Shown here: one piece after another, positions 1 to 64,000 of the stretch | Layout: each line of letters opens with the position of its first letter | Position numbering within the stretch: position 1 is the stretch's first letter | Assembly (NCBI GenBank): GCA_003569165.1 | Contig: BGOI01000004.1 | Location: 1-64,000, forward strand | Reading direction: 5' to 3' | Length of the DNA stretch: 64,000 nucleotides | Origin: Opitutia bacterium | GTDB taxonomy: Bacteria > Verrucomicrobiota > Verrucomicrobiia > Opitutales > UBA953 | The notes under the pieces: generated by a model | What the model was told of the DNA's origin: nothing | The model's input: the letters and a program-made list of their open reading frames with translations, nothing else | The model's database searches: none | Position numbers and translations under genes: made by a program

Positions 1-307
1 CGTCGAGCGCGAGGTGCGGACCGCGTTGCCTTGCTTGATGGCGACAGAGGGACGGACGTTCTCCGCGGAGTCGAGGGCTGGCGAGGGAGTAGTTCGAGGA
101 ACTGGCGAACGTAAGGGCTGAACGTCTCGACGTAGCGACGTTGGCCTTCGGCGTGCAACGTGTCGAAGACCAAGGACGACTTGCCGGCTCCGCTCAGACC
201 CGTGACCACGACCAGCTTGCCGACGGGGATGTCCACATCGAACCCCTTCAGGTTGTTCTATGGCGGACGCCACGGAGGCGGATGGCGTCTGGTCGGGGGG
301 CGGACAT
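1..307 (-). pseudogene. uvrA: UvrA excinuclease subunit A, N-terminal fragment, frameshifted and cut by the window edge
   Basis: UvrA is the ATP-binding damage-recognition subunit of nucleotide excision repair. Reading the minus strand from an ATG at 307, the fragments [62 protein letters not shown] and [20 protein letters not shown] follow the UvrA N terminus in order, including the first Walker A motif. They lie in different frames: one break is near 255-265 and a second near 95-105. An in-frame alternative ATG is at 319. The breaks may be sequencing errors or real decay; the cluster of breaks in neighbouring fau and cyoE favours error. Family identity is certain, integrity is not. Confidence 0.8.
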
Positions 308-350
308 CGGACCCTCCATCGGACACGATTCCACTCGCTTGGCAAACCTG

Positions 351-930
351 CTAACGTACTCGGCAGCGAATCACGCCCTGCGGGGTAGCGACCGCCTTAA
401 CTTTAATATCATGCGGCTCGTCCGGGAGGCGCGACACCAGTTGGAAGGCGTGGGCGTGGCCGAGCAGGAAGGTCTTGCGGGGCGGCTTGGCGAGGAGGCG
501 GTCGTAGAAGCCACCGCGAACCCGAGACGTCGGCCAGCGCCGTCGAAGCCCAGGCCGGGCACGAGGACCAGCTCGGCGTCGGCCAGCGTCGCGACGGGCG
601 CGGACGGCTTCGGTTCGCGGATTCAAGACGCGAGGGTTGGAGCGTGGTGAGGTCGGTGACCTCGTGGAGGACGAGCGTCGTTTTGTTCGTCACGCGAGGC
701 AGGAGCAGTCGTTTGCCTTCGAGCAGCGCGAGTAACATCAGGGCGTCCGTCGGCAGTTCGCCCCCAAAGGAGGCGTAGAGGCAGACCGTCTTCGCCTGCT
801 TCCATTCCGGGAGCTGCGTCACCAGACGGGCGGCCGCGTCGCCGGCGACCTGCAGTTCGCGGGGTGTGAGGGCCGTGCGGCGGGCCTTGAGTTCCGCGCG
901 CAGGCGGTCCTTGTCGGCGCGCGCATCCAT
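351..930 (-). pseudogene. fau: 5-formyltetrahydrofolate cyclo-ligase (5-FCL), two frameshifts
   Basis: 5-FCL converts 5-formyl-THF to 5,10-methenyl-THF with ATP. From the ATG at 930 the N-terminal part (residues about 1-95) is intact, with the basic K-x-x-L-R region and the SFGGELPT segment. The reading then moves to a second frame (LADAELVLVPGLGFDGAGRR, the substrate-loop region) near 620-632. It moves to a third (GGFYDRLLA to the stop) near 511-526. The reassembled protein is about 193 aa, the normal family length, so no domain is missing. It starts 5 bases after the restored cyoE stop. The ygfA/fau assignment rests on order and motifs. Confidence 0.75.
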
Positions 931-935
931 GGCCC

Positions 936-1821
936 TCAGAAAATCCGGTTCAGCGTCAGAGTCAACAGGCGACGGGCAGATAAAGGATCGAGGCGAGGAA
1001 AAGAGGCTTAGTCGACTTCCGCCCGGCGGCTCGGGACACCGAATCGAGGCAGAGCTTGAAGAACCAGGCGCCGGCAATGAAGGAAATCCAGACATAGGGA
1101 CTGCTCCATCCGGAAAGAAGATTGTGGCGATAGCACCGGCGACAAAAAGCATCGGGATGATGAAGAGCAGTGCCCAGATGGCGGCGGCGTGGCCGGAGGG
1201 GTCATTCACCGTGGCGACCTTGAAGCCGCCGCGGGCGTAGTCTTCCCGGCACATCACCGCGAGGGCCATGAAGTGGGGGACTTGCCAGAAGAACAAGAGA
1301 GCGAAGAGCAGCCAGCCCATCGTATCGATGTGGCCGAGTTTGGCGGCGGTGCCGATGATCGGAGGAATCGCCCCGGGCAGTGAGCCGACAAGCGTGCACC
1401 ATGACGTCATCGACTTCAGCGGGGTATAGAGTAAGAGATAGGAGATCGCGGTAGCGGCCGTCAGGGCGCCCGCGAGCGGCTGGTCGGTGCCGACCCAGAC
1501 GAGGATCACGCCGAGCGTCAGTAGCAGCAGGCCGAAGAGGAGCACCGCGCCGGGCTTCAGGATGCCGGCCGGAATGGGGCGATTGCGCGTCCGATCCATC
1601 TTCGCGTCAGCATCACTCTCCCACCACATGTTGATGGCGCCGCAGCCGCCGGCGGCGAGGGCGGTGCCGATCGCCAGCGAGACCAGCACCTTCGGATTGG
1701 TGGCCTGGCTCGGTTCGCTGCAGAAGTAACCGGCGAGAGCCGTGAGGACGGAAAGGAACGACAGCCGGGGCTTGGTCAGCTCCCAGTAGGCGGCAGGCAC
1801 GGATCCGGCGCGTTCGCTCAT
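936..1821 (-). CDS. cyoE: Protoheme IX farnesyltransferase (heme O synthase), C terminus frameshifted
   Basis: This UbiA-superfamily membrane prenyltransferase converts heme b to heme O for aa3/bo3-type oxidases. The N-terminal 230 residues are intact. They include the first Asp-rich motif (ESDADAKMDRTRNRP) after NMWW, the YTPLKS loop and the second motif MCREDYARGGFKV, separated by hydrophobic segments. Near 1097-1113 the frame shifts; the true tail (SPYVWISFIAGAWFFKLC, then LFLASILYLP) continues in another frame. A second shift near 961-976 is needed to reach the stop at 936-938. The restored length is about 295 aa. Read without correction, the gene appears to be fused to fau. It lies 56 bases downstream of ctaA, as expected for a heme O/A pathway pair. 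Confidence 0.85.
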
Positions 1822-1877
1822 CGGTCTTGTCGTGGCGGTTTTGCGCGACGGGTTAAAGGTAAATCAGTCGCCGCGGC

Positions 1878-2819
1878 TTAGGCGGTCGACTCCTTCGTCG
1901 AGCGTCTGGCCAGCATCACCGCTGCGCAGAGGGAGGAAAAGAGGGCGGCGCCGACGACGAGGTGGACGGTCCGGACGTTTGGGTTGAGTGGGAGCTGGAT
2001 GCTCAGGATGCCGAGGAGGACCTGCAGGAAGACGAGCACGACCAAGGTTGCCCAGCGGAGGAGCGGGAAGCCTTGGCGGGCCAGCTGGACGGCGAAGAAG
2101 AGCACCGCTGTCCCGGCGAGGAGGGCGCCCCCGCGATGGAGTAGGTTGACCCACCAGGCGACGCCCGTGCCGATGGAGGGGATGAATAGACCGTCGGAAG
2201 GGGAGGAGACCCAGAGCGTGAAGTGCCCTTGACGCATCACCGCACCGATCACGATGACCGAGAGCGTCAGCGCGGCGGCGGCGGCTCCGACCCGGAAAAG
2301 GGAGCGCGGTGCGGTGCGGCCAGCCTGATGCCAGGCAGGTGTATGGGCGAGGGCGATGATGGCGAGGAGCGCGAGCGTGAGCTGAGCGTTGACCGCGTGC
2401 CCGACCGCGAAGGCCACCGCCTTGAAGTTGCCATCGCCGCCAATGTTAAGCTGATCAAGGAGCACGCGGAGCCCGCCGAGTAAGCCTTGGAGGACCACCA
2501 AGCCGACGAGCGTGTAGGCCGCCAGGCGGATCGGCCGGCGATTTTCGCGAAAGCCATGGGCGACGGCGATCGCGATGCAGAGCAAGCCGAGGACCGTGGC
2601 CGCGAGGCGGTGGGAGTGCTCGGCGAATTTGTCGATCTCCGTGAGCCAGCCCGGAGGGTTAATTGAGCCGTTGGACAGAGGCCAGTCGAGGAAGGCCATG
2701 CCGGCGCGGATGCTCGTGGTGAAGCCGCCGGCCTGGAGTACCAGGACGGACCAGCCAAGCGTGAGCAGGCACAGCCAAAGAAGGCGGCGGTCGGGTGCGG
2801 AGGCTTCCGGCTGGCTCAT
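1878..2819 (-). CDS. ctaA: Heme A synthase, COX15/CtaA family
   Basis: Oxidises heme O to heme A in the membrane. The 313-aa protein has about eight hydrophobic helices. The histidines expected as heme ligands are in EHSHRLAATVLG (about residue 68), GHAVNAQLTLALLA (about 138), LLHRGGALLAG (about 228) and VHLVVGAAL (about 285). Length is normal for the bacterial single-chain family. The gene follows sufE by 82 bases and precedes cyoE, so the two-step heme B to O to A pathway is encoded together. This implies an A-type cytochrome c oxidase elsewhere in the genome. No Shine-Dalgarno sequence stands at the usual distance from the ATG. Confidence 0.93.
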   Translation of the reverse strand: MSQPEASAPDRRLLWLCLLTLGWSVLVLQAGGFTTSIRAGMAFLDWPLSNGSINPPGWLTEIDKFAEHSHRLAATVLGLLCIAIAVAHGFRENRRPIRLAAYTLVGLVVLQGLLGGLRVLLDQLNIGGDGNFKAVAFAVGHAVNAQLTLALLAIIALAHTPAWHQAGRTAPRSLFRVGAAAAALTLSVIVIGAVMRQGHFTLWVSSPSDGLFIPSIGTGVAWWVNLLHRGGALLAGTAVLFFAVQLARQGFPLLRWATLVVLVFLQVLLGILSIQLPLNPNVRTVHLVVGAALFSSLCAAVMLARRSTKESTA

Positions 2820-2901
2820 GCCGTCATCTCATCCGCCTTCTTTCCCGGCGCAAATCCCAACCAGCCATATCTCCAGTCTTTAGCCGCGCCAATGGGCCTT
2901 A

Positions 2902-3318
2902 TCAGGACGCGGAGGCGGCCCGGCCGAAGGCGCGGATTTTGCCGACGAGGTTCGTCAGGCCATTGCGTCGGTTGGGCGAAAGGTGCTGCGTGATGCCGAC
3001 CGCAGAAAGGAAGTCCGCGTCGGTGGCGGCGACTTCTTGGGGTGGGGCGGCGTCGTAGAATTCACAGACCAGGCTCGCGATACCCTTGGTGATAAGTGAA
3101 TCGGCGTCGCAACGGAAGCGACAGACGCCGGCTTCGAGAGATGGCACCAGCCAGAGATTGGAGGTGCAGCCTTCGATGAGGAACGCGTCGAGCTTCAGGT
3201 CGGACGGCAGGGCCGGGGCGGCCTTGGCGCGGTCGATCACGTATTGGAAGCGCTCGTGGTGGTCCGCGAAAGGTTCAAGCTCCGCGATGAGCTCGTCGCG
3301 TCGGCGTAGCAGCGTCAT
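2902..3318 (-). CDS. sufE: SufE-like cysteine desulfurase sulfur acceptor
   Basis: SufE accepts persulfide sulfur from the SufS cysteine desulfurase during iron-sulfur cluster assembly. The 138-aa protein matches the family length and keeps the active Cys in the EGCTSNLWLVP segment (about residue 51). The conserved DADSLITKGIASLVCEFYDA helix region follows, then a C-terminal LSPNRRNGLTNLVGKIRAF motif. It starts 7 bases after the stop of the upstream TPR-like gene, so the two are probably co-transcribed. No sufS, sufB, sufC or sufD is in the window. The name sufE is preferred over csdE by length only. Confidence 0.9.
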   Translation of the reverse strand: MTLLRRRDELIAELEPFADHHERFQYVIDRAKAAPALPSDLKLDAFLIEGCTSNLWLVPSLEAGVCRFRCDADSLITKGIASLVCEFYDAAPPQEVAATDADFLSAVGITQHLSPNRRNGLTNLVGKIRAFGRAASAS

Positions 3319-3325
3319 CGGACGA

Positions 3326-5107
3326 TCAGCGGCCGGCGAGCGCCTCGGGGTCGAGGTTGCTGCGGATCAGCGGGGCCATCGCCGCCTCGAGCTTGCGCTG
3401 GCGATCGGCGGGCAACTTGGACTCCGAGCGTAGCCAGGCGACGGCCTCCTGCCAGATGGCGGGCGACGGACGGCGCAGGGTCAGCAGCAGCTCGAGTTCA
3501 TCGGCGACGGACTTACGCGTGCCGTAGGTTTCCGTCTGGCCGGCAAGGATGCGGGCGGAGATATAATCGGCGCGCAGCTGCGAGTAGCGGGGAAAGAGCG
3601 TGATGCCGGCTTCGAGTACGCGCACGGCGGCGTCGCCCGCACGAATCGAGCGCAGGTGGCGGCCGACGGAGCGGTAGGCTTCGGGGCCGAGGTCCTTGGA
3701 CTTGAGGAATTCCGTGAGGTAGCGGTCGCCGATATCGCGGTCGCGTTTGGCGATCACCGCGTCGGGTTTCTGGCGGGCGTGGTAGGCGATCGCGATGAGC
3801 GCTTGCACGATGGCTTCGTTGGATTTGAAGAAAGCTTTATCGGCGGCGACGATCTGCTGATACTGCACGATGAGTTGGCCCGGCTCGGGGCCATTGAGAA
3901 TCGCCTCGAGGTGGAGTGCGGCGAAGGTTGCGCGTTCGAGGCCGTGCTGGGCGGCGGAGTTGGCGAGCGCCCCCGTGAGTTCGGCGTAGCCCTTCTCGGC
4001 GGCGAAGTTGGCGAGCGCGATCATCGGCGCCGAGTTGCCGGCGTAGTTCGCGAAGATCAGGCGGAGCTCTTTGTCGAACTCGTCCTTGAGGCTGAGACGG
4101 TCGAGCAGCTGGAGTTTCTGGATGTGAGGGAAGGGGGCCTTCTCGTCGGCCGAGATGCGTTCCTGCGTCACCTCTAGGGCCATCTTATGCTGGCCGAGAA
4201 GGATGTGAAAGCGGGCGAGCTGCGAAAGGACCGCATCGCGACCGGCCCCTTTGAACGCCGACGTCTTCGCCTCGAGCAGGTTGAGGGATTCCTGGGTCTT
4301 GCCGCCTTCGAAGAGCGCGCGGGCCTTGAGGAGGAGGCCGCTCGGCTGGGTATCTAGGCTGCTGGCGTTGATGATATTGACTGCGTCGGGGTATTTACCC
4401 GTCCAGTAGAGCGAGGTGGCGGCCGACATCGAGAGCGAGTCCCGCATGTAGGTGGGCATGTTTTTCGTGACCTGAATCAACTTCAGGCTCCCGTCGATGA
4501 CTTCTTGGTCCCGTTCCCGGGCTTGGAGTAGCTGGAAGTAGCGCTCCAAGTAGTCCTTGGTAAGGGGGTCGTCCACCGGGAGGAATTCTAGGCCATGCTT
4601 AAGGGTCTGAATCCCGTCATCAGTTCGGCCAGCGATATTATGTAAAAAGTTGGCGTAGAACAACTTAGACTTTGCATTACCCGGATTACAACGGATGGCT
4701 ACCTGGGCGAGGCGCTGGGCGTCAGCCATCTGACCAGCGTCCTGGGCGGCCATCGCCTGCTTGGTGAAGTATTCCGCGAGTTGGATGAGGTGCTCTTGGC
4801 GAATTTTGGCCGCATTTTCGGGCTGATCTTCGAGTTTAGCCAGGGATAGGCGGATAATTTGCAGCAGGGGCTTATCCTTAATCAAATCCGCTTTAATGTA
4901 GGTTTGGCGGGCATAACTCAGAATGGCTTCCTTTTCCTTGAGGTGGGGGAGACCGGCCAAAACGATAATTTCAGCATCTTCTTCGGCCTCTTTGCTGACG
5001 GGGGCTGGGCTCTTCTGGGCGGCTGGGGGTGGCGGCGGGCTCTGAGCCAGACCCGAAAGGGTAGACATCCCGAGAAGGAGGGCGAAGGTCAGGCGGGGGG
5101 ACGGCAT
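3326..5107 (-). CDS. Exported TPR-like repeat protein of unknown function
   Basis: 593 aa from the ATG at 5107, chosen because it opens a clear signal peptide (MPSPRLTFALLLGMSTLSG, cleaved near AQS). A longer reading from 5407 would run across the rpsL promoter. A Pro/Ala/Ser linker (about residues 22-40) follows. The rest is helical and rich in Ala, Leu and Glu, with loosely repeated 34-residue blocks resembling tetratricopeptide repeats (for example around DAQRLAQVAIRCNPGNAKS). No catalytic motif is visible. It is transcribed divergently from rpsL and leads the sufE-ctaA-cyoE group. A periplasmic scaffold is the likely form; its partner is unknown. Confidence 0.75.
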   Translation of the reverse strand: MPSPRLTFALLLGMSTLSGLAQSPPPPPAAQKSPAPVSKEAEEDAEIIVLAGLPHLKEKEAILSYARQTYIKADLIKDKPLLQIIRLSLAKLEDQPENAAKIRQEHLIQLAEYFTKQAMAAQDAGQMADAQRLAQVAIRCNPGNAKSKLFYANFLHNIAGRTDDGIQTLKHGLEFLPVDDPLTKDYLERYFQLLQARERDQEVIDGSLKLIQVTKNMPTYMRDSLSMSAATSLYWTGKYPDAVNIINASSLDTQPSGLLLKARALFEGGKTQESLNLLEAKTSAFKGAGRDAVLSQLARFHILLGQHKMALEVTQERISADEKAPFPHIQKLQLLDRLSLKDEFDKELRLIFANYAGNSAPMIALANFAAEKGYAELTGALANSAAQHGLERATFAALHLEAILNGPEPGQLIVQYQQIVAADKAFFKSNEAIVQALIAIAYHARQKPDAVIAKRDRDIGDRYLTEFLKSKDLGPEAYRSVGRHLRSIRAGDAAVRVLEAGITLFPRYSQLRADYISARILAGQTETYGTRKSVADELELLLTLRRPSPAIWQEAVAWLRSESKLPADRQRKLEAAMAPLIRSNLDPEALAGR

Positions 5108-5199
5108 GGGAGGGGTTTCTAGTAATGGCGTGGGCGTCGGAATTGTCCCGCCAAAAAAGACGAAAGGGGGGCGGGGTAGGGAGAGGAGTAAAGAAACCT

Positions 5200-5205
5200 T
5201 AAAAT
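5200..5205 (+). promoter_or_regulatory. Candidate -10 element of the rpsL (str) promoter
   Basis: TAAAAT matches the sigma-70 -10 consensus at five of six positions. It lies in the divergent region between the TPR-like gene and rpsL, 75 bases before the rpsL ATG. No convincing -35 hexamer is seen 16-18 bases upstream. A start near 5212 would give a leader of about 68 bases containing the hairpin at 5228-5243. Confidence 0.3.
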
Positions 5206-5227
5206 CCCCGCACTTTCCTCTTGCATG

Positions 5228-5243
5228 AGGGGCCTCGACCCCT
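5228..5243 (+). promoter_or_regulatory. Hairpin in the rpsL leader
   Basis: AGGGG, a six-base loop CCTCGA, then CCCCT form a perfect five-pair stem, ending 36 bases before the rpsL start. No T-tract follows, so it is not a terminator. It could be a regulatory leader element for the str cluster or incidental. Confidence 0.3.
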
Positions 5244-5279
5244 ATGCCCAAACACTCTTTTCCCAATTTACCGAGGTCC

Positions 5280-5663
5280 ATGCCTACCATCAACCAACTC
5301 GTCCGTAAACCGCGTGTCCAACCCAAGGCCAAGTCGAAGTCGCCTGCCTTGAATAACTCGCCCTTCCGCCGCGGCGTCTGCGTGCAGGTCATGATCCGTA
5401 CGCCCAAGAAGCCGAACTCGGCTCAGCGTAAGGTCGCCAAGGTGCGCCTGACCAATGGCCAGGAAGTCATCTCCTACATTCCCGACGAAGGCCATAAGCT
5501 CCAGGAGCACTCCGTGGTCCTCGTTCGTGGCGGCCGCGTGAAGGATCTCCCGGGCGTGCGCTACCACATCGTCCGCGGCCCCCTCGACTGCTCCGGCGTC
5601 GAGAAGCGTCGTCGCTCTCGTTCCAAGTACGGCGTCAAGCGTCCGAAGGAAAAGAAGGCCTAA
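5280..5663 (+). CDS. rpsL: 30S ribosomal protein S12
   Basis: S12 lines the decoding centre of the small subunit. 127 aa from the ATG at 5280 ([12 protein letters not shown]), the canonical family start. An upstream in-frame ATG at 5244 would add 12 unrelated residues. The [11 protein letters not shown] loop and [11 protein letters not shown] loop have the ordinary lysines associated with streptomycin sensitivity. GAGGT lies only two bases before the ATG, too close for a normal Shine-Dalgarno. First gene of the 18-kb ribosomal block; rpsG follows after 29 bases. Confidence 0.97.
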
Positions 5664-5692
5664 TCCGTTTCCGAACCCAACTCCCTTAGAAT

Positions 5693-6166
5693 ATGTCTCG
5701 TCGTCGCAAAGCAGCCAAGCGCGCCCATCTCCCGGACGCCCGTTACGGCTCCCCCCTCATTAGCCAGCTCATCAACGTCGTGATGAAGTCCGGCAAGAAG
5801 TCTATCGCCCAGGGTATCGTCTACGGTGCGATCGAGAAGGTCAGCGAAAAGCTGATGAAGGGTAATCCCGTCGAGCTGCTGCTCGGTGGCCTCGAGAACT
5901 GCCGTCCGAAGCTCGAAGTGAAGAGCCGTCGCGTCGGTGGTGCTACCTACCAGGTGCCGGTCGAAGTCTCTCCTGAGCGCCAGAACAGCATCGCGCTGCG
6001 CTGGGTCGCCGCTGCTGCCGCCGGCCGCAAGGGAACCACGATGTCCGAAGCCCTCGCGGCTGAGCTCGTCGACGCTTACAACAACACCGGCAACGTGGTG
6101 AAGAAGCGCGAAGAGACCCACAAGATGGCCCAGGCCAATCGTGCCTTCGCCCACCTTAAGTGGTAA
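5693..6166 (+). CDS. rpsG: 30S ribosomal protein S7
   Basis: S7 nucleates assembly of the 30S head and contacts E-site tRNA. The 157-aa protein has the family core (LINVVMKSGKKSIAQ, ENCRPKLEVKSRRVGGATYQ, RWVAAAAAGRK) and normal length. It lies in the conserved rpsL-rpsG-fusA order. The spacer before its ATG is pyrimidine/A-rich with no Shine-Dalgarno. Stop TAA followed by TCC, a context shared by several genes of this block. Confidence 0.97.
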   Translation: MSRRRKAAKRAHLPDARYGSPLISQLINVVMKSGKKSIAQGIVYGAIEKVSEKLMKGNPVELLLGGLENCRPKLEVKSRRVGGATYQVPVEVSPERQNSIALRWVAAAAAGRKGTTMSEALAAELVDAYNNTGNVVKKREETHKMAQANRAFAHLKW

Positions 6167-6205
6167 TCCGCAGGTAACTTCAGCAGCCCTTCAACGGTTC
6201 CGATC

Positions 6206-8371
6206 ATGGCCAAACTTTCTGAATTAAATTCTCCGTCCCGCGCGTTCCCTCTCGAGCACACGCGCAACATCGGTATCGCCGCGCACATTGACGCCGGCAA
6301 GACGACCACGACGGAGCGTATTCTCTTTTACACCGGAGTGGTGCACAAGATGGGCGAAGTGCACGACGGTACCGCTACCACCGACTGGATGGAGCAGGAG
6401 CGCGAGCGTGGCATCACGATCACCGCGGCCGCCATCTCCGCTGGCTGGAAGACCAAAGAAGGCCATTTCGCGAACATCGACCATCGCATCAACATCATCG
6501 ACACCCCCGGACACGTGGACTTCACGGCCGAGGTGGAACGCTCGCTCCGCGTGCTCGATGGCGCTGTCGCCGTTTTCTGCGCCGTTGCCGGCGTGCAGCC
6601 CCAGTCTGAGACCGTCTGGCGCCAGATGAATAAGTACGGCGTCCCGCGCGTCGCCTTCGTGAACAAGATGGACCGTACCGGTGCTGATTACTTCGGCGCC
6701 GTCGACGACATCCGCGAAAAGCTCAAGGGCAACGCCCACCCGCTCTTCATTCCGATCGGCCAAGGTGAAGAATTCAAGGGCATGATCGACCTGATCAAGA
6801 ACGTCGCCTACCTTTACGACGAAACCGACCCGAAGGGAATGAAGTTCGACGTGATCGAAATTCCCGAGAAGCAGAAGGAAGAAGCCAAACAGTGGCGCAC
6901 CAAGCTCATCGAAGGTCTCGCTGACTTTGACGACGTCCTCGCTGCCAAGTATCTCGACGGTCACGAAGTGACGATCGAAGAAATGCGCACGGGTATCCGT
7001 AAGGCCACCCTGTCCCTTAACTTCATCGGCGTCATCCCTGGCTCTGCCTTCAAAAATAAGGGCGTCCAGATGCTCCTCGACTGCGTTGTCGACTTCCTCC
7101 CTTCCCCGATCGACATGCGTCCCCAGAAGGCGTTCATCGACGACGGCGACACGGAGATCACCATTGGTCCGGACGACAAGGCCAAGGTCACCGGCCTCTG
7201 CTTCAAGCTCTGGTCTGACCCGCACGTCGGTCAGCTCGTCTTCTACCGCGTGTACCGCGGACAGCTCAAGAAGGGCGAAGCCCTCTACAATCCTCGCACC
7301 CGTAAGAACGAGCGCATTTCGCGTATCGTGCTCCTGCGTGCGATGGACCGTGAAGAAATCGACGTCGCCTACTCTGGTGACATCTGCGCGATCATCGGAC
7401 CTAAGGAAATCATCACGGGCGATACCCTGACTGCCGAGGACGACCTGATCCTCGAGAAGACCACCTTCGCTGAGCCCGTTATCTCGATGTCCATCGAGCC
7501 TAATTCCAAGGGTGACCAAGAGCGTCTTTCCATCGGCCTGCAGCGTCTCGCCCAAGAAGATCCTACCTTCCGCGTCACTTCGAATCCTGAGACGGGCCAG
7601 ACCCTCATCTCCGGCATGGGCGAGCTCCACCTCGAAATCATCGTCGACCGCCTCAAGCGCGAATTCCGCGTCGAAGCCAAGTCCGGCAAGCCCCAGATTT
7701 CCTACCGCGAAACCATCAACCTGGCTTCCGAAGGCGTGGGTAAGTTCATCCGCCAGTCGGGTGGCCGCGGCCAGTACGGTCACGTTGAAATCAAACTCGA
7801 ACCCAACCCAGTCGCCACGCGCGTTGCTGGCGAAAAGCCCGAGGAAGTCATCAGCGAGATCGTCGGTGGCGTCATCCCTAAGGAATTCATCAAGCCCGCG
7901 ATCGAAGGTATCCGCGAAGCCGCCAATAACGGCACGGTCGCTGGTTACCCCGTCATCAATTTCAAGGCCCGCATCGTCTTTGGTTCCTTCCACGAAGTGG
8001 ACTCGAACGAAATGGCGTTCAAGATGGCCGGCATCTTCGCTTTCAAGGAAGCCATGAAGGAAGCCAAGCCGATCCTCCTCGAGCCCATCATGAAGGTCGA
8101 AGTCGTCACCCCGGAAGAATACCAGGGAGACATCATGGGCGACCTTAACCGCCGCCGTGGTCAAATCCAGGGCATGGAAACCAAGATGGGCCTTTGCAAC
8201 ATCGATGCCCGCGTCCCGCTGGCGGAGATGTTCGGATACGCTACGGATGTCCGTTCCCTCTCCAAGGGTCGTGCTTCGTTCTCCATGGAGCCCGCTAACT
8301 ACGAGCAGGTTCCTGCGCAGATCCTCAAGCAGGTCGTCGAGACCTCCTCCCGCGCCCCGGCCCGCACCTAA
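6206..8371 (+). CDS. fusA: Elongation factor G
   Basis: EF-G is the translocation and ribosome-recycling GTPase. 721 aa. G1 [10 protein letters not shown]2 RGITI, G3 DTPGH and G4 NKMD are all present in the first 150 residues. They are followed by domains II-V, with the domain-III [17 protein letters not shown] segment, [11 protein letters not shown] in domain IV and [17 protein letters not shown] in domain V. Slightly longer than the E. coli protein because of small insertions in the G-prime region. tuf does not follow as in enterobacteria; rpsJ does, 25 bases later. Confidence 0.97.
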
Positions 8372-8396
8372 TCTCACCCCCAACACTCCCTTCCCG

Positions 8397-8705
8397 ATGG
8401 CCCGCACCAAAATCCGCATCAAGCTCAAGGGCTTCGACTACCGCATGGTCGACCAGTCCGCCAATGAGATCGTCGACACCGCCAAGCGCACCGGCGCCCG
8501 CGTCACTGGCCCTGTGCCGCTGCCGACCGACATCTCTCGCCTTACCGTCAACCGTTCCCCCCACGTGGACAAGAAGTCCATGGACCAGTTCGAGATCCGC
8601 ACGCACAAGCGCCTGATCGAGATCATGGAGCCCAACGCCCAGACCGTGGACGAACTGAAGAAGCTCAACCTGCCTTCTGGGGTTGACATCAACATCGTAG
8701 TCTAA
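8397..8705 (+). CDS. rpsJ: 30S ribosomal protein S10
   Basis: S10 of the 30S head, also the NusE partner of NusG/NusB in transcription-translation coupling. 102 aa from the ATG at 8397 ([19 protein letters not shown]). The conserved [37 protein letters not shown] and a C terminus ending SGVDINIVV are present. A longer frame running back into fusA is a chance extension. Here S10 is attached to the end of the str genes and separated from rplC by a 143-base spacer with a hairpin. Confidence 0.97.
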
Positions 8706-8771
8706 CTCTTCAACCCTCCACCTTAACCTCCAACCCAACGCAGGACGTCCAAGCCCCTCTATCAGGACCAA

Positions 8772-8787
8772 GATTCCGCAAGGAATC
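8772..8787 (+). promoter_or_regulatory. GNRA-capped hairpin in the rpsJ-rplC spacer
   Basis: GATTCC, tetraloop GCAA, GGAATC: a perfect six-pair stem with a GNRA loop, in the longest spacer of the S10 part of the block (8706-8848). It could be part of a ribosomal-protein leader or an RNA processing site. No T-tract follows it. Confidence 0.35.
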
Positions 8788-8848
8788 CTAAGCCTAATGC
8801 AGGTCAGCAATGACCAAACGGCGGAAACGCCACCTGCCTCTTAGAAAA

Positions 8849-9490
8849 ATGAAACACCAGCTACTCGGTAAGAAAATCGGAATGACCCAGGTCTATGACG
8901 CGGACAACAACCTCGTCCCTGTCACGGTCGTCCAAGCGGGCCCCTGTCCCGTCACCCAGGTAAAGACCGTCGACAAGGATGGCTACGATGCCGTCCAGAT
9001 CGCCTTCGGTCCCCAGAAGGAAAGCCGCATGACCGCTGGCGAGGTAGGCCACCTCCGCAAGGCAGGCGTCGCTCCTCACACCCATCTTCACGAAATCCGC
9101 CAGCCGGGTGCCACCCAGGCTAAGGTCGGCGACGTCATTACCGTCGAGAAGTTCACCGCCGGCGAGATGGTCGACGTTGTCGGCACCGTCAAGGGCCGTG
9201 GTTTCCAGGGCGTCGTCAAGCGCTACAACATGGATGGCCAGCCTGACTCCCACGGTCACATGATGCACCGCCGAATCGGCTCGATCGGCATGCGTCAGAC
9301 TCCTGGTCACGTCTTTAAGGGTAAGAAAATGCCGGGCCACATGGGCCAGGTGCAGCGCACCGTCCAGAACCTCCGCGTCGTCCAAGTCCTCGCGGAAAAG
9401 AACCTCCTCCTCATCAAGGGCAGCTTCCCCGGCGCCAACGGTGAGGTCGTCCTCGTGCGTCCGGCCAAGAAAGCCATCGCCGCCAAGTAA
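8849..9490 (+). CDS. rplC: 50S ribosomal protein L3
   Basis: L3 is an early assembly protein whose finger reaches the peptidyl-transferase centre. 213 aa from the ATG at 8849 (MKHQLLGKKIGMTQVYD), the typical start. An in-frame ATG at 8810 would add 13 basic residues not usual in L3. The KGRGFQGVVKRYNM and GKKMPGHMGQVQRTVQNL segments are diagnostic. rplD follows after 21 bases. No Shine-Dalgarno before either candidate start. Confidence 0.96.
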   Translation: MKHQLLGKKIGMTQVYDADNNLVPVTVVQAGPCPVTQVKTVDKDGYDAVQIAFGPQKESRMTAGEVGHLRKAGVAPHTHLHEIRQPGATQAKVGDVITVEKFTAGEMVDVVGTVKGRGFQGVVKRYNMDGQPDSHGHMMHRRIGSIGMRQTPGHVFKGKKMPGHMGQVQRTVQNLRVVQVLAEKNLLLIKGSFPGANGEVVLVRPAKKAIAAK

Positions 9491-9511
9491 CCCACCAAGC
9501 ATCTCAGCGAT

Positions 9512-10138
9512 ATGAAGCTCAAAGTTTATAAGTCCGACGGCTCCGCCTTCACCGAAAAGGAATTCGATATTCCTTCCTTCGAAGGCTCCAAGGGCGTCGC
9601 CCTGCTCAAGCAGGTCATCGTCTCCTACCAGGCCAACAAGCGCCAGGGTACCTCCAAGACCAAGGATTACGGCGAAGTCGCTGGTTCTGGTAAGAAGGTC
9701 CTGCCGCAGAAGGGTTCCGGCGGTTCCCGCCACGGCGACAAGCGCGCCCCCCAGATGTTCAAGGGTGGTATCGTCTTCGGCCCTCGCCCTCGCGATTGGT
9801 CCAAGACTATCACCGCTCAGGCCAAGAAGATTGCCCTCCAGCGCGCGCTCTTCGAGCTCGCCGCCGACGGTGGCATCTCGGTCATCGAGAAGTTCGAAGT
9901 CGCCCAGCCCAAGACCAAGCTCTTCGCCAAGGTGCTCACCAATGTGAGCCCTGCCGGCAAGCGCCTCCTCGTCGTTGACACCACTTGGTCCGACAGCGTC
10001 GTCCGCGCCAGCCGCAACCTGAGCCGCGCCATCTTCTCCAACTCTTCCAATCTCAACGCTCTCGATCTCGTGCGCACCCCGCGCATCCTGATCTCGGAAG
10101 ACGGCCTCAACAAGGTCCTCGAGCGCGCCAAAAACTAA
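9512..10138 (+). CDS. rplD: 50S ribosomal protein L4
   Basis: L4 lines the polypeptide exit tunnel and in some bacteria autoregulates the S10 operon. 208 aa, normal length. The tunnel extension is recognisable (RQGTSKTKDYGEVAGSGKK, then PQKGSGGSRHGDKRAPQ), followed by FGPRPRDW and a Rossmann-like C-terminal half ending LISEDGLNKVLERAKN. Lies between rplC and rplW with 12-21 base spacers. Confidence 0.97.
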   Translation: MKLKVYKSDGSAFTEKEFDIPSFEGSKGVALLKQVIVSYQANKRQGTSKTKDYGEVAGSGKKVLPQKGSGGSRHGDKRAPQMFKGGIVFGPRPRDWSKTITAQAKKIALQRALFELAADGGISVIEKFEVAQPKTKLFAKVLTNVSPAGKRLLVVDTTWSDSVVRASRNLSRAIFSNSSNLNALDLVRTPRILISEDGLNKVLERAKN

Positions 10139-10150
10139 GCCTGTCATCCC

Positions 10151-10438
10151 ATGAAGCCCGCTTCTGAAATCATCAGCCGCCCGATCCTCACGGAAAAGGC
10201 CTCCGGCCTCGCCGAAGCCAACAAGTACGTCTTTGAGGTCTTCCCTGGCGCCGATCGCGCTCAGATCAAGAAGGCCGTCGAGGCCTCCTTCAAGGTGACC
10301 GTCGAGAAAATCAATATCCTCATCCGCAAGGGCAAGCTGCGCCGCAGCCGTCTCTCCGGTGGTTCGATCTACACCGAGACGAATTCTCGTCGCGCCATCG
10401 TCACCCTGAAGAAGGGCGACGTCATCTCCCTCGCCTAA
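10151..10438 (+). CDS. rplW: 50S ribosomal protein L23
   Basis: L23 sits at the tunnel exit and is the docking site for trigger factor and SRP. 95 aa. It opens with IISRPILTEKASGLAEANKY, the usual L23 start. It continues with FEVFPGADRAQIKKAVEASF and the VEKINILIRKGK strand. 12 bases after rplD and 18 before rplB, so translationally linked to both. Confidence 0.97.
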   Translation: MKPASEIISRPILTEKASGLAEANKYVFEVFPGADRAQIKKAVEASFKVTVEKINILIRKGKLRRSRLSGGSIYTETNSRRAIVTLKKGDVISLA

Positions 10439-10456
10439 TCTCGGAGCAGCAAAGCC

Positions 10457-11317
10457 ATGCCCATCATCACTCATCGTCCTATCACCCCCGGTACGCGCTT
10501 CCTTGTGCGCGTTAAGACCGAGGGTCTGCACGCCGGTCGCCCCGAGCGCTCCCTCACCGAGTTCAAGCACCGCGCGATGGGCCGTAATTGTTACGGCCGC
10601 ATCACCTCCCGTCGTCGTGGCGGAGGTCATAAGAAGCTCTATCGCGCCATCGACTTCCGTCGTGATCGCCTGGACTCCCCGGCCACCGTGCTCCGTATCG
10701 AGTACGATCCGAACCGTACCTCCCACCTGGCCCTCATCGAGTACGCCGACAAGACCCTGAACTACATCCTCGCACCGGATGGCCTCAAGGTCGGCGACAC
10801 GGTCGTCAGCACCAACACCGCGCAGGAACAGCTCACCCCCGGCCTTTCCCTGCCGCTGAGCCTGATCCCTCCGGCCACCTTCATCCATTGCATCGAGATC
10901 GAACCCGGCAAGGGTGGTCAACTCGCCCGCTCCGCCGGCGGCTTCGCCCAGCTCCTCGGTCTCGAGGAAGGTCGTGCCATCCTGCGCATGCCTTCTGGCG
11001 AACAGCGCTACCTGAACGCCGATTGCCGCGCCACCGTGGGCATCGTCGGCAACGTCGACCACCACAACGCCAGCCTCGGTAAGGCCGGCCGCAGCCGCTG
11101 GAAGGGCATCCGTCCTCGTCAGCGTGGTATGTCGATGAATCCTGTCGACCACCCGAACGGCGGTGGCGGTGGTAAGAAGAAGGGTGGCGGCGGCCGTCAG
11201 CACCTCAAGTCTCCGTGGGGCCAGCTCGCCAAGGGCTTCCCGACCCGCACCAAGGCGAAGGCCTCCAACAACCAAATCATCCTGCGCCGCAACGGCCGCA
11301 AGGTGAAGCAGGTCTAA
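10457..11317 (+). CDS. rplB: 50S ribosomal protein L2
   Basis: L2 binds 23S rRNA domain IV and is required for subunit association and peptidyl transfer. 286 aa, about a dozen more than E. coli L2. The GRITSRRRGGGHKKLYR motif and C-terminal GMSMNPVDHPNGGGGGKK loop identify it. That loop usually reads DHPHGGGEG, so it is mildly divergent. A stretch of glycine and lysine (GGGGGKKKGGGG) follows. Located between rplW and rpsS. Confidence 0.97.
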   Translation: MPIITHRPITPGTRFLVRVKTEGLHAGRPERSLTEFKHRAMGRNCYGRITSRRRGGGHKKLYRAIDFRRDRLDSPATVLRIEYDPNRTSHLALIEYADKTLNYILAPDGLKVGDTVVSTNTAQEQLTPGLSLPLSLIPPATFIHCIEIEPGKGGQLARSAGGFAQLLGLEEGRAILRMPSGEQRYLNADCRATVGIVGNVDHHNASLGKAGRSRWKGIRPRQRGMSMNPVDHPNGGGGGKKKGGGGRQHLKSPWGQLAKGFPTRTKAKASNNQIILRRNGRKVKQV

Positions 11318-11339
11318 CCCTTCCTAATCCTCTCATAAC

Positions 11340-11618
11340 ATGGCACGCTCCCGCAAAAAGGGTTTCTATGTCGACGCCCACCTGGTCGACAAAGTTACCG
11401 TCGCCCAGAAGGCCAACAGCCGTAAGCCGATCAAGACTTGGTCGCGCCGCTCGACGGTCACCCCGGACTTCATCGGTCTCAATCTTGAGGTCCACAATGG
11501 TAAGGCCTTCGTTCCCGTCTATGTGACGGAAAACATGGTCGGCCATAAGCTCGGAGAGTTCGCCCCTACGCGTACCTTCCGCCAGCACACCCAGCCCTCC
11601 CGCAAGGAAGCTCAGTAA
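11340..11618 (+). CDS. rpsS: 30S ribosomal protein S19
   Basis: S19 of the 30S head contacts the A-site finger. 92 aa, opening [58 protein letters not shown] (split here only for description) and a basic tail are all typical. The stop TAATCC is followed, 8 bases later, by an exported-protein gene instead of rplV. Confidence 0.97.
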
Positions 11619-11626
11619 TCCACACC

Positions 11627-11965
11627 GTGCGCAACGTCCTCACCATGTCCGCTCTTCTCGTCACCGCCACCGCGGTCGGCGCGGAAGTCCGTGCGCTTGG
11701 TGCGGCCGAAGCGGATGGCAAGGCTCCGGTCGTCGCGGTCATCACCGCCCGCGCGACGGATCTGGTTGTCCTGGATGGCGGACACGACCGCGGCTTCCGC
11801 CCCGGTACGGTCTGTAACGTGAGCCGTGACGGACGCGCCTTCGGCGCCCTCGTCATTGCCGAAGCCGGTCTGCACCGCTCGGTCGCCCTCATCCTCTCCC
11901 TCGACAACTCCGCTGGCATCAACGCCGGCGACCTCGTCACCCCCCGCGCCAACCCCCGCATCTAA
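11627..11965 (+). CDS. Small exported protein inserted between rpsS and rplV, function unknown
   Basis: 112 aa from a GTG at 11627; an ATG six codons later is the alternative. It begins with a short signal peptide (MRNVLTMSALLVTATAVGA, cleavage near AEV). A single beta-rich module follows, with the pattern VVLDGGHDRGFRPGTVCNV, then GALVIAEAGLHRSVALIL, then a GDLV near the end. This resembles the small barrel found at the C terminus of FlgT-like and similar periplasmic proteins, but only loosely. It sits in the same orientation, with an 8-base spacer upstream and 19 downstream. It must therefore be co-transcribed with the S10 genes. The gene is not part of the standard S10 operon. Function unknown. 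Confidence 0.65.
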   Translation: MRNVLTMSALLVTATAVGAEVRALGAAEADGKAPVVAVITARATDLVVLDGGHDRGFRPGTVCNVSRDGRAFGALVIAEAGLHRSVALILSLDNSAGINAGDLVTPRANPRI

Positions 11966-11984
11966 CCCAACCTTTACCCACGTC

Positions 11985-12323
11985 ATGGAAGTCCACGCCA
12001 CCACCCGTTTTGCACGTATGTCGCCCCAGAAGGTCCGCGAAGTCGCGCGCCAGATTCAGGGCCTCCCCGCCGAAGAAGCCGTCCAGCTCCTCCGCTTCAT
12101 CCCGCGCAAGTCCGCCCGCCTCCTGAGCAAGACGCTCGCCAGTGCGATCGCCAACGCCGAGAACAACCACAACCTCTCCAGCAGCGATCTCGTGATCGTC
12201 TCCGCTACGGTCAACCAGGGTCCGGTCATCAAGCGTTCGATGCCGGCCGCCCGCGGTTCCGCTCACCCTATCCACAAATCCATGAGCCACATCCGCGTGT
12301 CTCTGGGTTCCGCCACCAAGTAA
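11985..12323 (+). CDS. rplV: 50S ribosomal protein L22
   Basis: L22 reaches into the exit tunnel beside L4. 112 aa from the ATG at 11985 (MEVHATTRFARMSPQKVREVAR). An upstream in-frame ATG at 11826 would run back through the exported-protein gene and has no L22 similarity. The diagnostic SAIANAENNHNL helix and the tip region VNQGPVIKRSMPAARGSA are present. rpsC begins 10 bases later. Confidence 0.96.
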   Translation: MEVHATTRFARMSPQKVREVARQIQGLPAEEAVQLLRFIPRKSARLLSKTLASAIANAENNHNLSSSDLVIVSATVNQGPVIKRSMPAARGSAHPIHKSMSHIRVSLGSATK

Positions 12324-12333
12324 TTTTCGAAAC

Positions 12334-12975
12334 ATGGGCCAGAAAGTAAATCCGATCGGCTTCCGTCTAGCCGTCCGCCGCAACTGGGAATCCCGCTGGT
12401 ACGCCACCAAGCGCGACTTCCCGGCTAACATCCTCGAGGACTATCGCATCCGCGTGTTCCTCAAGGAGAAGCTTCGCCAGGCCGCCGTGCCCCGCATCTT
12501 CATCGAACGCGCCGGCCAGAAGGTCCGCGTCCGTATCTGGACTGCCCGTCCGGGCGTCGTCATCGGCCGCAAGGGCGATGAACTCAAGAACCTCCGTGCC
12601 GAGATCCAGAAGGTCGCCGGCAAGGCCCGTATCGACGACATCATTCTCGAAGTGAACGAAGTGAAGCGCCCCGATCTCGTGGCCCAGCTCGTCGCCGAGA
12701 ACATCGCCCTGCAGCTCGAACGCCGCATCTCCTTCCGTCGCGCCATGAAGAAGGCCGTCCAGACCACCATGACCAACGGTGCCGATGGCATCCGTATCCG
12801 CCTCGGCGGTCGTCTCGGTGGCGCTGAAATCGCCCGCGTCGAGTCCGCTCGCGTCGGTCGCGTGCCTCTCCACACCCTTCGCGAGAACATCGACTACGGT
12901 TTCACCGAAGCCCGCACCCTGGCCGGCAAGGTCGGCATCAAGTGCTGGATCTGCTCCAAGGACTCTGAGTTCTAA
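12334..12975 (+). CDS. rpsC: 30S ribosomal protein S3
   Basis: S3 forms part of the mRNA entry channel. 213 aa, opening MGQKVNPIGFRLAV. The KH-domain motif VVIGRKGDELKNLRAEI is at about residues 70-86, and the C-terminal domain has IRIRLGGRLGGAEIAR and the TLRENIDYGF strand. Slightly shorter than E. coli S3 because the basic tail is reduced. Follows rplV by 10 bases. Confidence 0.97.
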   Translation: MGQKVNPIGFRLAVRRNWESRWYATKRDFPANILEDYRIRVFLKEKLRQAAVPRIFIERAGQKVRVRIWTARPGVVIGRKGDELKNLRAEIQKVAGKARIDDIILEVNEVKRPDLVAQLVAENIALQLERRISFRRAMKKAVQTTMTNGADGIRIRLGGRLGGAEIARVESARVGRVPLHTLRENIDYGFTEARTLAGKVGIKCWICSKDSEF

Positions 12976-13009
12976 GCCTTCCCTCCAACCCTTCACCTTC
13001 TAGACCAAC

Positions 13010-13438
13010 ATGGCCAATCTCCAACCCGCTCGCACCAAGTGGCGCAAGCACCGTAAGGGCAAAATCCGTGGTAACGCTACGGCCTGCAATACGCTGTCCT
13101 TCGGCGACTTCGGCATCCAGTCCCTCTCTCGCGGCCGCGTCCCGGCCAATCAGATTGAAGCTGCCCGTATCGCCATCTCCCGTTCGCTTAAGCGTAAGGG
13201 CAAGATGTGGATGCGCATCTTCCCCCACACTCCGGTCACCCGGAAGCCGGCCGAAGTCCGAATGGGCTCTGGTAAGGGTAGCGTTGAGTACTACGTGGCC
13301 TGCATTAAGCCGGGCACCATGCTCTTCGAGGTTGGCGGCGTGCCGATCACGGTCGCTCGCGAAGCCATGCGCCTCGCTGACACCAAACTCCAGCTCCGCT
13401 GCCGCTTTGTGGCCCGCGAAGAGCTCGAAAAGTATTGA
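13010..13438 (+). CDS. rplP: 50S ribosomal protein L16
   Basis: L16 helps shape the A-site and central protuberance. 142 aa. The [15 protein letters not shown] start region, [38 protein letters not shown] and the [14 protein letters not shown] loop are all characteristic. Uses a TGA stop, unlike most of the block. Spacer to rpmC is 41 bases, pyrimidine-rich and without a Shine-Dalgarno. Confidence 0.97.
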
Positions 13439-13479
13439 TGCATCAGGCATCGCCCACCCATAACTGACCCTTTTCACCG

Positions 13480-13710
13480 ATGTCCACCTACCGGAAAGAT
13501 AAGCCCACCGCCGCTACGGCCCTGCGCCCCCTGGCTCCTGCCGAACTGCAGAAGCGTATCCGCGAAGCCCGCGAAGAACTCCTCAGCCTCCGCCTCAAGA
13601 AGGCTACCGGCGCCGTCGAGAACTCCTCCCGTTTCCGCGCCCTGCGCCGCGACGTCGCCCGTTGCATGACCATTCTTTCCGGTAAGTCCGCCCCGGCGAA
13701 GAAGAAGTAA
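13480..13710 (+). CDS. rpmC: 50S ribosomal protein L29
   Basis: L29 lies at the tunnel exit next to L23. 76 aa. The family's two-helix hairpin starts at LAPAELQKRIREAREELLSL, with the second helix FRALRRDVARCMTIL. About 15 extra polar residues precede the core and a short Ala/Lys tail follows. Position between rplP and rpsQ is canonical. Confidence 0.95.
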   Translation: MSTYRKDKPTAATALRPLAPAELQKRIREAREELLSLRLKKATGAVENSSRFRALRRDVARCMTILSGKSAPAKKK

Positions 13711-13734
13711 TCCATCCTTAAACTCCATTTCCCG

Positions 13735-14019
13735 ATGTCCGAAGACCGCTCCAACCGTAAGACCCTCCTGGGTCTCGTCGCCTCCCGCTCGGGCGACAAA
13801 TCCATCAAGGTGAACTTCCAGTACACCGTTCCTCACCCCGTCTACGGGAAGGAAGTCAAGCGCCGCACCGTCCTGCACGCCCATGACGAAAAGAACGAGT
13901 GCAAGCCTGGCGACAAGGTCGAGATCATGGAGACTCGCCCCCTTTCGAAGCTCAAGCGCTGGCGCGTCGTTCGCATCGTCGAAGCCGCTAAGGTTGCCGC
14001 CGAGTCCATCGACGACTAA
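13735..14019 (+). CDS. rpsQ: 30S ribosomal protein S17
   Basis: S17 binds 16S rRNA helices 7 and 11 early in assembly. 94 aa. OB-fold core with RKTLLGLVASRSGDKSIKV, the PHPVYGKEVKRRT loop, AHDEKNECKPGDKVEIMETR and PLSKLKRWRVVRIVE. Canonical place between rpmC and rplN. ATG preceded by a CCATTTCCCG spacer lacking any Shine-Dalgarno. Confidence 0.97.
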   Translation: MSEDRSNRKTLLGLVASRSGDKSIKVNFQYTVPHPVYGKEVKRRTVLHAHDEKNECKPGDKVEIMETRPLSKLKRWRVVRIVEAAKVAAESIDD

Positions 14020-14050
14020 TCGGCCCCTCTAACTCCAGACCTTTCTTACA

Positions 14051-14416
14051 ATGATTCAGATGCTTTCCCGGCTCGAAGTAGCCGACAACACCGGAGCCCG
14101 CAGGGTCCGCATGATCCGCCGTCTCGGCCAGCTCAAAGACACCGCCGGCGTGGGTGATATCATCATCTGCTCCGTCAAGGATTCCACCCCTGACGCCCAG
14201 GTGAAGAAGGGCTCCGTCTGCCGCGCTGTCATCGTCCGCACCGTCGCCCCCATCCGCCGCGCGGATGGTAGCTACCTGCGCTTCGACACCAACGCCGTCG
14301 TCATCCTTGACGAAAACGGTAACCCCAAGGGCACCCGTATCTTCGGGCCCGTTGCTCGCGAACTCCGCAGCAAGAACTTCATGAAGATCATCTCCCTCGC
14401 TCCCGAGGTACTCTGA
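14051..14416 (+). CDS. rplN: 50S ribosomal protein L14
   Basis: L14 forms intersubunit bridges with 16S rRNA and is the RsfS docking site. 121 aa, opening [53 protein letters not shown] and [23 protein letters not shown] complete the family signature. Starts the spc portion. Ends with TGA, and rplX begins 6 bases after it. Confidence 0.97.
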
Positions 14417-14422
14417 ACAACC

Positions 14423-14695
14423 ATGTCCAAGACCGACATCAAGAAGGGTGACGAAGTCGTCGTCATCTCCGGCGCCGAAAAAGGCAAGCGTGGCAAGATC
14501 GTCAGCTACAACCGTGCTGACGAACGCGTCACCATCGAGGGCCTCAACCTCGTCAAGCGCCACCTGAAGCGCACCCAGGACGGACAGGGCGGCATCACCG
14601 AGCGTGAAGCCCCTATCCATCGCTCCAACGTGATGCTTGGCTCCCTCTGGGATGCCCGTCGCGCCAAGAAGCCGGCTAAGGCCGCTAAGAAGTAA
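14423..14695 (+). CDS. rplX: 50S ribosomal protein L24
   Basis: L24 is an assembly initiator at the tunnel exit. 90 aa. KOW motif [20 protein letters not shown] at the N terminus, then [20 protein letters not shown] and [15 protein letters not shown]. The tail ends in an Ala/Lys-rich stretch. Six bases from rplN and 33 from rplE. Confidence 0.96.
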
Positions 14696-14728
14696 TCCTG
14701 ACGAAACCACCCGAGAATTAACACGAAA

Positions 14729-15322
14729 ATGGCATCCGTTCCTTATCTGAAGAAGTACTACCTCGAGAAGGTCGTCCCCGAGCTCATCAAGAGCCGTGGC
14801 TACAAGAACATCCATCAGGTCCCGAACCTGAAGAAGATCGTCCTCAATTCCGCCTTCAAGGCCGAAGCCGACAAAGGTCACATTGCCGAAGTCGTGAAGG
14901 ACCTCACCAAGCTCTCCGGCCAGAAGCCGGTCATCACCAAGGCCTCTAAGTCCGTCGCCGCCTTCAAGGTGCGCGAAGGTATGACCCTCGGCTGCATGGT
15001 CACCCTCCGTGGTGCCCGCATGTGGGAGTTTTACCTCCGCCTCACCGCGGTGGCCCTCCCGATGATCCGCGACTTCCGCGGAACCTCGAACCGCCTCGAT
15101 GGTCGCGGCAACTACTCGCTCGGCATCGCCGACCACACCATCTTCCCTGAGACCCAGGCTGACGGTTCCCAGCGTGCCAATATCGGCATGGACGTCATCA
15201 TCGTGACTTCCGCCAACAACGACGACGAAGGCCGCGAACTGCTCCGCCTCCTCGGCATGCCGTTCCGTCGCTCCAGCGCCGCCGATGCGGCTGCTGCTAC
15301 CGCCACCGCCGCCAAGGCCTAA
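14729..15322 (+). CDS. rplE: 50S ribosomal protein L5
   Basis: L5 binds 5S rRNA in the central protuberance. 197 aa. [32 protein letters not shown] and [14 protein letters not shown] are the RNA-binding core. [20 protein letters not shown] and the [21 protein letters not shown] end follow. An Ala/Thr-rich tail of about 15 residues extends the C terminus. Canonical order. Confidence 0.97.
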
Positions 15323-15342
15323 CCCTCCCACCCCTTACTAGC

Positions 15343-15648
15343 ATGGCCAAGAAGTCCGTCATTCAGCGCGCCCTCAAGCGCGAACGTCTCGTCAAGAAGT
15401 ACGCCGTCAAGCGTGCCGAACTCAAGAAGACCCTCTCCGACCCCAAGGTCACCGAGGAAGCTTTCTACGAAGCCCAGCGTGCCCTCGCCAAGCTGCCCCG
15501 CAGCTCGTCGAAAGTCCGTCAGAAGAACCGCTGTTCCATCTCCGGCCGTCCACGTGCGTTCATCCGCAAGTTCGGCCTTTCCCGTATCACCTTCCGCGAG
15601 CTCGCGCTCAACGGCCAGATTCCCGGCGTCACCAAGGCCTCCTGGTAA
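15343..15648 (+). CDS. rpsN: 30S ribosomal protein S14, long zinc-free form
   Basis: 101 aa, the long S14 type. The zinc-binding CxxC pairs of the short form are absent, and the segment reads [20 protein letters not shown]. It ends with [22 protein letters not shown], typical of this protein. Located between rplE and rpsH as expected. Being the only S14 seen here, it would free the ribosome from zinc at this position. Confidence 0.96.
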
Positions 15649-15669
15649 TCCAACAGAAAAAACAAAACC

Positions 15670-16068
15670 ATGTCCGCTTCTACTGACACCGTCGGGGATT
15701 TCCTGACCTCCATCCGCAACGCTTCGCAGGCCAACAAGGCCGTGATTACCGTCCAGTGGTCTCGCCTTCGTGAAGGCGTCGCCAAGATCCTCGTTGACGC
15801 TGGTTACGTCGCCTCCGCCCGCAAGGCCGAGCGCGAAGGCCTTCCCGTCCTCGAACTCTCCCTCAAGTACGTTGCCGGCGTTCCTGCCATCACCAGCATC
15901 GAGCGCGTCTCGACCCCTGGCCGTCGCGTCTACGCTGGATACTCTTCCGTTCCGAAAGTCATCGGCGGCATGGGTGTCTCCATTCTCACCACCTCCCGTG
16001 GCGTCATGACTGACGCCGAAGCCCGCCGCCAGAAGGTCGGTGGCGAGCTCCTCGCGAAGGTCTGGTAA
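15670..16068 (+). CDS. rpsH: 30S ribosomal protein S8
   Basis: S8 organises the 16S central domain and, in E. coli, represses the spc operon. 132 aa. DTVGDFLTSIRNASQANK opens it; VSTPGRRVYAGYSSVPKV and GGMGVSILTTSRGVMTDAEA are the conserved C-terminal block, followed here by a short GGELLAKVW tail. ATG preceded by an A-rich, Shine-Dalgarno-free spacer. Confidence 0.97.
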   Translation: MSASTDTVGDFLTSIRNASQANKAVITVQWSRLREGVAKILVDAGYVASARKAEREGLPVLELSLKYVAGVPAITSIERVSTPGRRVYAGYSSVPKVIGGMGVSILTTSRGVMTDAEARRQKVGGELLAKVW

Positions 16069-16097
16069 TCCGTCCAACCCTTAAAACAAGCAACTCA

Positions 16098-16664
16098 ATG
16101 AGCCGAATTGGTAAGCAGCCCGTCAACATTCCTGATAAGGTGACCGTGTCCGTGAAGGACAATGTCGTCGTCGTCAAGGGACCTAAGGGCGAACTCTCGA
16201 AACCCTTCCCGAAGGAGATCGGCGTCGTCGTCGACGCCAAGATCGTCAACGTCACTGACCTCACCGAGGTCAAGGACGCTGCCGGCAAGGTCCAGAAGCC
16301 CGGCACCGCTGGCGCTCTCCATGGAACCGTCCGCGCCATCATCCGCAATATGTGCGAAGGCGTGGCCACTGGTTACTCCAAGACCCTCCTGATCGAAGGC
16401 GTCGGTTTCAAGGCTGCCCTCAAGGGTAACGTCCTCGACCTCGCCCTCGGTTATTCCCACCCGATCCGCTACACCATCCCGACTGGCGTCAACGTCGTCG
16501 TCACCGATGGCACGAAGCTGCTGATCACCGGCGCCGACCGCCATATGGTTGGCCAGGTCGCTTCCTCGATCAAGCTCTACAAGCCTGTCGAGCCTTACAA
16601 GGGTAAGGGCGTCCGCGTCGAAGGTGAATTCGTCCGCCGTAAGGAAGGCAAGAAGACGGCCTAA
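16098..16664 (+). CDS. rplF: 50S ribosomal protein L6
   Basis: L6 sits near the factor-binding site. 188 aa. MSRIGKQPVNIPDKVTVSVK start, KGPKGELSKPFP, LLIEGVGFKAALKGNVLDL and the second-domain GADRHMVGQVASSIKLYKPV, then a PYKGKGVR motif. A duplicated alpha/beta fold of normal length, with a small insertion near residues 55-70 (EVKDAAGKVQKPG). Canonical neighbourhood. Confidence 0.97.
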   Translation: MSRIGKQPVNIPDKVTVSVKDNVVVVKGPKGELSKPFPKEIGVVVDAKIVNVTDLTEVKDAAGKVQKPGTAGALHGTVRAIIRNMCEGVATGYSKTLLIEGVGFKAALKGNVLDLALGYSHPIRYTIPTGVNVVVTDGTKLLITGADRHMVGQVASSIKLYKPVEPYKGKGVRVEGEFVRRKEGKKTA

Positions 16665-16687
16665 TCCGCCCGAACCGAACACATTCC

Positions 16688-17050
16688 ATGAAACTGCAGA
16701 AGAAGAATCTCCTGGCGCAGAAGCGCCGCTGGCGCATCCGCAAGACGGTGCGCGGCACCGCCGCCCGTCCCCGTCTGGCCCTCAAGATGACCCACATGCA
16801 TCTCTACGCCCAGGCCATCGACGACGACAAGGGCGTGACCCTCGTCTCGCTCGCCTCCACCTCCAAGGATCTCCGCGGACAGAAGCTGAAAGCCAACGTC
16901 GGTGGCGCCGCCACCTTCGGAACTGTCTTCGGTGCCAAGGCCAAGGCCGCCGGTCTCACGACCGTCGTCTTCGACCGCGCCGGTCGCCGTTACCACGGCA
17001 CCGTCAAGTCCTTCGCCGAAGCCGCCCGCCAGGCGGGCCTGACCTTCTAA
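16688..17050 (+). CDS. rplR: 50S ribosomal protein L18
   Basis: L18 binds 5S rRNA with L5. 120 aa. [20 protein letters not shown] gives the basic N-terminal start of the fold. [22 protein letters not shown] and the C-terminal [20 protein letters not shown] follow, ending QAGLTF. Only four bases separate its stop from the rpsE ATG, so translation of S5 is probably coupled to it. Confidence 0.96.
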
Positions 17051-17054
17051 TTTC

Positions 17055-17717
17055 ATGAGCGCAGAAAACACCCCCGCCGCGGCTCCCGCAGCCTCCGCCC
17101 CCGCTGCCCCCGCCTCCTCTGGCGCCCCCGGCGCCCCTGGCCGTTCCGGTCCCGGTGGCGATCGTCGTGGCCCTGGTGGCCCTGGTGGTCCCGGCGGCCG
17201 TCGCAACGGTCCTGGCGGCCCTGGCCGTGGTACTCGTCGCGACAATCGTAACGACGCCCCAGCTTCCGAATTCAACGACAAGGTCGTCCACATCAACCGC
17301 TGCTCGAAGGTCGTCAAAGGCGGCCGTCGCTTCAACTTCGCTGCGCTCATCGTGGCCGGTGACGGCAAGGGCCGCGTCGGAGTGGGTTACGGCAAGGCCA
17401 AGGAAGTTCCTGATGCGATCCGCAAGGGAACTGACCGCGCCCACCGCGCCCTCGTCCGCGTCAATCTCCGTGGCAACACCATCCCGCACGAAGTCATCGG
17501 CCACGCCGACGGCGGCGTCGTGATGCTGCGTCCGGCTGCACCCGGTACCGGCCTCATCGCCGGCGGCGGCGTCCGTGCCGTGCTTGAAGTCGCTGGCTAC
17601 AAGGATGTCCTTTCGAAATCCATGGGATCCAACAATCCCCAGGCTGTCGTCAAGGCTACCTTGGACGGTCTCTCCAAGCTCCGAACTCTCGAACAAATCA
17701 AGGCTCTCCGCGCCTAA
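17055..17717 (+). CDS. rpsE: 30S ribosomal protein S5 with a long Gly/Pro/Ala-rich N-terminal extension
   Basis: S5 monitors the mRNA entry site and translational accuracy. 220 aa, about 50 more than E. coli. The standard domain starts near residue 72 ([19 protein letters not shown]) and holds [20 protein letters not shown], the dsRBD-like N-terminal fold, and a [21 protein letters not shown]-terminal domain. Residues 1-70 are low complexity: Ala/Pro at first, then repeated GGPGG/RR blocks with Arg near the end. No rpmD follows; rplO begins 15 bases later. Confidence 0.96.
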
Positions 17718-17732
17718 GCGGAACACACAGAC

Positions 17733-18200
17733 ATGAAACTCGACTCTCTGCCCAAAATCAAGGGCTCCACTCATCGCCATAAGATCCTCGGCCGCGGTCG
17801 CGGTACCGGTCACGGCAAGACTTCTGGCCGTGGTCACAAAGGCATGAAGGCCCGCTCCGGCGGCGGCCATCGCCCCGGCTTCGAAGGTGGTCAGATGCCC
17901 CTCTACCGTCGTCTGCCCAAGCGCGGCTTCAACAACGTCAACCGCATCGAGTACGCCGTGCTTAACGTGCGCGATTTCGAAGAGCTCGAAGGTAAGACCT
18001 TCGGCCTCGAAGAACTCGTCGCTGCCGGCGTCCTGCGCAAATCCGCCCCTCTCCTCAAGGTTCTCGGTACTGGCGAGCTCACGCGCGCCGTCACCGTCAA
18101 GGCCCACCGTTTCTCCAAGGACGCGAAAGCGAAGATCGAGAAAGCTGGCGGCAAGGCGGTCCTCATCGAAATCAAGAAGTCGGCCACCGCCGCTGAGTGA
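17733..18200 (+). CDS. rplO: 50S ribosomal protein L15
   Basis: L15 is a late-assembling 50S protein. 155 aa. The glycine-rich basic N terminus is intact: HRHKILGRGRGTGHGKTSGR, GHKGMKARSGGGHRPGFEGG, QMPLYRRLPKRGFNNV. A GELTRAVTVKAHRFSKDAKA globular end follows. It directly follows rpsE; rpmD (L30), usually between them, is absent. The TGA stop overlaps a possible GTG start of secY. Confidence 0.97.
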   Translation: MKLDSLPKIKGSTHRHKILGRGRGTGHGKTSGRGHKGMKARSGGGHRPGFEGGQMPLYRRLPKRGFNNVNRIEYAVLNVRDFEELEGKTFGLEELVAAGVLRKSAPLLKVLGTGELTRAVTVKAHRFSKDAKAKIEKAGGKAVLIEIKKSATAAE

Positions 18201-18223
18201 GCCTCGGCTCGCCCCTGTCCTCG

Positions 18224-19750
18224 ATGTTCTCGGCCTTCGCCAACTGCTGGAGGATCCCTGAGCTCAGGGCCCGGCTGATTGCTACCGTGGCCTTGGTGTT
18301 CGTCGCCCGTATCGGCGCGAGTATCCCCCTGCCTGGTATCGATCCGAAGGACATCATGGATTACTATCACTCCATGGCCGACAAGTCGTCGGGCGGAGTG
18401 GTGGCGATGTACAACATGTTCACGGGCGGCGCGCTCCTCAAGGGTGCGGTCTTCTCGCTGGGCATCATGCCCTACATCAGTGCTTCCATCATCATGCAGC
18501 TGATGTCGGCGGTCGTTCCGTCGATTGCGCGTCTGCAGCAGGAAGGTGAGATTGGTCGCCAGAAGGTCGCTCAGTATTCTCGCTACCTGACCATCCTTAT
18601 CGCGCTCGTCCAGTCCGCGCTGCTTCTTGGCGCCTTCTGTAATCCGCAGCAGGTCGGTCAGGCTCTCGGTCTGGGCAACTTCACCGGCACCATTGTCGTC
18701 ATGGAGAGCAAGACGCTCTTCGTCTGCCTCGGCGTTTGTCTTCTTACTTCCGGATCGATCGTCATGCTCTGGCTTGGCGAGCAGATCACCCAGCGCGGCA
18801 TCGGCAACGGCACCTCCATCCTGATTACCATCGGTATCCTCGCCGACCTCCCTGGGGCACTCACCTCCTTCGTCGACATGACTTTCGGCGGTAAGATCGG
18901 CGCCTCTGCTGTCAACTCCCATGGTTGGGAGAAGGCCGCCGGCATGATTCTCCTCTTCGTCGTCGTCACCGCCGCGATGGTCGCCATCAATCAAGCCGTC
19001 CGCAAGATTCCGATCCAGTACGCCCAGCGCATGGTTGGTCGCAAGATGTACGGCGCGCAGACCAACTACCTGCCACTCAAGGTGAACTACGCAGGCGTGA
19101 TGCCGGTCATCTTCGCTGGAGCCATCATGAGCTTCCCGCCCATGCTGCTCAATCCGTTGGCAACCTATTTCCCGACGCTCACCTTCCTGCATGACTGGGC
19201 CGCGTTCTTCTCCCGCAATAACGGTTTTTACTACACAGTCTACTCGGTCCTGATCTTCGGCTTCAGCTACTTCTGGATCTCGATCATGTTCCGTCCGGTG
19301 CAAATCGCCGACGACCTCAAGAAAAACAACGGCTACATCCTCGGCGTCCGCCCTGGCGAGCACACCGCCCAGTTCCTAGACTTCGTGATGACGCGCCTCA
19401 CGCTGGCTGGCTCAATCTTCCTGCTCACCATCGCGTTGATGCCGGATCTTTTCATCAACCAGTTTAGCTTCCCGATGCGTCTCGCGACGTTCCTCGGCGG
19501 TACGGGTGGCTTGATCACGGTCGGCGTGATGCTCGACACGATGCGCCAAGTGGAGACCTATCTCCTGCAGCGAAACTACGAAGGCTTCCTGAAGAAGGGT
19601 CGCATTGGTGGTATTCCGGTGCCCGCCTCTGGCCTTCGCACCGATGCCGAAGCTTCTGCCCTCGGTTCTCTCGAGAAGGTCTGCCTGTTCCTGTTCGTCC
19701 TCGGCGTTGTCGCTTGGGGGCTGAATCATTGGGGTGCGTTCGCTCGCTAA
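18224..19750 (+). CDS. secY: Protein translocase subunit SecY
   Basis: SecY is the channel of the Sec translocon. 508 aa from the ATG at 18224 (MFSAFANCWRIPELRARLIA), chosen because other SecY proteins begin the same way. A GTG at 18197, overlapping the rplO stop as GTGA, would add nine residues and would favour coupling. Ten hydrophobic helices, the plug-region IPLPGID, MPYISASIIMQLM, the cytosolic loop with RKMYGAQTNYLPLKVNYAGV and the FLGGTGGLI segment are visible. secE is elsewhere in this window (48340). Confidence 0.96.
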   Translation: MFSAFANCWRIPELRARLIATVALVFVARIGASIPLPGIDPKDIMDYYHSMADKSSGGVVAMYNMFTGGALLKGAVFSLGIMPYISASIIMQLMSAVVPSIARLQQEGEIGRQKVAQYSRYLTILIALVQSALLLGAFCNPQQVGQALGLGNFTGTIVVMESKTLFVCLGVCLLTSGSIVMLWLGEQITQRGIGNGTSILITIGILADLPGALTSFVDMTFGGKIGASAVNSHGWEKAAGMILLFVVVTAAMVAINQAVRKIPIQYAQRMVGRKMYGAQTNYLPLKVNYAGVMPVIFAGAIMSFPPMLLNPLATYFPTLTFLHDWAAFFSRNNGFYYTVYSVLIFGFSYFWISIMFRPVQIADDLKKNNGYILGVRPGEHTAQFLDFVMTRLTLAGSIFLLTIALMPDLFINQFSFPMRLATFLGGTGGLITVGVMLDTMRQVETYLLQRNYEGFLKKGRIGGIPVPASGLRTDAEASALGSLEKVCLFLFVLGVVAWGLNHWGAFAR

Positions 19751-19762
19751 GCTTTTCCCGGG

Positions 19763-20524
19763 ATGATTGATTTGAAGTCGGCCGAGGACTTGAGTCGCAT
19801 GCGTGCCGCCTGTGCCGCGGCCGCGCGCGTGCTACACGATCTGTCGACTCTCGTCGTCCCAGGTATCTCGACCGCTGGACTGGATTCCGCCGCTCGCGGG
19901 CTGATGGCTCGACATGGCTGCGAGAGCGCCTGCCACGGTTACGTGGTCGGCCGCCTGAGCTATCCGGGTTACGTCTGCATCTCCCTTAACGATGAGATCG
20001 TCCATGGCATCGGCGCCGCTGATCGTATCATCCGCGACGGTGACCTGGTCTCATTGGATGTGGTCGTCCGCCGCGATGGGTTCATCGGGGATAACGCCCG
20101 TACGGTCATGGTCGGAGCCGTCGACCCTCAGGCCCGTCAACTTTGCTTAGATACCGAAAAGTCCCTCCTGGCCGGCATCGCTGCCGTGAAGCCCGGCAAC
20201 AGGGTAGGGGACATCTCTGCGGCCATCCAGGAGGCGCTTGCCCCCGGAGGGTATGGTATCGTGAGGGACTTCGTCGGGCATGGTGTCGGTCGAAAGATGC
20301 ACGAAGAACCCCAGATTCCTAACTATGGCAAGGCTGGAACTGGACCTAAGTTACTGCCTGGCATGGCTTTAGCCATTGAACCCATGGTAAACCTAGGCTC
20401 CCACAAGATCGTCATGGCTTCGGACGGCTGGACCGCCCGGACCGCCGACGGCAAGGTCTCCGCGCACTTCGAACACACCGTTTTAGTGACCGAAAATGGG
20501 GCGGAAATCCTGACCCTCGTTTAA
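19763..20524 (+). CDS. map: Methionine aminopeptidase, type I
   Basis: Removes initiator methionine from nascent proteins. 253 aa of pita-bread fold. Metal ligands are visible in [19 protein letters not shown] (two Asp), [18 protein letters not shown] (His), AIEPMV (Glu) and FEHTVLV (Glu). The substrate His is in DEIVHGIG. The N-terminal SH3-binding or zinc-finger extensions of some types are absent. It follows secY by 12 bases. adk and infA, often neighbours here, are missing. Confidence 0.95.
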
Positions 20525-20603
20525 ACCGCATTTTTTGCTTTCAAATCCCACCAGAACCTCCAAGTTCCGACCTCTTTCCCACCTTCCAAACAGCACGGAC
20601 ACC

Positions 20604-20984
20604 ATGCCACGAATCCTCGGCGTAGACATTCCCAACAACAAGAAAGTAGAGATCTCTCTCCGCTATATCTATGGTATCGGCCCCTGCCGTGCCACAGAGA
20701 TCTGCGATGCTCTCGGCTTTGATCCTGCCATGCGCGCTCAGAATCTTTCTGAAGAGCAGCTGAACAAGATCGTCGAGTACATCGTACGCATGGGGTACAA
20801 GTGCGAAGGTGACCTTCGCCGCGACATCGCGCAGAACTTGAAGCGCCTCCAGGCGATCAAGTGCTACCGTGGTCTCCGCCACTTCCGCGGCCTCCCGGTC
20901 CGTGGTCAGCGCACGCGCACCAACGCCCGTACCCGTAAGGGCAAGCGTAAGACCGTCGGCGTCGCCGCGGCTCCTTCCAAGTAA
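20604..20984 (+). CDS. rpsM: 30S ribosomal protein S13
   Basis: S13 of the 30S head contacts L5 and P-site tRNA. 126 aa from the ATG at 20604 ([19 protein letters not shown]). An upstream frame start at 20535 adds unrelated residues. The [14 protein letters not shown] helix-hairpin-helix, [19 protein letters not shown] and [14 protein letters not shown] tail are diagnostic. First gene of the alpha portion; rpmJ, usual before it, is absent. Confidence 0.97.
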
Positions 20985-21013
20985 GCCAACCTTTCTCCTA
21001 ACACTATTTTACG

Positions 21014-21562
21014 ATGAGCGAAGAAGTCCCCAAGACCCCCAAGGCAAAGAAGCCGAAGGTCCCTGCCGCCGACGCTGCCGCCGCCCCCGAAGTCGTCGCT
21101 GCCGCGGCTGCTCCGGCCGAAGCCGCCGCCCCCGAGCGCAAGGAGATCACCGCCAAAGAACTCCTCGGCGAAGAGCTCGGTGAGGTGAAGGTTCGTCGCG
21201 CCAAGGGCTCGAAGAACATCACCACTGGCATCTGCCACATCCTGGCCACCTTTAATAACACCAAGGTCACGATCACCGACCCCAGCGGCAACGTGATCTC
21301 CTGGGGTAGCGCCGGCCGCCACCAGTTCCGCGGTTCCCGCAAGTCCACCGCTTACGCCGCTCAGGTCGTCTGCTCCGAAGCTGCCAAGCTCGCCATGGCT
21401 CACGGCCTCAAGGACGTCTCCGTCCGCGTCAAGGGCCCGGGTATGGGTCGCGACAGTGCCATCCGCGCCCTCCAGGTGCTCGGCCTGAACGTCACCTCGA
21501 TTCTCGATACCACTCCGATTCCTCACAACGGCTGCCGTCCTCCGAAGCGCCGTCGCGTCTAA
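21014..21562 (+). CDS. rpsK: 30S ribosomal protein S11 with an Ala-rich N-terminal extension
   Basis: S11 lines the 30S platform next to the Shine-Dalgarno helix site. 182 aa against about 129 in E. coli. The family core starts near residue 58 ([20 protein letters not shown]) and includes [37 protein letters not shown] and the end [13 protein letters not shown]. Residues 1-55 are a Lys/Pro then Ala/Glu-rich tail ([20 protein letters not shown]), likely disordered. The ATG is preceded by a pyrimidine/A-rich spacer. Confidence 0.96.
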
Positions 21563-21648
21563 TCGTCTCTGCTTTCCGCATCACCGTCCGGCTATGGCAA
21601 ACCGGGCGGGTCCTCCAATCCGCCACCTCTACCAAATCCTAATACACC

Positions 21649-22257
21649 ATGTCTCGTTACACCGGTCCCACCACGAAGCTCAACCGTCGCTTCGGTCAGA
21701 ATATTTTCCCCACCTCCAAGGGTGAGGAGCGTCGTCCGTACCCTCCGGGTATCCACGGCAAGACGACCCGCCGCAAGGTCTCCGAATACGGCGTCGGCCT
21801 CAATGAGAAGCAGAAGCTTCGCATGATGTACGGCCTGACCGAGAAGCAGTTCCGCCTCTCCTTCGAGCGCGCCAAGCGCATGGGCGGCGTCGCCGGTGAC
21901 AATTTCCTCCGTATTCTCGAGACCCGTCTCGATAACGTGGTGTTCCGCCTTGGTTTCGCCAACTCCCGCGCCGCTGCTCGTCAGCTCGTGGCTCACGGAC
22001 ATATCCGCATCAACGGCCATAAGGTCGACGTAGCCAGCTACGCCACCTCGCCGGGTGAGAAGATCGAAGTCCGCGACCGCACCTCTTCCAAGCAGCTCGC
22101 CACCCGCGCCGTCGAAGAAGGCCAGGGCCGTTCCGCCCCCGCCTGGCTCGTCGTCCTCCCCGAGCAGCTCAACGGACAGATCGTCCGCGAGCCCGCCAAG
22201 GAAGAACTGCCTTCTGACGTTAACGTCCAGATCATCGTCGAATTCTACAGCCGCTGA
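21649..22257 (+). CDS. rpsD: 30S ribosomal protein S4, zinc-free type
   Basis: S4 initiates 30S assembly and is the classical alpha-operon repressor. 202 aa. MSRYTGPTTKLNRRFGQNIF opens it. The N-terminal CxxC zinc motif of some S4 proteins is absent; the segment reads GEERRPYPPGIHGKTTRR. RLDNVVFRLGFANSRAAARQ is the S4 RNA-binding domain and a NGHKVDVASYATSPGEKIEV loop follows. Preceded by an 86-base spacer holding a weak GGCGG/CCGCC hairpin at 21605-21624. Confidence 0.97.
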   Translation: MSRYTGPTTKLNRRFGQNIFPTSKGEERRPYPPGIHGKTTRRKVSEYGVGLNEKQKLRMMYGLTEKQFRLSFERAKRMGGVAGDNFLRILETRLDNVVFRLGFANSRAAARQLVAHGHIRINGHKVDVASYATSPGEKIEVRDRTSSKQLATRAVEEGQGRSAPAWLVVLPEQLNGQIVREPAKEELPSDVNVQIIVEFYSR

Positions 22258-22294
22258 TCCCAGCACAGAACCAACACCAACCGGACCCACAGAC

Positions 22295-23311
22295 ATGACC
22301 AAGCGACTCGGACAATTCCAACGCCCCAAGACCCTCAAGAAGGAGGAGTCTTCCGCCACCCTTACCTACGCGAAGTATTTCGCCGAGCCCTTCGAGACTG
22401 GCTTCGGCCACACCGTCGGCAACTCGCTCCGCCGCATCCTGCTGAGCTCCATCGAAGGCGCCGCGATCTCCGCGGTGACGATCGAAGGCGTGCAGCACGA
22501 GTTCCAGCCGATCGAAGGCGTCGTCGAAGACGTCACCGAAATCGTCCTTAACCTCAAGAAGGTGCGCATCCGCACCGAGGCCAATAAGCGCGAAGCTTTC
22601 AAGGGCACCATCGACGTCAACAAGTCCGGCCCCGTGAAGGCTTCGGACATCAAGTTCGAGACCAAGGGCGCCACGGTGACCCTCGTCAACCCTGACCAAG
22701 TCATCTGCACCCTCGACCGCAAGCGTCGCTTCTACGCTGACCTCGAAGTCACCGTCGGACGTAGCTGGGCTTCCGCCGAGGAGAACAAGAAGGCCGAGCA
22801 GGCCATCGGTTCCATCCCTGTCGACTCCCTCTTCTCCCCGGTCACCCTGGTGAAGTACTCCGTCGAATCCACCCGCTCCGGCGACAAGACCGACTACGAT
22901 AAGCTCGTCCTCGAAATCTCGACCGACGGCCGCATCACCCCGGACGAAGCCCTCAAGGAAGCGTCCGCCATCCTGCGCCATCACCTCGAAGTGTTCGATA
23001 CCGTCTCCGCCGACTCCGTCGAGTTCGAGACCGGTCACAAGGAGATCAGCGAAGAGACCAACCGTCTCCGCAAGCTGCTCAACATGTCCGTTAACGAAAT
23101 CGAGCTTTCCGTCCGCGCTGCCAACTGTCTCAACAACGCCAACATCAACACCGTCGGTGAACTGGCGATGAAGACCGAGCAAGAGATGCTCAAGTACCGC
23201 AACTTCGGCAAGAAGTCCCTCAACGAGATCAAGGCCAAGCTCGAACAGCTGGGTCTGTCCCTCGGCCAGAAAATCAACGAGGGTCTCCTCGACAAGGGCG
23301 TTAACGCCTAA
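22295..23311 (+). CDS. rpoA: RNA polymerase alpha subunit
   Basis: 338 aa from the ATG at 22295. An in-frame upstream start at 22055 runs inside rpsD and is rejected. The N-terminal dimerisation domain has ETGFGHTVGNSLRRILLSSI and the C-terminal domain (from about residue 255) has SVRAANCLNNANINTVGEL with the helix-hairpin-helix that binds UP elements and activators. Length is normal. It lies in the usual rpsD-rpoA-rplQ order, 21 bases from rplQ. Confidence 0.97.
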   Translation: MTKRLGQFQRPKTLKKEESSATLTYAKYFAEPFETGFGHTVGNSLRRILLSSIEGAAISAVTIEGVQHEFQPIEGVVEDVTEIVLNLKKVRIRTEANKREAFKGTIDVNKSGPVKASDIKFETKGATVTLVNPDQVICTLDRKRRFYADLEVTVGRSWASAEENKKAEQAIGSIPVDSLFSPVTLVKYSVESTRSGDKTDYDKLVLEISTDGRITPDEALKEASAILRHHLEVFDTVSADSVEFETGHKEISEETNRLRKLLNMSVNEIELSVRAANCLNNANINTVGELAMKTEQEMLKYRNFGKKSLNEIKAKLEQLGLSLGQKINEGLLDKGVNA

Positions 23312-23332
23312 CCCAGACCGGAACCCACACTC

Positions 23333-23803
23333 ATGCGTCACCGCAAACACAGTCACGTCCTTGGCGTCAAGACGGCTCACCGCCGCTCGCTCGTCGCGAA
23401 TCTCGCCTCCGCGCTATTCACGAATGCGCGCATCACCACGACGCTCTCCCGTGCTAAGGCCATCCGTCCTTTCGCCGAGCAGATCATCACCTACGCGAAG
23501 AAGGCTGAGCAGTCCGCCGACAAGTCGGTGAAGCTGCACTACTACCGCCTGGCCATCGCCAAGCTGCGTAACGAAGACGCCGCCCAGCTCCTGTTCAAGG
23601 AGCGTGTGCAGCAGTTCCTCGGTCGCACCGGCGGCTACACCCGCATCTACAAGCTCGGCGCCCGTAAGGGTGACGCGGCTGAGACGGCCCTCATTGAGCT
23701 CGTGGCTAAGGACGATAAGTCCCCGGCCATGACCCCGAAGGCCAAGGTGGCTCGCAAGCCCAAGGCCAAGAAGGAAGCGGCGGCTGCTTCTGCTCAGGCC
23801 TAA
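23333..23803 (+). CDS. rplQ: 50S ribosomal protein L17
   Basis: Last gene of the ribosomal block. 156 aa. The core (MRHRKHSHVLGVKTAHRRSL, ALFTNARITTTLSRAKAIRP, GRTGGYTRIYKLGARKGDAA) is standard. An Ala/Lys-rich tail of about 25 residues (KAKVARKPKAKKEAAAASA) extends the C terminus. A terminator-like hairpin follows 24 bases after its stop. Confidence 0.97.
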   Translation: MRHRKHSHVLGVKTAHRRSLVANLASALFTNARITTTLSRAKAIRPFAEQIITYAKKAEQSADKSVKLHYYRLAIAKLRNEDAAQLLFKERVQQFLGRTGGYTRIYKLGARKGDAAETALIELVAKDDKSPAMTPKAKVARKPKAKKEAAAASAQA

Positions 23804-23826
23804 GCTTATCGCCCAGGCCTGAACCC

Positions 23827-23865
23827 GAGACGCGTCCGCCCCCCGGCTGGCGCGTCTCGCCTTTT
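23827..23865 (+). terminator. Terminator of the str-S10-spc-alpha block
   Basis: GAGACGCG and CGCGTCTC form a perfect eight-pair stem (23827-23834 with 23851-23858), followed by GCCTTTT. It lies 24 bases after the rplQ stop and is the first terminator-like structure since rpsL. Confidence 0.7.
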
Positions 23866-23883
23866 AACCACCCCACGCCCACC

Positions 23884-24120
23884 ATGCTGCAGTCCGTCGA
23901 TCTCGCCGTCTTCTTGGCTTTCCTGGCCGGGCTGGGTGCGGTCGTCCTGTTTGGCTTGCAGGCATGGTACGATCGCCGCGACGTGCTTCTGTCGGACCAC
24001 CGCCGCATCAACTCCGCATTTTCCTGTGTCCGTTGCAATGTGACCTACGTCCGTCCCCGCCTTCGCGAGGAGGCCGTTTGCCCCCACTGCGGCTGGAACA
24101 ATGTTCGCCTCAAGTTCTGA
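23884..24120 (+). CDS. Small membrane protein with a C-terminal zinc ribbon, function unknown
   Basis: 78 aa. A single hydrophobic helix ([20 protein letters not shown], about residues 9-28) is followed by a basic linker. A four-cysteine module follows, CVRC at about residue 48 and CPHC at about residue 66, the spacing of a rubredoxin-like zinc ribbon. The ribbon would face the cytoplasm if the N terminus is outside. It lies between the ribosomal terminator and guaA, in the same direction, 20 bases before guaA. No family name can be given. Confidence 0.6.
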
Positions 24121-24140
24121 ATCCTGCACACTTTCCCACC

Positions 24141-25697
<1,557 letters not shown>

Positions 25698-25713
25698 ACC
25701 GGGGTTTGCCCCG

Positions 25714-25742
25714 TTGACACCCCCTTTGGCCCGTCCTTACCT
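25714..25742 (+). promoter_or_regulatory. Candidate sigma-70 promoter of dnaX
   Basis: TTGACA (25714-25719), a 17-base spacer, then TTACCT (25737-25742). The -35 is a perfect match and the -10 is weak. Initiation about seven bases downstream would fall at or next to the GTG at 25751, so the transcript would be nearly leaderless. A CGGGG/CCCCG hairpin just upstream (25700-25713) may end the guaA transcript. Confidence 0.4.
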
Positions 25743-25750
25743 AGTTGCCA

Positions 25751-27289
25751 GTGTCTGAACCCGGCTTCCAGGTCATCGCGCGCCGCTGGCGTCCCCGTTG
25801 CTTCGACGAACTCGTCGGGCAGGAACACATCGTCAGGACCCTCCGCAATGCGCTCGAGACGAAGCGCATGGCCCATGCCTATCTGTTCATCGGTCCGCGT
25901 GGCACCGGCAAGACGACGACCGCCCGCATCCTGGCCAAGGCCCTGAACTGCGCCGGCGGCCCCAAGCCGGATTTCTCCCTCGAGGATCCTGTCTGCCTGG
26001 CGATCGAGAAGGGTAACTGCCTCGACGTGGTCGAAATCGACGCCGCTTCCAATCGCGGTATCGAAGACGCCAAGCGCATCCGCGACGAATGCCAGTACGC
26101 CCCGAGCAACTGCCCGTTCAAGGTCTTCATCATCGACGAAGTCCACCAGCTTTCGAAGGACGCCTTCAACGCGCTCCTCAAGACGCTCGAGGAACCGCCA
26201 CCCTGGGTTAAGTTCATCCTGGCGACGACCGAGGCGGACAAAATCCTACCGACTATCACCTCCCGCTGTCAGCGCCTGGAGTTCCACCCCATTTCGGAAG
26301 AGGTCATCGCCGCCCAGCTCGCCCGTATCGTCAAGGCCGACGGCGTCACGGCCGACCAGCACGCCCTCACGGCCATCGCCCGCCTCGCCTCTGGCGGTAT
26401 GCGCGACTCCCAGTCGATCCTCGATCAGGTGATTTCGTTCTCCGGCAAGAAAATCACCGAGGCTGACGTGCTTTCCATCTACGGACTCGCCTCCGTCCAG
26501 CAGGTCACCGACCTCTGCCACGGCATCGCCACGTGCGACGGTAAGAAGGTCCTTGCTCTCTGCGATGCCTTCCATGCCGAAGGAAGAGACCTACTCCGCG
26601 TACTCGCCGATCTCCAGGTCCGCGTCCGCGCCGCCACCCTTGATTCGGTCCGCTCTGGCGGAAACTCCGCCCAGCTCGGCGCCCCGCTCGCCACGGAGCA
26701 GCTCGTCCGTCTCCTGGAATGCCTGCAAGAAGGGGAGAACGGTATCCGCCAAGGCCTCTCGCCTCGGGCCAACTTCGAGGTGACGCTGCTCAAGGCAATC
26801 GAGCAAAGTAGGTCGCGATCGATAGACCTCCTCATCAAAGACATCGCCGCCGCCGCAGCTGGTCTCCCTCGGGAGCCCGGCCAAAAAAAAATAAGGACCA
26901 CGGCGGCCGTACTGACGGCGCCTGAGCCTGATGCGGTCGCGCCCGTCGCCACTGCTCCCGCCGTCGCGCCGACGCCTTCGCGCGTCGTTGACGTGCCGAT
27001 CGAGGACTCGGGCATGCTGGAGGATTCTCTGCCGCCTTTGGATGTCGAAGCCGCCGAGACCGAAGCCAGCCACTCTGACCGCCGCGCCGACTTCGTCTTC
27101 CCTGAAGCCGCCCTCGCCAGCCTGCCGGTTGCTGAAGTCGGCAAGACCGCTTTCCCAGGCGAAAAAGAATTCGTCGAGGCAGTGAACGCACTGCCGCCCG
27201 GACTTAAGGACAAACTGAAGGACACCATCGGGGCGGACTTCACGGCCCTACGTCCGATCCCGGCGGGTAAGCTGCGTCGCCCGCTCTGA
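25751..27289 (+). CDS. dnaX: DNA polymerase III subunits gamma and tau
   Basis: Clamp-loader ATPase of the replisome. 512 aa from the GTG at 25751; a TTG at 25745 would add two residues. Walker A GPRGTGKTTT is near residue 46, and IIDEVHQLSKDAFNALLKTLEE and LATTEADKILPTITSRCQ are the Walker B and sensor 1/SRC regions. Of the four zinc ligands of E. coli DnaX, Cys67 and Cys82 remain but the middle pair is Ser76 and Asp79. At 26883-26891 an A9 run falls in frame at residues 378-381. Slipping there would truncate the protein right after domain III, giving a gamma-like form. The C-terminal 130 residues are Ala/Pro-rich, then a short conserved-looking end. Confidence 0.95.
   Translation: MSEPGFQVIARRWRPRCFDELVGQEHIVRTLRNALETKRMAHAYLFIGPRGTGKTTTARILAKALNCAGGPKPDFSLEDPVCLAIEKGNCLDVVEIDAASNRGIEDAKRIRDECQYAPSNCPFKVFIIDEVHQLSKDAFNALLKTLEEPPPWVKFILATTEADKILPTITSRCQRLEFHPISEEVIAAQLARIVKADGVTADQHALTAIARLASGGMRDSQSILDQVISFSGKKITEADVLSIYGLASVQQVTDLCHGIATCDGKKVLALCDAFHAEGRDLLRVLADLQVRVRAATLDSVRSGGNSAQLGAPLATEQLVRLLECLQEGENGIRQGLSPRANFEVTLLKAIEQSRSRSIDLLIKDIAAAAAGLPREPGQKKIRTTAAVLTAPEPDAVAPVATAPAVAPTPSRVVDVPIEDSGMLEDSLPPLDVEAAETEASHSDRRADFVFPEAALASLPVAEVGKTAFPGEKEFVEAVNALPPGLKDKLKDTIGADFTALRPIPAGKLRRPL
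26883..26891 (+). other. A9 slippery run in dnaX, candidate gamma/tau switch
   Basis: Nine consecutive A in a GC-rich gene, read CAA AAA AAA ATA. One A fewer gives CAA AAA AAA TAA, an immediate stop (380 aa). One A more, or a -1 ribosomal slip, reads into AAT AAG and stops at TGA 26923-26925 (391 aa). Either product would keep the ATPase and collar domains and lose the tau tail. Confidence 0.6.
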
Positions 27290-27291
27290 CC

Positions 27292-27750
27292 GTGGCGCCG
27301 TCGACCGAAATCGGCGTCATCTCCGATACGCACGGCCGGCTTCGGGCCGAAGCCATCATCGCCTTAGAAGGATGCGACGTGATTTTCCACGCTGGCGATG
27401 TCTGCGGTCCACTCATCGTGCCGCAGCTCGCTGAGATTGCACCCTGCCATGTGGTCGCAGGTAATTGCGATGACGACGAGACGCTCCCGCTGACCTCGCT
27501 GCAAATTGTAGCCGGGCTGCGTATCCTCTTGCATCACGGACATCTGCCAGTGGACGAGGCTACGTTTCGGCCTGACATCGTGATTACGGGTCATACCCAT
27601 CTACCGAAGATCGAGCAGGATGGTGGCGTACTGCGACTCAACCCGGGCAGCGCCGGCCCTCGTCGCTTTAACCTTCCCGTGACGGTCGCTCGGATTACGG
27701 TGCGAGAGGGCAGGGCGAGGGCCCGCCTCATCACCCTCGACGTGACATGA
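27292..27750 (+). CDS. YfcE/MJ0936-type metallophosphoesterase
   Basis: 152 aa from a GTG at 27292. All metal-binding motifs of the calcineurin-like fold are visible: SDTHG, HAGDVCG, GNCDDDE, HHGH and GHTHLPKI, with NPGSAGPRR near the end. This short family hydrolyses phosphodiesters in vitro; physiological substrates are mostly unknown. The gene starts two bases after dnaX stops, and its stop overlaps the hrpB ATG as ATGA, so the three are co-translated. Confidence 0.88.
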   Translation: MAPSTEIGVISDTHGRLRAEAIIALEGCDVIFHAGDVCGPLIVPQLAEIAPCHVVAGNCDDDETLPLTSLQIVAGLRILLHHGHLPVDEATFRPDIVITGHTHLPKIEQDGGVLRLNPGSAGPRRFNLPVTVARITVREGRARARLITLDVT

Positions 27751-30278
27751 AGCAACCCCTGCCCATCGATACTCTTCAGGACGGACTGGTCGCCGCCTGC
27801 GGTCGCGTGCGCCGGATAGTCCTGCGCGCTCCTACGGGGTCGGGCAAGTCGACCCGCATCCCCCAGATGCTCCTCGACCTGAATCTCGTGCAGGGCCAGA
27901 TCGTCGTCCTACAGCCTCGGCGCATCGCCGCCCGCCTCCTCGCCGCGCGCATCGCGCAGGAACGCGAGGTCCGGCTTGGGGGCGAAGTGGGTTACCAGAT
28001 TCGGTTCGAACGTGTCGAGTCCGCTCAGACGCGCATCAAGTTCGTGACCGAGGCCCTCTTACTCCGGCAGATGGCATCGGATCCCGAACTCAAGGGCGTG
28101 GGCGCGGTGGTGTTTGATGAATTTCACGAACGCAACTTGCACTCCGATGTGGCGTTGGCCCTCGCCCGCCGCCTCCAGGAGACCCATCGCCCGGATCTGT
28201 TGATCATGGCGATGTCCGCGACGCTCGATACCGATGCTGTTGCGAAGTGGCTTGGCTCGGCTGAGACCTTAGCTGCCGACGGTCGCGCTTATCCGGTCCA
28301 GATTGAGTATACCCACATGCCGCGTAATTCGACCCGGCCGATCTGGGATGCCGCGGCAGAACAGGTGCGTCGCGTTCTGCAGGAAGAGGACGAAGGCGAC
28401 ATCCTGGTCTTCATGCCGGGGTCATATGAAATCATGCGCACCATCGGCGCGGTGCGGAATCTTCCCCAATCCGGTGGCGTCGATATCCTTCCACTCTACG
28501 GCGAACTGCCTCCCGAAGAGCAGGATCGCGCCGTCAAGCCGAGCCCAGGCCGCAAGGTCATCGTGGCGACTAATGTCGCCGAGACCTCGCTGACGATTCC
28601 CGGCGTCCGCGCCGTGGTCGACGCTGGCCTCGCCCGTATCGCCCGCTTCGACCCGCATCGCGGTATCGACACCTTACTCGTTGAGCCAGTCTCGCAGGCC
28701 TCTGCTGAGCAGCGCGCTGGTCGCGCCGGCCGAACCGGCCCCGGCCGTTGCATCCGACTTTGGTCGCAGACCGACCACGAAGCCCGCCCGCTCCGCGAAG
28801 TCCCGGAAATCAAGCGAGTCGACCTCTCCGAGACCATCCTGTTGCTGCTTTCTTCCGGCTGGGGTGACGCCGCTACTTTCCCTTGGTATGAGAAGCCCGA
28901 CGACAAGGCCCTGCAGCGCGCGTTGACCGTTCTCGCGGATCTTGGCGCCGTCGATACGCAGGGCAAGTTGACGCCGATTGGACGCCGTATGTCGGTCTTC
29001 CCGGCGCACCCGCGTTATGCGCGCATGCTGCTCGCTGCGGGCGAGCTGGATTGCGTCTTCGAAGTCTGCCGCATCGCCGGCCTCGCCCAAGGCCGCGACA
29101 TCTTATTCCGTAAGGTCGACGACCGCACCGAGAACGCCCGAGACTCCGTCGAACAGGAAGATGGCTCCGACTTCTTCCCGCGCCTCGCGTTACTGCAGCA
29201 GGCAATCGACCTCAAGTTCGACGCCGACGCCTGCGATCGTTTTGGCGTGCACGGCCAAGCCGCGCGCCAGGCCGACCAGGCCGCCCGTCAGTTCCTGCGC
29301 CTCGCGGAAGGGCAGGGGCTTCCCGTCAGCGACCGCATCGTCGACCCCGCCGCGATTCGCCGCTGCCTCCTGCTCGGCTTCTCTGACCGCCTCGCCGTTA
29401 GGCTCGATGCGGGCACCCTCCGCTGCGCCTTGGTGCACGGTCGTACCGGCGAGCTCCGCCGCGAATCCTCCATCCGTAATGCCAAGCTGTTAGTTGCGGC
29501 GGAAGTCGATGAGATCCAAGCGCGCGGAGGCGTGACCACCTATCTCTCTCTGGCTACCGCCATCGAGGAGTCCTGGTTGCAGGAGTTATTCCCCTCCGAA
29601 TTCTCCACGGTCAACCATGTCCGTTATGACGCCACCCAGCGTCGCGTCGTCACGCGCGTCGAACGGCGCTTCCGCGACCTGGTACTCGAAGCCAAGGAGC
29701 GCGATGACGCCCCGTCCGACGCCGCCAGCCGTATCCTCGCCGAGGAAGTCGCCGCCGGCCGGCTGGAACTGGAGAAGTGGGACGCGCCAGTGGATGCGTG
29801 GATTCGCCGGGTGAACTTCCTCTCGAAGCATTGTCCCGAACTAGGCATCCCTGTCTTCGATGAAGCCGCTCGTCGCATGGTGATTGAAGAAGTCTGCACC
29901 GGGGCCGTCGCCTATCGCGATATCCGCGATCGCCCCGTCTTCGGCGTCGTCCGCGGTTGGCTGACACATGAGCAGGCCATGGCGCTCGAGACCTATTGCC
30001 CGGAGAAGCTCATTCTCCCGCGAAAGAAACATCCTGCTCGTATCGAGTACACCGCCGACGGCCAGGCGGAGATCGAGGCGACCGTACAGGAGCTCTATGA
30101 TTTCCCGGGCAGCAAGCTGCGGGTGTGCCTCGGCAAGGTGCCGATGGTTATTTGCATTCAGTCGCCTGCCCGCCGCACGCAGCAGCGCACCACCGATCTC
30201 GACGCCTTCTGGAAAGGTTCCTACGAAGGCGTGAAGAAGGAGCTACGCGGTCGTTATCCTAGGCACGAATGGCGCTGA
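27747..30278 (+). CDS. hrpB: ATP-dependent helicase HrpB
   Basis: DEAH-family RNA/DNA helicase-like protein. 843 aa. Motif I is APTGSGKSTRIPQM, motif II is VVFDEFHERNLHSD (DEFH, as usual in HrpB), motif III is MSATLD and motif VI is QRAGRAGRTGPG. The C-terminal region has the HrpB-specific RIEYTADGQAEIEATVQELY block. Its start overlaps the phosphoesterase stop. In E. coli the gene is dispensable and its role is unclear. The exonuclease gene follows after four bases. Confidence 0.93.
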   Translation: MKQPLPIDTLQDGLVAACGRVRRIVLRAPTGSGKSTRIPQMLLDLNLVQGQIVVLQPRRIAARLLAARIAQEREVRLGGEVGYQIRFERVESAQTRIKFVTEALLLRQMASDPELKGVGAVVFDEFHERNLHSDVALALARRLQETHRPDLLIMAMSATLDTDAVAKWLGSAETLAADGRAYPVQIEYTHMPRNSTRPIWDAAAEQVRRVLQEEDEGDILVFMPGSYEIMRTIGAVRNLPQSGGVDILPLYGELPPEEQDRAVKPSPGRKVIVATNVAETSLTIPGVRAVVDAGLARIARFDPHRGIDTLLVEPVSQASAEQRAGRAGRTGPGRCIRLWSQTDHEARPLREVPEIKRVDLSETILLLLSSGWGDAATFPWYEKPDDKALQRALTVLADLGAVDTQGKLTPIGRRMSVFPAHPRYARMLLAAGELDCVFEVCRIAGLAQGRDILFRKVDDRTENARDSVEQEDGSDFFPRLALLQQAIDLKFDADACDRFGVHGQAARQADQAARQFLRLAEGQGLPVSDRIVDPAAIRRCLLLGFSDRLAVRLDAGTLRCALVHGRTGELRRESSIRNAKLLVAAEVDEIQARGGVTTYLSLATAIEESWLQELFPSEFSTVNHVRYDATQRRVVTRVERRFRDLVLEAKERDDAPSDAASRILAEEVAAGRLELEKWDAPVDAWIRRVNFLSKHCPELGIPVFDEAARRMVIEEVCTGAVAYRDIRDRPVFGVVRGWLTHEQAMALETYCPEKLILPRKKHPARIEYTADGQAEIEATVQELYDFPGSKLRVCLGKVPMVICIQSPARRTQQRTTDLDAFWKGSYEGVKKELRGRYPRHEWR

Positions 30279-30282
30279 CCCC

Positions 30283-30963
30283 ATGAGCACTTCTTCCGCG
30301 CCTTGGTCATCGGTCCCCATCCATGTCATCGACTTCGAGGGAAGTGCGCGCACCGGTGTCGTCGAGTTCGGGGTGGCCACGATTCTGGGCGGAGAAATCG
30401 TCTCCGCGTCGACGAGCCTACACGCTTCGCGCGTTCCCGTGCCCGCAATCGACACCCAGTGCCATGGCTTGGGCGCCAAAGACCTGAAGGGGTTGCCTCC
30501 GTTCGAGTCCGAGTGGGATCAGTGGGTTTCTCTCCGTCGCACCGGTCTGCTTGCGGCGCATAACGCCACCGTCGAGTCAGGGCTCTTACGTGGCACCTGG
30601 TTGCGCCCCTCCGCTGTGCCGTCGTTCGTTGGCGAGGAAGCCTCCGTCGCCGAATGGGGTCCGTGGATTGATACTTGCCGGCTCGCCCGGGCCTGGGCCC
30701 CCTCCTTGGGCGACTTCCGCCTCTCGTCGCTCGTGTCGGTCCTGCGTCTGGCCCCACGCCTTGATGTGCTGGCCGCGGAGCATTGTCCCCCCAACCGCCG
30801 TCGGTATCACTGTGCATTATACGATGCCTTGGCTGCGGCCTTGGTATTGCGGGCTCTCTGTGGGTTGGAAGGGCGTTCGTCCGCCCCCCTCTCCCAGTTG
30901 GTCCGGGATAGCATCTCGGCTCCGGCCGCCGATGACCTGATGCAAGGCGAGCTCGGGCTATAG
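30283..30963 (+). CDS. DEDDh-type 3'-5' exonuclease domain protein
   Basis: 226 aa. ExoI motif VIDFEGSARTGVVEFG carries the first Asp and Glu. ExoII is LAAHNATVES, with Glu where Asp is usual. ExoIII is YHCALYDALAAALVLRAL, with the catalytic His and Asp. The layout resembles the DnaQ-epsilon and RNase T group rather than a full DnaE partner. No other domain is present. It is four bases downstream of hrpB, so probably the last gene of the dnaX operon. The Asp-to-Glu change in ExoII lowers certainty about activity. Confidence 0.75.
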   Translation: MSTSSAPWSSVPIHVIDFEGSARTGVVEFGVATILGGEIVSASTSLHASRVPVPAIDTQCHGLGAKDLKGLPPFESEWDQWVSLRRTGLLAAHNATVESGLLRGTWLRPSAVPSFVGEEASVAEWGPWIDTCRLARAWAPSLGDFRLSSLVSVLRLAPRLDVLAAEHCPPNRRRYHCALYDALAAALVLRALCGLEGRSSAPLSQLVRDSISAPAADDLMQGELGL

Positions 30964-30978
30964 TTTCCGCTTCACTCC

Positions 30979-31010
30979 GAGGGGAGAGCCTAACTAGATA
31001 GGCGTCCCTC
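30979..31010 (+). promoter_or_regulatory. Hairpin abutting the mdh start codon
   Basis: GCCTA, ACTAGA, TAGGC form an inner stem, extended by GAGGGGA pairing with TCCCTC with one bulged G. The 3' arm ends one base before the mdh ATG at 31012. No T-tract. It could fold over the initiation site or be a protein-binding palindrome. Confidence 0.4.
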
Positions 31011-31011
31011 T

Positions 31012-32013
31012 ATGGCTACCAAGTCCCCCATTCGCGTCGCGGTCACCGGCGCCGCCGGCAATATCGGTTACGCCGCCATCTTTCGCCTGGCTTCCGGTGC
31101 CGTGTTTGGTGCCGACCAGCCGGTCGCCCTGAACCTGATCGAAGTCGGGCCCGGCCTCAACGCCCTCGCGGGCGTCGTGATGGAACTTCAGGACTGCGCC
31201 TTCCCGCTGCTCACCGACGTCGTCGCCACCGGCGATCTCAACGAAGGCTTCAAGGACGCTGATTGGTGTCTGCTGATCGGCGCCGTGCCCCGCAAAGAAG
31301 GCATGGAGCGTAAGGATCTCCTCGGCATCAACGGCAAGATCTTCATCGGCCAGGGCGAAGCCATCGCGCGCAATGCCAAGAAGTCCGTCAAGGTCCTCGT
31401 CGTCGGCAATCCCTGCAATACCAACGCCCTCATCGCTCTGCGTTCCGCTGGCAGCGTACCGACCGAAAACTTCTTCGCGATGACCCGCCTCGATGAGAAC
31501 CGCGCCAAGTCGCAGCTCGCAGGTAAGGCCGGCGCGCACAACTCCGTCGTCAAGAACGTCGCCATCTGGGGTAACCACTCTTCGACGCAGTATCCTGACT
31601 TTACCAACGCCACCATCGGCGGCCAACCCGCCATGCAGGTCATCACCGACCACGCTTGGCTCAAGGAGACCTTCGTCCCCGACGTCCAGAAGCGCGGCGC
31701 AGCCGTGATCAAGGCCCGTGGCGCCTCTTCGGCCGCTTCCGCCGCCAACGCCGCCCTCGATACCCTGCGCAGCCTCCACGTCCCGACTCCGGCTGGCGAA
31801 TGGCACTCCGTCGCTGTCCTGTCCAAGGGCGACTACGGTATCACGCCGGGCATCATGTTCGGCTACCCGCTCCGCACCAAGGCCGATGGCTCCTGGGAAA
31901 TCGTTCAGGGTCTCCCGCTCGACGCCTTCTCCAAGGAGAAGATCGCCATCACCGAGAAGGAATTGCTCGAAGAGCGCGCTACCGCCTCGGAAGCCCTTGG
32001 CTTGAAGCTCTGA
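31012..32013 (+). CDS. mdh: Malate dehydrogenase
   Basis: Interconverts malate and oxaloacetate in the TCA cycle with NAD. 333 aa. The coenzyme loop [37 protein letters not shown] (catalytic Asp and substrate Arg region) and [13 protein letters not shown] (catalytic His) place it in the long cytosolic-type MDH group (also found in Thermus), not the mitochondrial type. Monocistronic by appearance: a hairpin precedes the start and a strong terminator follows 21 bases after the stop. Confidence 0.95.
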
Positions 32014-32034
32014 AGAATTCCTTATGAAGCATCA

Positions 32035-32067
32035 GGCGGCAAGGGACCTCCCTTGACCGCCTTTTTT
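32035..32067 (+). terminator. Intrinsic terminator of mdh
   Basis: GGCGG-CAAGGG, ACCT, CCCTTG-a-CCGCC, followed by six T. The stem has eleven pairs with one bulged base, one of the clearest intrinsic terminators in the window. Confidence 0.88.
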
Positions 32068-32086
32068 GCGTCCTTAGGCTATCGTT

Positions 32087-33430
32087 ATGGAGCGACTCGC
32101 CGCCGTCGATTGGTTCACGATTATCGCGGCGATATGCTTCTGGATGGCGCTGGTCTGGACGCAGCATCTGGATCGCGGTTTCCCGCGCTGGCTCAGCTGG
32201 TCGGCCTGGCCTTGCTTGGCGCTCTGGATCGCCGCGCAGAATTTTACCGAAGGTCCGGGGCTCGTTCTTGCCTTGGGTGCCGCCCCGGCGTTCCTCTTCG
32301 CGCTCTGGCTCTGGGCGTACGGATTTCGCCGCTTCCTTGCCACCGACCTCATACCGGCTCCGCTTCGCTACTTGGAGATGCTTTCCGCCACTGGTCCGTT
32401 GGTGGCCGCGACGGCTTGGATCTGGTCGCGCTATGATCGCACGTTCGCGGGGTTCCCCGATCCCCTCGCGACGCTGACCACCGTGCACTTCGCCATCACC
32501 TTCGGCGTCCTGCCTCTGGCGATGGCGGCGAGCGAACGCCCGCTCGCCCGCTGCCGTTGGCGCGATCTCGGACTATGGCTGTATGTGGCCGGCGCTCCGG
32601 CCACCGCGTTGTGCTTTGCCTTACGCACGGACCCGCTTCGTCCGGGAGCCGTCGAAGTCGCGGCCGCCGTGGTCTTCGCCGCGGGCTTCTTGCTCTGGGC
32701 CGCGTTCATGCCCGTCAGGCGCGGTCCGTGGCCTTACGTCTGCCTTGTCCCTGGCTTCCTCCTCGGCGTCGGCTACACCGCCGCGCACGCCTTCGGCTGG
32801 GACTATCTCACCATCCCGCAGATGGCGGCGGTGCACGGCTCACTCAACCTGCTCGGTGCGCTGCTGCTCGCGGCTCAAGCGCCGGCGTTCGATGACGTCG
32901 CCGCGCCGACGCCTGATCTCGATACGCCCGTCGAGGGCGGCGATCGCGCGACGGCGACCTTCGCCGATACGCACCGCGTCGTGGTGGGTGCTTGGTCGCC
33001 GGAAGCCTTTGCGCGGGTGAAGGAAGCTCTGCTCGGTTATCGCTTCTATCCGGAGCAGGTCATGGTTCGTCGGACTCAGTTCGAAGACGAAGGACGTCCG
33101 GTACGTGTCGGCGATAGGCTCGGGCTAGGATTATTCGTGCCTAATCTGCCGGGTCTGCCGCCGCTGATGCTGCCAGCCATCGTCGAGGTCGACGTCGTCG
33201 AAGCCGGCGCGGAAAGCGTTACCTTGGGTTATGTCACGACGCGCCGTCATTACGGAAGGGGCGTCTGGCGGGCCGAAGTGAAGCGCGAAGGCGAGGAGCT
33301 CGTCCTCGCCGTCTCTTACCATGTCCGTCCGAGCCGTTGGTTCGTCTGGTGCGGCCTGCCTGTCTATCGGTGCTTCCAGCTGGCCGCGTTCCGCGCCGGC
33401 GCGGACAACTTGCGGCGGCTGGCCGCCTAA
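32087..33430 (+). CDS. YndJ-like membrane protein with a DUF1990-like C-terminal domain
   Basis: 447 aa. The first 270 residues contain seven to eight hydrophobic segments, resembling the YndJ membrane family. From about residue 300 a soluble domain begins (GAWSPEAFARVKEALLGYRF) and ends with TTRRHYGRGVWRAEVKREGE, VSYHVRPSRW and LAAFRAGADNLRRLA, the pattern of DUF1990. No function is established for either part. It starts 20 bases after the mdh terminator; its stop overlaps the convergent DUF362-like gene by four bases. Confidence 0.65.
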   Translation: MERLAAVDWFTIIAAICFWMALVWTQHLDRGFPRWLSWSAWPCLALWIAAQNFTEGPGLVLALGAAPAFLFALWLWAYGFRRFLATDLIPAPLRYLEMLSATGPLVAATAWIWSRYDRTFAGFPDPLATLTTVHFAITFGVLPLAMAASERPLARCRWRDLGLWLYVAGAPATALCFALRTDPLRPGAVEVAAAVVFAAGFLLWAAFMPVRRGPWPYVCLVPGFLLGVGYTAAHAFGWDYLTIPQMAAVHGSLNLLGALLLAAQAPAFDDVAAPTPDLDTPVEGGDRATATFADTHRVVVGAWSPEAFARVKEALLGYRFYPEQVMVRRTQFEDEGRPVRVGDRLGLGLFVPNLPGLPPLMLPAIVEVDVVEAGAESVTLGYVTTRRHYGRGVWRAEVKREGEELVLAVSYHVRPSRWFVWCGLPVYRCFQLAAFRAGADNLRRLAA

Positions 33431-34425
33431 GGGGCCGGCAGGCGGACGAGGGTGATGTCGGCGGGGCGGCAGGTGCCGAGGCGAATCTCGCCGGCGTTAG
33501 CGCCAGTGAAGATTGGCGGTTCGGGGTGGATGATTTCGATGCCGCTGGCGGCGCGTCCTGCATTGATCTTCTGGAGTCCGATGAAGTCGATGATGACTGG
33601 ATTGGCGCTGCTCAGGAGCGTCTTCTCCGAACGACTCCAACTCGCATCAAAGTTAGGTCCGCCGAGTACCTGGTAGCGTTCGAGCGAAAGGATGGTGAGC
33701 ACGTTACGCTTAGCGAGCTTCGGGATGGCACAGACTTCGATGGCTGCCTTGTAGGCGTTGAAGGGATTGTCGAGGAAGCGCTCGGAGTTGGCTATGTTGC
33801 CCAGGGAGGCTGATGCCATCGCTCCGTGCACGCCGAGAGACTTGCTATCGGTAAGCACGGGCAGGTTGATCCAGAAATCGACCCCGTCGATCAGCGTCTT
33901 TGGCAGCACGCTCACCCGCGCATCGCCCCACGCCACATCTTGGGTGCCCGGACGAGGGAGGACCTGGTTCACATAGCGCAGCTGGCTTTCCTTGGCCCAA
34001 TCCGGCGCAAAGGTATCCCAGGCGGCGACCGGAAACCCTTCGAAGGTCTGGCTCTGCGTGGAAAGGCCCGGCAGGAAGCCTGCCTGACGGAGGCTATCCG
34101 CCTTGGCGTCGCAGATCGTGATGGCGTTCTGGGCGAAGCCGCGCCGCATGAGGGCGGCGGTGATTGCGCGGACCAGGGGCTTGGGCGTGGCTAGGCCGGC
34201 ACCGCTCTCGGATGAGAGCTTGAGGCCGCAACGGCGGAGGTCGGCCGGACGGAGACCGACGCCGGTGCGGTTCTCGAATTCGCCGAGGGTACGTTCAACC
34301 GCGGCGGCGTAATCCTTATCACTGAAGCCGCCGAGCGTCTGCTCGATGAGAAGCAGCTTGGGGTCGGTGGCCGCCCAGGCGCTGGCGATGCCGAACGTCA
34401 GGGCGATGATGGCGAGCATCCGCAT
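33427..34425 (-). CDS. Exported DUF362-like protein
   Basis: 332 aa, opening with a signal peptide (MRMLAIIALTFGIASAWA). The body follows the DUF362 pattern: LKLSSESGAGLATPKPLVRA, VDFWINLPVLTDSKSLGVHG (the NlPvlK-like strand) and SANPVIIDFIGLQKINAGR (the DPVAvD-like end). The ferredoxin domain found in many relatives is absent. Export is unusual but known for the group. Function unknown. Convergent with the YndJ-like gene and divergent from the MFS transporter. Confidence 0.65.
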   Translation of the reverse strand: MRMLAIIALTFGIASAWAATDPKLLLIEQTLGGFSDKDYAAAVERTLGEFENRTGVGLRPADLRRCGLKLSSESGAGLATPKPLVRAITAALMRRGFAQNAITICDAKADSLRQAGFLPGLSTQSQTFEGFPVAAWDTFAPDWAKESQLRYVNQVLPRPGTQDVAWGDARVSVLPKTLIDGVDFWINLPVLTDSKSLGVHGAMASASLGNIANSERFLDNPFNAYKAAIEVCAIPKLAKRNVLTILSLERYQVLGGPNFDASWSRSEKTLLSSANPVIIDFIGLQKINAGRAASGIEIIHPEPPIFTGANAGEIRLGTCRPADITLVRLPAP

Positions 34426-34489
34426 AAGTCTATCTTCCCCCCGTGGGCCAGCCTTCGCAAGCCGCTGTTTTGTTTGCGCAGGTCGGCAA

Positions 34490-34508
34490 GTGCCCCATCT
34501 TGGGGCAC
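34490..34508 (+). promoter_or_regulatory. Perfect inverted repeat abutting the MFS transporter start
   Basis: GTGCCCC, ATCTT, GGGGCAC: seven perfect pairs around five bases, ending at the base before the ATG at 34509. Within the 83-base divergent region. It may be an operator or an mRNA hairpin that masks initiation. Confidence 0.45.
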
Positions 34509-35855
34509 ATGTCCGCCCCAGTCGCCTCCACCCAGCGTCGCACCCTCGGGCTCATCTTCCTGACAGTGTTCATGGATATCGTGGGCTTCAGCATCATCAT
34601 CCCGCTGTTCCCCCATTTGCTCGACCACTATATCCGGACTGAAGGCTCCGCTGGCACGCTGATTGGCTCGCTTAATTCCGCTGCGGAGTGGATGGGTGGA
34701 GACACGGTCTTCAAGAAGACGGTCCTCTTCGGAGGCTTGCTGAGCACCCTGTACTCTTTGCTGCAGTTTGTCTTCTCGCCGATCTGGGGCGCGTTATCCG
34801 ACCGGTTGGGACGCCGTCGCATCCTGACCATCACCTTGGCCGGCAACGCCCTTTCCTATCTTCTCTGGATCTTCGCCGCCCAATTCTGGGTCGTGGTCTT
34901 GACGCGTCTCGTCTCGGGTATGATGGCTGGCAACATCGCCGTCGCCAGCGCTGCGGCCGCGGATATCACTGATGAGAAGGACCGCACGAAGGGGATGGCC
35001 GTGGTCGGCATCGCCATCGGCCTGGGCTTCGTCTTCGGTCCCGTCATCGGCGGCTTGGCGTCGTCTGTCCAGTTCGCCCACGCGCCGACTACCGGTTCCT
35101 TCGGGCTTAATCCCTTCTCCGTTCCAGCCGCTATCGCTGCGTCACTTTGCGTGCTAAATTTCCTGCTGGTTGCGAAGTTCTTCCCGGAGACCTTGGCGCC
35201 GGAGCGTCGGGCCAGTGCCGACGCTAAGCGACCTTCGATCTTCGACCTCGCCACAGTTCGTTCTTCCGCCGTCCGCCGTACTTCATTCGCCAACCTCGTT
35301 TACCAGGTCGCTTTCACCGGCATGGAGAACACGATCGTGTTCCTGACCTTCGCGCTGTTCGTCTACAATCCGCGCGATAATGCGTGGCTCTTCCTTTTCA
35401 ACGGAGCCTGCATGATCTTCGCCCAAGGCCTCGCCCGTCAGCTCGTCAAACGACTGGGGCAGCGCAAGGTCATCATGCTGGGGATGCTGATCGCCTCCGT
35501 CGCCTTTTTCGTGGTCGCTTGGATTCCGCCGACGCTCGCCGCCGCTGGCGATGGTGCCGAGACGACCTTCTATCTTGGACTGGGCCTGATCTCCTTTGCG
35601 ACGGGCCTGATCCTACCGAGCGTGTCGGCACTCGTCTCGCTCTACTCCGATGCTTCCGAGCAGGGTCGCAATCTTGGCATCCTCCGCTCGGCTGGCTCAC
35701 TGGCGCGCGTCATCGGCCCCGTCACCGCGGCGCTTTTATATTTCCACTTCGGTTCTCACTTCTGGGTCTACATTGGCGGTGCATTGCTGATGTTGCCTGC
35801 AATCTGGGTCGTCCGTGGTCTGCCTGACCCGGAATCCGAACGGTTGAAGGCTTAA
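34509..35855 (+). CDS. Major facilitator superfamily transporter, TetA-like DHA1 type
   Basis: 448 aa from the ATG at 34509 (MSAPVASTQRRTLGLIFLTV). A GTG at 34443 in frame would add 22 residues and would put the inverted repeat inside the gene. Twelve hydrophobic helices are expected. Motif A is GALSDRLGRRRILTI, after helix 2, and helix 1 has FMDIVGFSIIIPLFPHLL, typical of tetracycline-type drug:H+ antiporters. Substrate cannot be read from sequence. There is no associated TetR-family gene. Confidence 0.85.
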   Translation: MSAPVASTQRRTLGLIFLTVFMDIVGFSIIIPLFPHLLDHYIRTEGSAGTLIGSLNSAAEWMGGDTVFKKTVLFGGLLSTLYSLLQFVFSPIWGALSDRLGRRRILTITLAGNALSYLLWIFAAQFWVVVLTRLVSGMMAGNIAVASAAAADITDEKDRTKGMAVVGIAIGLGFVFGPVIGGLASSVQFAHAPTTGSFGLNPFSVPAAIAASLCVLNFLLVAKFFPETLAPERRASADAKRPSIFDLATVRSSAVRRTSFANLVYQVAFTGMENTIVFLTFALFVYNPRDNAWLFLFNGACMIFAQGLARQLVKRLGQRKVIMLGMLIASVAFFVVAWIPPTLAAAGDGAETTFYLGLGLISFATGLILPSVSALVSLYSDASEQGRNLGILRSAGSLARVIGPVTAALLYFHFGSHFWVYIGGALLMLPAIWVVRGLPDPESERLKA

Positions 35856-37195
35856 CCTTTAGCCAGGGCTAGACCGAGGGCGTCGCCGGTCCGGATGACG
35901 TGCATCAGAGCGATGCCGTCACGGAACGCTCCGTGGAAATGGAGACCGGGGTGCGCGGCTTCGGCTTGGGTGAGCGCTTCTTCGCGGCGCCGTTGACCGG
36001 CATCGTATTGCGGGATGGCCCGTTCCCAGCGCTGAATCCACTCCTTGTGCGGTGCCGCCTTGATGCCGAGCGTCCCGGCGAGTTCTTCGTCGACGACCTT
36101 GCTTAAGGCTTCATCGGACAAAGCGGCCAGATCAGGTCGGCGGGCGCCGCCGATGAAACAGCAGAGCAGGGCGTGGCCTGCGGGTGCGCGGGCCGGCAGG
36201 ACCGACGTCGGGAAGAGGCAGCCGAGGACGTCGCGTTTCTCGGCACCTGGTGTGAGGTAGCCAAAGCCGTCTAGTGGATGCGGGACATCGGCGAGGGCAT
36301 AGCCACGGGCGACGACAGTTACGGCTGGCACGGACGCGTTTTCCCAGTCGCGCAACATGCGGGTGACGGACTCGTCGAAGGGGAGGGAAGCCCAATGCCA
36401 ATGGGGTGCGGTGACGATCAGGTGTTTAGCGCAGGCGCCTTCCTCGATGCCGTCGGCATTCCGCCAGGCGACGTTCCATCCTTTGGCGTCGCGGCGGATC
36501 TGCGTGGCGACGCTGCGGAGGTGCACATTTTCTTCGCCGATTGTCGCCGCCATCGCGTCGGCCAGCTGCTGCATTCCGTGAGGAAATCCGACGACTTTAC
36601 GCGTCACCTTGGGTGCGCGCCGCAGGCCACGGAGTACGGAGCCGTATTCTTGTTCGAGGGCGTGGATACGAGGGAAGCATTCCGCCATCACCAGTTTCGA
36701 TGGGTCTCCCGCATGGACGCCATTGACTACCGGATCCATGAGCATTGCAGCCGCCTCGGGGCCGAAGCGCCGGGAAGCAAATCCCTCGACGGTCTCGCCC
36801 ACTGTTCCGCCCTTCGTTCGGAAGGGTTCGGAAAGTAGGCGGATTTTTCCGGACCAGCTCAGGAGGCTGGATGTGAGGATTGCGAGTGGGTTGCCGCCGA
36901 AGCCATGGAGTTTTCCGTGGGCGTAGATGAAGCGCTTGGCGGCCCGCATATCGGCGGTTTGCGTGGCCTCAGCCAAGCCATACGCAGCGAGCAAGGCCTC
37001 GTCGCCTTCACCTTCGAGCTGGAGCGTATTGGGGCCAGTCTCCACCAGCCAGCCGCCTTCGCGGATCGTCCGGATGGATCCGCCGACTCGGGCGGCGGGC
37101 TCGATCACCTTCACCTTCGCACCGGCACGGGTCATGGCGTTGGCGACGGCCAATCCGGCTGGTCCGGCTCCGAGTATGACTGCGTCGAGCACCAT
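35852..37195 (-). CDS. hemY: Protoporphyrinogen oxidase, HemY/HemG FAD type
   Basis: Oxidises protoporphyrinogen IX to protoporphyrin IX late in heme synthesis. 447 aa from the ATG at 37195. The dinucleotide-binding motif is AVILGAGPAGLAVANAMTRA, at residues 5-24, followed by RVGGSIRT and the ETGPNTLQ substrate-domain strand. The C-terminal FAD-binding end is FHGAFRDGIALMHVIRTGDA. An upstream frame start at 37231 adds 12 residues across the operator-like repeat and is not preferred. The 3' end overlaps the MFS stop by four bases (convergent). Some PPOs of this group make coproporphyrin instead; this cannot be decided here. Confidence 0.85.
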   Translation of the reverse strand: MVLDAVILGAGPAGLAVANAMTRAGAKVKVIEPAARVGGSIRTIREGGWLVETGPNTLQLEGEGDEALLAAYGLAEATQTADMRAAKRFIYAHGKLHGFGGNPLAILTSSLLSWSGKIRLLSEPFRTKGGTVGETVEGFASRRFGPEAAAMLMDPVVNGVHAGDPSKLVMAECFPRIHALEQEYGSVLRGLRRAPKVTRKVVGFPHGMQQLADAMAATIGEENVHLRSVATQIRRDAKGWNVAWRNADGIEEGACAKHLIVTAPHWHWASLPFDESVTRMLRDWENASVPAVTVVARGYALADVPHPLDGFGYLTPGAEKRDVLGCLFPTSVLPARAPAGHALLCCFIGGARRPDLAALSDEALSKVVDEELAGTLGIKAAPHKEWIQRWERAIPQYDAGQRRREEALTQAEAAHPGLHFHGAFRDGIALMHVIRTGDALGLALAKG

Positions 37196-37220
37196 GGCTC
37201 CATTATCAAGGGCGAACGAT

Positions 37221-37235
37221 AGGGTTGGCAACCCT
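37221..37235. promoter_or_regulatory. Palindrome between hemY and the DUF481-like gene
   Basis: AGGGTT, GGC, AACCCT: a perfect six-base inverted repeat centred 34-67 bases before the two divergent starts. Such a short symmetric site in a 66-base divergent promoter region suits a repressor or activator operator. Confidence 0.35.
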
Positions 37236-37261
37236 GCGTCCTTGCGACTGTCTATTCACCC

Positions 37262-38272
37262 ATGAGGGCCTTGCTGCTTCTGCTTCTAACCGCCTCGTGC
37301 CTGGCGGACACCGTCACGATGAAGGACGGCACTTTCTTAAAAGGACGCATCGAGCGCATCGCCTCCGGCGTGCTCGAGATGCGCGTGCCATCACTAGGCG
37401 AGGCCAATGTGCAGCGCCTGCAGTTGGCACTGGTCGAATCATTTGTCACTGATGATGCCGTGCTGGTTAGCTCCGGCGGCGTGGTGTCACGCGGCCCAGC
37501 TAACGCCGCCGGCGGCCGCGTGGCTTCACAAGGCGGGGTGGAGACCAGTCCGCTGGACGTCGCCTTGGAGCTATGGCGCGATCCGTCTCTGCGCCCCGCG
37601 GACATCGCCGGGGCCCGCCAATGGACCACGCAAGCCGACGTGGATATCTCAGGTCGGAATGGAGTCGTGATGGGGTCAGGCTTCAGCGCCGGCTTTTCGG
37701 CCAAGGGCGTGACCAAGGCTAACACCGTGATCGCCGGCGTGCGGCTTTTGCGCGCCGAGTCGGGCAATTTGGCTTCCGCCGATGACCTTCATGCCACGGT
37801 TTCCTATGAGACCAATCCTACGGACGTCGTCTTCTGGTACGCGCGCAGTGATACCGGTTATGATAATGCCCGCCTGATCGACTTCTTCTCCGTGAACGCG
37901 GCCGGTTGGGGCTTCCGCTTACATACCGATGGCAAGGGCAAGCTCGACGCACGGCTCGGTCTGGCGCACCGCTTCGAACGGTACGCTTCGCCAAGCCAAT
38001 CTTCCTTGGCGGCGCCTTCGGCGGATATCGGACTAGTCTTCTCGCGAGAGCTCGGATGGGCGGTCTGGGACACTTCGCTCAATTTCGTGCCCTCGTTCCT
38101 GACGACCGGTGACTTCTACGTCCGTCACGAGACGAGTCTCAATGTGCTGCGGAACGCCGGGCCGCTTTCTTTGAGAGTGGGGGTGTCTAACGACTACAGG
38201 TCCAAACCCCTCCCAACCCAAGTGAAGACGGATACTTCCTATTTCCTACGGACGACCTATGTCTGGAAGTGA
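37262..38272 (+). CDS. DUF481-like outer-membrane beta-barrel
   Basis: 336 aa. A signal peptide (MRALLLLLLTASCLA) precedes a small N-terminal module (DTVTMKDGTFLKGRIERI) that often accompanies DUF481 proteins. From about residue 120 alternating amphipathic strands follow (VVMGSGFSAGFSAKGVTKAN, LIDFFSVNAAGWGFRLHT), ending LRTTYVWK with an aromatic-rich terminal strand. The relatives include YdiY, called salt-induced; that role is not evident here. Divergent from hemY across the AGGGTT palindrome. Confidence 0.7.
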   Translation: MRALLLLLLTASCLADTVTMKDGTFLKGRIERIASGVLEMRVPSLGEANVQRLQLALVESFVTDDAVLVSSGGVVSRGPANAAGGRVASQGGVETSPLDVALELWRDPSLRPADIAGARQWTTQADVDISGRNGVVMGSGFSAGFSAKGVTKANTVIAGVRLLRAESGNLASADDLHATVSYETNPTDVVFWYARSDTGYDNARLIDFFSVNAAGWGFRLHTDGKGKLDARLGLAHRFERYASPSQSSLAAPSADIGLVFSRELGWAVWDTSLNFVPSFLTTGDFYVRHETSLNVLRNAGPLSLRVGVSNDYRSKPLPTQVKTDTSYFLRTTYVWK

Positions 38273-38293
38273 GCAGGGCGGGTTTGTCTAAAA

Positions 38294-38331
38294 ACAGGCA
38301 CAATTGCTTAAAAAAGCACAAAACCCCCTGT
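38294..38331. promoter_or_regulatory. AT-rich repeat region upstream of the glnN promoter
   Basis: ACAGG (38294) and CCTGT (38327) bracket a smaller inverted repeat TGCTT/AAGCA (38305-38318) and a direct repeat of GCACAA. It lies 22-59 bases before the sigma-54-like -24 element. A regulator-binding site is plausible, though the distance is shorter than typical NtrC enhancers. Confidence 0.3.
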
Positions 38332-38352
38332 GAATGGTTACCTATTGAACCG

Positions 38353-38368
38353 TGGCACAGTGGGTGCT
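38353..38368 (+). promoter_or_regulatory. Sigma-54-type promoter of the glutamine synthetase gene
   Basis: TGGCAC, five bases, GTGCT. The -24 GG and -12 GC have the required 12-base offset; the -12 box differs by one base from TTGCT. About 44 bases upstream of the ATG at 38412, giving a leader of some 33 bases. Confidence 0.6.
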
Positions 38369-38411
38369 TTGAAATTGTTGGTAATTAAACACCTTTCCAA
38401 TCCCCCAATCA

Positions 38412-40568
38412 ATGAGCACCAACCCAGCCCGCCGCAACGCCATCGAGGCGATTGCTTCTCAGCCTCGCCTCCAGGGCAGCTTCGACTTCCGCAATGAGAA
38501 GATCGATCTGATCTACGGCCAGAATGTCTTCTCCCTCGATAAGATGGAGAAGCGCCTCCCGAAGGAAGTCTTCAAGTCCCTCAAGGCCAGCATCGAAGCC
38601 GGTATCAAGCTTGATGCCGCTGCCGCCGACGTCGTCGCCGCCGCCATCAAGGATTGGGCGCTCGAGTGCGGTGCAACGCACTACGCTCACGTCTTCTATC
38701 CGCTCACCGGCTTCACCGCCGAGAAGCATGACACCTTCTTCGAGCCTAACGGCAACGGCACCCTCGCCCAGTTCTCCGGTAAGGCGCTGATCCAGGCCGA
38801 ACCCGACGCCTCCTCCTTCCCGAACGGCGGTCTCCGCTCCACCTTCGAAGCTCGTGGTTACACCGCTTGGGACGTCACCTCCCCGGCCTATATCTTCGAC
38901 ACCGAGAACGGTTCGACGCTCTGCATCCCGACCGCCTTCGTGTCGTGGAAGGGTGAAGCCCTCGATAAGAAGACCCCGCTCCTCCGCTCGATGGCTGCCG
39001 TCAACAAGGCCGCCACCCGCGTGCTCGCGCTCTTCGGTAAGAAGCACGGTTACATCTCCGCGTCATGCGGCCCGGAGCAGGAGTACTTCCTGATTGACTC
39101 GCGCCTCTTCCATCTCCGTCCCGACCTCTACACCTGTGGTCGCTCCCTCTTCGGCGCCAAGCCGGCCAAGGGTCAGGAATTCGAAGACCAGTACTTCGGC
39201 ACCATCCCTGATCGCGTGCTCGCCTGCATGATGGAAACCGAACGCGAGTGCTTCAAACTCGGTATCCCGATCAAGACCCGCCACAATGAAGTCGCTCCGG
39301 CCCAGTACGAAGTGGCTCCGATCTACGAATCCGCCAACGTCGCGCACGATCACCAGATGCTCACGATGACGCTGCTCCGCCGCGTCGCTACCAAGCACGG
39401 TTTCGTCTGCCTCCTCGCCGAGAAGCCTTTCGCGGGCGTCAACGGCTCCGGCAAGCACGTCAACTGGTCCATCGGTGGTGCCGGTGTCGGCAACCTCCTC
39501 GAGCCCGGCCATAACCCGCACGAGAACGCCCAGTTCCTCACCTTCTGCGCCGCAGTGGTCCGCGCTGTCGACCTTCACCAAGGCCTGCTCCGCGCTTCCG
39601 TCGCTTCGGCCGGCAACGACCATCGCCTCGGCGCCAACGAAGCTCCTCCTGCCATCATCTCGATCTACCTGGGCGACATGCTCAACGAAGTCATCGAACA
39701 GGTGAAGAAGAGCGGCTCTGCTTCGTCCTCACGCAAGGGTGGTCACATGACCCTCGGCGTCGACACGCTGCCCGTTCTCCCGAAGGACGCCGGTGACCGT
39801 AATCGCACGAGCCCGTTCGCCTTCACCGGTAACAAGTTCGAGTTCCGTGCCGTGGGCTCCGCCTTCTCGGTCGCCGGCCCCCTGACCGTGCTCAACACGA
39901 TTATGGCCGACTCGCTCGATAAGCTCGCTGACGAACTCGCCGCCGCGCTCAAGAAGAACTCCGACTTCAACTCCGCGCTCCAGAGCGTTCTCAAGGATAT
40001 CCTCACCAAGCACGGCCGAATCATCTTCAACGGTAACGGCTACTCGGAAGAGTGGCACAAGGAAGCCGCCAAGCGCGGTCTCAAGAACCTCCGTACGACC
40101 CCCGATGCGCTCCCCGAGATCATCTCCAAGTCGTCAATCGAGGTGTTTGAGCGCCAGGGCGTCCTCTCCAAGTCGGAACTCGAATCCCGCGAAGAGATCT
40201 ACACGCACTCCTACGTGCTTGCGATCAACACTGAGTCGAAGCTCGTGTCCGAAATCGCCAAGACCCTGCTCCTCCCAGCCGCCCTCAAGTTCGCCGCTGA
40301 CCTGACCCCGGTCGCGTTGACCAAGTCTGGCGGTAAGCTCCGCAGGGAAGTCATCGTCCAAGCCGACGCGCTCGCCGCCGCCATCGATGCCCTCGATGCC
40401 GCCCGCGACGTCAGCAAGTCCGACACGCACGCCCAAGCCAAGCACTCCTGCGACAAGGTCCTCCCGGCCATGCTCAAGGTTCGTACCGCCGCCGACTCCC
40501 TCGAAGAGATTGTCGCCGACGAATACTGGCCGTTACCGTCCTACCAGGAGCTGCTGTTCCTCCGCTAA
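38412..40568 (+). CDS. glnN: Glutamine synthetase type III
   Basis: Ammonia-assimilating ATP-dependent ligase of the long GSIII class. 718 aa, in the class range of 700-730. The [14 protein letters not shown] strand carries the metal-binding Glu residues. [17 protein letters not shown] is the ammonia and glutamate site, and [20 protein letters not shown] binds ATP phosphate and the second metal. The Tyr adenylylation site of GSI is absent, as in all GSIII. A sigma-54-like promoter upstream and a strong terminator downstream mark it as a single, nitrogen-responsive gene. Confidence 0.95.
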
Positions 40569-40591
40569 GCCTCACCGGCTTTGCCGAGACC

Positions 40592-40622
40592 AAGGGCCGA
40601 ACCTCCGGGTTTGGCCCTTTTT
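40592..40622 (+). terminator. Intrinsic terminator of the glutamine synthetase gene
   Basis: AAGGGCC (40592-40598) pairs with GGCCCTT (40613-40619) around an inner AACC/GGTT, followed by TTTTT. It lies 23 bases after the glnN stop. Confidence 0.85.
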
Positions 40623-40656
40623 GTTGTCCGGTCCGGGCGGGGACCCCACCAAAGCA

Positions 40657-40683
40657 GAAGGCCCGTCGCGATAACGGGCCTTC
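40657..40683 (-). terminator. Terminator of rpsU
   Basis: GAAGGCCCGT and ACGGGCCTTC form a perfect ten-pair stem around seven bases, 24 bases after the rpsU stop on the minus strand. The T-rich tail is poor (TGCTTTGG). It stands back to back with the glnN terminator between two convergent genes. Confidence 0.7.
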
Positions 40684-40707
40684 GGGTGCTTGGTTCAGGA
40701 CGTGCGC

Positions 40708-40908
40708 TTAGACGTTGTCCCACTTCTTGCGCAGGTAGGCGCCGAATTTCTTGACCTTCTTCTTGCGACGGCGGCGTTCGGCCGGCTTCTCGAAGCCTCG
40801 CTTGGCACGGGCGTCCTTGATGATGCCTTCGCGGTCGATCTTCTTCTTGAGGCGGCGGAGAGCCTTGTCGACGGTCTCGCCTTTGCGGATCTTGATTTCT
40901 ACGGACAT
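40708..40908 (-). CDS. rpsU: 30S ribosomal protein S21
   Basis: 66 aa from the ATG at 40908 (MSVEIKIRKGETVDKALRRL). The helical core is KKKIDREGIIKDARAKRGFE, with the basic RRRRKKKVKK tail region. S21 sits next to the 3' end of 16S rRNA and the anti-Shine-Dalgarno. An upstream in-frame ATG at 40968 would add 20 residues and is not preferred. A lone gene with its own terminator, divergent from smc. The ATG is preceded by CTCCAAACGCTCAC, with no Shine-Dalgarno. Confidence 0.95.
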   Translation of the reverse strand: MSVEIKIRKGETVDKALRRLKKKIDREGIIKDARAKRGFEKPAERRRRKKKVKKFGAYLRKKWDNV

Positions 40909-41061
40909 GTGAGCGTTTGGAGGGTCGAAAGAACAAGGGGGGAGGCCTTTCGTCAACCCCGAAACCAAGGGTATTTAAAGCCGTGAATAAGTGGGCCTCC
41001 TGGAGGGCACTAGACGCTTGCGGCGGGGGTAGGGCAGGGCAATCGTGCGGTTCACCCCTCG

Positions 41062-44000
41062 ATGTACCTCAAGGAAATCGTCGCCAACGGATTCAAAAGC
41101 TTCGCCGACCGGACCCGCATCGAGCTCCGTCCCGGGGTCACGGCCGTGGTCGGACCCAATGGTTGCGGCAAGTCCAACATCGTCGACGCCATCCGCTGGG
41201 TCCTGGGCGAACAGTCCGCCAAGTCCCTCCGCGCCCCGGCGATGCAGGACGTCATCTTCGCAGGCACCGACCGTCGCAAGCCTCTCCCGCAGTGCGAGGT
41301 CGAGCTGATCTTCGCTGATTGCGAAAAGGAACTGGGTACGGCCTTCGCCGAAGTCTCGGTCATGCGTCGCCTTCACCGCGAAGGCGCGAGCGACTATTTC
41401 ATCAACGGTAAGCCGTCCCGCCTGAAGGACATTCAGCGACTTTTCATGGATACCGGTATCGGCCGCATGTCCTACTCGTTCATGGTGCAGGGCCAGATCG
41501 ACCAGATCCTTTCCGCTAATCCCTCCGAGCGCCGCTACCTCTTCGAAGAAGCCGCCGGCATCACGCGCTACAAGGCCCAACGGCGCGAAGCCCTCAATAA
41601 GCTTGGCGGCGTCGACACCAATCTTGCGCGCATCACCGACGTCGTCAGCGAAGTAGGACGTCAGATTGCCACGCTCCGCCGTCAGGCTGCCAAGGCTCTC
41701 CGCTTCCGTCGCCTGCGTCACCGCTTCACGCACCTCGACCTCGCCTGGCACGCCAAGCAGTTCGGTGACCGTCGCACCCAGGTTGCCGCGCTCGAGACCA
41801 GCGCCACCGCCTGTCGCGGCCAGGTCGTCGCACTGACCGACGGCCTGCGCGACCGTGAGGCCGCACTGCTGCAGATGCGTGCCCGCCGCACTGAACTGGC
41901 TGAGCAGGTCCAGCTCGCGCAGCAGGCTCTGTTCGAACTCCGCACCGCGCGCGAGAACGCCGAGAACGAGGCCCGCACTTCTGATCTACGCTCGGACGAC
42001 CTTTCATCCCGTCTCCGTGAAGTCCGCCGCGAAGCCCAGGAAACGGAGCTCTCGCTCGCCGAATACGAGATGCGTCTCCGCGGTAGCTCCGACGCCAAGT
42101 CGACTGCCGCCGGTTCCGTTTCCGCCACCGACGCCGCCTACCGCGAGAAGACCGCGCAAGTCGAAGAAGTCGCCCGCCAGGTCGTCGAGGCGGAGAACCT
42201 TCTTCGTCGCGCCCGCCAGGACATCCTAATCGCCGAAGGCGAGATGACCCGTGCCCGTGGCGACGTCACCAATCTTGAAGTCGATCTGCGTGGTTACCAG
42301 TCTCGGCATGTCGACCTCTCCGCTTCCCTCAGCCAGGCGAAGCAGGAGCGCGAAGCGCTCGAACGCCGCGTCACCGAGTGCGGCGCCGTCGTCACGACCC
42401 GCCATGGCGAACTCCTGGCGGCCCGTACGGCCGAACAGGAAGCCACCGAGAAGGGTCGCGACTTGCTGAACGATTTCCGCGCGCTCCAGCAGACGATCTC
42501 CGAGCAGGATCGTAAGGTTGCCAAACTTTCCGCCCAGCTCGGCCTGCTCGAGCAGATGCAGTCGCGCCTCGAAGGCTTCTCCGAGGCGGCTAAAGCCGTC
42601 CTCCGCGGTGAATTCTCCGAAGAGCTCCGCTCGGGCAAGGCTTCCGCCCTCGCTGACCTTGTCACGGTCGTCGACATCTCCGCCGCGGCCGCGCTCGAGA
42701 ACATTCTGGGCGCCGCTTCTGAAGCCGTCGCCCTCGACTCCGCCGAATTCCTGCCGGGCATCGTGGCCAAGATGGGCGAACGCCAGCTGGGCCGGGCGGT
42801 CTTCCAAGTCGAAGCTCCGCCGGCTTCCCGCTCCGGTTCCGCCGCTCCCGGCTGGCTCCGTCCCGCCACCTCCGCCGTACAGGCGAAGTCTCCGGACCAC
42901 GCCCGACTCGTCGCCAATCTTTTTGACGGATGCTACGTCTGCCCGTCCCTCGGCGATTTCATCAGCTGGTGGCGCGCTAACCCGGGATTCGAGTTTTTCC
43001 TCGTTGCGACGACCGAAGGAGACCTCGTCGACCGCCGCGGCCTCGTCTACGCCGGCAAGCCTCGTAAGGCCGCCGCTAACGCCGGTTCAGGCGTCTTTTC
43101 CCGCGAAAGCGAAATTCGTTCCGTCCGCGCCAGCCTTGAGTCTGAGAACGACCAGCTGACGACGCTCAACGAGAAGGCTCTCGGCATCCAGTCTGCGATG
43201 GACGCCAACGAGCTCGACGTCTCGGCCGCCCGCGACGCCACGCAGTTCGCCGCGCAGGAACTTTCCGTCGCCCAGGCCGATGAGCGCTCCGCTCGCCAGG
43301 TCCTTACCACTGCTGATGACCGTATCGGCCGCGAAGAGCGCCAGCTGGCCGAGATCGATAACTCGAAGTCGGAAGCCCTGCAGCGTCGCGACCGCGCTCA
43401 GGTCACCCTCACCGCCAAGGACGCCCAGGTCGCCGAGCTCCGTGCGACGATTACTTCTGGCGAAGTCCAGCTTGAGTCTTCGCGCGCCGAATCTGACCTC
43501 CGCCGCAACGCCTTGGGTGAAGCTCGCCTCGCTCACGCCGAACAGCGTCAGCGCCTCGAACTCGTCGGCCGCGAACTGGCCGACCTCGAATCGCGCCGTG
43601 CCGAAGCCGTCGCGCGTTTGAATTCACGTCGGATCGAGGCCCAGCAGAACGAAAAACTCATCGGCGAGCTTAAGGCCCAGGCCGCCACCGCCCGCGAGAC
43701 TTCCGCCCGTCTCGCCGGCGAAATCGAGACCGCCAACTCCGGACTCAACGAAGTACGAGGCTCCCTCAGCGAGACTGATGCGGCCGTCGAATCGGAAGAC
43801 CGTGTACTTTCGGTCGACCGCGACCGCCTGCGTGTTGCCGACACCCGCCTCAAGGGCCTTGAAGTCTCTCTTGCTGAACAGTCTTCACAGTGCGGCTTCA
43901 TCGTCGAGAAGGTGCAGTCCGACCATCAGCTCGATGTCGTCGAAGTGGACTGGCGCTTGCAACTCTGGCTCTCCGACGGCGAACCTGAAGGTATTTCCAG

Positions 44001-44814
44001 CTTCGACGACCTCGAGGAGACCGATGAAGAAGGCTCCCGCCCGGCCCCGAAGGCCGTTGTCCGCCGAGGCGAACCGACCGCCGAAGACCTCACTTCGATG
44101 GAGTCCGCCGATTGGCCGCCCCTCGTCCGCGAGATCGCTGAACTGCGCGACCGCATGGCCGGCATGGGCTCCGTGAACCTTGTCGCCGTCGAGGAGTATT
44201 CCTCCCTGCGTGACCGCCACGACTTCCTCACCAAGCAGAGCGATGACCTTTGGAAGGCTAAGGAAGAACTCACCAAGGCAATCGAGGAGCTCAACCAGAC
44301 CTCGCTCAAGCTCTTCACTGACACCTTCGAACAGGTACGTAAGAACTTCAAGTTCACCTTCGAGCGCCTCTTCGTCGGCGGCACGGCTGACCTCACGATG
44401 GTCCAGGCCGAGGATCCGCTCGAGAGCGGCATTGAAATCATCGCCCAGCCCCCGGGCACCAAGCTGCGCGGCATCTCGCTGCTTTCTGGCGGCCAGCGGA
44501 CCATGACCGCCGTCGCGTTGCTCTTCGCCATCTACATGGTGAAGCCTTCGCCGCTGTGCGTGCTCGATGAGCTCGACGCGCCGCTCGATGACGCCAACGT
44601 GAACCGCTTCACGGACATCATCCGCGAGTTCACCCGTTTCTCCCAGTTCCTGGTGATCACCCATAATAAGCGCACCGTCTCCGCGGCCGACGCTATCTTC
44701 GGGGCGACCATGCAGGAGAAGGGTGTTACGCGCCTGTTCTCGATGCGCTTCAATAAGGAACGCGATGAGGCCGAGCCGAACCAGCCGGGTGGCGGGTTCA
44801 CGATGGCCCGCTGA
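41062..44814 (+). CDS. smc: Chromosome partition protein SMC
   Basis: Structural-maintenance ATPase that extrudes DNA loops with ScpA/ScpB. 1250 aa, slightly above the usual 1180. The N-terminal Walker A [20 protein letters not shown] and the C-terminal signature [20 protein letters not shown], with Walker B [15 protein letters not shown], flank two long coiled coils. A globular hinge lies around residues 510-660 ([20 protein letters not shown]). Long heptad-rich stretches with high Ala, Arg and Glu make up the arms. Divergent from rpsU. Confidence 0.96.
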   Translation: [1250 protein letters not shown]

Positions 44815-44820
44815 GGTCGC

Positions 44821-44848
44821 TTGCTTTGGGCGGCCTGAGGGGTAGGAT
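44821..44848 (+). promoter_or_regulatory. Candidate promoter of the HtrA-type protease gene
   Basis: TTGCTT (44821-44826), a 16-base spacer and TAGGAT (44843-44848), each matching four of six consensus bases. Initiation seven bases on would put the 5' end only about three bases before the ATG at 44858. Confidence 0.35.
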
Positions 44849-44857
44849 GACGGAGTC

Positions 44858-45967
44858 ATGATTCGTCATCTCACCGCGCTTGTCCTGTTGCCGGCCATGG
44901 CCCTCGCCGGCGTTTCCTTTGATACGGATGTCCGCCCGATTAACCGCACCGCGCCTGGCGCGAGCTACGCTGATATGCTGGCCCGCATCATGCCGGCGGT
45001 CGTCAGTATTCGGACCGCCGAAGTCATCCCTCAGTCCGTCTTGGATCGTTATCGGGGCCGGATCGATAAAGACAGTGTCTTGAAGGATGAGAAGACCGGT
45101 GAGACGTTCATGCCGACCGGGCTGGGCTCCGGCACGATCATCCATCCCGAGGGCTATGTCATCACCAACCGGCACGTCGTGCTGAAGGCCGACCGCGCCA
45201 CCGTTTCCGAGACCGTCATCGTCCAGCTGCAGGATCGCCGTGAATTCCGGGCCAAGGTCCTCGGCGTCGACGCCGGTAGCGATATCGCCGTGTTGAAGAT
45301 CGAGGGTCGCAACCTGCCTTTCGCCAAGTTCGCCGATAGCGAGAAAGCCCGCGTCGGCGATGTCGTCTTCGCCATCGGCAATCCTCTCGATGCCGGCATC
45401 ACCGTCACCTCCGGCATCGTGTCCGCGCTCGGACGCTCCGGTAAGCAGGGGATGGGCATGGCTTTCGAGGATTTCATCCAGACCGATGCGGCAATCAATC
45501 CAGGCAATAGCGGCGGGCCTCTCGTTGATTTCGAAGGCCGCCTGCTGGGCATGAATACCGCGATCAAATCTCGCACTGGCGGCAGTATCGGCCTCGGCTA
45601 TTCCATCCCGGCCAATCTTATCGTTTCCGTCGCGACGGATCTGGCGAACGGCGGCAAGGTCGTGCGTGGCCTTATTGGAGTCCAAGGCGAAGACATCTCC
45701 CTCGCGGAAGCCACCAAGCTCAATCTTGGGAAGAACGGTGCCGTGCGCGTCTCGCTCATCAGTGACGGCCTGCCCGCGGCTAAGGCTGGCCTGAGGGTCG
45801 GTGATATCATCGTGGCCTTGGACGGAAAGCCTTTCGAGAATTGGAACGAGCTGCGTCTGGCGATTTCCCGCCGCAAGCCGGGCGAAGTCCTGATGGTCAA
45901 CTTTATCCGGGAAGGCCGCGGCTCACTCGCACGCGTGACGGTCGCCGAGCGCGCGCTCGACCGTTGA
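44858..45967 (+). CDS. HtrA/DegS-type periplasmic serine protease with one PDZ domain
   Basis: 369 aa. Signal peptide (MIRHLTALVLLPAMALAG). The trypsin-like domain has the triad: His in ITNRHVVLKAD, Asp in AGSDIAVLKI and Ser in INPGNSGGPLVDFEG. A single PDZ domain follows from about residue 270 (LIGVQGEDISLAEATKL, LRVGDIIVALDG). One PDZ suggests a DegS-like or regulatory form rather than two-PDZ DegP. Its stop overlaps or abuts the next gene's start (two bases apart), so the pair is coupled. Confidence 0.9.
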   Translation: MIRHLTALVLLPAMALAGVSFDTDVRPINRTAPGASYADMLARIMPAVVSIRTAEVIPQSVLDRYRGRIDKDSVLKDEKTGETFMPTGLGSGTIIHPEGYVITNRHVVLKADRATVSETVIVQLQDRREFRAKVLGVDAGSDIAVLKIEGRNLPFAKFADSEKARVGDVVFAIGNPLDAGITVTSGIVSALGRSGKQGMGMAFEDFIQTDAAINPGNSGGPLVDFEGRLLGMNTAIKSRTGGSIGLGYSIPANLIVSVATDLANGGKVVRGLIGVQGEDISLAEATKLNLGKNGAVRVSLISDGLPAAKAGLRVGDIIVALDGKPFENWNELRLAISRRKPGEVLMVNFIREGRGSLARVTVAERALDR

Positions 45968-45969
45968 GC

Positions 45970-46743
45970 ATGCGGACGCTCTCCACATTCCGTAATCTGA
46001 CCGGCGGTCGCGTCCCCCCGCTGACCCGTACCGCGCTCCTTTGCGGGCTCGGGCTCTTCCTGCTTGCCCTCCTGATCTTCAAACCAGGTGCCGGGGGTAA
46101 TGATCCAGCCGAGCCTTTGACCAATGGCGTGCGCCTAGTGGTGCCGGGCGATGCTCGGACGGAGAGCGTCGTGCTGCTGGATACCTCGGCCGTGTACTTT
46201 CCCGCCAAGTCGGTTTTGGGCGGAGTCGGGAGCGTTGAGATTGGCCAGCCAGAGGATGCCCCCTTTGCCAAATTCAACCCCGCCCTCCAGTTCGACCCTT
46301 CTCGGCCCCTCGGGAAGGAGTCCACTCTCCAGGTTCCGCGCGGGGAAACTCCTGTGCCGGCCAAAGCAGTCCCGTTGGCGGAGGCCGCCCCTTTTACCAC
46401 TTTGGGAACCCATCGTTACGCCGGCGAAGGGCTCCCTGCGCGAGCCGCTTTTTTCGAGGTTTATCCGATGAGTGGGAGAAGTAAGCCTATTATTAGTGGG
46501 AAAATCACCCATTTTAATGACAAAAAAGGAGTTAAAGACGATTTAATTCTAAAAAATAACCCATTTAATTCAATATTTGAGGTAATTTTGAGCGTGGACT
46601 CCCTTGGTAAAGCCCCGCTCGGGAGTGGCGTGAGACATTCAGGCTCACCGCCGCTGGATGAGGCGATCCGTCGCTGGGCGGCTGAGGTCGATTGGGCCAA
46701 GCAACTTCCCCCGGGGGCGTACCGTCTGATCGTGGGTCCGTAA
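45970..46743 (+). CDS. Membrane-anchored protein with a TonB-C-like end, function unknown
   Basis: 257 aa from the ATG at 45970; a longer reading from 45841 lies inside the protease gene. One hydrophobic anchor (ALLCGLGLFLLALLIF, residues about 23-38) precedes a Pro/Ala-rich linker. The last 50 residues (SLGKAPLGSGVRHSGSPPLD, then LPPGAYRLIVGP) have the shape of a TonB C-terminal domain. About 115 bases (46480-46600) are strikingly AT-rich and encode Lys/Asn/Ile-rich sequence unlike the rest. No exbB or exbD is nearby. A TonB-like role is a guess. Confidence 0.6.
   Translation: MRTLSTFRNLTGGRVPPLTRTALLCGLGLFLLALLIFKPGAGGNDPAEPLTNGVRLVVPGDARTESVVLLDTSAVYFPAKSVLGGVGSVEIGQPEDAPFAKFNPALQFDPSRPLGKESTLQVPRGETPVPAKAVPLAEAAPFTTLGTHRYAGEGLPARAAFFEVYPMSGRSKPIISGKITHFNDKKGVKDDLILKNNPFNSIFEVILSVDSLGKAPLGSGVRHSGSPPLDEAIRRWAAEVDWAKQLPPGAYRLIVGP
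46480..46600. other. AT-rich island within a GC-rich gene
   Basis: About 120 bases made mostly of A and T, with codons AAA, ATT, TTT, AAT and TTA in succession, inside the anchored-protein gene. The surrounding gene uses GC-ending codons. The frame stays open throughout. Confidence 0.6.
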
Positions 46744-46848
46744 GGGGGCTAGAAGGGGTGTAAAACCCTTGCAAAAATCCGCTTGACGGTGGGGTTTTCG
46801 ATGGTCATTCAAACCCTTCCCTTCGCGTCTTCTGTACGTCGACGGTTC

Positions 46849-46924
46849 GCCCCTGTAGCTCAGTTGGCAGAGCGCGTCCTTGGTAAGGACGAGGTCGCTG
46901 GTTCAATTCCAGTCGGGGGCTCCA
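46849..46924 (+). tRNA. tRNA-Thr (GGT anticodon)
   Basis: 76 bases with CCA encoded. Acceptor GCCCCTG pairs with CGGGGGC (one G-T pair). D stem GCTC/GAGC, anticodon stem CGTCC/GGACG around loop TTGGTAA, and a T arm CTGG-TTCAATT-CCAG are all intact. Discriminator T. Anticodon GGT reads ACC and ACT. Placed just upstream of tuf as in chlamydiae and relatives. Confidence 0.95.
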
Positions 46925-46970
46925 TCACTTTCCACACACCAAACCTAACCACCTCCTCACCACCAAAAAC

Positions 46971-48158
46971 ATGGCCAAAGAGAAGTTCAATCGCACCAAG
47001 CCTCACGTCAATGTCGGCACCATCGGCCACATTGACCATGGCAAATCGACCACCACCGCCGCTATCGTGGCCGTGCAGGCCCGTCGCGGCCTCGCCGAGA
47101 GCAAGTCGTACGCGGAAATCACCAAGGGTGGTACCGTCCGTGACGCCACCAAGACCGTGACCATCGCTGCCTCGCACGTTGAGTACGAGTCCATCAATCG
47201 TCACTACGCCCACGTCGACTGTCCGGGCCACGCCGACTTCGTTAAGAACATGATCACCGGTGCCGCCCAGATGGACGGTGCGATCCTGGTCGTCTCCGCT
47301 GCTGACGGCGTCATGCCCCAGACCAAGGAGCACATCCTCCTCGCCCGCCAGGTCGGCGTGCCGAAGATCGTCGTCTGGCTCAATAAGGTCGACCTTTCCG
47401 AGCCTGACCTGATCGACCTCGTCGAGATGGAAGTCCGCGACCTCCTCAACAAGTACAACTACGAAGGCGACACCGCCAAGATCGTCCGTGGCTCCGCCAC
47501 CGCCGCTCTCGAGGGTACCCCGGAAGGCGAACAGTCCATCCAGGACCTCCTTGCCGCTCTCGACACCGAGATCGCCGAGCCCAAGCGCGAAACCGACAAG
47601 CCCTTCATGATGTCCGTTGAAGACGTGTTCTCCATCACTGGCCGCGGCACCGTCGCCACCGGTCGTATCGAGCGCGGCGTCATCAAGGTCGGCGAAGAAA
47701 TCGAAATCGTCGGTCTCCGTGACACCCTCAAGACCACCGTCACCGGCGTCGAAATGTTCCGTAAGGAGCTCGACCAGGGCCAGGCTGGCGACAACGTCGG
47801 CCTCCTCGTCCGCGGTATCGAAAAGAGCCAGATTGAGCGCGGCCAGGTCCTCGCCAAGCCGGGTTCCATCAAGCCTCACACCGTGGCCAAGGCCCAGATC
47901 TACGTCCTCAAGCAGGATGAAGGTGGTCGCCACACTTCGTTCGCCAATAACTACCGTCCGCAGTTCTTCTTCGGTACTTGCGATGCCACTGGCACCGTGA
48001 TCCTCCCGGAAGGCGTGGAAATGGTGATGCCTGGTGACAACGTCACAATCACGATCGAGCTGCAGAAGCCCGTCGCGATGGAAAAGGGCCAGCGTTTCGC
48101 TCTTCGCGAAGGCGGCAAGACCATCGGCGCCGGCCAGATCCTCGAAATCGTCAAGTGA
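46971..48158 (+). CDS. tuf: Elongation factor Tu
   Basis: EF-Tu delivers aminoacyl-tRNA to the ribosome. 395 aa. G1 [15 protein letters not shown]2 region [17 protein letters not shown]3 DCPGHAD and G4 NKVD are in the first 140 residues. Domains II and III end with [22 protein letters not shown] (split at 20 residues: the last two are IL). The switch-I region reads TVRDATKTV where RGITI is usual, a mild divergence. Follows tRNA-Thr by 46 bases. The ATG is preceded by CACCACCAAAAAC, without a Shine-Dalgarno. Confidence 0.96.
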
Positions 48159-48186
48159 TTTCCTGACGCCAAACGACCTACCAAGG

Positions 48187-48216
48187 TGCCGAGGCCCCCT
48201 AAAAAGGGCCCCGGCA
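48187..48216 (+). terminator. Terminator-like hairpin after tuf
   Basis: TGCCG-a-GGCCC, loop CCTAAAAA, GGGCC-c-CGGCA: ten pairs with one symmetric internal base on each side, followed by a weak T-rich stretch (TTCGTCTCTTT). It lies 29 bases after the tuf stop and may only partly stop transcription, since secE and nusG follow. Confidence 0.6.
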
Positions 48217-48239
48217 TTCGTCTCTTTAATCACCATTAC

Positions 48240-48314
48240 AGGACGGTAGCTCAATTGGCAGAGAAGCGGTCTCAAAACCGTTGGTTGTGGGTTCTCCTCC
48301 CTCCCGCCCTGCCA
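48240..48314 (+). tRNA. Degenerate tRNA-Trp-like gene
   Basis: It aligns from end to end with tRNA-Trp (G discriminator, encoded CCA) and occupies the usual tRNA-Trp place between tuf and secE. It is 75 bases, one short: the anticodon loop reads CTCAAA where CTCCAAA is expected, so CCA cannot be formed. Further faults: acceptor mismatch A4-C69, D-stem mismatch G10-A25, T-stem mismatch T50-T64, and T loop TTCTCCT in place of TTCRANY, losing R57 and A58. It looks like a pseudo-tRNA unless the assembly is wrong here. Confidence 0.65.
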
Positions 48315-48339
48315 CTCTCACCTCATCACCACCAGCACC

Positions 48340-48546
48340 ATGATCAGCTTCCTCGGACGCCTTCGCGCTTTCTGGAACGAGACCATCACCGAGGTCTTCG
48401 TCAAAGCTTCGTGGCCCACCGCCAAGGAGCTTGTCGACTCTACGCTGGTTGTCATCGCCGCCGTCGCGCTCCTGGGTGCCGTCGTCTTCTTCTGCGACTT
48501 CTCCCTTTCCAATCTCGTCCAGTTCGCGACCAAGCTCGTTCGCTAA
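48340..48546 (+). CDS. secE: Protein translocase subunit SecE
   Basis: 68 aa, the short single-helix type. The amphipathic ITEVFVKASWPTAKELVDST motif (cytosolic, with the conserved WPT) precedes one membrane helix LVVIAAVALLGAVVFFCDF. Partners SecY (18224) in the translocon. nusG starts five bases after its stop, the classic secE-nusG pair. Confidence 0.93.
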   Translation: MISFLGRLRAFWNETITEVFVKASWPTAKELVDSTLVVIAAVALLGAVVFFCDFSLSNLVQFATKLVR

Positions 48547-48551
48547 CCCCC

Positions 48552-49121
48552 ATGTCCTCTCCCTCTGATTTCCGCTGGTATACCCTCCAGACCCTCTCGA
48601 ACAACGAGAGCAAGGTGAAGCGCCTGCTCGACAAGGCTATCAAGGACGAGGAGATGGGTGACTTCGTTGCCGAGATCCTGATGCCGGTCAAGACCGTCAA
48701 GGACTTCCGCAACGGCAAGAAGCGCGAGAGCGAGATGAAGCTCTATCCTTCGTACCTCTTCGTCCGCGCCCGCCTCTACGACGACGAAGGCTCGCTGCTC
48801 GAAGCCCCCTGGAGCTTCCTCCGCAAGACCGACGGCGTGATCGGCCTCATCGGCGGACAGAATCCCATCGCCCTCAAGACCGAGGAGATCAACACGATCC
48901 TCCAGCAGGTCGCCGACGCTGCGGACAAGGTCGTCCCGAAGATCACCTTCAACATCGGCGAACGCGTCAAGATCACCGACGGCCCCTTCGCCAATCTCGC
49001 CGGCAATATCGACAAGATCGATGCCGACCGCGGCAAGCTTGAGGTCTCCGTCGACATCTTCGGCCGCTCCACTCCAGTCGAGCTCGAGTTCTGGCAGGTC
49101 GAACGCGATGACCGCGACTGA
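48552..49121 (+). CDS. nusG: Transcription termination/antitermination factor NusG
   Basis: 189 aa from the ATG at 48552 (MSSPSDFRWYTLQTLSNNES). The NGN domain has WYTLQTLSNNESKVKRLLDK and ILMPVKTVKDFRNGKKRESE, with LYPSYLFVRARL. The KOW domain is FNIGERVKITDGPFANLAGN and ends VELEFWQVE. It couples polymerase to ribosomes and Rho. A longer reading from 48186 runs back through secE and the tRNA-like gene and is rejected. rplK follows after 34 bases. Confidence 0.95.
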   Translation: MSSPSDFRWYTLQTLSNNESKVKRLLDKAIKDEEMGDFVAEILMPVKTVKDFRNGKKRESEMKLYPSYLFVRARLYDDEGSLLEAPWSFLRKTDGVIGLIGGQNPIALKTEEINTILQQVADAADKVVPKITFNIGERVKITDGPFANLAGNIDKIDADRGKLEVSVDIFGRSTPVELEFWQVERDDRD

Positions 49122-49155
49122 TCCTTTTTTCAACCCAACCATCTAATCAACCACC

Positions 49156-49581
49156 ATGGCTAAGAAAGTAATCGGCGAAATCAGGCTCCAGCTCCCCGCA
49201 GGCGCCGCTAACCCTGCTCCTCCTGTCGGCCCCGCGCTCGGCGCGAAGGGCGTCAACATCATGGCGTTCTGTAAGGAATTCAACGCCAAGACCAAGGACC
49301 AGGCCGGCATGATCCTCCCGGTCATCATCTCCGTCTACCAGGATAAGTCTTTCACGTTCATCCTGAAGTCCCCGCCCGCTTCCGTCCTCCTCAAGAAGGC
49401 CGCGAAGATCGAGTCCGGCTCCAAGGTCCCGAACCGCGACAAGGTCGGCAAGGTCACCAAGAAGCAGCTCCTCGAAATCGTCGAGCTGAAGAAGAAGGAC
49501 CTCAATGCCGTCAATCCTGACAACGCCGCCCGCATGATCGCCGGTACCGCGCGTTCGATGGGTATCGAAGTCATCGGTTAA
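49156..49581 (+). CDS. rplK: 50S ribosomal protein L11
   Basis: 141 aa. The N-terminal proline-rich region [20 protein letters not shown], which binds thiostrepton with 23S rRNA, is intact. [20 protein letters not shown] and the C-terminal [12 protein letters not shown] complete the family pattern. Part of the factor-binding stalk base. Standard nusG-rplK-rplA order. ATG preceded by ATCAACCACC, no Shine-Dalgarno. Confidence 0.97.
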
Positions 49582-49640
49582 TTTAACCCAACCCAAACCC
49601 AACACCCACCACTGCATCCCGCAGGAGACCAAAAGTCGCT

Positions 49641-50351
49641 ATGAGCAAAAAAACCAGCAAGCGCTACCGCGCCGCCCTCCAGGTCGCCGACCTGAAGGCC
49701 AAGTATGACGTCAACCAGGCCACCGAGATCATCAAGAAGATGCCCGGTACCAAGTTTGACGAAACCGTGGAGATCTCCGCCTTCCTCGGCGTCGACCCCA
49801 AGCAGTCGGACCAGATGGTCCGCGGCACCGTCTCCCTCCCGAATGGTTCGGGTAAGAAGATCAAGGTCCTCGCCTTTACCGAGAATCCGGCTGAAGCCCT
49901 CGCCGCTGGTGCTGATTACGCCGGCCTCGCCGACCTGATCGCCAAGGTCAACGGTGGCTTCCTCGACTTCGACGTCGCCATCTCCACCGTCTCCGCGATG
50001 AAGGACGTCCGTCAGGTCGCCCGCGTCCTCGGTCCGAAAGGCCTCATGCCCAACCCGAAGTCGGGTACGGTCTCGGATGACATTCCGAAGACCATCAAGG
50101 AAGTGAAGGCTGGCCGCGTCGAATTCAAGATGGATAAGACCGGCAACATCGTGATCGTCATCGGTAAGAAGTCTTTCACCTCCGCTCAGCTCACCGAGAA
50201 CGCTCAGGCCGCTCTGTCCGCTCTCGTGAAGGCCCAGCCCGCCGGTTTCGCCGGTGGCCGCTTCATCAAGTCGATCACCATCAGCGCCAGCATGAGCCCC
50301 GGCGTCGCCGTCGACCTCAAGCCCTACTCGGCCGCCGTCGCGTCCGCCTAA
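49641..50351 (+). CDS. rplA: 50S ribosomal protein L1
   Basis: 236 aa. L1 forms the mobile stalk that moves E-site tRNA and represses the L11 operon in E. coli. [36 protein letters not shown] and [20 protein letters not shown] are diagnostic. One of the few genes here with an AGGAG upstream (GCAGGAGACC), but 14 bases from the ATG. rplJ follows after 29 bases. Confidence 0.97.
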
Positions 50352-50380
50352 CCTAACCACGCAAAAGAGAATCCACGAAC

Positions 50381-50869
50381 ATGCGCGCTGAAAAACAATT
50401 CCTCGTCGACGAAGTCGCCGCCCAGCTGGCCAGCTCCAACTACCTGCTGCTCGCCAACTTCACCGGCGTCACCGTCGAGAACGCTACCTCCGTCCGTAAT
50501 CAGCTCCGTGCCCACGGTGCCGAGTATCACGTCGTCAAGAACAGCATCCTCAACATCGCCGCGAAGAAGGCGAATCTCCCCGACATCTCGGGTCACCTGA
50601 GCGGTCACACGGCCCTCGTCACTGGCGGCAATAACCCGACCGGCGTCGCCAAGATCCTGGTCACCTTCTTCAAGGACTTCTCCAAGCTCGAAGTGAAGGG
50701 CGGCGTCCTCGACGCCAAGCTGCTCACCAAGGCCGAAGTGGAATACCTGTCGAAGCTGCCGTCCCTCGACGGTATCCGCGCCCAGCTCCTCTCGCTGCTC
50801 TCCACCCCTGCCTCGCAGTTCGTCCGCCTCCTGGACGCCAAGCGCCAGAAGGACGAGACGGCCGCCTAA
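50381..50869 (+). CDS. rplJ: 50S ribosomal protein L10
   Basis: 162 aa. L10 anchors the L7/L12 dimers to the ribosome. NYLLLANFTGVTVENATSVR, AEYHVVKNSILNIAAKK and a C-terminal helix (SLLSTPASQFVRLLDAK) that carries L12 are present. The 29-base space before it is too short for the usual L10-binding leader. A 153-base spacer instead separates it from rplL. Confidence 0.96.
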   Translation: MRAEKQFLVDEVAAQLASSNYLLLANFTGVTVENATSVRNQLRAHGAEYHVVKNSILNIAAKKANLPDISGHLSGHTALVTGGNNPTGVAKILVTFFKDFSKLEVKGGVLDAKLLTKAEVEYLSKLPSLDGIRAQLLSLLSTPASQFVRLLDAKRQKDETAA

Positions 50870-51022
50870 CCCCTTTCCTCGCGGAGGTGTCGCCATGTGG
50901 CGGCGTCCGAGCGGGGGGAATCCAAACCAAAAAACAACACACATCCAAAGAACCCCGGTTAGGGGCCTCGCGCCCTCAAATGTCCTTCATCGGACGCTAA
51001 CCATTCAAGGAACCAAGATACC
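50870..51022 (+). promoter_or_regulatory. 153-base structured spacer between rplJ and rplL
   Basis: Three small stems can be drawn: CCTC/GAGG near 50878, CCCC-GGTTA-GGGG at 50953-50965 and GTCC-TTCATC-GGAC at 50982-50995. AAGGA lies about 11 bases before the rplL ATG. rplL is made in several-fold excess over rplJ, so an initiation or processing region here is reasonable. No promoter is certain. Confidence 0.35.
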
Positions 51023-51403
51023 ATGAGCAACATCACCAAAGACCAAGTCATCGAGTGGCTCAGCGCCCAGTCCGTTCTGGACGTCGCTAACCTCGTGAAG
51101 GACCTCGAGACCAAGTGGGGCGTTTCCGCCGCCGCTCCTGTCGCCGTCGCCGCCGCTGGTGGCGCCGCCGCCGCCGCTCCTGCCGAAGAGAAGACGACGT
51201 TTGACGTCATCCTCAAGGCCAAGGGCGCTACCCCGATCAATGTCATTAAGGAAGTCCGCGCCATCACTGGCCTGGGCCTCAAGGAAGCCAAGGACCTCGT
51301 CGACACCGCCCCCAAGCCCGTCAAAGAAGGCGTGTCCAAGGACGAAGCCAAGGATATCGAGACCAAGCTCAAGGCCGCCGGCGCCGAGGTCGAGGTCAAG
51401 TAA
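51023..51403 (+). CDS. rplL: 50S ribosomal protein L7/L12
   Basis: 126 aa. N-terminal dimerisation helices, an Ala-rich hinge ([20 protein letters not shown]), then the C-terminal factor-binding domain with [12 protein letters not shown]-like sequence ([20 protein letters not shown]) and [20 protein letters not shown]. Present as multiple dimers on L10. One of few genes with a purine-rich pre-start (AAGGAACC). Followed by a large hairpin before rpoB. Confidence 0.96.
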
Positions 51404-51426
51404 TCCGTCTTCCGACGCATCTCTGC

Positions 51427-51478
51427 AAAGCGGGGAGGGTAGCACCCTCCCGGGTCCGGCGACCCCTCCCCGCTTTTT
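51427..51478 (+). terminator. Attenuator-like terminator between rplL and rpoB
   Basis: AAAGCGGGGAGGG (from 51427) pairs with CCTCCCCGCTTT (to 51476), followed by TT and CTT. An internal alternative, GGGAGGGT-AGC-ACCCTCCC (51433-51451), competes with the outer stem. Located at the site where E. coli has an attenuator reducing rpoBC transcription relative to rplL. Confidence 0.65.
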
Positions 51479-51568
51479 CTTCCCAACGGCCGCCCAGTCC
51501 GACCCAACCAGGCAAACCAGTCAGCACCACCGAATCAACCCGACACTCCGAGCCCACCTTCACCAGCC

Positions 51569-55369
<3,801 letters not shown>

Positions 55370-55404
55370 ACGTCCGACGTCACCACACCTAGACCTTAAC
55401 AGAC

Positions 55405-58400
55405 ATGATTCACCCGGAGCACACCCCCGAGTTCACCGCCAACGAGACGAAGGAACAGTCCTTCGATTTCGTCTCCATCTCGATCGCCTCTCCCGAGGAG
55501 ATCGTCCAGTGGACGGGCGAACAGTTCCTCGACGAACTCGACGAACACGGCAACCGCAAGGTCAAGGGCCTCAAGGAAGTAAAGAGCCCTGAGACCATCA
55601 ACTACCGCTCGTTCAAGCCCGAGCCGAACGGCCTCTTCTGCCAGCGCATCTTCGGACCGGTCCGCGACTACGAGTGCTACTGCGGTAAGTACAAGAAGGT
55701 TAAGTATAAGGACGTCGTCTGTGATAAGTGCGGCGTCGAAGTCACTGTCTCTCGCGTCCGCCGCGAGCGCATGGGCTACATCCGCCTCGCCATCCCAGTC
55801 TCCCACATCTGGTTCCTGAAGAGCATGCCCAGCCGTCTGTCGCTGATGCTCGACATGACCACCCGCCAGCTCGAGCAGGTCATCTACTATCAGAAGTACC
55901 TGGTCGTCGACCCGGGCGCCACCGGCATGGAAGAAAAGGAACTCCTCGACGAGGAATCCTACCGCCGCGCCGTCGAACAGCACGGCCCTGACGCTTTCAA
56001 GGCCCGCATGGGTGCTGAAGCCCTCCAGCAGCTGCTCAAGAAGATGGATCTCGCCTCCACGGTCGAGAACCTCCGCGACCAACTCCGCTCCACGCGCTCC
56101 AAGCAGATCAAGAAGAAGATCGCTCGTCGCATGAAGATTATCCAGGGCTTCCTGGCTTCGGGCAAGCGCCCCGAGCACATGATCCTGACGGTGCTCCCGG
56201 TCATCCCTCCGGACCTCCGTCCGCTCGTTCCTCTCGAAGGCGGCCGTTTCGCCACCTCCGACTTGAACGACCTCTATCGTCGCGTCATCAACCGCAACAA
56301 CCGCCTGAAGCAGCTCATCCAGATGAAGACGCCCGACGTCATCATCCATAATGAAATGCGCATGCTCCAGGAAGCCGTCGACGCTCTCCTCGACAACGGC
56401 CGCCACGGCAAGCCGGTCAAGGATCGCGATCGTCAGCTGAAATCCATCTCGGACATGCTGAAGGGTAAGCACGGCCGTTTCCGCCAGAACCTTCTCGGTA
56501 AGCGCGTCGACTACTCCGGCCGTTCCGTCATCGTCATCGGTCCTGAGCTTAAGCTCAACCAGTGCGGTCTCCCGAAGAAGATGGCCCTCGTCCTCTTCGA
56601 GCCCTTCATCATTCGCCGCCTCAAGGAACTGGGCTTCGCCCACACCGTTCGCGGCGCCCGCAAGCACATCGAGCAGAAGAAGCCCGAAGTCTGGGATATT
56701 CTGGAAGAAGTGACCAAGGGTCACCCGGTGTTCCTCAATCGCGCGCCGACGCTCCACCGTCTTTCCATCCAGGCCTTTGAGCCCATCCTCATCGAGGGTG
56801 ACGCAATCCGCCTGCACCCGCTCGTCTGTACCGCTTACAACGCGGACTTCGACGGTGACCAGATGGCCGTCCACGTCCCGCTGTCCCTGGAAGCCATCAT
56901 GGAGTGCAAGCTCCTGATGATGTCCACGAACAACATCTTCTCGCCGTCCAGCGGTAAGCCGATTCTCACGCCGTCCCAGGACATCGTGCTCGGTGCCTAC
57001 TACCTGACGCTCGAACCCGCCGATAAGCCGGCGGCCAACACCCACCTCCCGGTGCTGGGCTCCGTGTCCGAGGCGACGTTCGCCGAAGCCGAAGGTTCCC
57101 TCCACCTGCATGACTGGGTACGTTTCGCCAACCCCGACTTCAATCGCAAGACGGTCCACGGCGAAGCCACGGGTAGCACAATCGTCACCACGGTCGGCCG
57201 CATCATCTTCAACACCATCTGGCCTGCCGAACTCGGTTTCTTCAACGAGACCGTGAAGAAGGGCCAGCTCGGCGACCTGATCCTGAAGACCTATAAGCAT
57301 TGCGGCCGCGAGGCTTCGATCCCGGTCCTCGACGCGCTCAAGGAGACCGGCTTCCGCATCGCGACCAAGGCCGGTATTTCCATCGGCGTGAACGACATGA
57401 TCTACCCGAAGGAAAAGGAAGGCCTCGTCCGCGAAGCCACCGCGAAGGTCCGCGAATTCCAGCGCCAGAACGAATCCGGTACGATCACCAACGACGAACG
57501 TCGTAATAAGGTCGTCGATACCTGGTCCGGCGCTACCGATGCCATCGCGCAGTCGGTGTACACGACGCTCTCCCAGTCCGCGAAGGTGGCCGGCGTGAAG
57601 AAGGGCGATCCTCGCCATTCCCACCGCATGCTCATCAACCCGGTTTACGTCCTCATGGACTCCGGCGCTCGTGGTAATAAGGCCCAGGTGAAGCAGCTTT
57701 GCGGCGCCCGTGGCCTGATGGCCAAGCCGTCTGGCGAAATCATCGAACGCCCGATTCTCTCGTCCTTCCGCGAAGGTCTCTCGGTTCTTGAGTACTTCAT
57801 CTCGACGCACGGCGCCCGTAAGGGTCTGTCCGACACCGCGCTGAAGACCGCCGACGCGGGTTACATGACCCGTAAGCTTTGCGACGTGGCCATGGATGTG
57901 ATCGTCACGGACTCCCGCGACGTCGCCCCCGGCTCCGAAGTCATCACGCTTGGAGACGCCTCCCTCGGCCGTCACCTGGCCGCCGATGTCCCGAATCCTT
58001 CTGGCGCCGTCAAGGCTCTCGCTAAGTCCGAAGCTCCTCTCACCGAAGAGCTCATCGCGAAGCTGCGCGACGCCGGCGTTGACCGCGTCCATGTTCACAT
58101 TCCTAACGGCGTGTGGAAGACCCCGATCTACGACGGTGACGAACTCTTGGTGTCGCTCTCTGAGCGCATCGTGGGCCGCTGCCCGTCCGAAGACGTCACG
58201 AACCCGCTCAATCCTTCCGAAGTCATCGTGAAGGCCGCCGTGCTCATCGACGAAATCGCTGCCAAGCGCATCGAGACCGTCGGTCTCGACCGCGTGAAGG
58301 TCCTCTCTCCGCTCACGCACATGAACGTGAACGCGATTCCGCCCACCTCCTACGGCCTCGATCCTTCGACCGGCCGCATGGTCGAACGCGGTACCGCGGT

Positions 58401-59739
58401 CGGTATCATCGCCGCCCAGTCCATCGGCGAGCCGGGCACCCAGCTCACCATGCGTACGTTCCACATCGGTGGCGTCGCTCAGCTGAAGACCCCGGAAATC
58501 AAGTCCAAGGGCAAGGGCCTCGTCCAGTACGTCGACCTCACCACGGTCTCCGTCGGCGACAAGTTCATCGCCGTCAACGGCAACGGCTCAATTCGCCTTC
58601 TCAACGAGGCTGGTTCGCCGACCGAGGAATACCGTATCGTCGCTGGCTCCGTCGTCGGTGTCGAAGACGGCAAGCCGGTCGACAGGGGCATCCTCATCGC
58701 CGCCTGGGATCCTAACTCCACCCCGATCATCGCCAATGGTGACGGCAAGATCCGTCTCGTCGACATGATCTCCGGCGTGACGTTCACCGAAGAGCGCGAC
58801 CCGTCGAACAACACGTTCTACAAGTCCGTCATCGAACACTCCGACGAACAGAATCCCCAGATTCAAATCATCGGCGCCAACGGCAAGGAAGTCGGTTCCT
58901 TCTCGATCCCCGCCGGCGCCCGCGTCGAAGTGGACGAAGGCGACAAGGTCAGCCGCGGCTCTATCGTCGCCAAGATCCCCCGCCAGGCCGCCAAGACGCA
59001 GGACATCACCGCCGGCCTGCCGCGCATCTCCGAGCTCTTCGAGGCCCGTCCCCCGAAGGACGCCGCCGAGATCGCCAAGATTGACGGCGCGGTTCGCTTC
59101 GAGCCTTCCATTCGTGGCAAGAAGCGCCTCGTGATCTCCGACTCCATCGGCCGCGAAGAGGAGCACCTCATTCCGCACGGCAAGCACATCATTGTCGCCG
59201 CCGGCGACAAGGTGAAGCAGGGCCAGGTCCTCACGGACGGTGCCGTCGACCCGCACGACATTCTCGACATCCTGGGCCAGTCCAAGGTGCAGGATTACCT
59301 CATCACCGAGATTCAGAAGGTCTACCGTACTCAGGGCGTCGTCATTAACGACAAGCACATCGAAATCATCGTCTCGCGCATGCTCCGCAAGGTCCGCATC
59401 ACCGAGCCGGGCGACTCCGATTACCTCTGGGGCGAACATGTCGACCGCACTCTCCTCGCGGAGAACAACCGCTCCATCAACGAGCGCGGCGGTCAGATTG
59501 CCGAATCCGAGCCGATCCTCCTTGGCATCACCAAGGCTTCCCTCGAGACCGAGTCCTTCATCTCGGCCGCCTCCTTCCAGGAGACGACCCGAGTCCTGAC
59601 TGACGCCGCCACGATGGCCAAGCGCGACAACCTGACCGGCTTCAAGGAGAACGTGATCATGGGTCACCTCGTCCCTGCTGGCACAGGTTTGCCTGCTTAT
59701 CGTCGCATTCGCGTCTTCCAGACCCCGACTCCCGCTTAA
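55405..59739 (+). CDS. rpoC: RNA polymerase beta-prime subunit lacking its second zinc site
   Basis: 1444 aa. The N-terminal zinc site is intact ([20 protein letters not shown], residues about 92-111). The catalytic [16 protein letters not shown] with its three Asp is near residue 478. [10 protein letters not shown]-like lid/rudder sequence ([20 protein letters not shown]), [11 protein letters not shown] and the trigger-loop-proximal [19 protein letters not shown] are present. The second zinc site is not. In E. coli numbering C814, C888, C895 and C898 read Asp839, His972, Pro979 and Ser982 here, with no gap. Ends 24 bases before a strong terminator. Confidence 0.96.
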
Positions 59740-59762
59740 GCGGAGCGTCGAGGATGGGAATC

Positions 59763-59795
59763 AGCCCCCGCCCGCAAGGGTGGGGGCTTTGTTTT
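59763..59795 (+). terminator. Intrinsic terminator of the rif/rpoBC operon
   Basis: AGCCCCC-g-CCC, GCAA, GGG-t-GGGGGCT, then TTGTTTT. Ten pairs with one internal mismatch, a GNRA loop and a U-rich tail. Confidence 0.88.
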
Positions 59796-59820
59796 GGGCA
59801 ACTTCCTGACGGTTTGGGGG

Positions 59821-59849
59821 TTGATACCCCCTCCCGATTTGCCTATCTC
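59821..59849 (+). promoter_or_regulatory. Candidate promoter of the exopolysaccharide locus
   Basis: TTGATA (59821-59826), a 17-base spacer, TATCTC (59844-59849). The -35 matches five of six bases and the -10 three. It lies 30 bases before the ATG of the barrel gene and after the rpoC terminator. Confidence 0.4.
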
Positions 59850-59878
59850 TCATTCAACCCCAAGCCCAAGCCACCCCC

Positions 59879-61123
59879 ATGTCTCGCTTCCTCATCGCTG
59901 CCTCGGCACTCACCGCTTCCGCTCTGGTCCAGGGCGCCAACTGGATTCCTTCCTCGCCGCTCGTCCAGATCGGCAACGACTGCGACATCTACTTCGACGC
60001 TGCTGCCAGCCTCGAAGTGACTGACAACCTTTACTCCAGCTCGACCAAGACGTCCGCCACAAGCTGGATGGTGACTCCGGGCTTCCTGCTCGAGTACGGT
60101 AAGGACTCGGCGCTTTCCGCCACCATTTCGGCCAAGCGTACCTTCGTGAACTTCACGGACAAGACCTTGTCCGACCTCGAGGATGCCCGCGACGCCCTGG
60201 CTGTCGGTATCCGCTTCGCCGACGGTGGCCCGCTTTCCTTGTCCGTCGATTCTTCCTATCGCGTGACCGCTCGTAACGATGACCTCCAGATGCAGGGCCT
60301 CGGCGGCCTCCTGGGCGCGACCCTCGTCCGCCAGGCCAGCTACGCCCATTCGTTCCGTGCCGACTACAAGCTAACGGAGAAGCTCAGCGTCGGTCTGGGT
60401 TACTCGAATTCGTATAATCAATACCTCGACCCGGTGAAGACCGGTACGGCCGGCAGCTATGTCTTCAATACCAACACGCTGACCGAGCTGAACACGAAGT
60501 CCATGCCGCTCAGCTTTGATTACCAGGCCTTTGAGAAGCTCAGCTTCGGCTTGGCCCTGCAGCATGACGTGACGGATTACTCCGCCGCCCCCTACTACAG
60601 CCAGCAAAATATTGCTCGCCCGGCGCTTGCCCACCAGCAGCTCGTGAAGAACTTTGCCGGCCTCACCCTGAAGGGACAGCTCACCGAATCCGGTAAACTC
60701 AACGGTAACGTCCGCGTAGGCTACTCGCAGTATCACTACGATAGTGCCGCCAACGACTCCGACCTCTCCTACTCGGTCAACCTGAGCCACCAGCTCACCG
60801 AACGCTTCAGCCAATCGCTGACGCTCTCCCGCGACGTCACTGCTTCCTCGACCAATAGCCAGATGGCCTCGAAAAACTACACCTACGGCATCGGCTATAA
60901 CGCCTCCGAGGATCTCAACCTCAACCTCTCGGCCACCAAGAGCGACGTCTTCGCCAGCACCAGCCAGGTGGACACCTACGCCTATACCCTCGGCGCAGAT
61001 TACAAGTATTCCAAGCACCTGACCTTCCAGGCCAGCTACAGCCTCAACGACTCCACGGCCACCGCCGCGGCTTCGACCTACACTTCTAATGCCTTTACGC
61101 TCTCGGCGGCTTTCCGCTACTGA
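59879..61123 (+). CDS. Outer-membrane beta-barrel, BBP2_2-like, exopolysaccharide-associated
   Basis: 414 aa. Signal peptide (MSRFLIAASALTASALVQG). The rest consists of many alternating polar/aromatic strands: DCDIYFDAAASLEVTDNLYS, SLSVDSSYRVTARNDDLQMQ, LSYSVNLSHQLTERFSQSLT, LGADYKYSKHLTFQASYSLN. It ends with a terminal Phe-containing strand AFTLSAAFRY. The pattern and its place before wza/wzc-like genes resemble EpsL/VpsM-type barrels of polysaccharide loci. It might be the outer-membrane partner of the export channel. No catalytic site. Confidence 0.75.
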   Translation: MSRFLIAASALTASALVQGANWIPSSPLVQIGNDCDIYFDAAASLEVTDNLYSSSTKTSATSWMVTPGFLLEYGKDSALSATISAKRTFVNFTDKTLSDLEDARDALAVGIRFADGGPLSLSVDSSYRVTARNDDLQMQGLGGLLGATLVRQASYAHSFRADYKLTEKLSVGLGYSNSYNQYLDPVKTGTAGSYVFNTNTLTELNTKSMPLSFDYQAFEKLSFGLALQHDVTDYSAAPYYSQQNIARPALAHQQLVKNFAGLTLKGQLTESGKLNGNVRVGYSQYHYDSAANDSDLSYSVNLSHQLTERFSQSLTLSRDVTASSTNSQMASKNYTYGIGYNASEDLNLNLSATKSDVFASTSQVDTYAYTLGADYKYSKHLTFQASYSLNDSTATAAASTYTSNAFTLSAAFRY

Positions 61124-61193
61124 GGCTCTCGTCTCGGCGAACGGTTGAGCAGGACCGGTTGACCGGCACGCCTGGTCTCCCTATTTTACTTCC

Positions 61194-61984
61194 ATGTCCT
61201 CCGTCTTGAAAAGCCTGCTCGGTGCTTTCTGTGCCGTTGTCCTGCTGGCCGCTTGCTCTTCTTCGGGGTCCAGCCCGGTCACCTCCGCCTCCTTCGAGCC
61301 AGAGAATGTCCTCACTCTTGGGCGGGGGCTTCCGATCCCTCGGCGGTGCCTGCTCCCGTGGCGACCGCTCCGGTTGCGGCTGACGTCACTGGCAGCGTAC
61401 CCGTCGCCGCTGCTACCCCGGTCGCGGCTCCGGCTGAGTATGTCGTGGCCACTCCGACAATCCAGGTTGAGCCAACCAGCAGCCAGAATAGCTACCGTCT
61501 CCGTGCCCGCGACTTCATCCGTATCTTGGTCATCAACGAACCCGACACGCAGATCGAACGTCGCATCAACTCCGACGGCACGGTGGATATTCCTTTCCTC
61601 AAGAAGCTCGTGCCCGTCGCCGGCCTCACGCTCACGCAAGCCCAGGTCGAGCTGTCGAACCAGTTCCGGGTCTATTTCAAGAAGCCCCAGGTCACGATCT
61701 CGATCGTCACCTATGCCGAGCGCCGCGTCTACGTCTCGGGTTATGTCGGCAAGCCCGGCCCAGTGTCCATTCCCCCTGAAGAGACGCTCACCCTCGGTCG
61801 GGCCCTCTCCATGGCCGGCGGAGTCCTGCCGCGCGGTAATCGTTCCGACGTGGCGATCAAGCGCAGTCGCGACGGCTCCACGTTCGTGATCTCCAAGGAT
61901 GTCCGTCGTATCGACGACGGCGACGAGCCGGACTTCATCCTAGAGGATGAAGACCAGATCTACGTCCGCGACAGCCGTATCTGA
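61194..61984 (+). CDS. Polysaccharide export (Wza-like) lipoprotein, broken by one frameshift
   Basis: Opens with a lipoprotein signal (LLGAFCAVVLLAACSSSGSS; lipobox LAAC, Cys at about residue 21). The frame is lost at the G-run 61320-61328. From there the true sequence continues one base out: ASDPSAVPAPVATAPVAADV, then the Poly_export domain YRLRARDFIRILVINEPDTQ, RRINSDGTVDIPFLKKLVPV and a SLBB-type segment VYVSGYVGKPGPVSIPPEET. One inserted G in the run restores about 263 aa. It is small for Wza, with one SLBB domain. It probably forms the outer-membrane conduit with the Wzc-like kinase. Coding frame is certain on both sides; the break may be an error or a switch. Confidence 0.75.
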
Positions 61985-61993
61985 TCCCTTTCC

Positions 61994-64000
61994 ATGGCCA
62001 CCCCGGAACCCTCGTCGGACAATCGCCCGCCCGAACCTGCACGCGGCGGCAATCGCGGCTACGGTTCGTACGGCAGCTATGGCAACTACGGCGCCGGTAA
62101 CGGCGGCTACGGTTACGGCAACTCCGGCGCCTACAACCGCGGCGGGGCAGGGGAGGGCAATCCGATCCACAACTATCTGCTGATGCTCCGCGAGCGTTAC
62201 TGGTGGGTCCTGCTGTCCACGCTGGTCTTCCTTACGCTGTCCCTCCTCAACACCTATAACACCGTCCCGGAGTACCGTGCCACCGGTCGCCTGCGCGTCT
62301 TCCGCCTCGCTCCCACGATCAACGGCGGCTCTTCGGCGGCCGACGATAACTTCAAGATCGTCTCGAACGACGACTTCTTCACGGCCGTTGAGGCGATGCG
62401 CAGCGCCAATATCATCGAAGGCGTCTCGAAGCGCCTCACCGCCGACGAGCGAAAGCTCGTCCTGGCGCCTTATCAGGCCGGCAACATTTTCTCTGGCCCG
62501 CTGACCGACCAGGAGGTTTTCGTCAAGCAGCGCGGTATCAATCCGCAGAGACAGACCTTGGTCATCAACGTCGACTTCACCCATCCTAACCGGGATCTCG
62601 CCCGGCAGGTCGCTCGGCACTTCTGTGATGCTATCAAGAAGTACAGCGAGGACGACCGCCTGATGGTGACCAATCCGCTTATCGAGAAAGCCCGGATCGA
62701 GATCGAGACCCTCGAGGATAAGGTCCGCCGACTTTACGAGCAGAAGAACGACCTGATCAAGAACCAGAAGCTCCTCTCCATCGCGAAGGATACCAACACC
62801 CTCACGACGGAACGCTCCGTGCTCGTGAAGGACCGTGAAGAGACCCGTAAGCAGATCGACGAGAACGAGATCCTGGTCTCGGTCATCGCCAGCTACGAGA
62901 AGGAGGGCCGTCCGCTCGGCGACATCCCGCAGATTCGCGCCGACAGCGACGTCGCCGCCACCCAGACGGCCATCAGCGCCTCCAAGATCCGCGTCAGCCA
63001 GATGATTGAGACCTATACGGATCAGCACCCGAAGCTCCTGGCCGAACGCGAGGCTCTGAAGCAGCTCGACAACCAGCTCAAGGAAGCGGTCAGTCAGGCG
63101 ATCAAGTCCCGCCGCAGCTCGCTAGAGAACGCCAAGGCCCGCCTTGAAGCGATTCTGCGCAACCTCCTCGCGAAGGAGGAGGAGTTTTCCAAACTGCAGG
63201 CCGCCAACGTCGAGCTCGAGCGCGTCGACAAGGATATCAAGGCGAGTGAGGAATTCCTCGGCCGGATGAAGCTCAGCTACGAGGAGGCCAAGCTTCGCTC
63301 CTCCACCTCCGGTACGAGTACCTCAATCAGTATCCTCGACCAGCCTTCCGTTTCAGACAAGCCGATCAACAAGAACTACTATTTTAACGCGCTGGTTGGC
63401 GTGGGTTCGGGGCTGCTCTTCGGGGTCGTCCTCATTGTCGTCATTGGTACCTTGGACTCCCGCATCAAGTCCGCTAAGGACGTTGAAGACTCCCTCGGCC
63501 TGCCGCTCATCGGCACCGTGCCCCGCGTCGCCAACGTTTCTGGTCCGGACCGCGCGTTACTGGCTCGCCAGGACAAGGACCGCATCGCCACCGAAGCGGT
63601 CCGTTCCATCTACTCCGCCCTCAAGGTCAATCCGGCCGTCTCGAAGGCGCGCGTCTTCCTGGTTACTTCCACTCGTCCCAGCGAAGGTAAGACCTTCGTC
63701 GCGACGAATCTGGCGCTGATCTTTGCCCAACATTCGGAGCGCGTGCTCATCATCGACGCCGACCTCCGACTCCCTAACGTCGGACCGTCGCTAGGCTTCA
63801 CGGGTGATGGCGGCCTGAGCAAATGGTTCAACGGCGAGATGTCCATTGAGGAAGCGATTGTCCACGACGTCTCTCCCGGCCTGGACGTCCTGCCGGTCGG
63901 TCTGAGCTGTAAGAATCCGACCCAAGTCATCAACAACCCTAAGTTCCTCGCCATGATCGACGAACTCCGTGGGCGCTACGACCGCATCTTCATCGACTCC
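61994..64000 (+). CDS. Wzc-like polysaccharide co-polymerase and tyrosine autokinase, cut by the window end
   Basis: 669 aa visible, no stop reached. Residues 1-52 are Gly/Tyr/Asn-rich (GYGSYGSYGNYGAGNGGYGY). A Wzz domain follows, with the first membrane helix (WWVLLSTLVFLTLSLLN) near residue 72. Periplasmic coiled coils span about 230-430, and the second helix (FNALVGVGSGLLFGVVLIVV) is near 475. The cytoplasmic BY-kinase domain has Walker A STRPSEGKTFVATNLALIFA and Walker A-prime VLIIDADLRLPN, and ends in the Walker B strand YDRIFIDS. The C-terminal Tyr cluster lies beyond the window. Starts 9 bases after the Wza-like stop. Confidence 0.88.
   Translation, partial: MATPEPSSDNRPPEPARGGNRGYGSYGSYGNYGAGNGGYGYGNSGAYNRGGAGEGNPIHNYLLMLRERYWWVLLSTLVFLTLSLLNTYNTVPEYRATGRLRVFRLAPTINGGSSAADDNFKIVSNDDFFTAVEAMRSANIIEGVSKRLTADERKLVLAPYQAGNIFSGPLTDQEVFVKQRGINPQRQTLVINVDFTHPNRDLARQVARHFCDAIKKYSEDDRLMVTNPLIEKARIEIETLEDKVRRLYEQKNDLIKNQKLLSIAKDTNTLTTERSVLVKDREETRKQIDENEILVSVIASYEKEGRPLGDIPQIRADSDVAATQTAISASKIRVSQMIETYTDQHPKLLAEREALKQLDNQLKEAVSQAIKSRRSSLENAKARLEAILRNLLAKEEEFSKLQAANVELERVDKDIKASEEFLGRMKLSYEEAKLRSSTSGTSTSISILDQPSVSDKPINKNYYFNALVGVGSGLLFGVVLIVVIGTLDSRIKSAKDVEDSLGLPLIGTVPRVANVSGPDRALLARQDKDRIATEAVRSIYSALKVNPAVSKARVFLVTSTRPSEGKTFVATNLALIFAQHSERVLIIDADLRLPNVGPSLGFTGDGGLSKWFNGEMSIEEAIVHDVSPGLDVLPVGLSCKNPTQVINNPKFLAMIDELRGRYDRIFIDS

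Follow-up and report, generated by a model that had tools for sequence, protein, structure and literature searches.

In Thermus thermophilus, dnaX carries a run of nine A residues (A9) at which transcriptional slippage occurs, and the genomic frame encodes tau (Larsen et al., 2000, as summarised in PMC5009743 and PMC1088944). This slippage is described in terms of extra A's, the review passages that describe it name no hairpin, and the review relates the two lysine tRNAs of Thermus to slippage by the polymerase (PMC5009743). In the two-ORF dnaX genes collected with GeneTack, gamma is the genomic product and tau lies behind a run of A7 to A10; there were 17 such genes, all with -1 shifts, and nine of the species have A10 (Antonov et al., 2013, PMC3711429). 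That survey included four Verrucomicrobia genomes, and some of its two-ORF dnaX genes may come from them. In an IS630 element of Roseiflexus, a hairpin that immediately precedes the slip motif T5C5 leads to RNA lacking one residue (Penno et al., 2015, as cited in PMC5009743).

We analysed a dnaX gene with an A9 run in a genome of the order Opitutales. Like that of T. thermophilus, this gene has A9, a genomic frame that encodes tau and stops close by in each of the other two frames, and the genome has two lysine tRNAs; the gene differs in belonging to another phylum, in a predicted hairpin that abuts the run from upstream, and in conserving the A8/A11 stop. With Roseiflexus IS630 it would share a GC-rich hairpin in the nascent RNA directly before the slip motif and a product with one residue fewer; there the gene is a transposase with T5C5, whereas here the motif is A9 or A10 in a housekeeping gene and the deletion is a deduction. 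As in the E. coli dnaX -1 frameshift, the purpose would be to make tau and gamma, and a Shine-Dalgarno-like GGGAG precedes an A-rich heptamer; unlike in E. coli, no strong stem-loop follows and the conserved stop lies outside the -1 frame. The gene is very probably programmed to yield both clamp-loader proteins, and we put the probability that it does so by transcriptional slippage on A9 at roughly 0.75. No earlier report of slippage or frameshifting in dnaX of Opitutales was found among the literature matches listed (for the broad query, the best 10 of 55), a scope to which the species of the supplementary figure of PMC3711429 and most subscription papers did not belong. The device is known in kind; its switching of frames across the order and its hairpin next to the run look like novel variants.

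The dnaX gene and its A9 run

The window (the whole stretch of 64,000 nucleotides that was analysed) is part of contig C4 of an assembly of 2.03 Mb in 37 contigs. The features referred to below are as follows.

25751..27289, plus strand: dnaX, GTG start, genomic frame encoding tau of 512 aa; identified as DnaX by TIGR02397/NF004046 and by Pfam PF13177, PF22608 and PF12169
26858..26881, plus strand: predicted RNA hairpin GCUGG.CUCC(CUCG)GGAG.CCGGC, nine pairs with one U/C mismatch
26883..26891, plus strand: proposed A9 slip site, read directly, inside CAA AAA AAA ATA
26892..26894, plus strand: TAA abutting the run, the stop reached with A8 or A11 and the proposed end of gamma (380-381 aa); TAR in 48/48 close loci
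26892..27286, plus strand: coding sequence specific to tau (linker plus C-terminal domain), part of the profile of genomic-frame tau C-termini
26923..26925, plus strand: TGA that ends the 391-aa product of A10 or of a -1 ribosomal slip, at a position that is not kept in relatives

The dnaX product scored 385 bits against TIGR02397 (cut-off 250) and 411.8 bits against NF004046 (cut-off 400), and the AAA+ ATPase, lid and domain III models (PF13177, PF22608, PF12169) all matched above their cut-offs, which places it in the clamp-loader family. A TTG in the same frame lies at 25745, 6 nt 5' of the GTG start. Counted from the GTG at 25751, the run is read as CAA AAA AAA ATA AGG, with Gln378, Lys379, Lys380 and Ile381 over the A residues. 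It therefore occupies residues 378-381, 26-29 residues beyond the points where Pfam domain III (residue 352) and the N-terminal DnaX model (TIGR02397, dnaX_nterm; residue 349) end. The predicted product is 512 aa (55.1 kDa) from A9, 380 aa (41.4 kDa) from A8 with the stop TAA at 26892-26894, 391 aa (42.5 kDa) from A10 with the stop TGA at 26923-26925, and 381 aa from A11. Direct reading, the domain ends and these products agree with an earlier note on this DNA, which had placed an in-frame A9 past domain III, an immediate TAA after the loss of one A, the TGA after the gain of one A or a -1 ribosomal slip, and gamma-sized proteins of 380-391 aa as the shortened products. By eye, from the translations, the neighbours of dnaX resemble a GMP synthase (23964-25697), a small metallophosphoesterase (27292-27750) and a DEAH-type helicase (27747-30278).

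Origin of the run: chance and assembly error

The count of A9 within the window would not by itself exclude chance: there is one, 0.21 were expected from shuffles, and at least one arose in 15 of 100 shuffles. The whole assembly holds only two places with A9 or longer, and none with T9 or longer. The second place, beyond the window, is an A17 in an HU-like gene (G000:C27:1059-1075; L002) that is split over two frames, and 17 relatives have no such run (the longest A-runs there being 2-4). Since the A17 is probably an assembly error, the dnaX A9 is the only credible one in the assembly. When synonymous codons were permuted within the dnaX of the window, a run of at least nine A appeared in 1.5% of 200 trials; in AT-richer families codon choice readily produces such a run (mean 17%, median 9.5%, 102 loci).

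The same rarity was found within the genus, where the dnaX run was the sole A9/T9 of the assembly in 33 of 55 genomes. The motif GGGAGYCYGGCS-A9-TAR was present in 48 of the 55 congeners, including all 33 with a single A9/T9, and in each of the 22 with completeness of 90% or more and contamination of 5% or less. Among the seven without a match is G309, whose dnaX run is A10 (L358). The scan of congeners for A9 gave 29 further loci, 24 of dnaX type and five with other A9 runs. Assembly counts, codon permutation, congener counts and the codon conservation described below together rule out chance as the origin of the run, and assembly error is ruled out by the same A9 in 45 of 48 close loci. The proposal that a slip site at the same functional place is unlikely to be a coincidence was thus borne out by rarity in the assembly and its congeners as well as by conservation in relatives.

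Conservation in close relatives

The 49 nearest loci (L011-L059) were compared, and 48 were counted after setting aside the more distant L058, which carries A10. Some of their contigs belong to the same genomes as our G handles, and the two sets overlap. The run lies at the same codon in every case, with A9 in 45 loci, A10 in L044 and L052, and A11 in L046. An interrupted run in close relatives, which the earlier note had named as evidence against its reading, was seen in 0/48. The dnaX runs of L044, L046, L052 and L358 are assembled as A10, A11, A10 and A10 in a group where A9 is the rule, so that the genomic frame would be gamma; these may be real frame switches or errors of assembly or sequencing.

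Codon usage was analysed in the 45 loci of identical spacing (leaving out the partial L045 and L057 and also L056, whose spacing is off by 3 nt) and was scored to codon 388, with the tau part beyond that codon outside the analysis. Residues 375-381 (GAG CCC GGC CAA AAA AAA ATA) had no synonymous variation wherever the residue was kept, which was the case in 45/45 loci except for Pro (41/45) and Gln (38/45). Upstream, only 2 of 274 conserved-residue codons were invariant and the mean frequency of the top codon was 0.68. Of 340 six-codon windows ranked by synonymous conservation, the top eight all lay around the run. The ATA that ends the block was kept in 45/45 although ATA accounts for only 46 of 1167 Ile codons upstream; the Lys codons upstream were 649 AAG and 171 AAA.

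The codon after ATA varied (R 17, K 10, N 10, G 4, S 3, E 1, D 1; 46 loci), always in such a way that TAR was left, and TAA or TAG stood directly 3' of the run in all 48 close loci. The stop met with A10, or by a ribosome that slips by -1, lay anywhere from 3 to 120 codons off in the same 48, the distant ones including 63, 100, 100 and 120 codons. The fact that the abutting stop is always kept while the other drifts argues that the stop under selection is that of a run shortened by one A (or lengthened by two). The expectation that the run and both nearby stops would persist amid varying codons stood for the run (48/48), for the variable next codon and for the A8/A11 stop (48/48), and failed for the A10 stop.

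Reading frames across the order

We extended the comparison to the order, taken as Opitutales. From 132 genomes, 122 had a usable dnaX, giving 123 loci (G119 has two); ten genomes with only partial, paralogous or no matches were excluded, as was an additional dnaX-like locus in G108. A run of at least nine A lay at P-loop +317 to +341 in 102 of the 123 loci, so that a homopolymer just past the clamp-loader core was conserved in 48/48 close loci and in 102/123 across the order. The 21 loci without it belong to families f6, f7, f25, f27 and f28, to genus g10 of f8 and to g7 of f5, so the device is not indispensable in the order. Two of them come from f8 g10, whose sister genus is of the A10 type with two frames: L111 has A8 and L119 no run of A6 or more, each with one unbroken tau frame, an apparent loss of the slip site. 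The longest variant noted was the A13 of L113 (family f15) at P+330, with a genomic tau.

Frames were scored in the 99 loci with enough downstream sequence; L171, L186 and L192, where the contig cuts the tau end, were left out. Tau lay in the genomic frame in 33 loci, in the frame with one A more in 45 and in the frame with one A fewer in 21 (L096 having been reassigned by homology from one A more to genomic tau). A profile built from 18 genomic-frame tau C-termini (threshold E<0.01; L174 left out) matched 33/33 genomic-frame taus, 18 of them its own seeds, and it also matched 40/44 taus in the +1A frame, 18/21 in the -1A frame and 0/196 controls from other frames. Tau was therefore split over two frames in 66 of the 99 loci, with detectable homology in 58 of the 65 tested.

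Stops in the two non-tau frames followed at a median of 1 and 5 codons, compared with medians of 9 and 36 elsewhere in these genes, and the farther of the two came within 15 codons in 91/99 loci of the order. On a tree of the DnaX core (68 rows, L174 left out; 24 of 65 inner branches weakly supported), where four states are distinguished, the pattern needs no fewer than 18 changes of state, and genomic tau and genomic gamma must be exchanged at least 10 times. Switches were seen even within genera: f20 g48 (A9 tau, A10 gamma), f8 g33 (A10, A11), f24 g43 (A11 tau; A10 gamma in an incomplete locus) and f1 g2 (both A10). The 66 loci with genomic gamma and tau behind the run are like the two-ORF dnaX genes of GeneTack; unlike that set, in which every shift is -1, three states alternate here within one order and a +1 state occurs.

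Outside the order, a run of at least nine A past domain III was found in 0/38 genomes of other orders of the same class (26 and 14 loci, with two genomes common to both samples; the sequence of L231 ends at P+315). In other classes of the phylum it was found in 9 of 34 loci, from f63, f68, f70, f71, f75 and f80 (three of the 34 end at P+360 to P+373), a distribution that suggests separate origins. Each of these nine combines one long frame with two short ones, none is of the deletion type, and therefore they provide no test of the link to a hairpin proposed below. The f70 genes have two runs each (L274 at P+332 and P+359, L300 at P+333 and P+354), all A9 or A10 and each with nearby out-of-frame stops.

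Proposed slippage by RNA polymerase

In the mechanism we propose, RNA polymerase would realign on the A9/T9 hybrid and release mRNAs with A8, A9, A10 and more. Ordinary translation of the A9 mRNA would give tau of 512 aa, A8 or A11 mRNA would give gamma of 380-381 aa through the TAA abutting the run, and A10 mRNA would give a gamma of 391 aa. A hairpin that folds in the nascent transcript, at the upstream end of its hybrid with the DNA, would probably raise slippage and bias it to one A fewer in the genus, in f20 and in f23.

The occurrence of both shift directions, together with at least 10 switches between genomic tau and genomic gamma, argues for slippage by RNA polymerase over a fixed -1 ribosomal shift; differing shift directions have been taken to imply transcriptional realignment (Antonov et al., 2013, PMC3711429). 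The genome has tRNA-Lys genes with anticodons TTT and CTT side by side (39 tRNA matches, anticodons examined in 30). Within the window, a tRNA-like gene whose anticodon could not be assigned lies at 48240-48314 (ARAGORN tRNA-???; low Rfam tRNA score of 38.3 bits). The suggestion of the earlier note that gamma and tau arise by slippage on A9 is supported by conservation of the run, by the order-wide pattern and by tau homology in the shifted frames, while from these sequences we infer that slippage occurs, that RNA polymerase performs it, that the hairpin drives it and in what ratio the products form.

A candidate hairpin upstream of the run

The earlier note had found no obvious stimulatory structure downstream, and this holds: the 60 nt 3' of the run gave z -0.37 in the genome of the window, and across the order the mean z was -0.42 over 102 rows (two set to 0 for short sequence), with no consistent structure. 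The candidate lies upstream instead, in the predicted hairpin at 26858-26881, whose 3' end is 1 nt 5' of the run. All nine pairs were kept in 47 of 48 close loci. All five synonymous variants seen in the hairpin keep pairing, as would 11 of the 23 possible (P=0.014), and in L030-type loci several bases have changed with pairing still kept. Members of f1 g1, f20 and f23 have hairpins in the same register, that of f23 with a two-sided change from G-C to A-U, and f1 g3 lacks the two outer pairs. A similar hairpin in L148 of f16 is shifted by one base and was left out of the hairpin collection and of the covariation analysis. Covariation was modest, with two-sided changes in 2/10 pairs and 87.8% of paired cells against 86.0% when shuffled (reached in 8/500). 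The folding energy in the window is ordinary for its composition (z -0.85, 35/200 shuffles as good; rank 7 of 25), and this hairpin is not among the 26 best rows of the tree-based comparison.

We asked how hairpins are distributed over the frame states, using no more than two loci for each genus and state and leaving out L113. The mean z of the abutting hairpin was -2.3 in one-A-fewer loci (n=11), -0.2 in one-A-more loci (n=41) and -1.1 in genomic-tau loci (n=24). One-A-fewer and one-A-more loci differed per genus (Mann-Whitney P=1.8e-5, 7 vs 33 genera) and per family (P=0.0016, 5 vs 8 families), both values ignoring relatedness. Among the tree rows, hairpins reached p<0.05 in 5/7 one-A-fewer, 5/18 genomic-tau and 1/33 one-A-more cases. 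The fit is uneven: f8 is weak (p=0.116), f17 has a hairpin in one of the two rows tested, and insertion-type loci have hairpins too (4/33 at p<0.1, and L291). With 2-4 independent sister pairs on the tree, a sign test of hairpin against direction cannot reach 0.05. The link between hairpin and one-A-fewer product in the genus, f20 and f23 is thus suggestive only, and we rate a bias of slippage by the hairpin towards deletion of one A at slightly under even chances.

A search of 25700-27400 with Rfam gave no dnaX element and one sub-threshold sR51 match. An antisense terminator is ruled out by the order of the elements, since the T-run comes before the hairpin when the minus strand is read.

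Less likely alternatives: ribosomal frameshifting or a single product

A programmed -1 ribosomal frameshift of the E. coli kind, on A_AAA_AAA with help from the Shine-Dalgarno-like GGGAG, would also make gamma. A perfect A AAA AAA heptamer does stand in frame with GGGAG upstream of it, and in dnaX of E. coli K-12 AGGGAG stands 10 nt ahead of AAAAAAG. Beyond this in-frame A AAA AAR heptamer, the other features of the E. coli type, a constrained -1 stop and a 3' stem-loop, were not found: the -1 stop is 3-120 codons off (at least 100 in 3/48) while the stop of the other frame is immediate in 48/48, and downstream structure in this genome is no stronger than given above. In addition, GGGAG is absent from eight distinct f20/f23 sequences that keep hairpin and run (some have GAGGA), two lysine tRNAs are present, and a -1 shift could not reach the tau that lies in the +1 frame in 21/99 loci. 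We regard this route as unlikely.

If the refolding of the upstream hairpin stimulated a +1 ribosomal frameshift, gamma would end at the abutting TAA. The position of the hairpin, which stops 1 nt short of the run, and the +1 frame of the conserved stop fit this idea, and in yeast an upstream hairpin is reported to stimulate +1 frameshifting (PMC6321510). A +1 shift, however, leaves unexplained the 45 loci in which tau is reached by adding one A to the same type of run, and a separate mechanism would be needed for each family; we consider it less probable again than the -1 shift.

Least probable of all is a single DnaX, with run and hairpin kept for a protein linker, for DNA or RNA structure or by chance: the 21/123 loci without a run speak for it and the two-protein output is read from sequence, but tau is split over two frames in 66/99 loci with shifted-frame homology in 58/65 tested, stops cluster in both non-tau frames, and a need of the protein would leave the conservation of ATA and TAR unexplained.

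Discussion

Slippage by RNA polymerase on the A-run would account for both directions of the frame shift. On a tentative reading that we hold somewhat below even the hairpin bias, the slip site is kept while the DNA frame drifts freely between tau and gamma, since slippage makes that frame nearly irrelevant, and lineages of the one-A-fewer type evolved an abutting hairpin that directs deletion. The role of gamma has long been disputed (2016 review, PMC5009743). Because the slip site is kept in most families while tau and gamma repeatedly exchange places as the genomic product, our results suggest that both DnaX products are under selection.

For annotation, the genomic frame ends at gamma in 66 of 99 loci, and plain ORF calling would miss the C-terminus of tau there. 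The order offers a natural series (A9, A10 and A11; with and without hairpin; one A more and one A fewer) for measuring the direction of slippage and the ratio of its products. If the hairpin does direct deletion, then RNA-polymerase slippage under the control of a stem-loop would serve a core cellular gene, beyond the insertion sequence.
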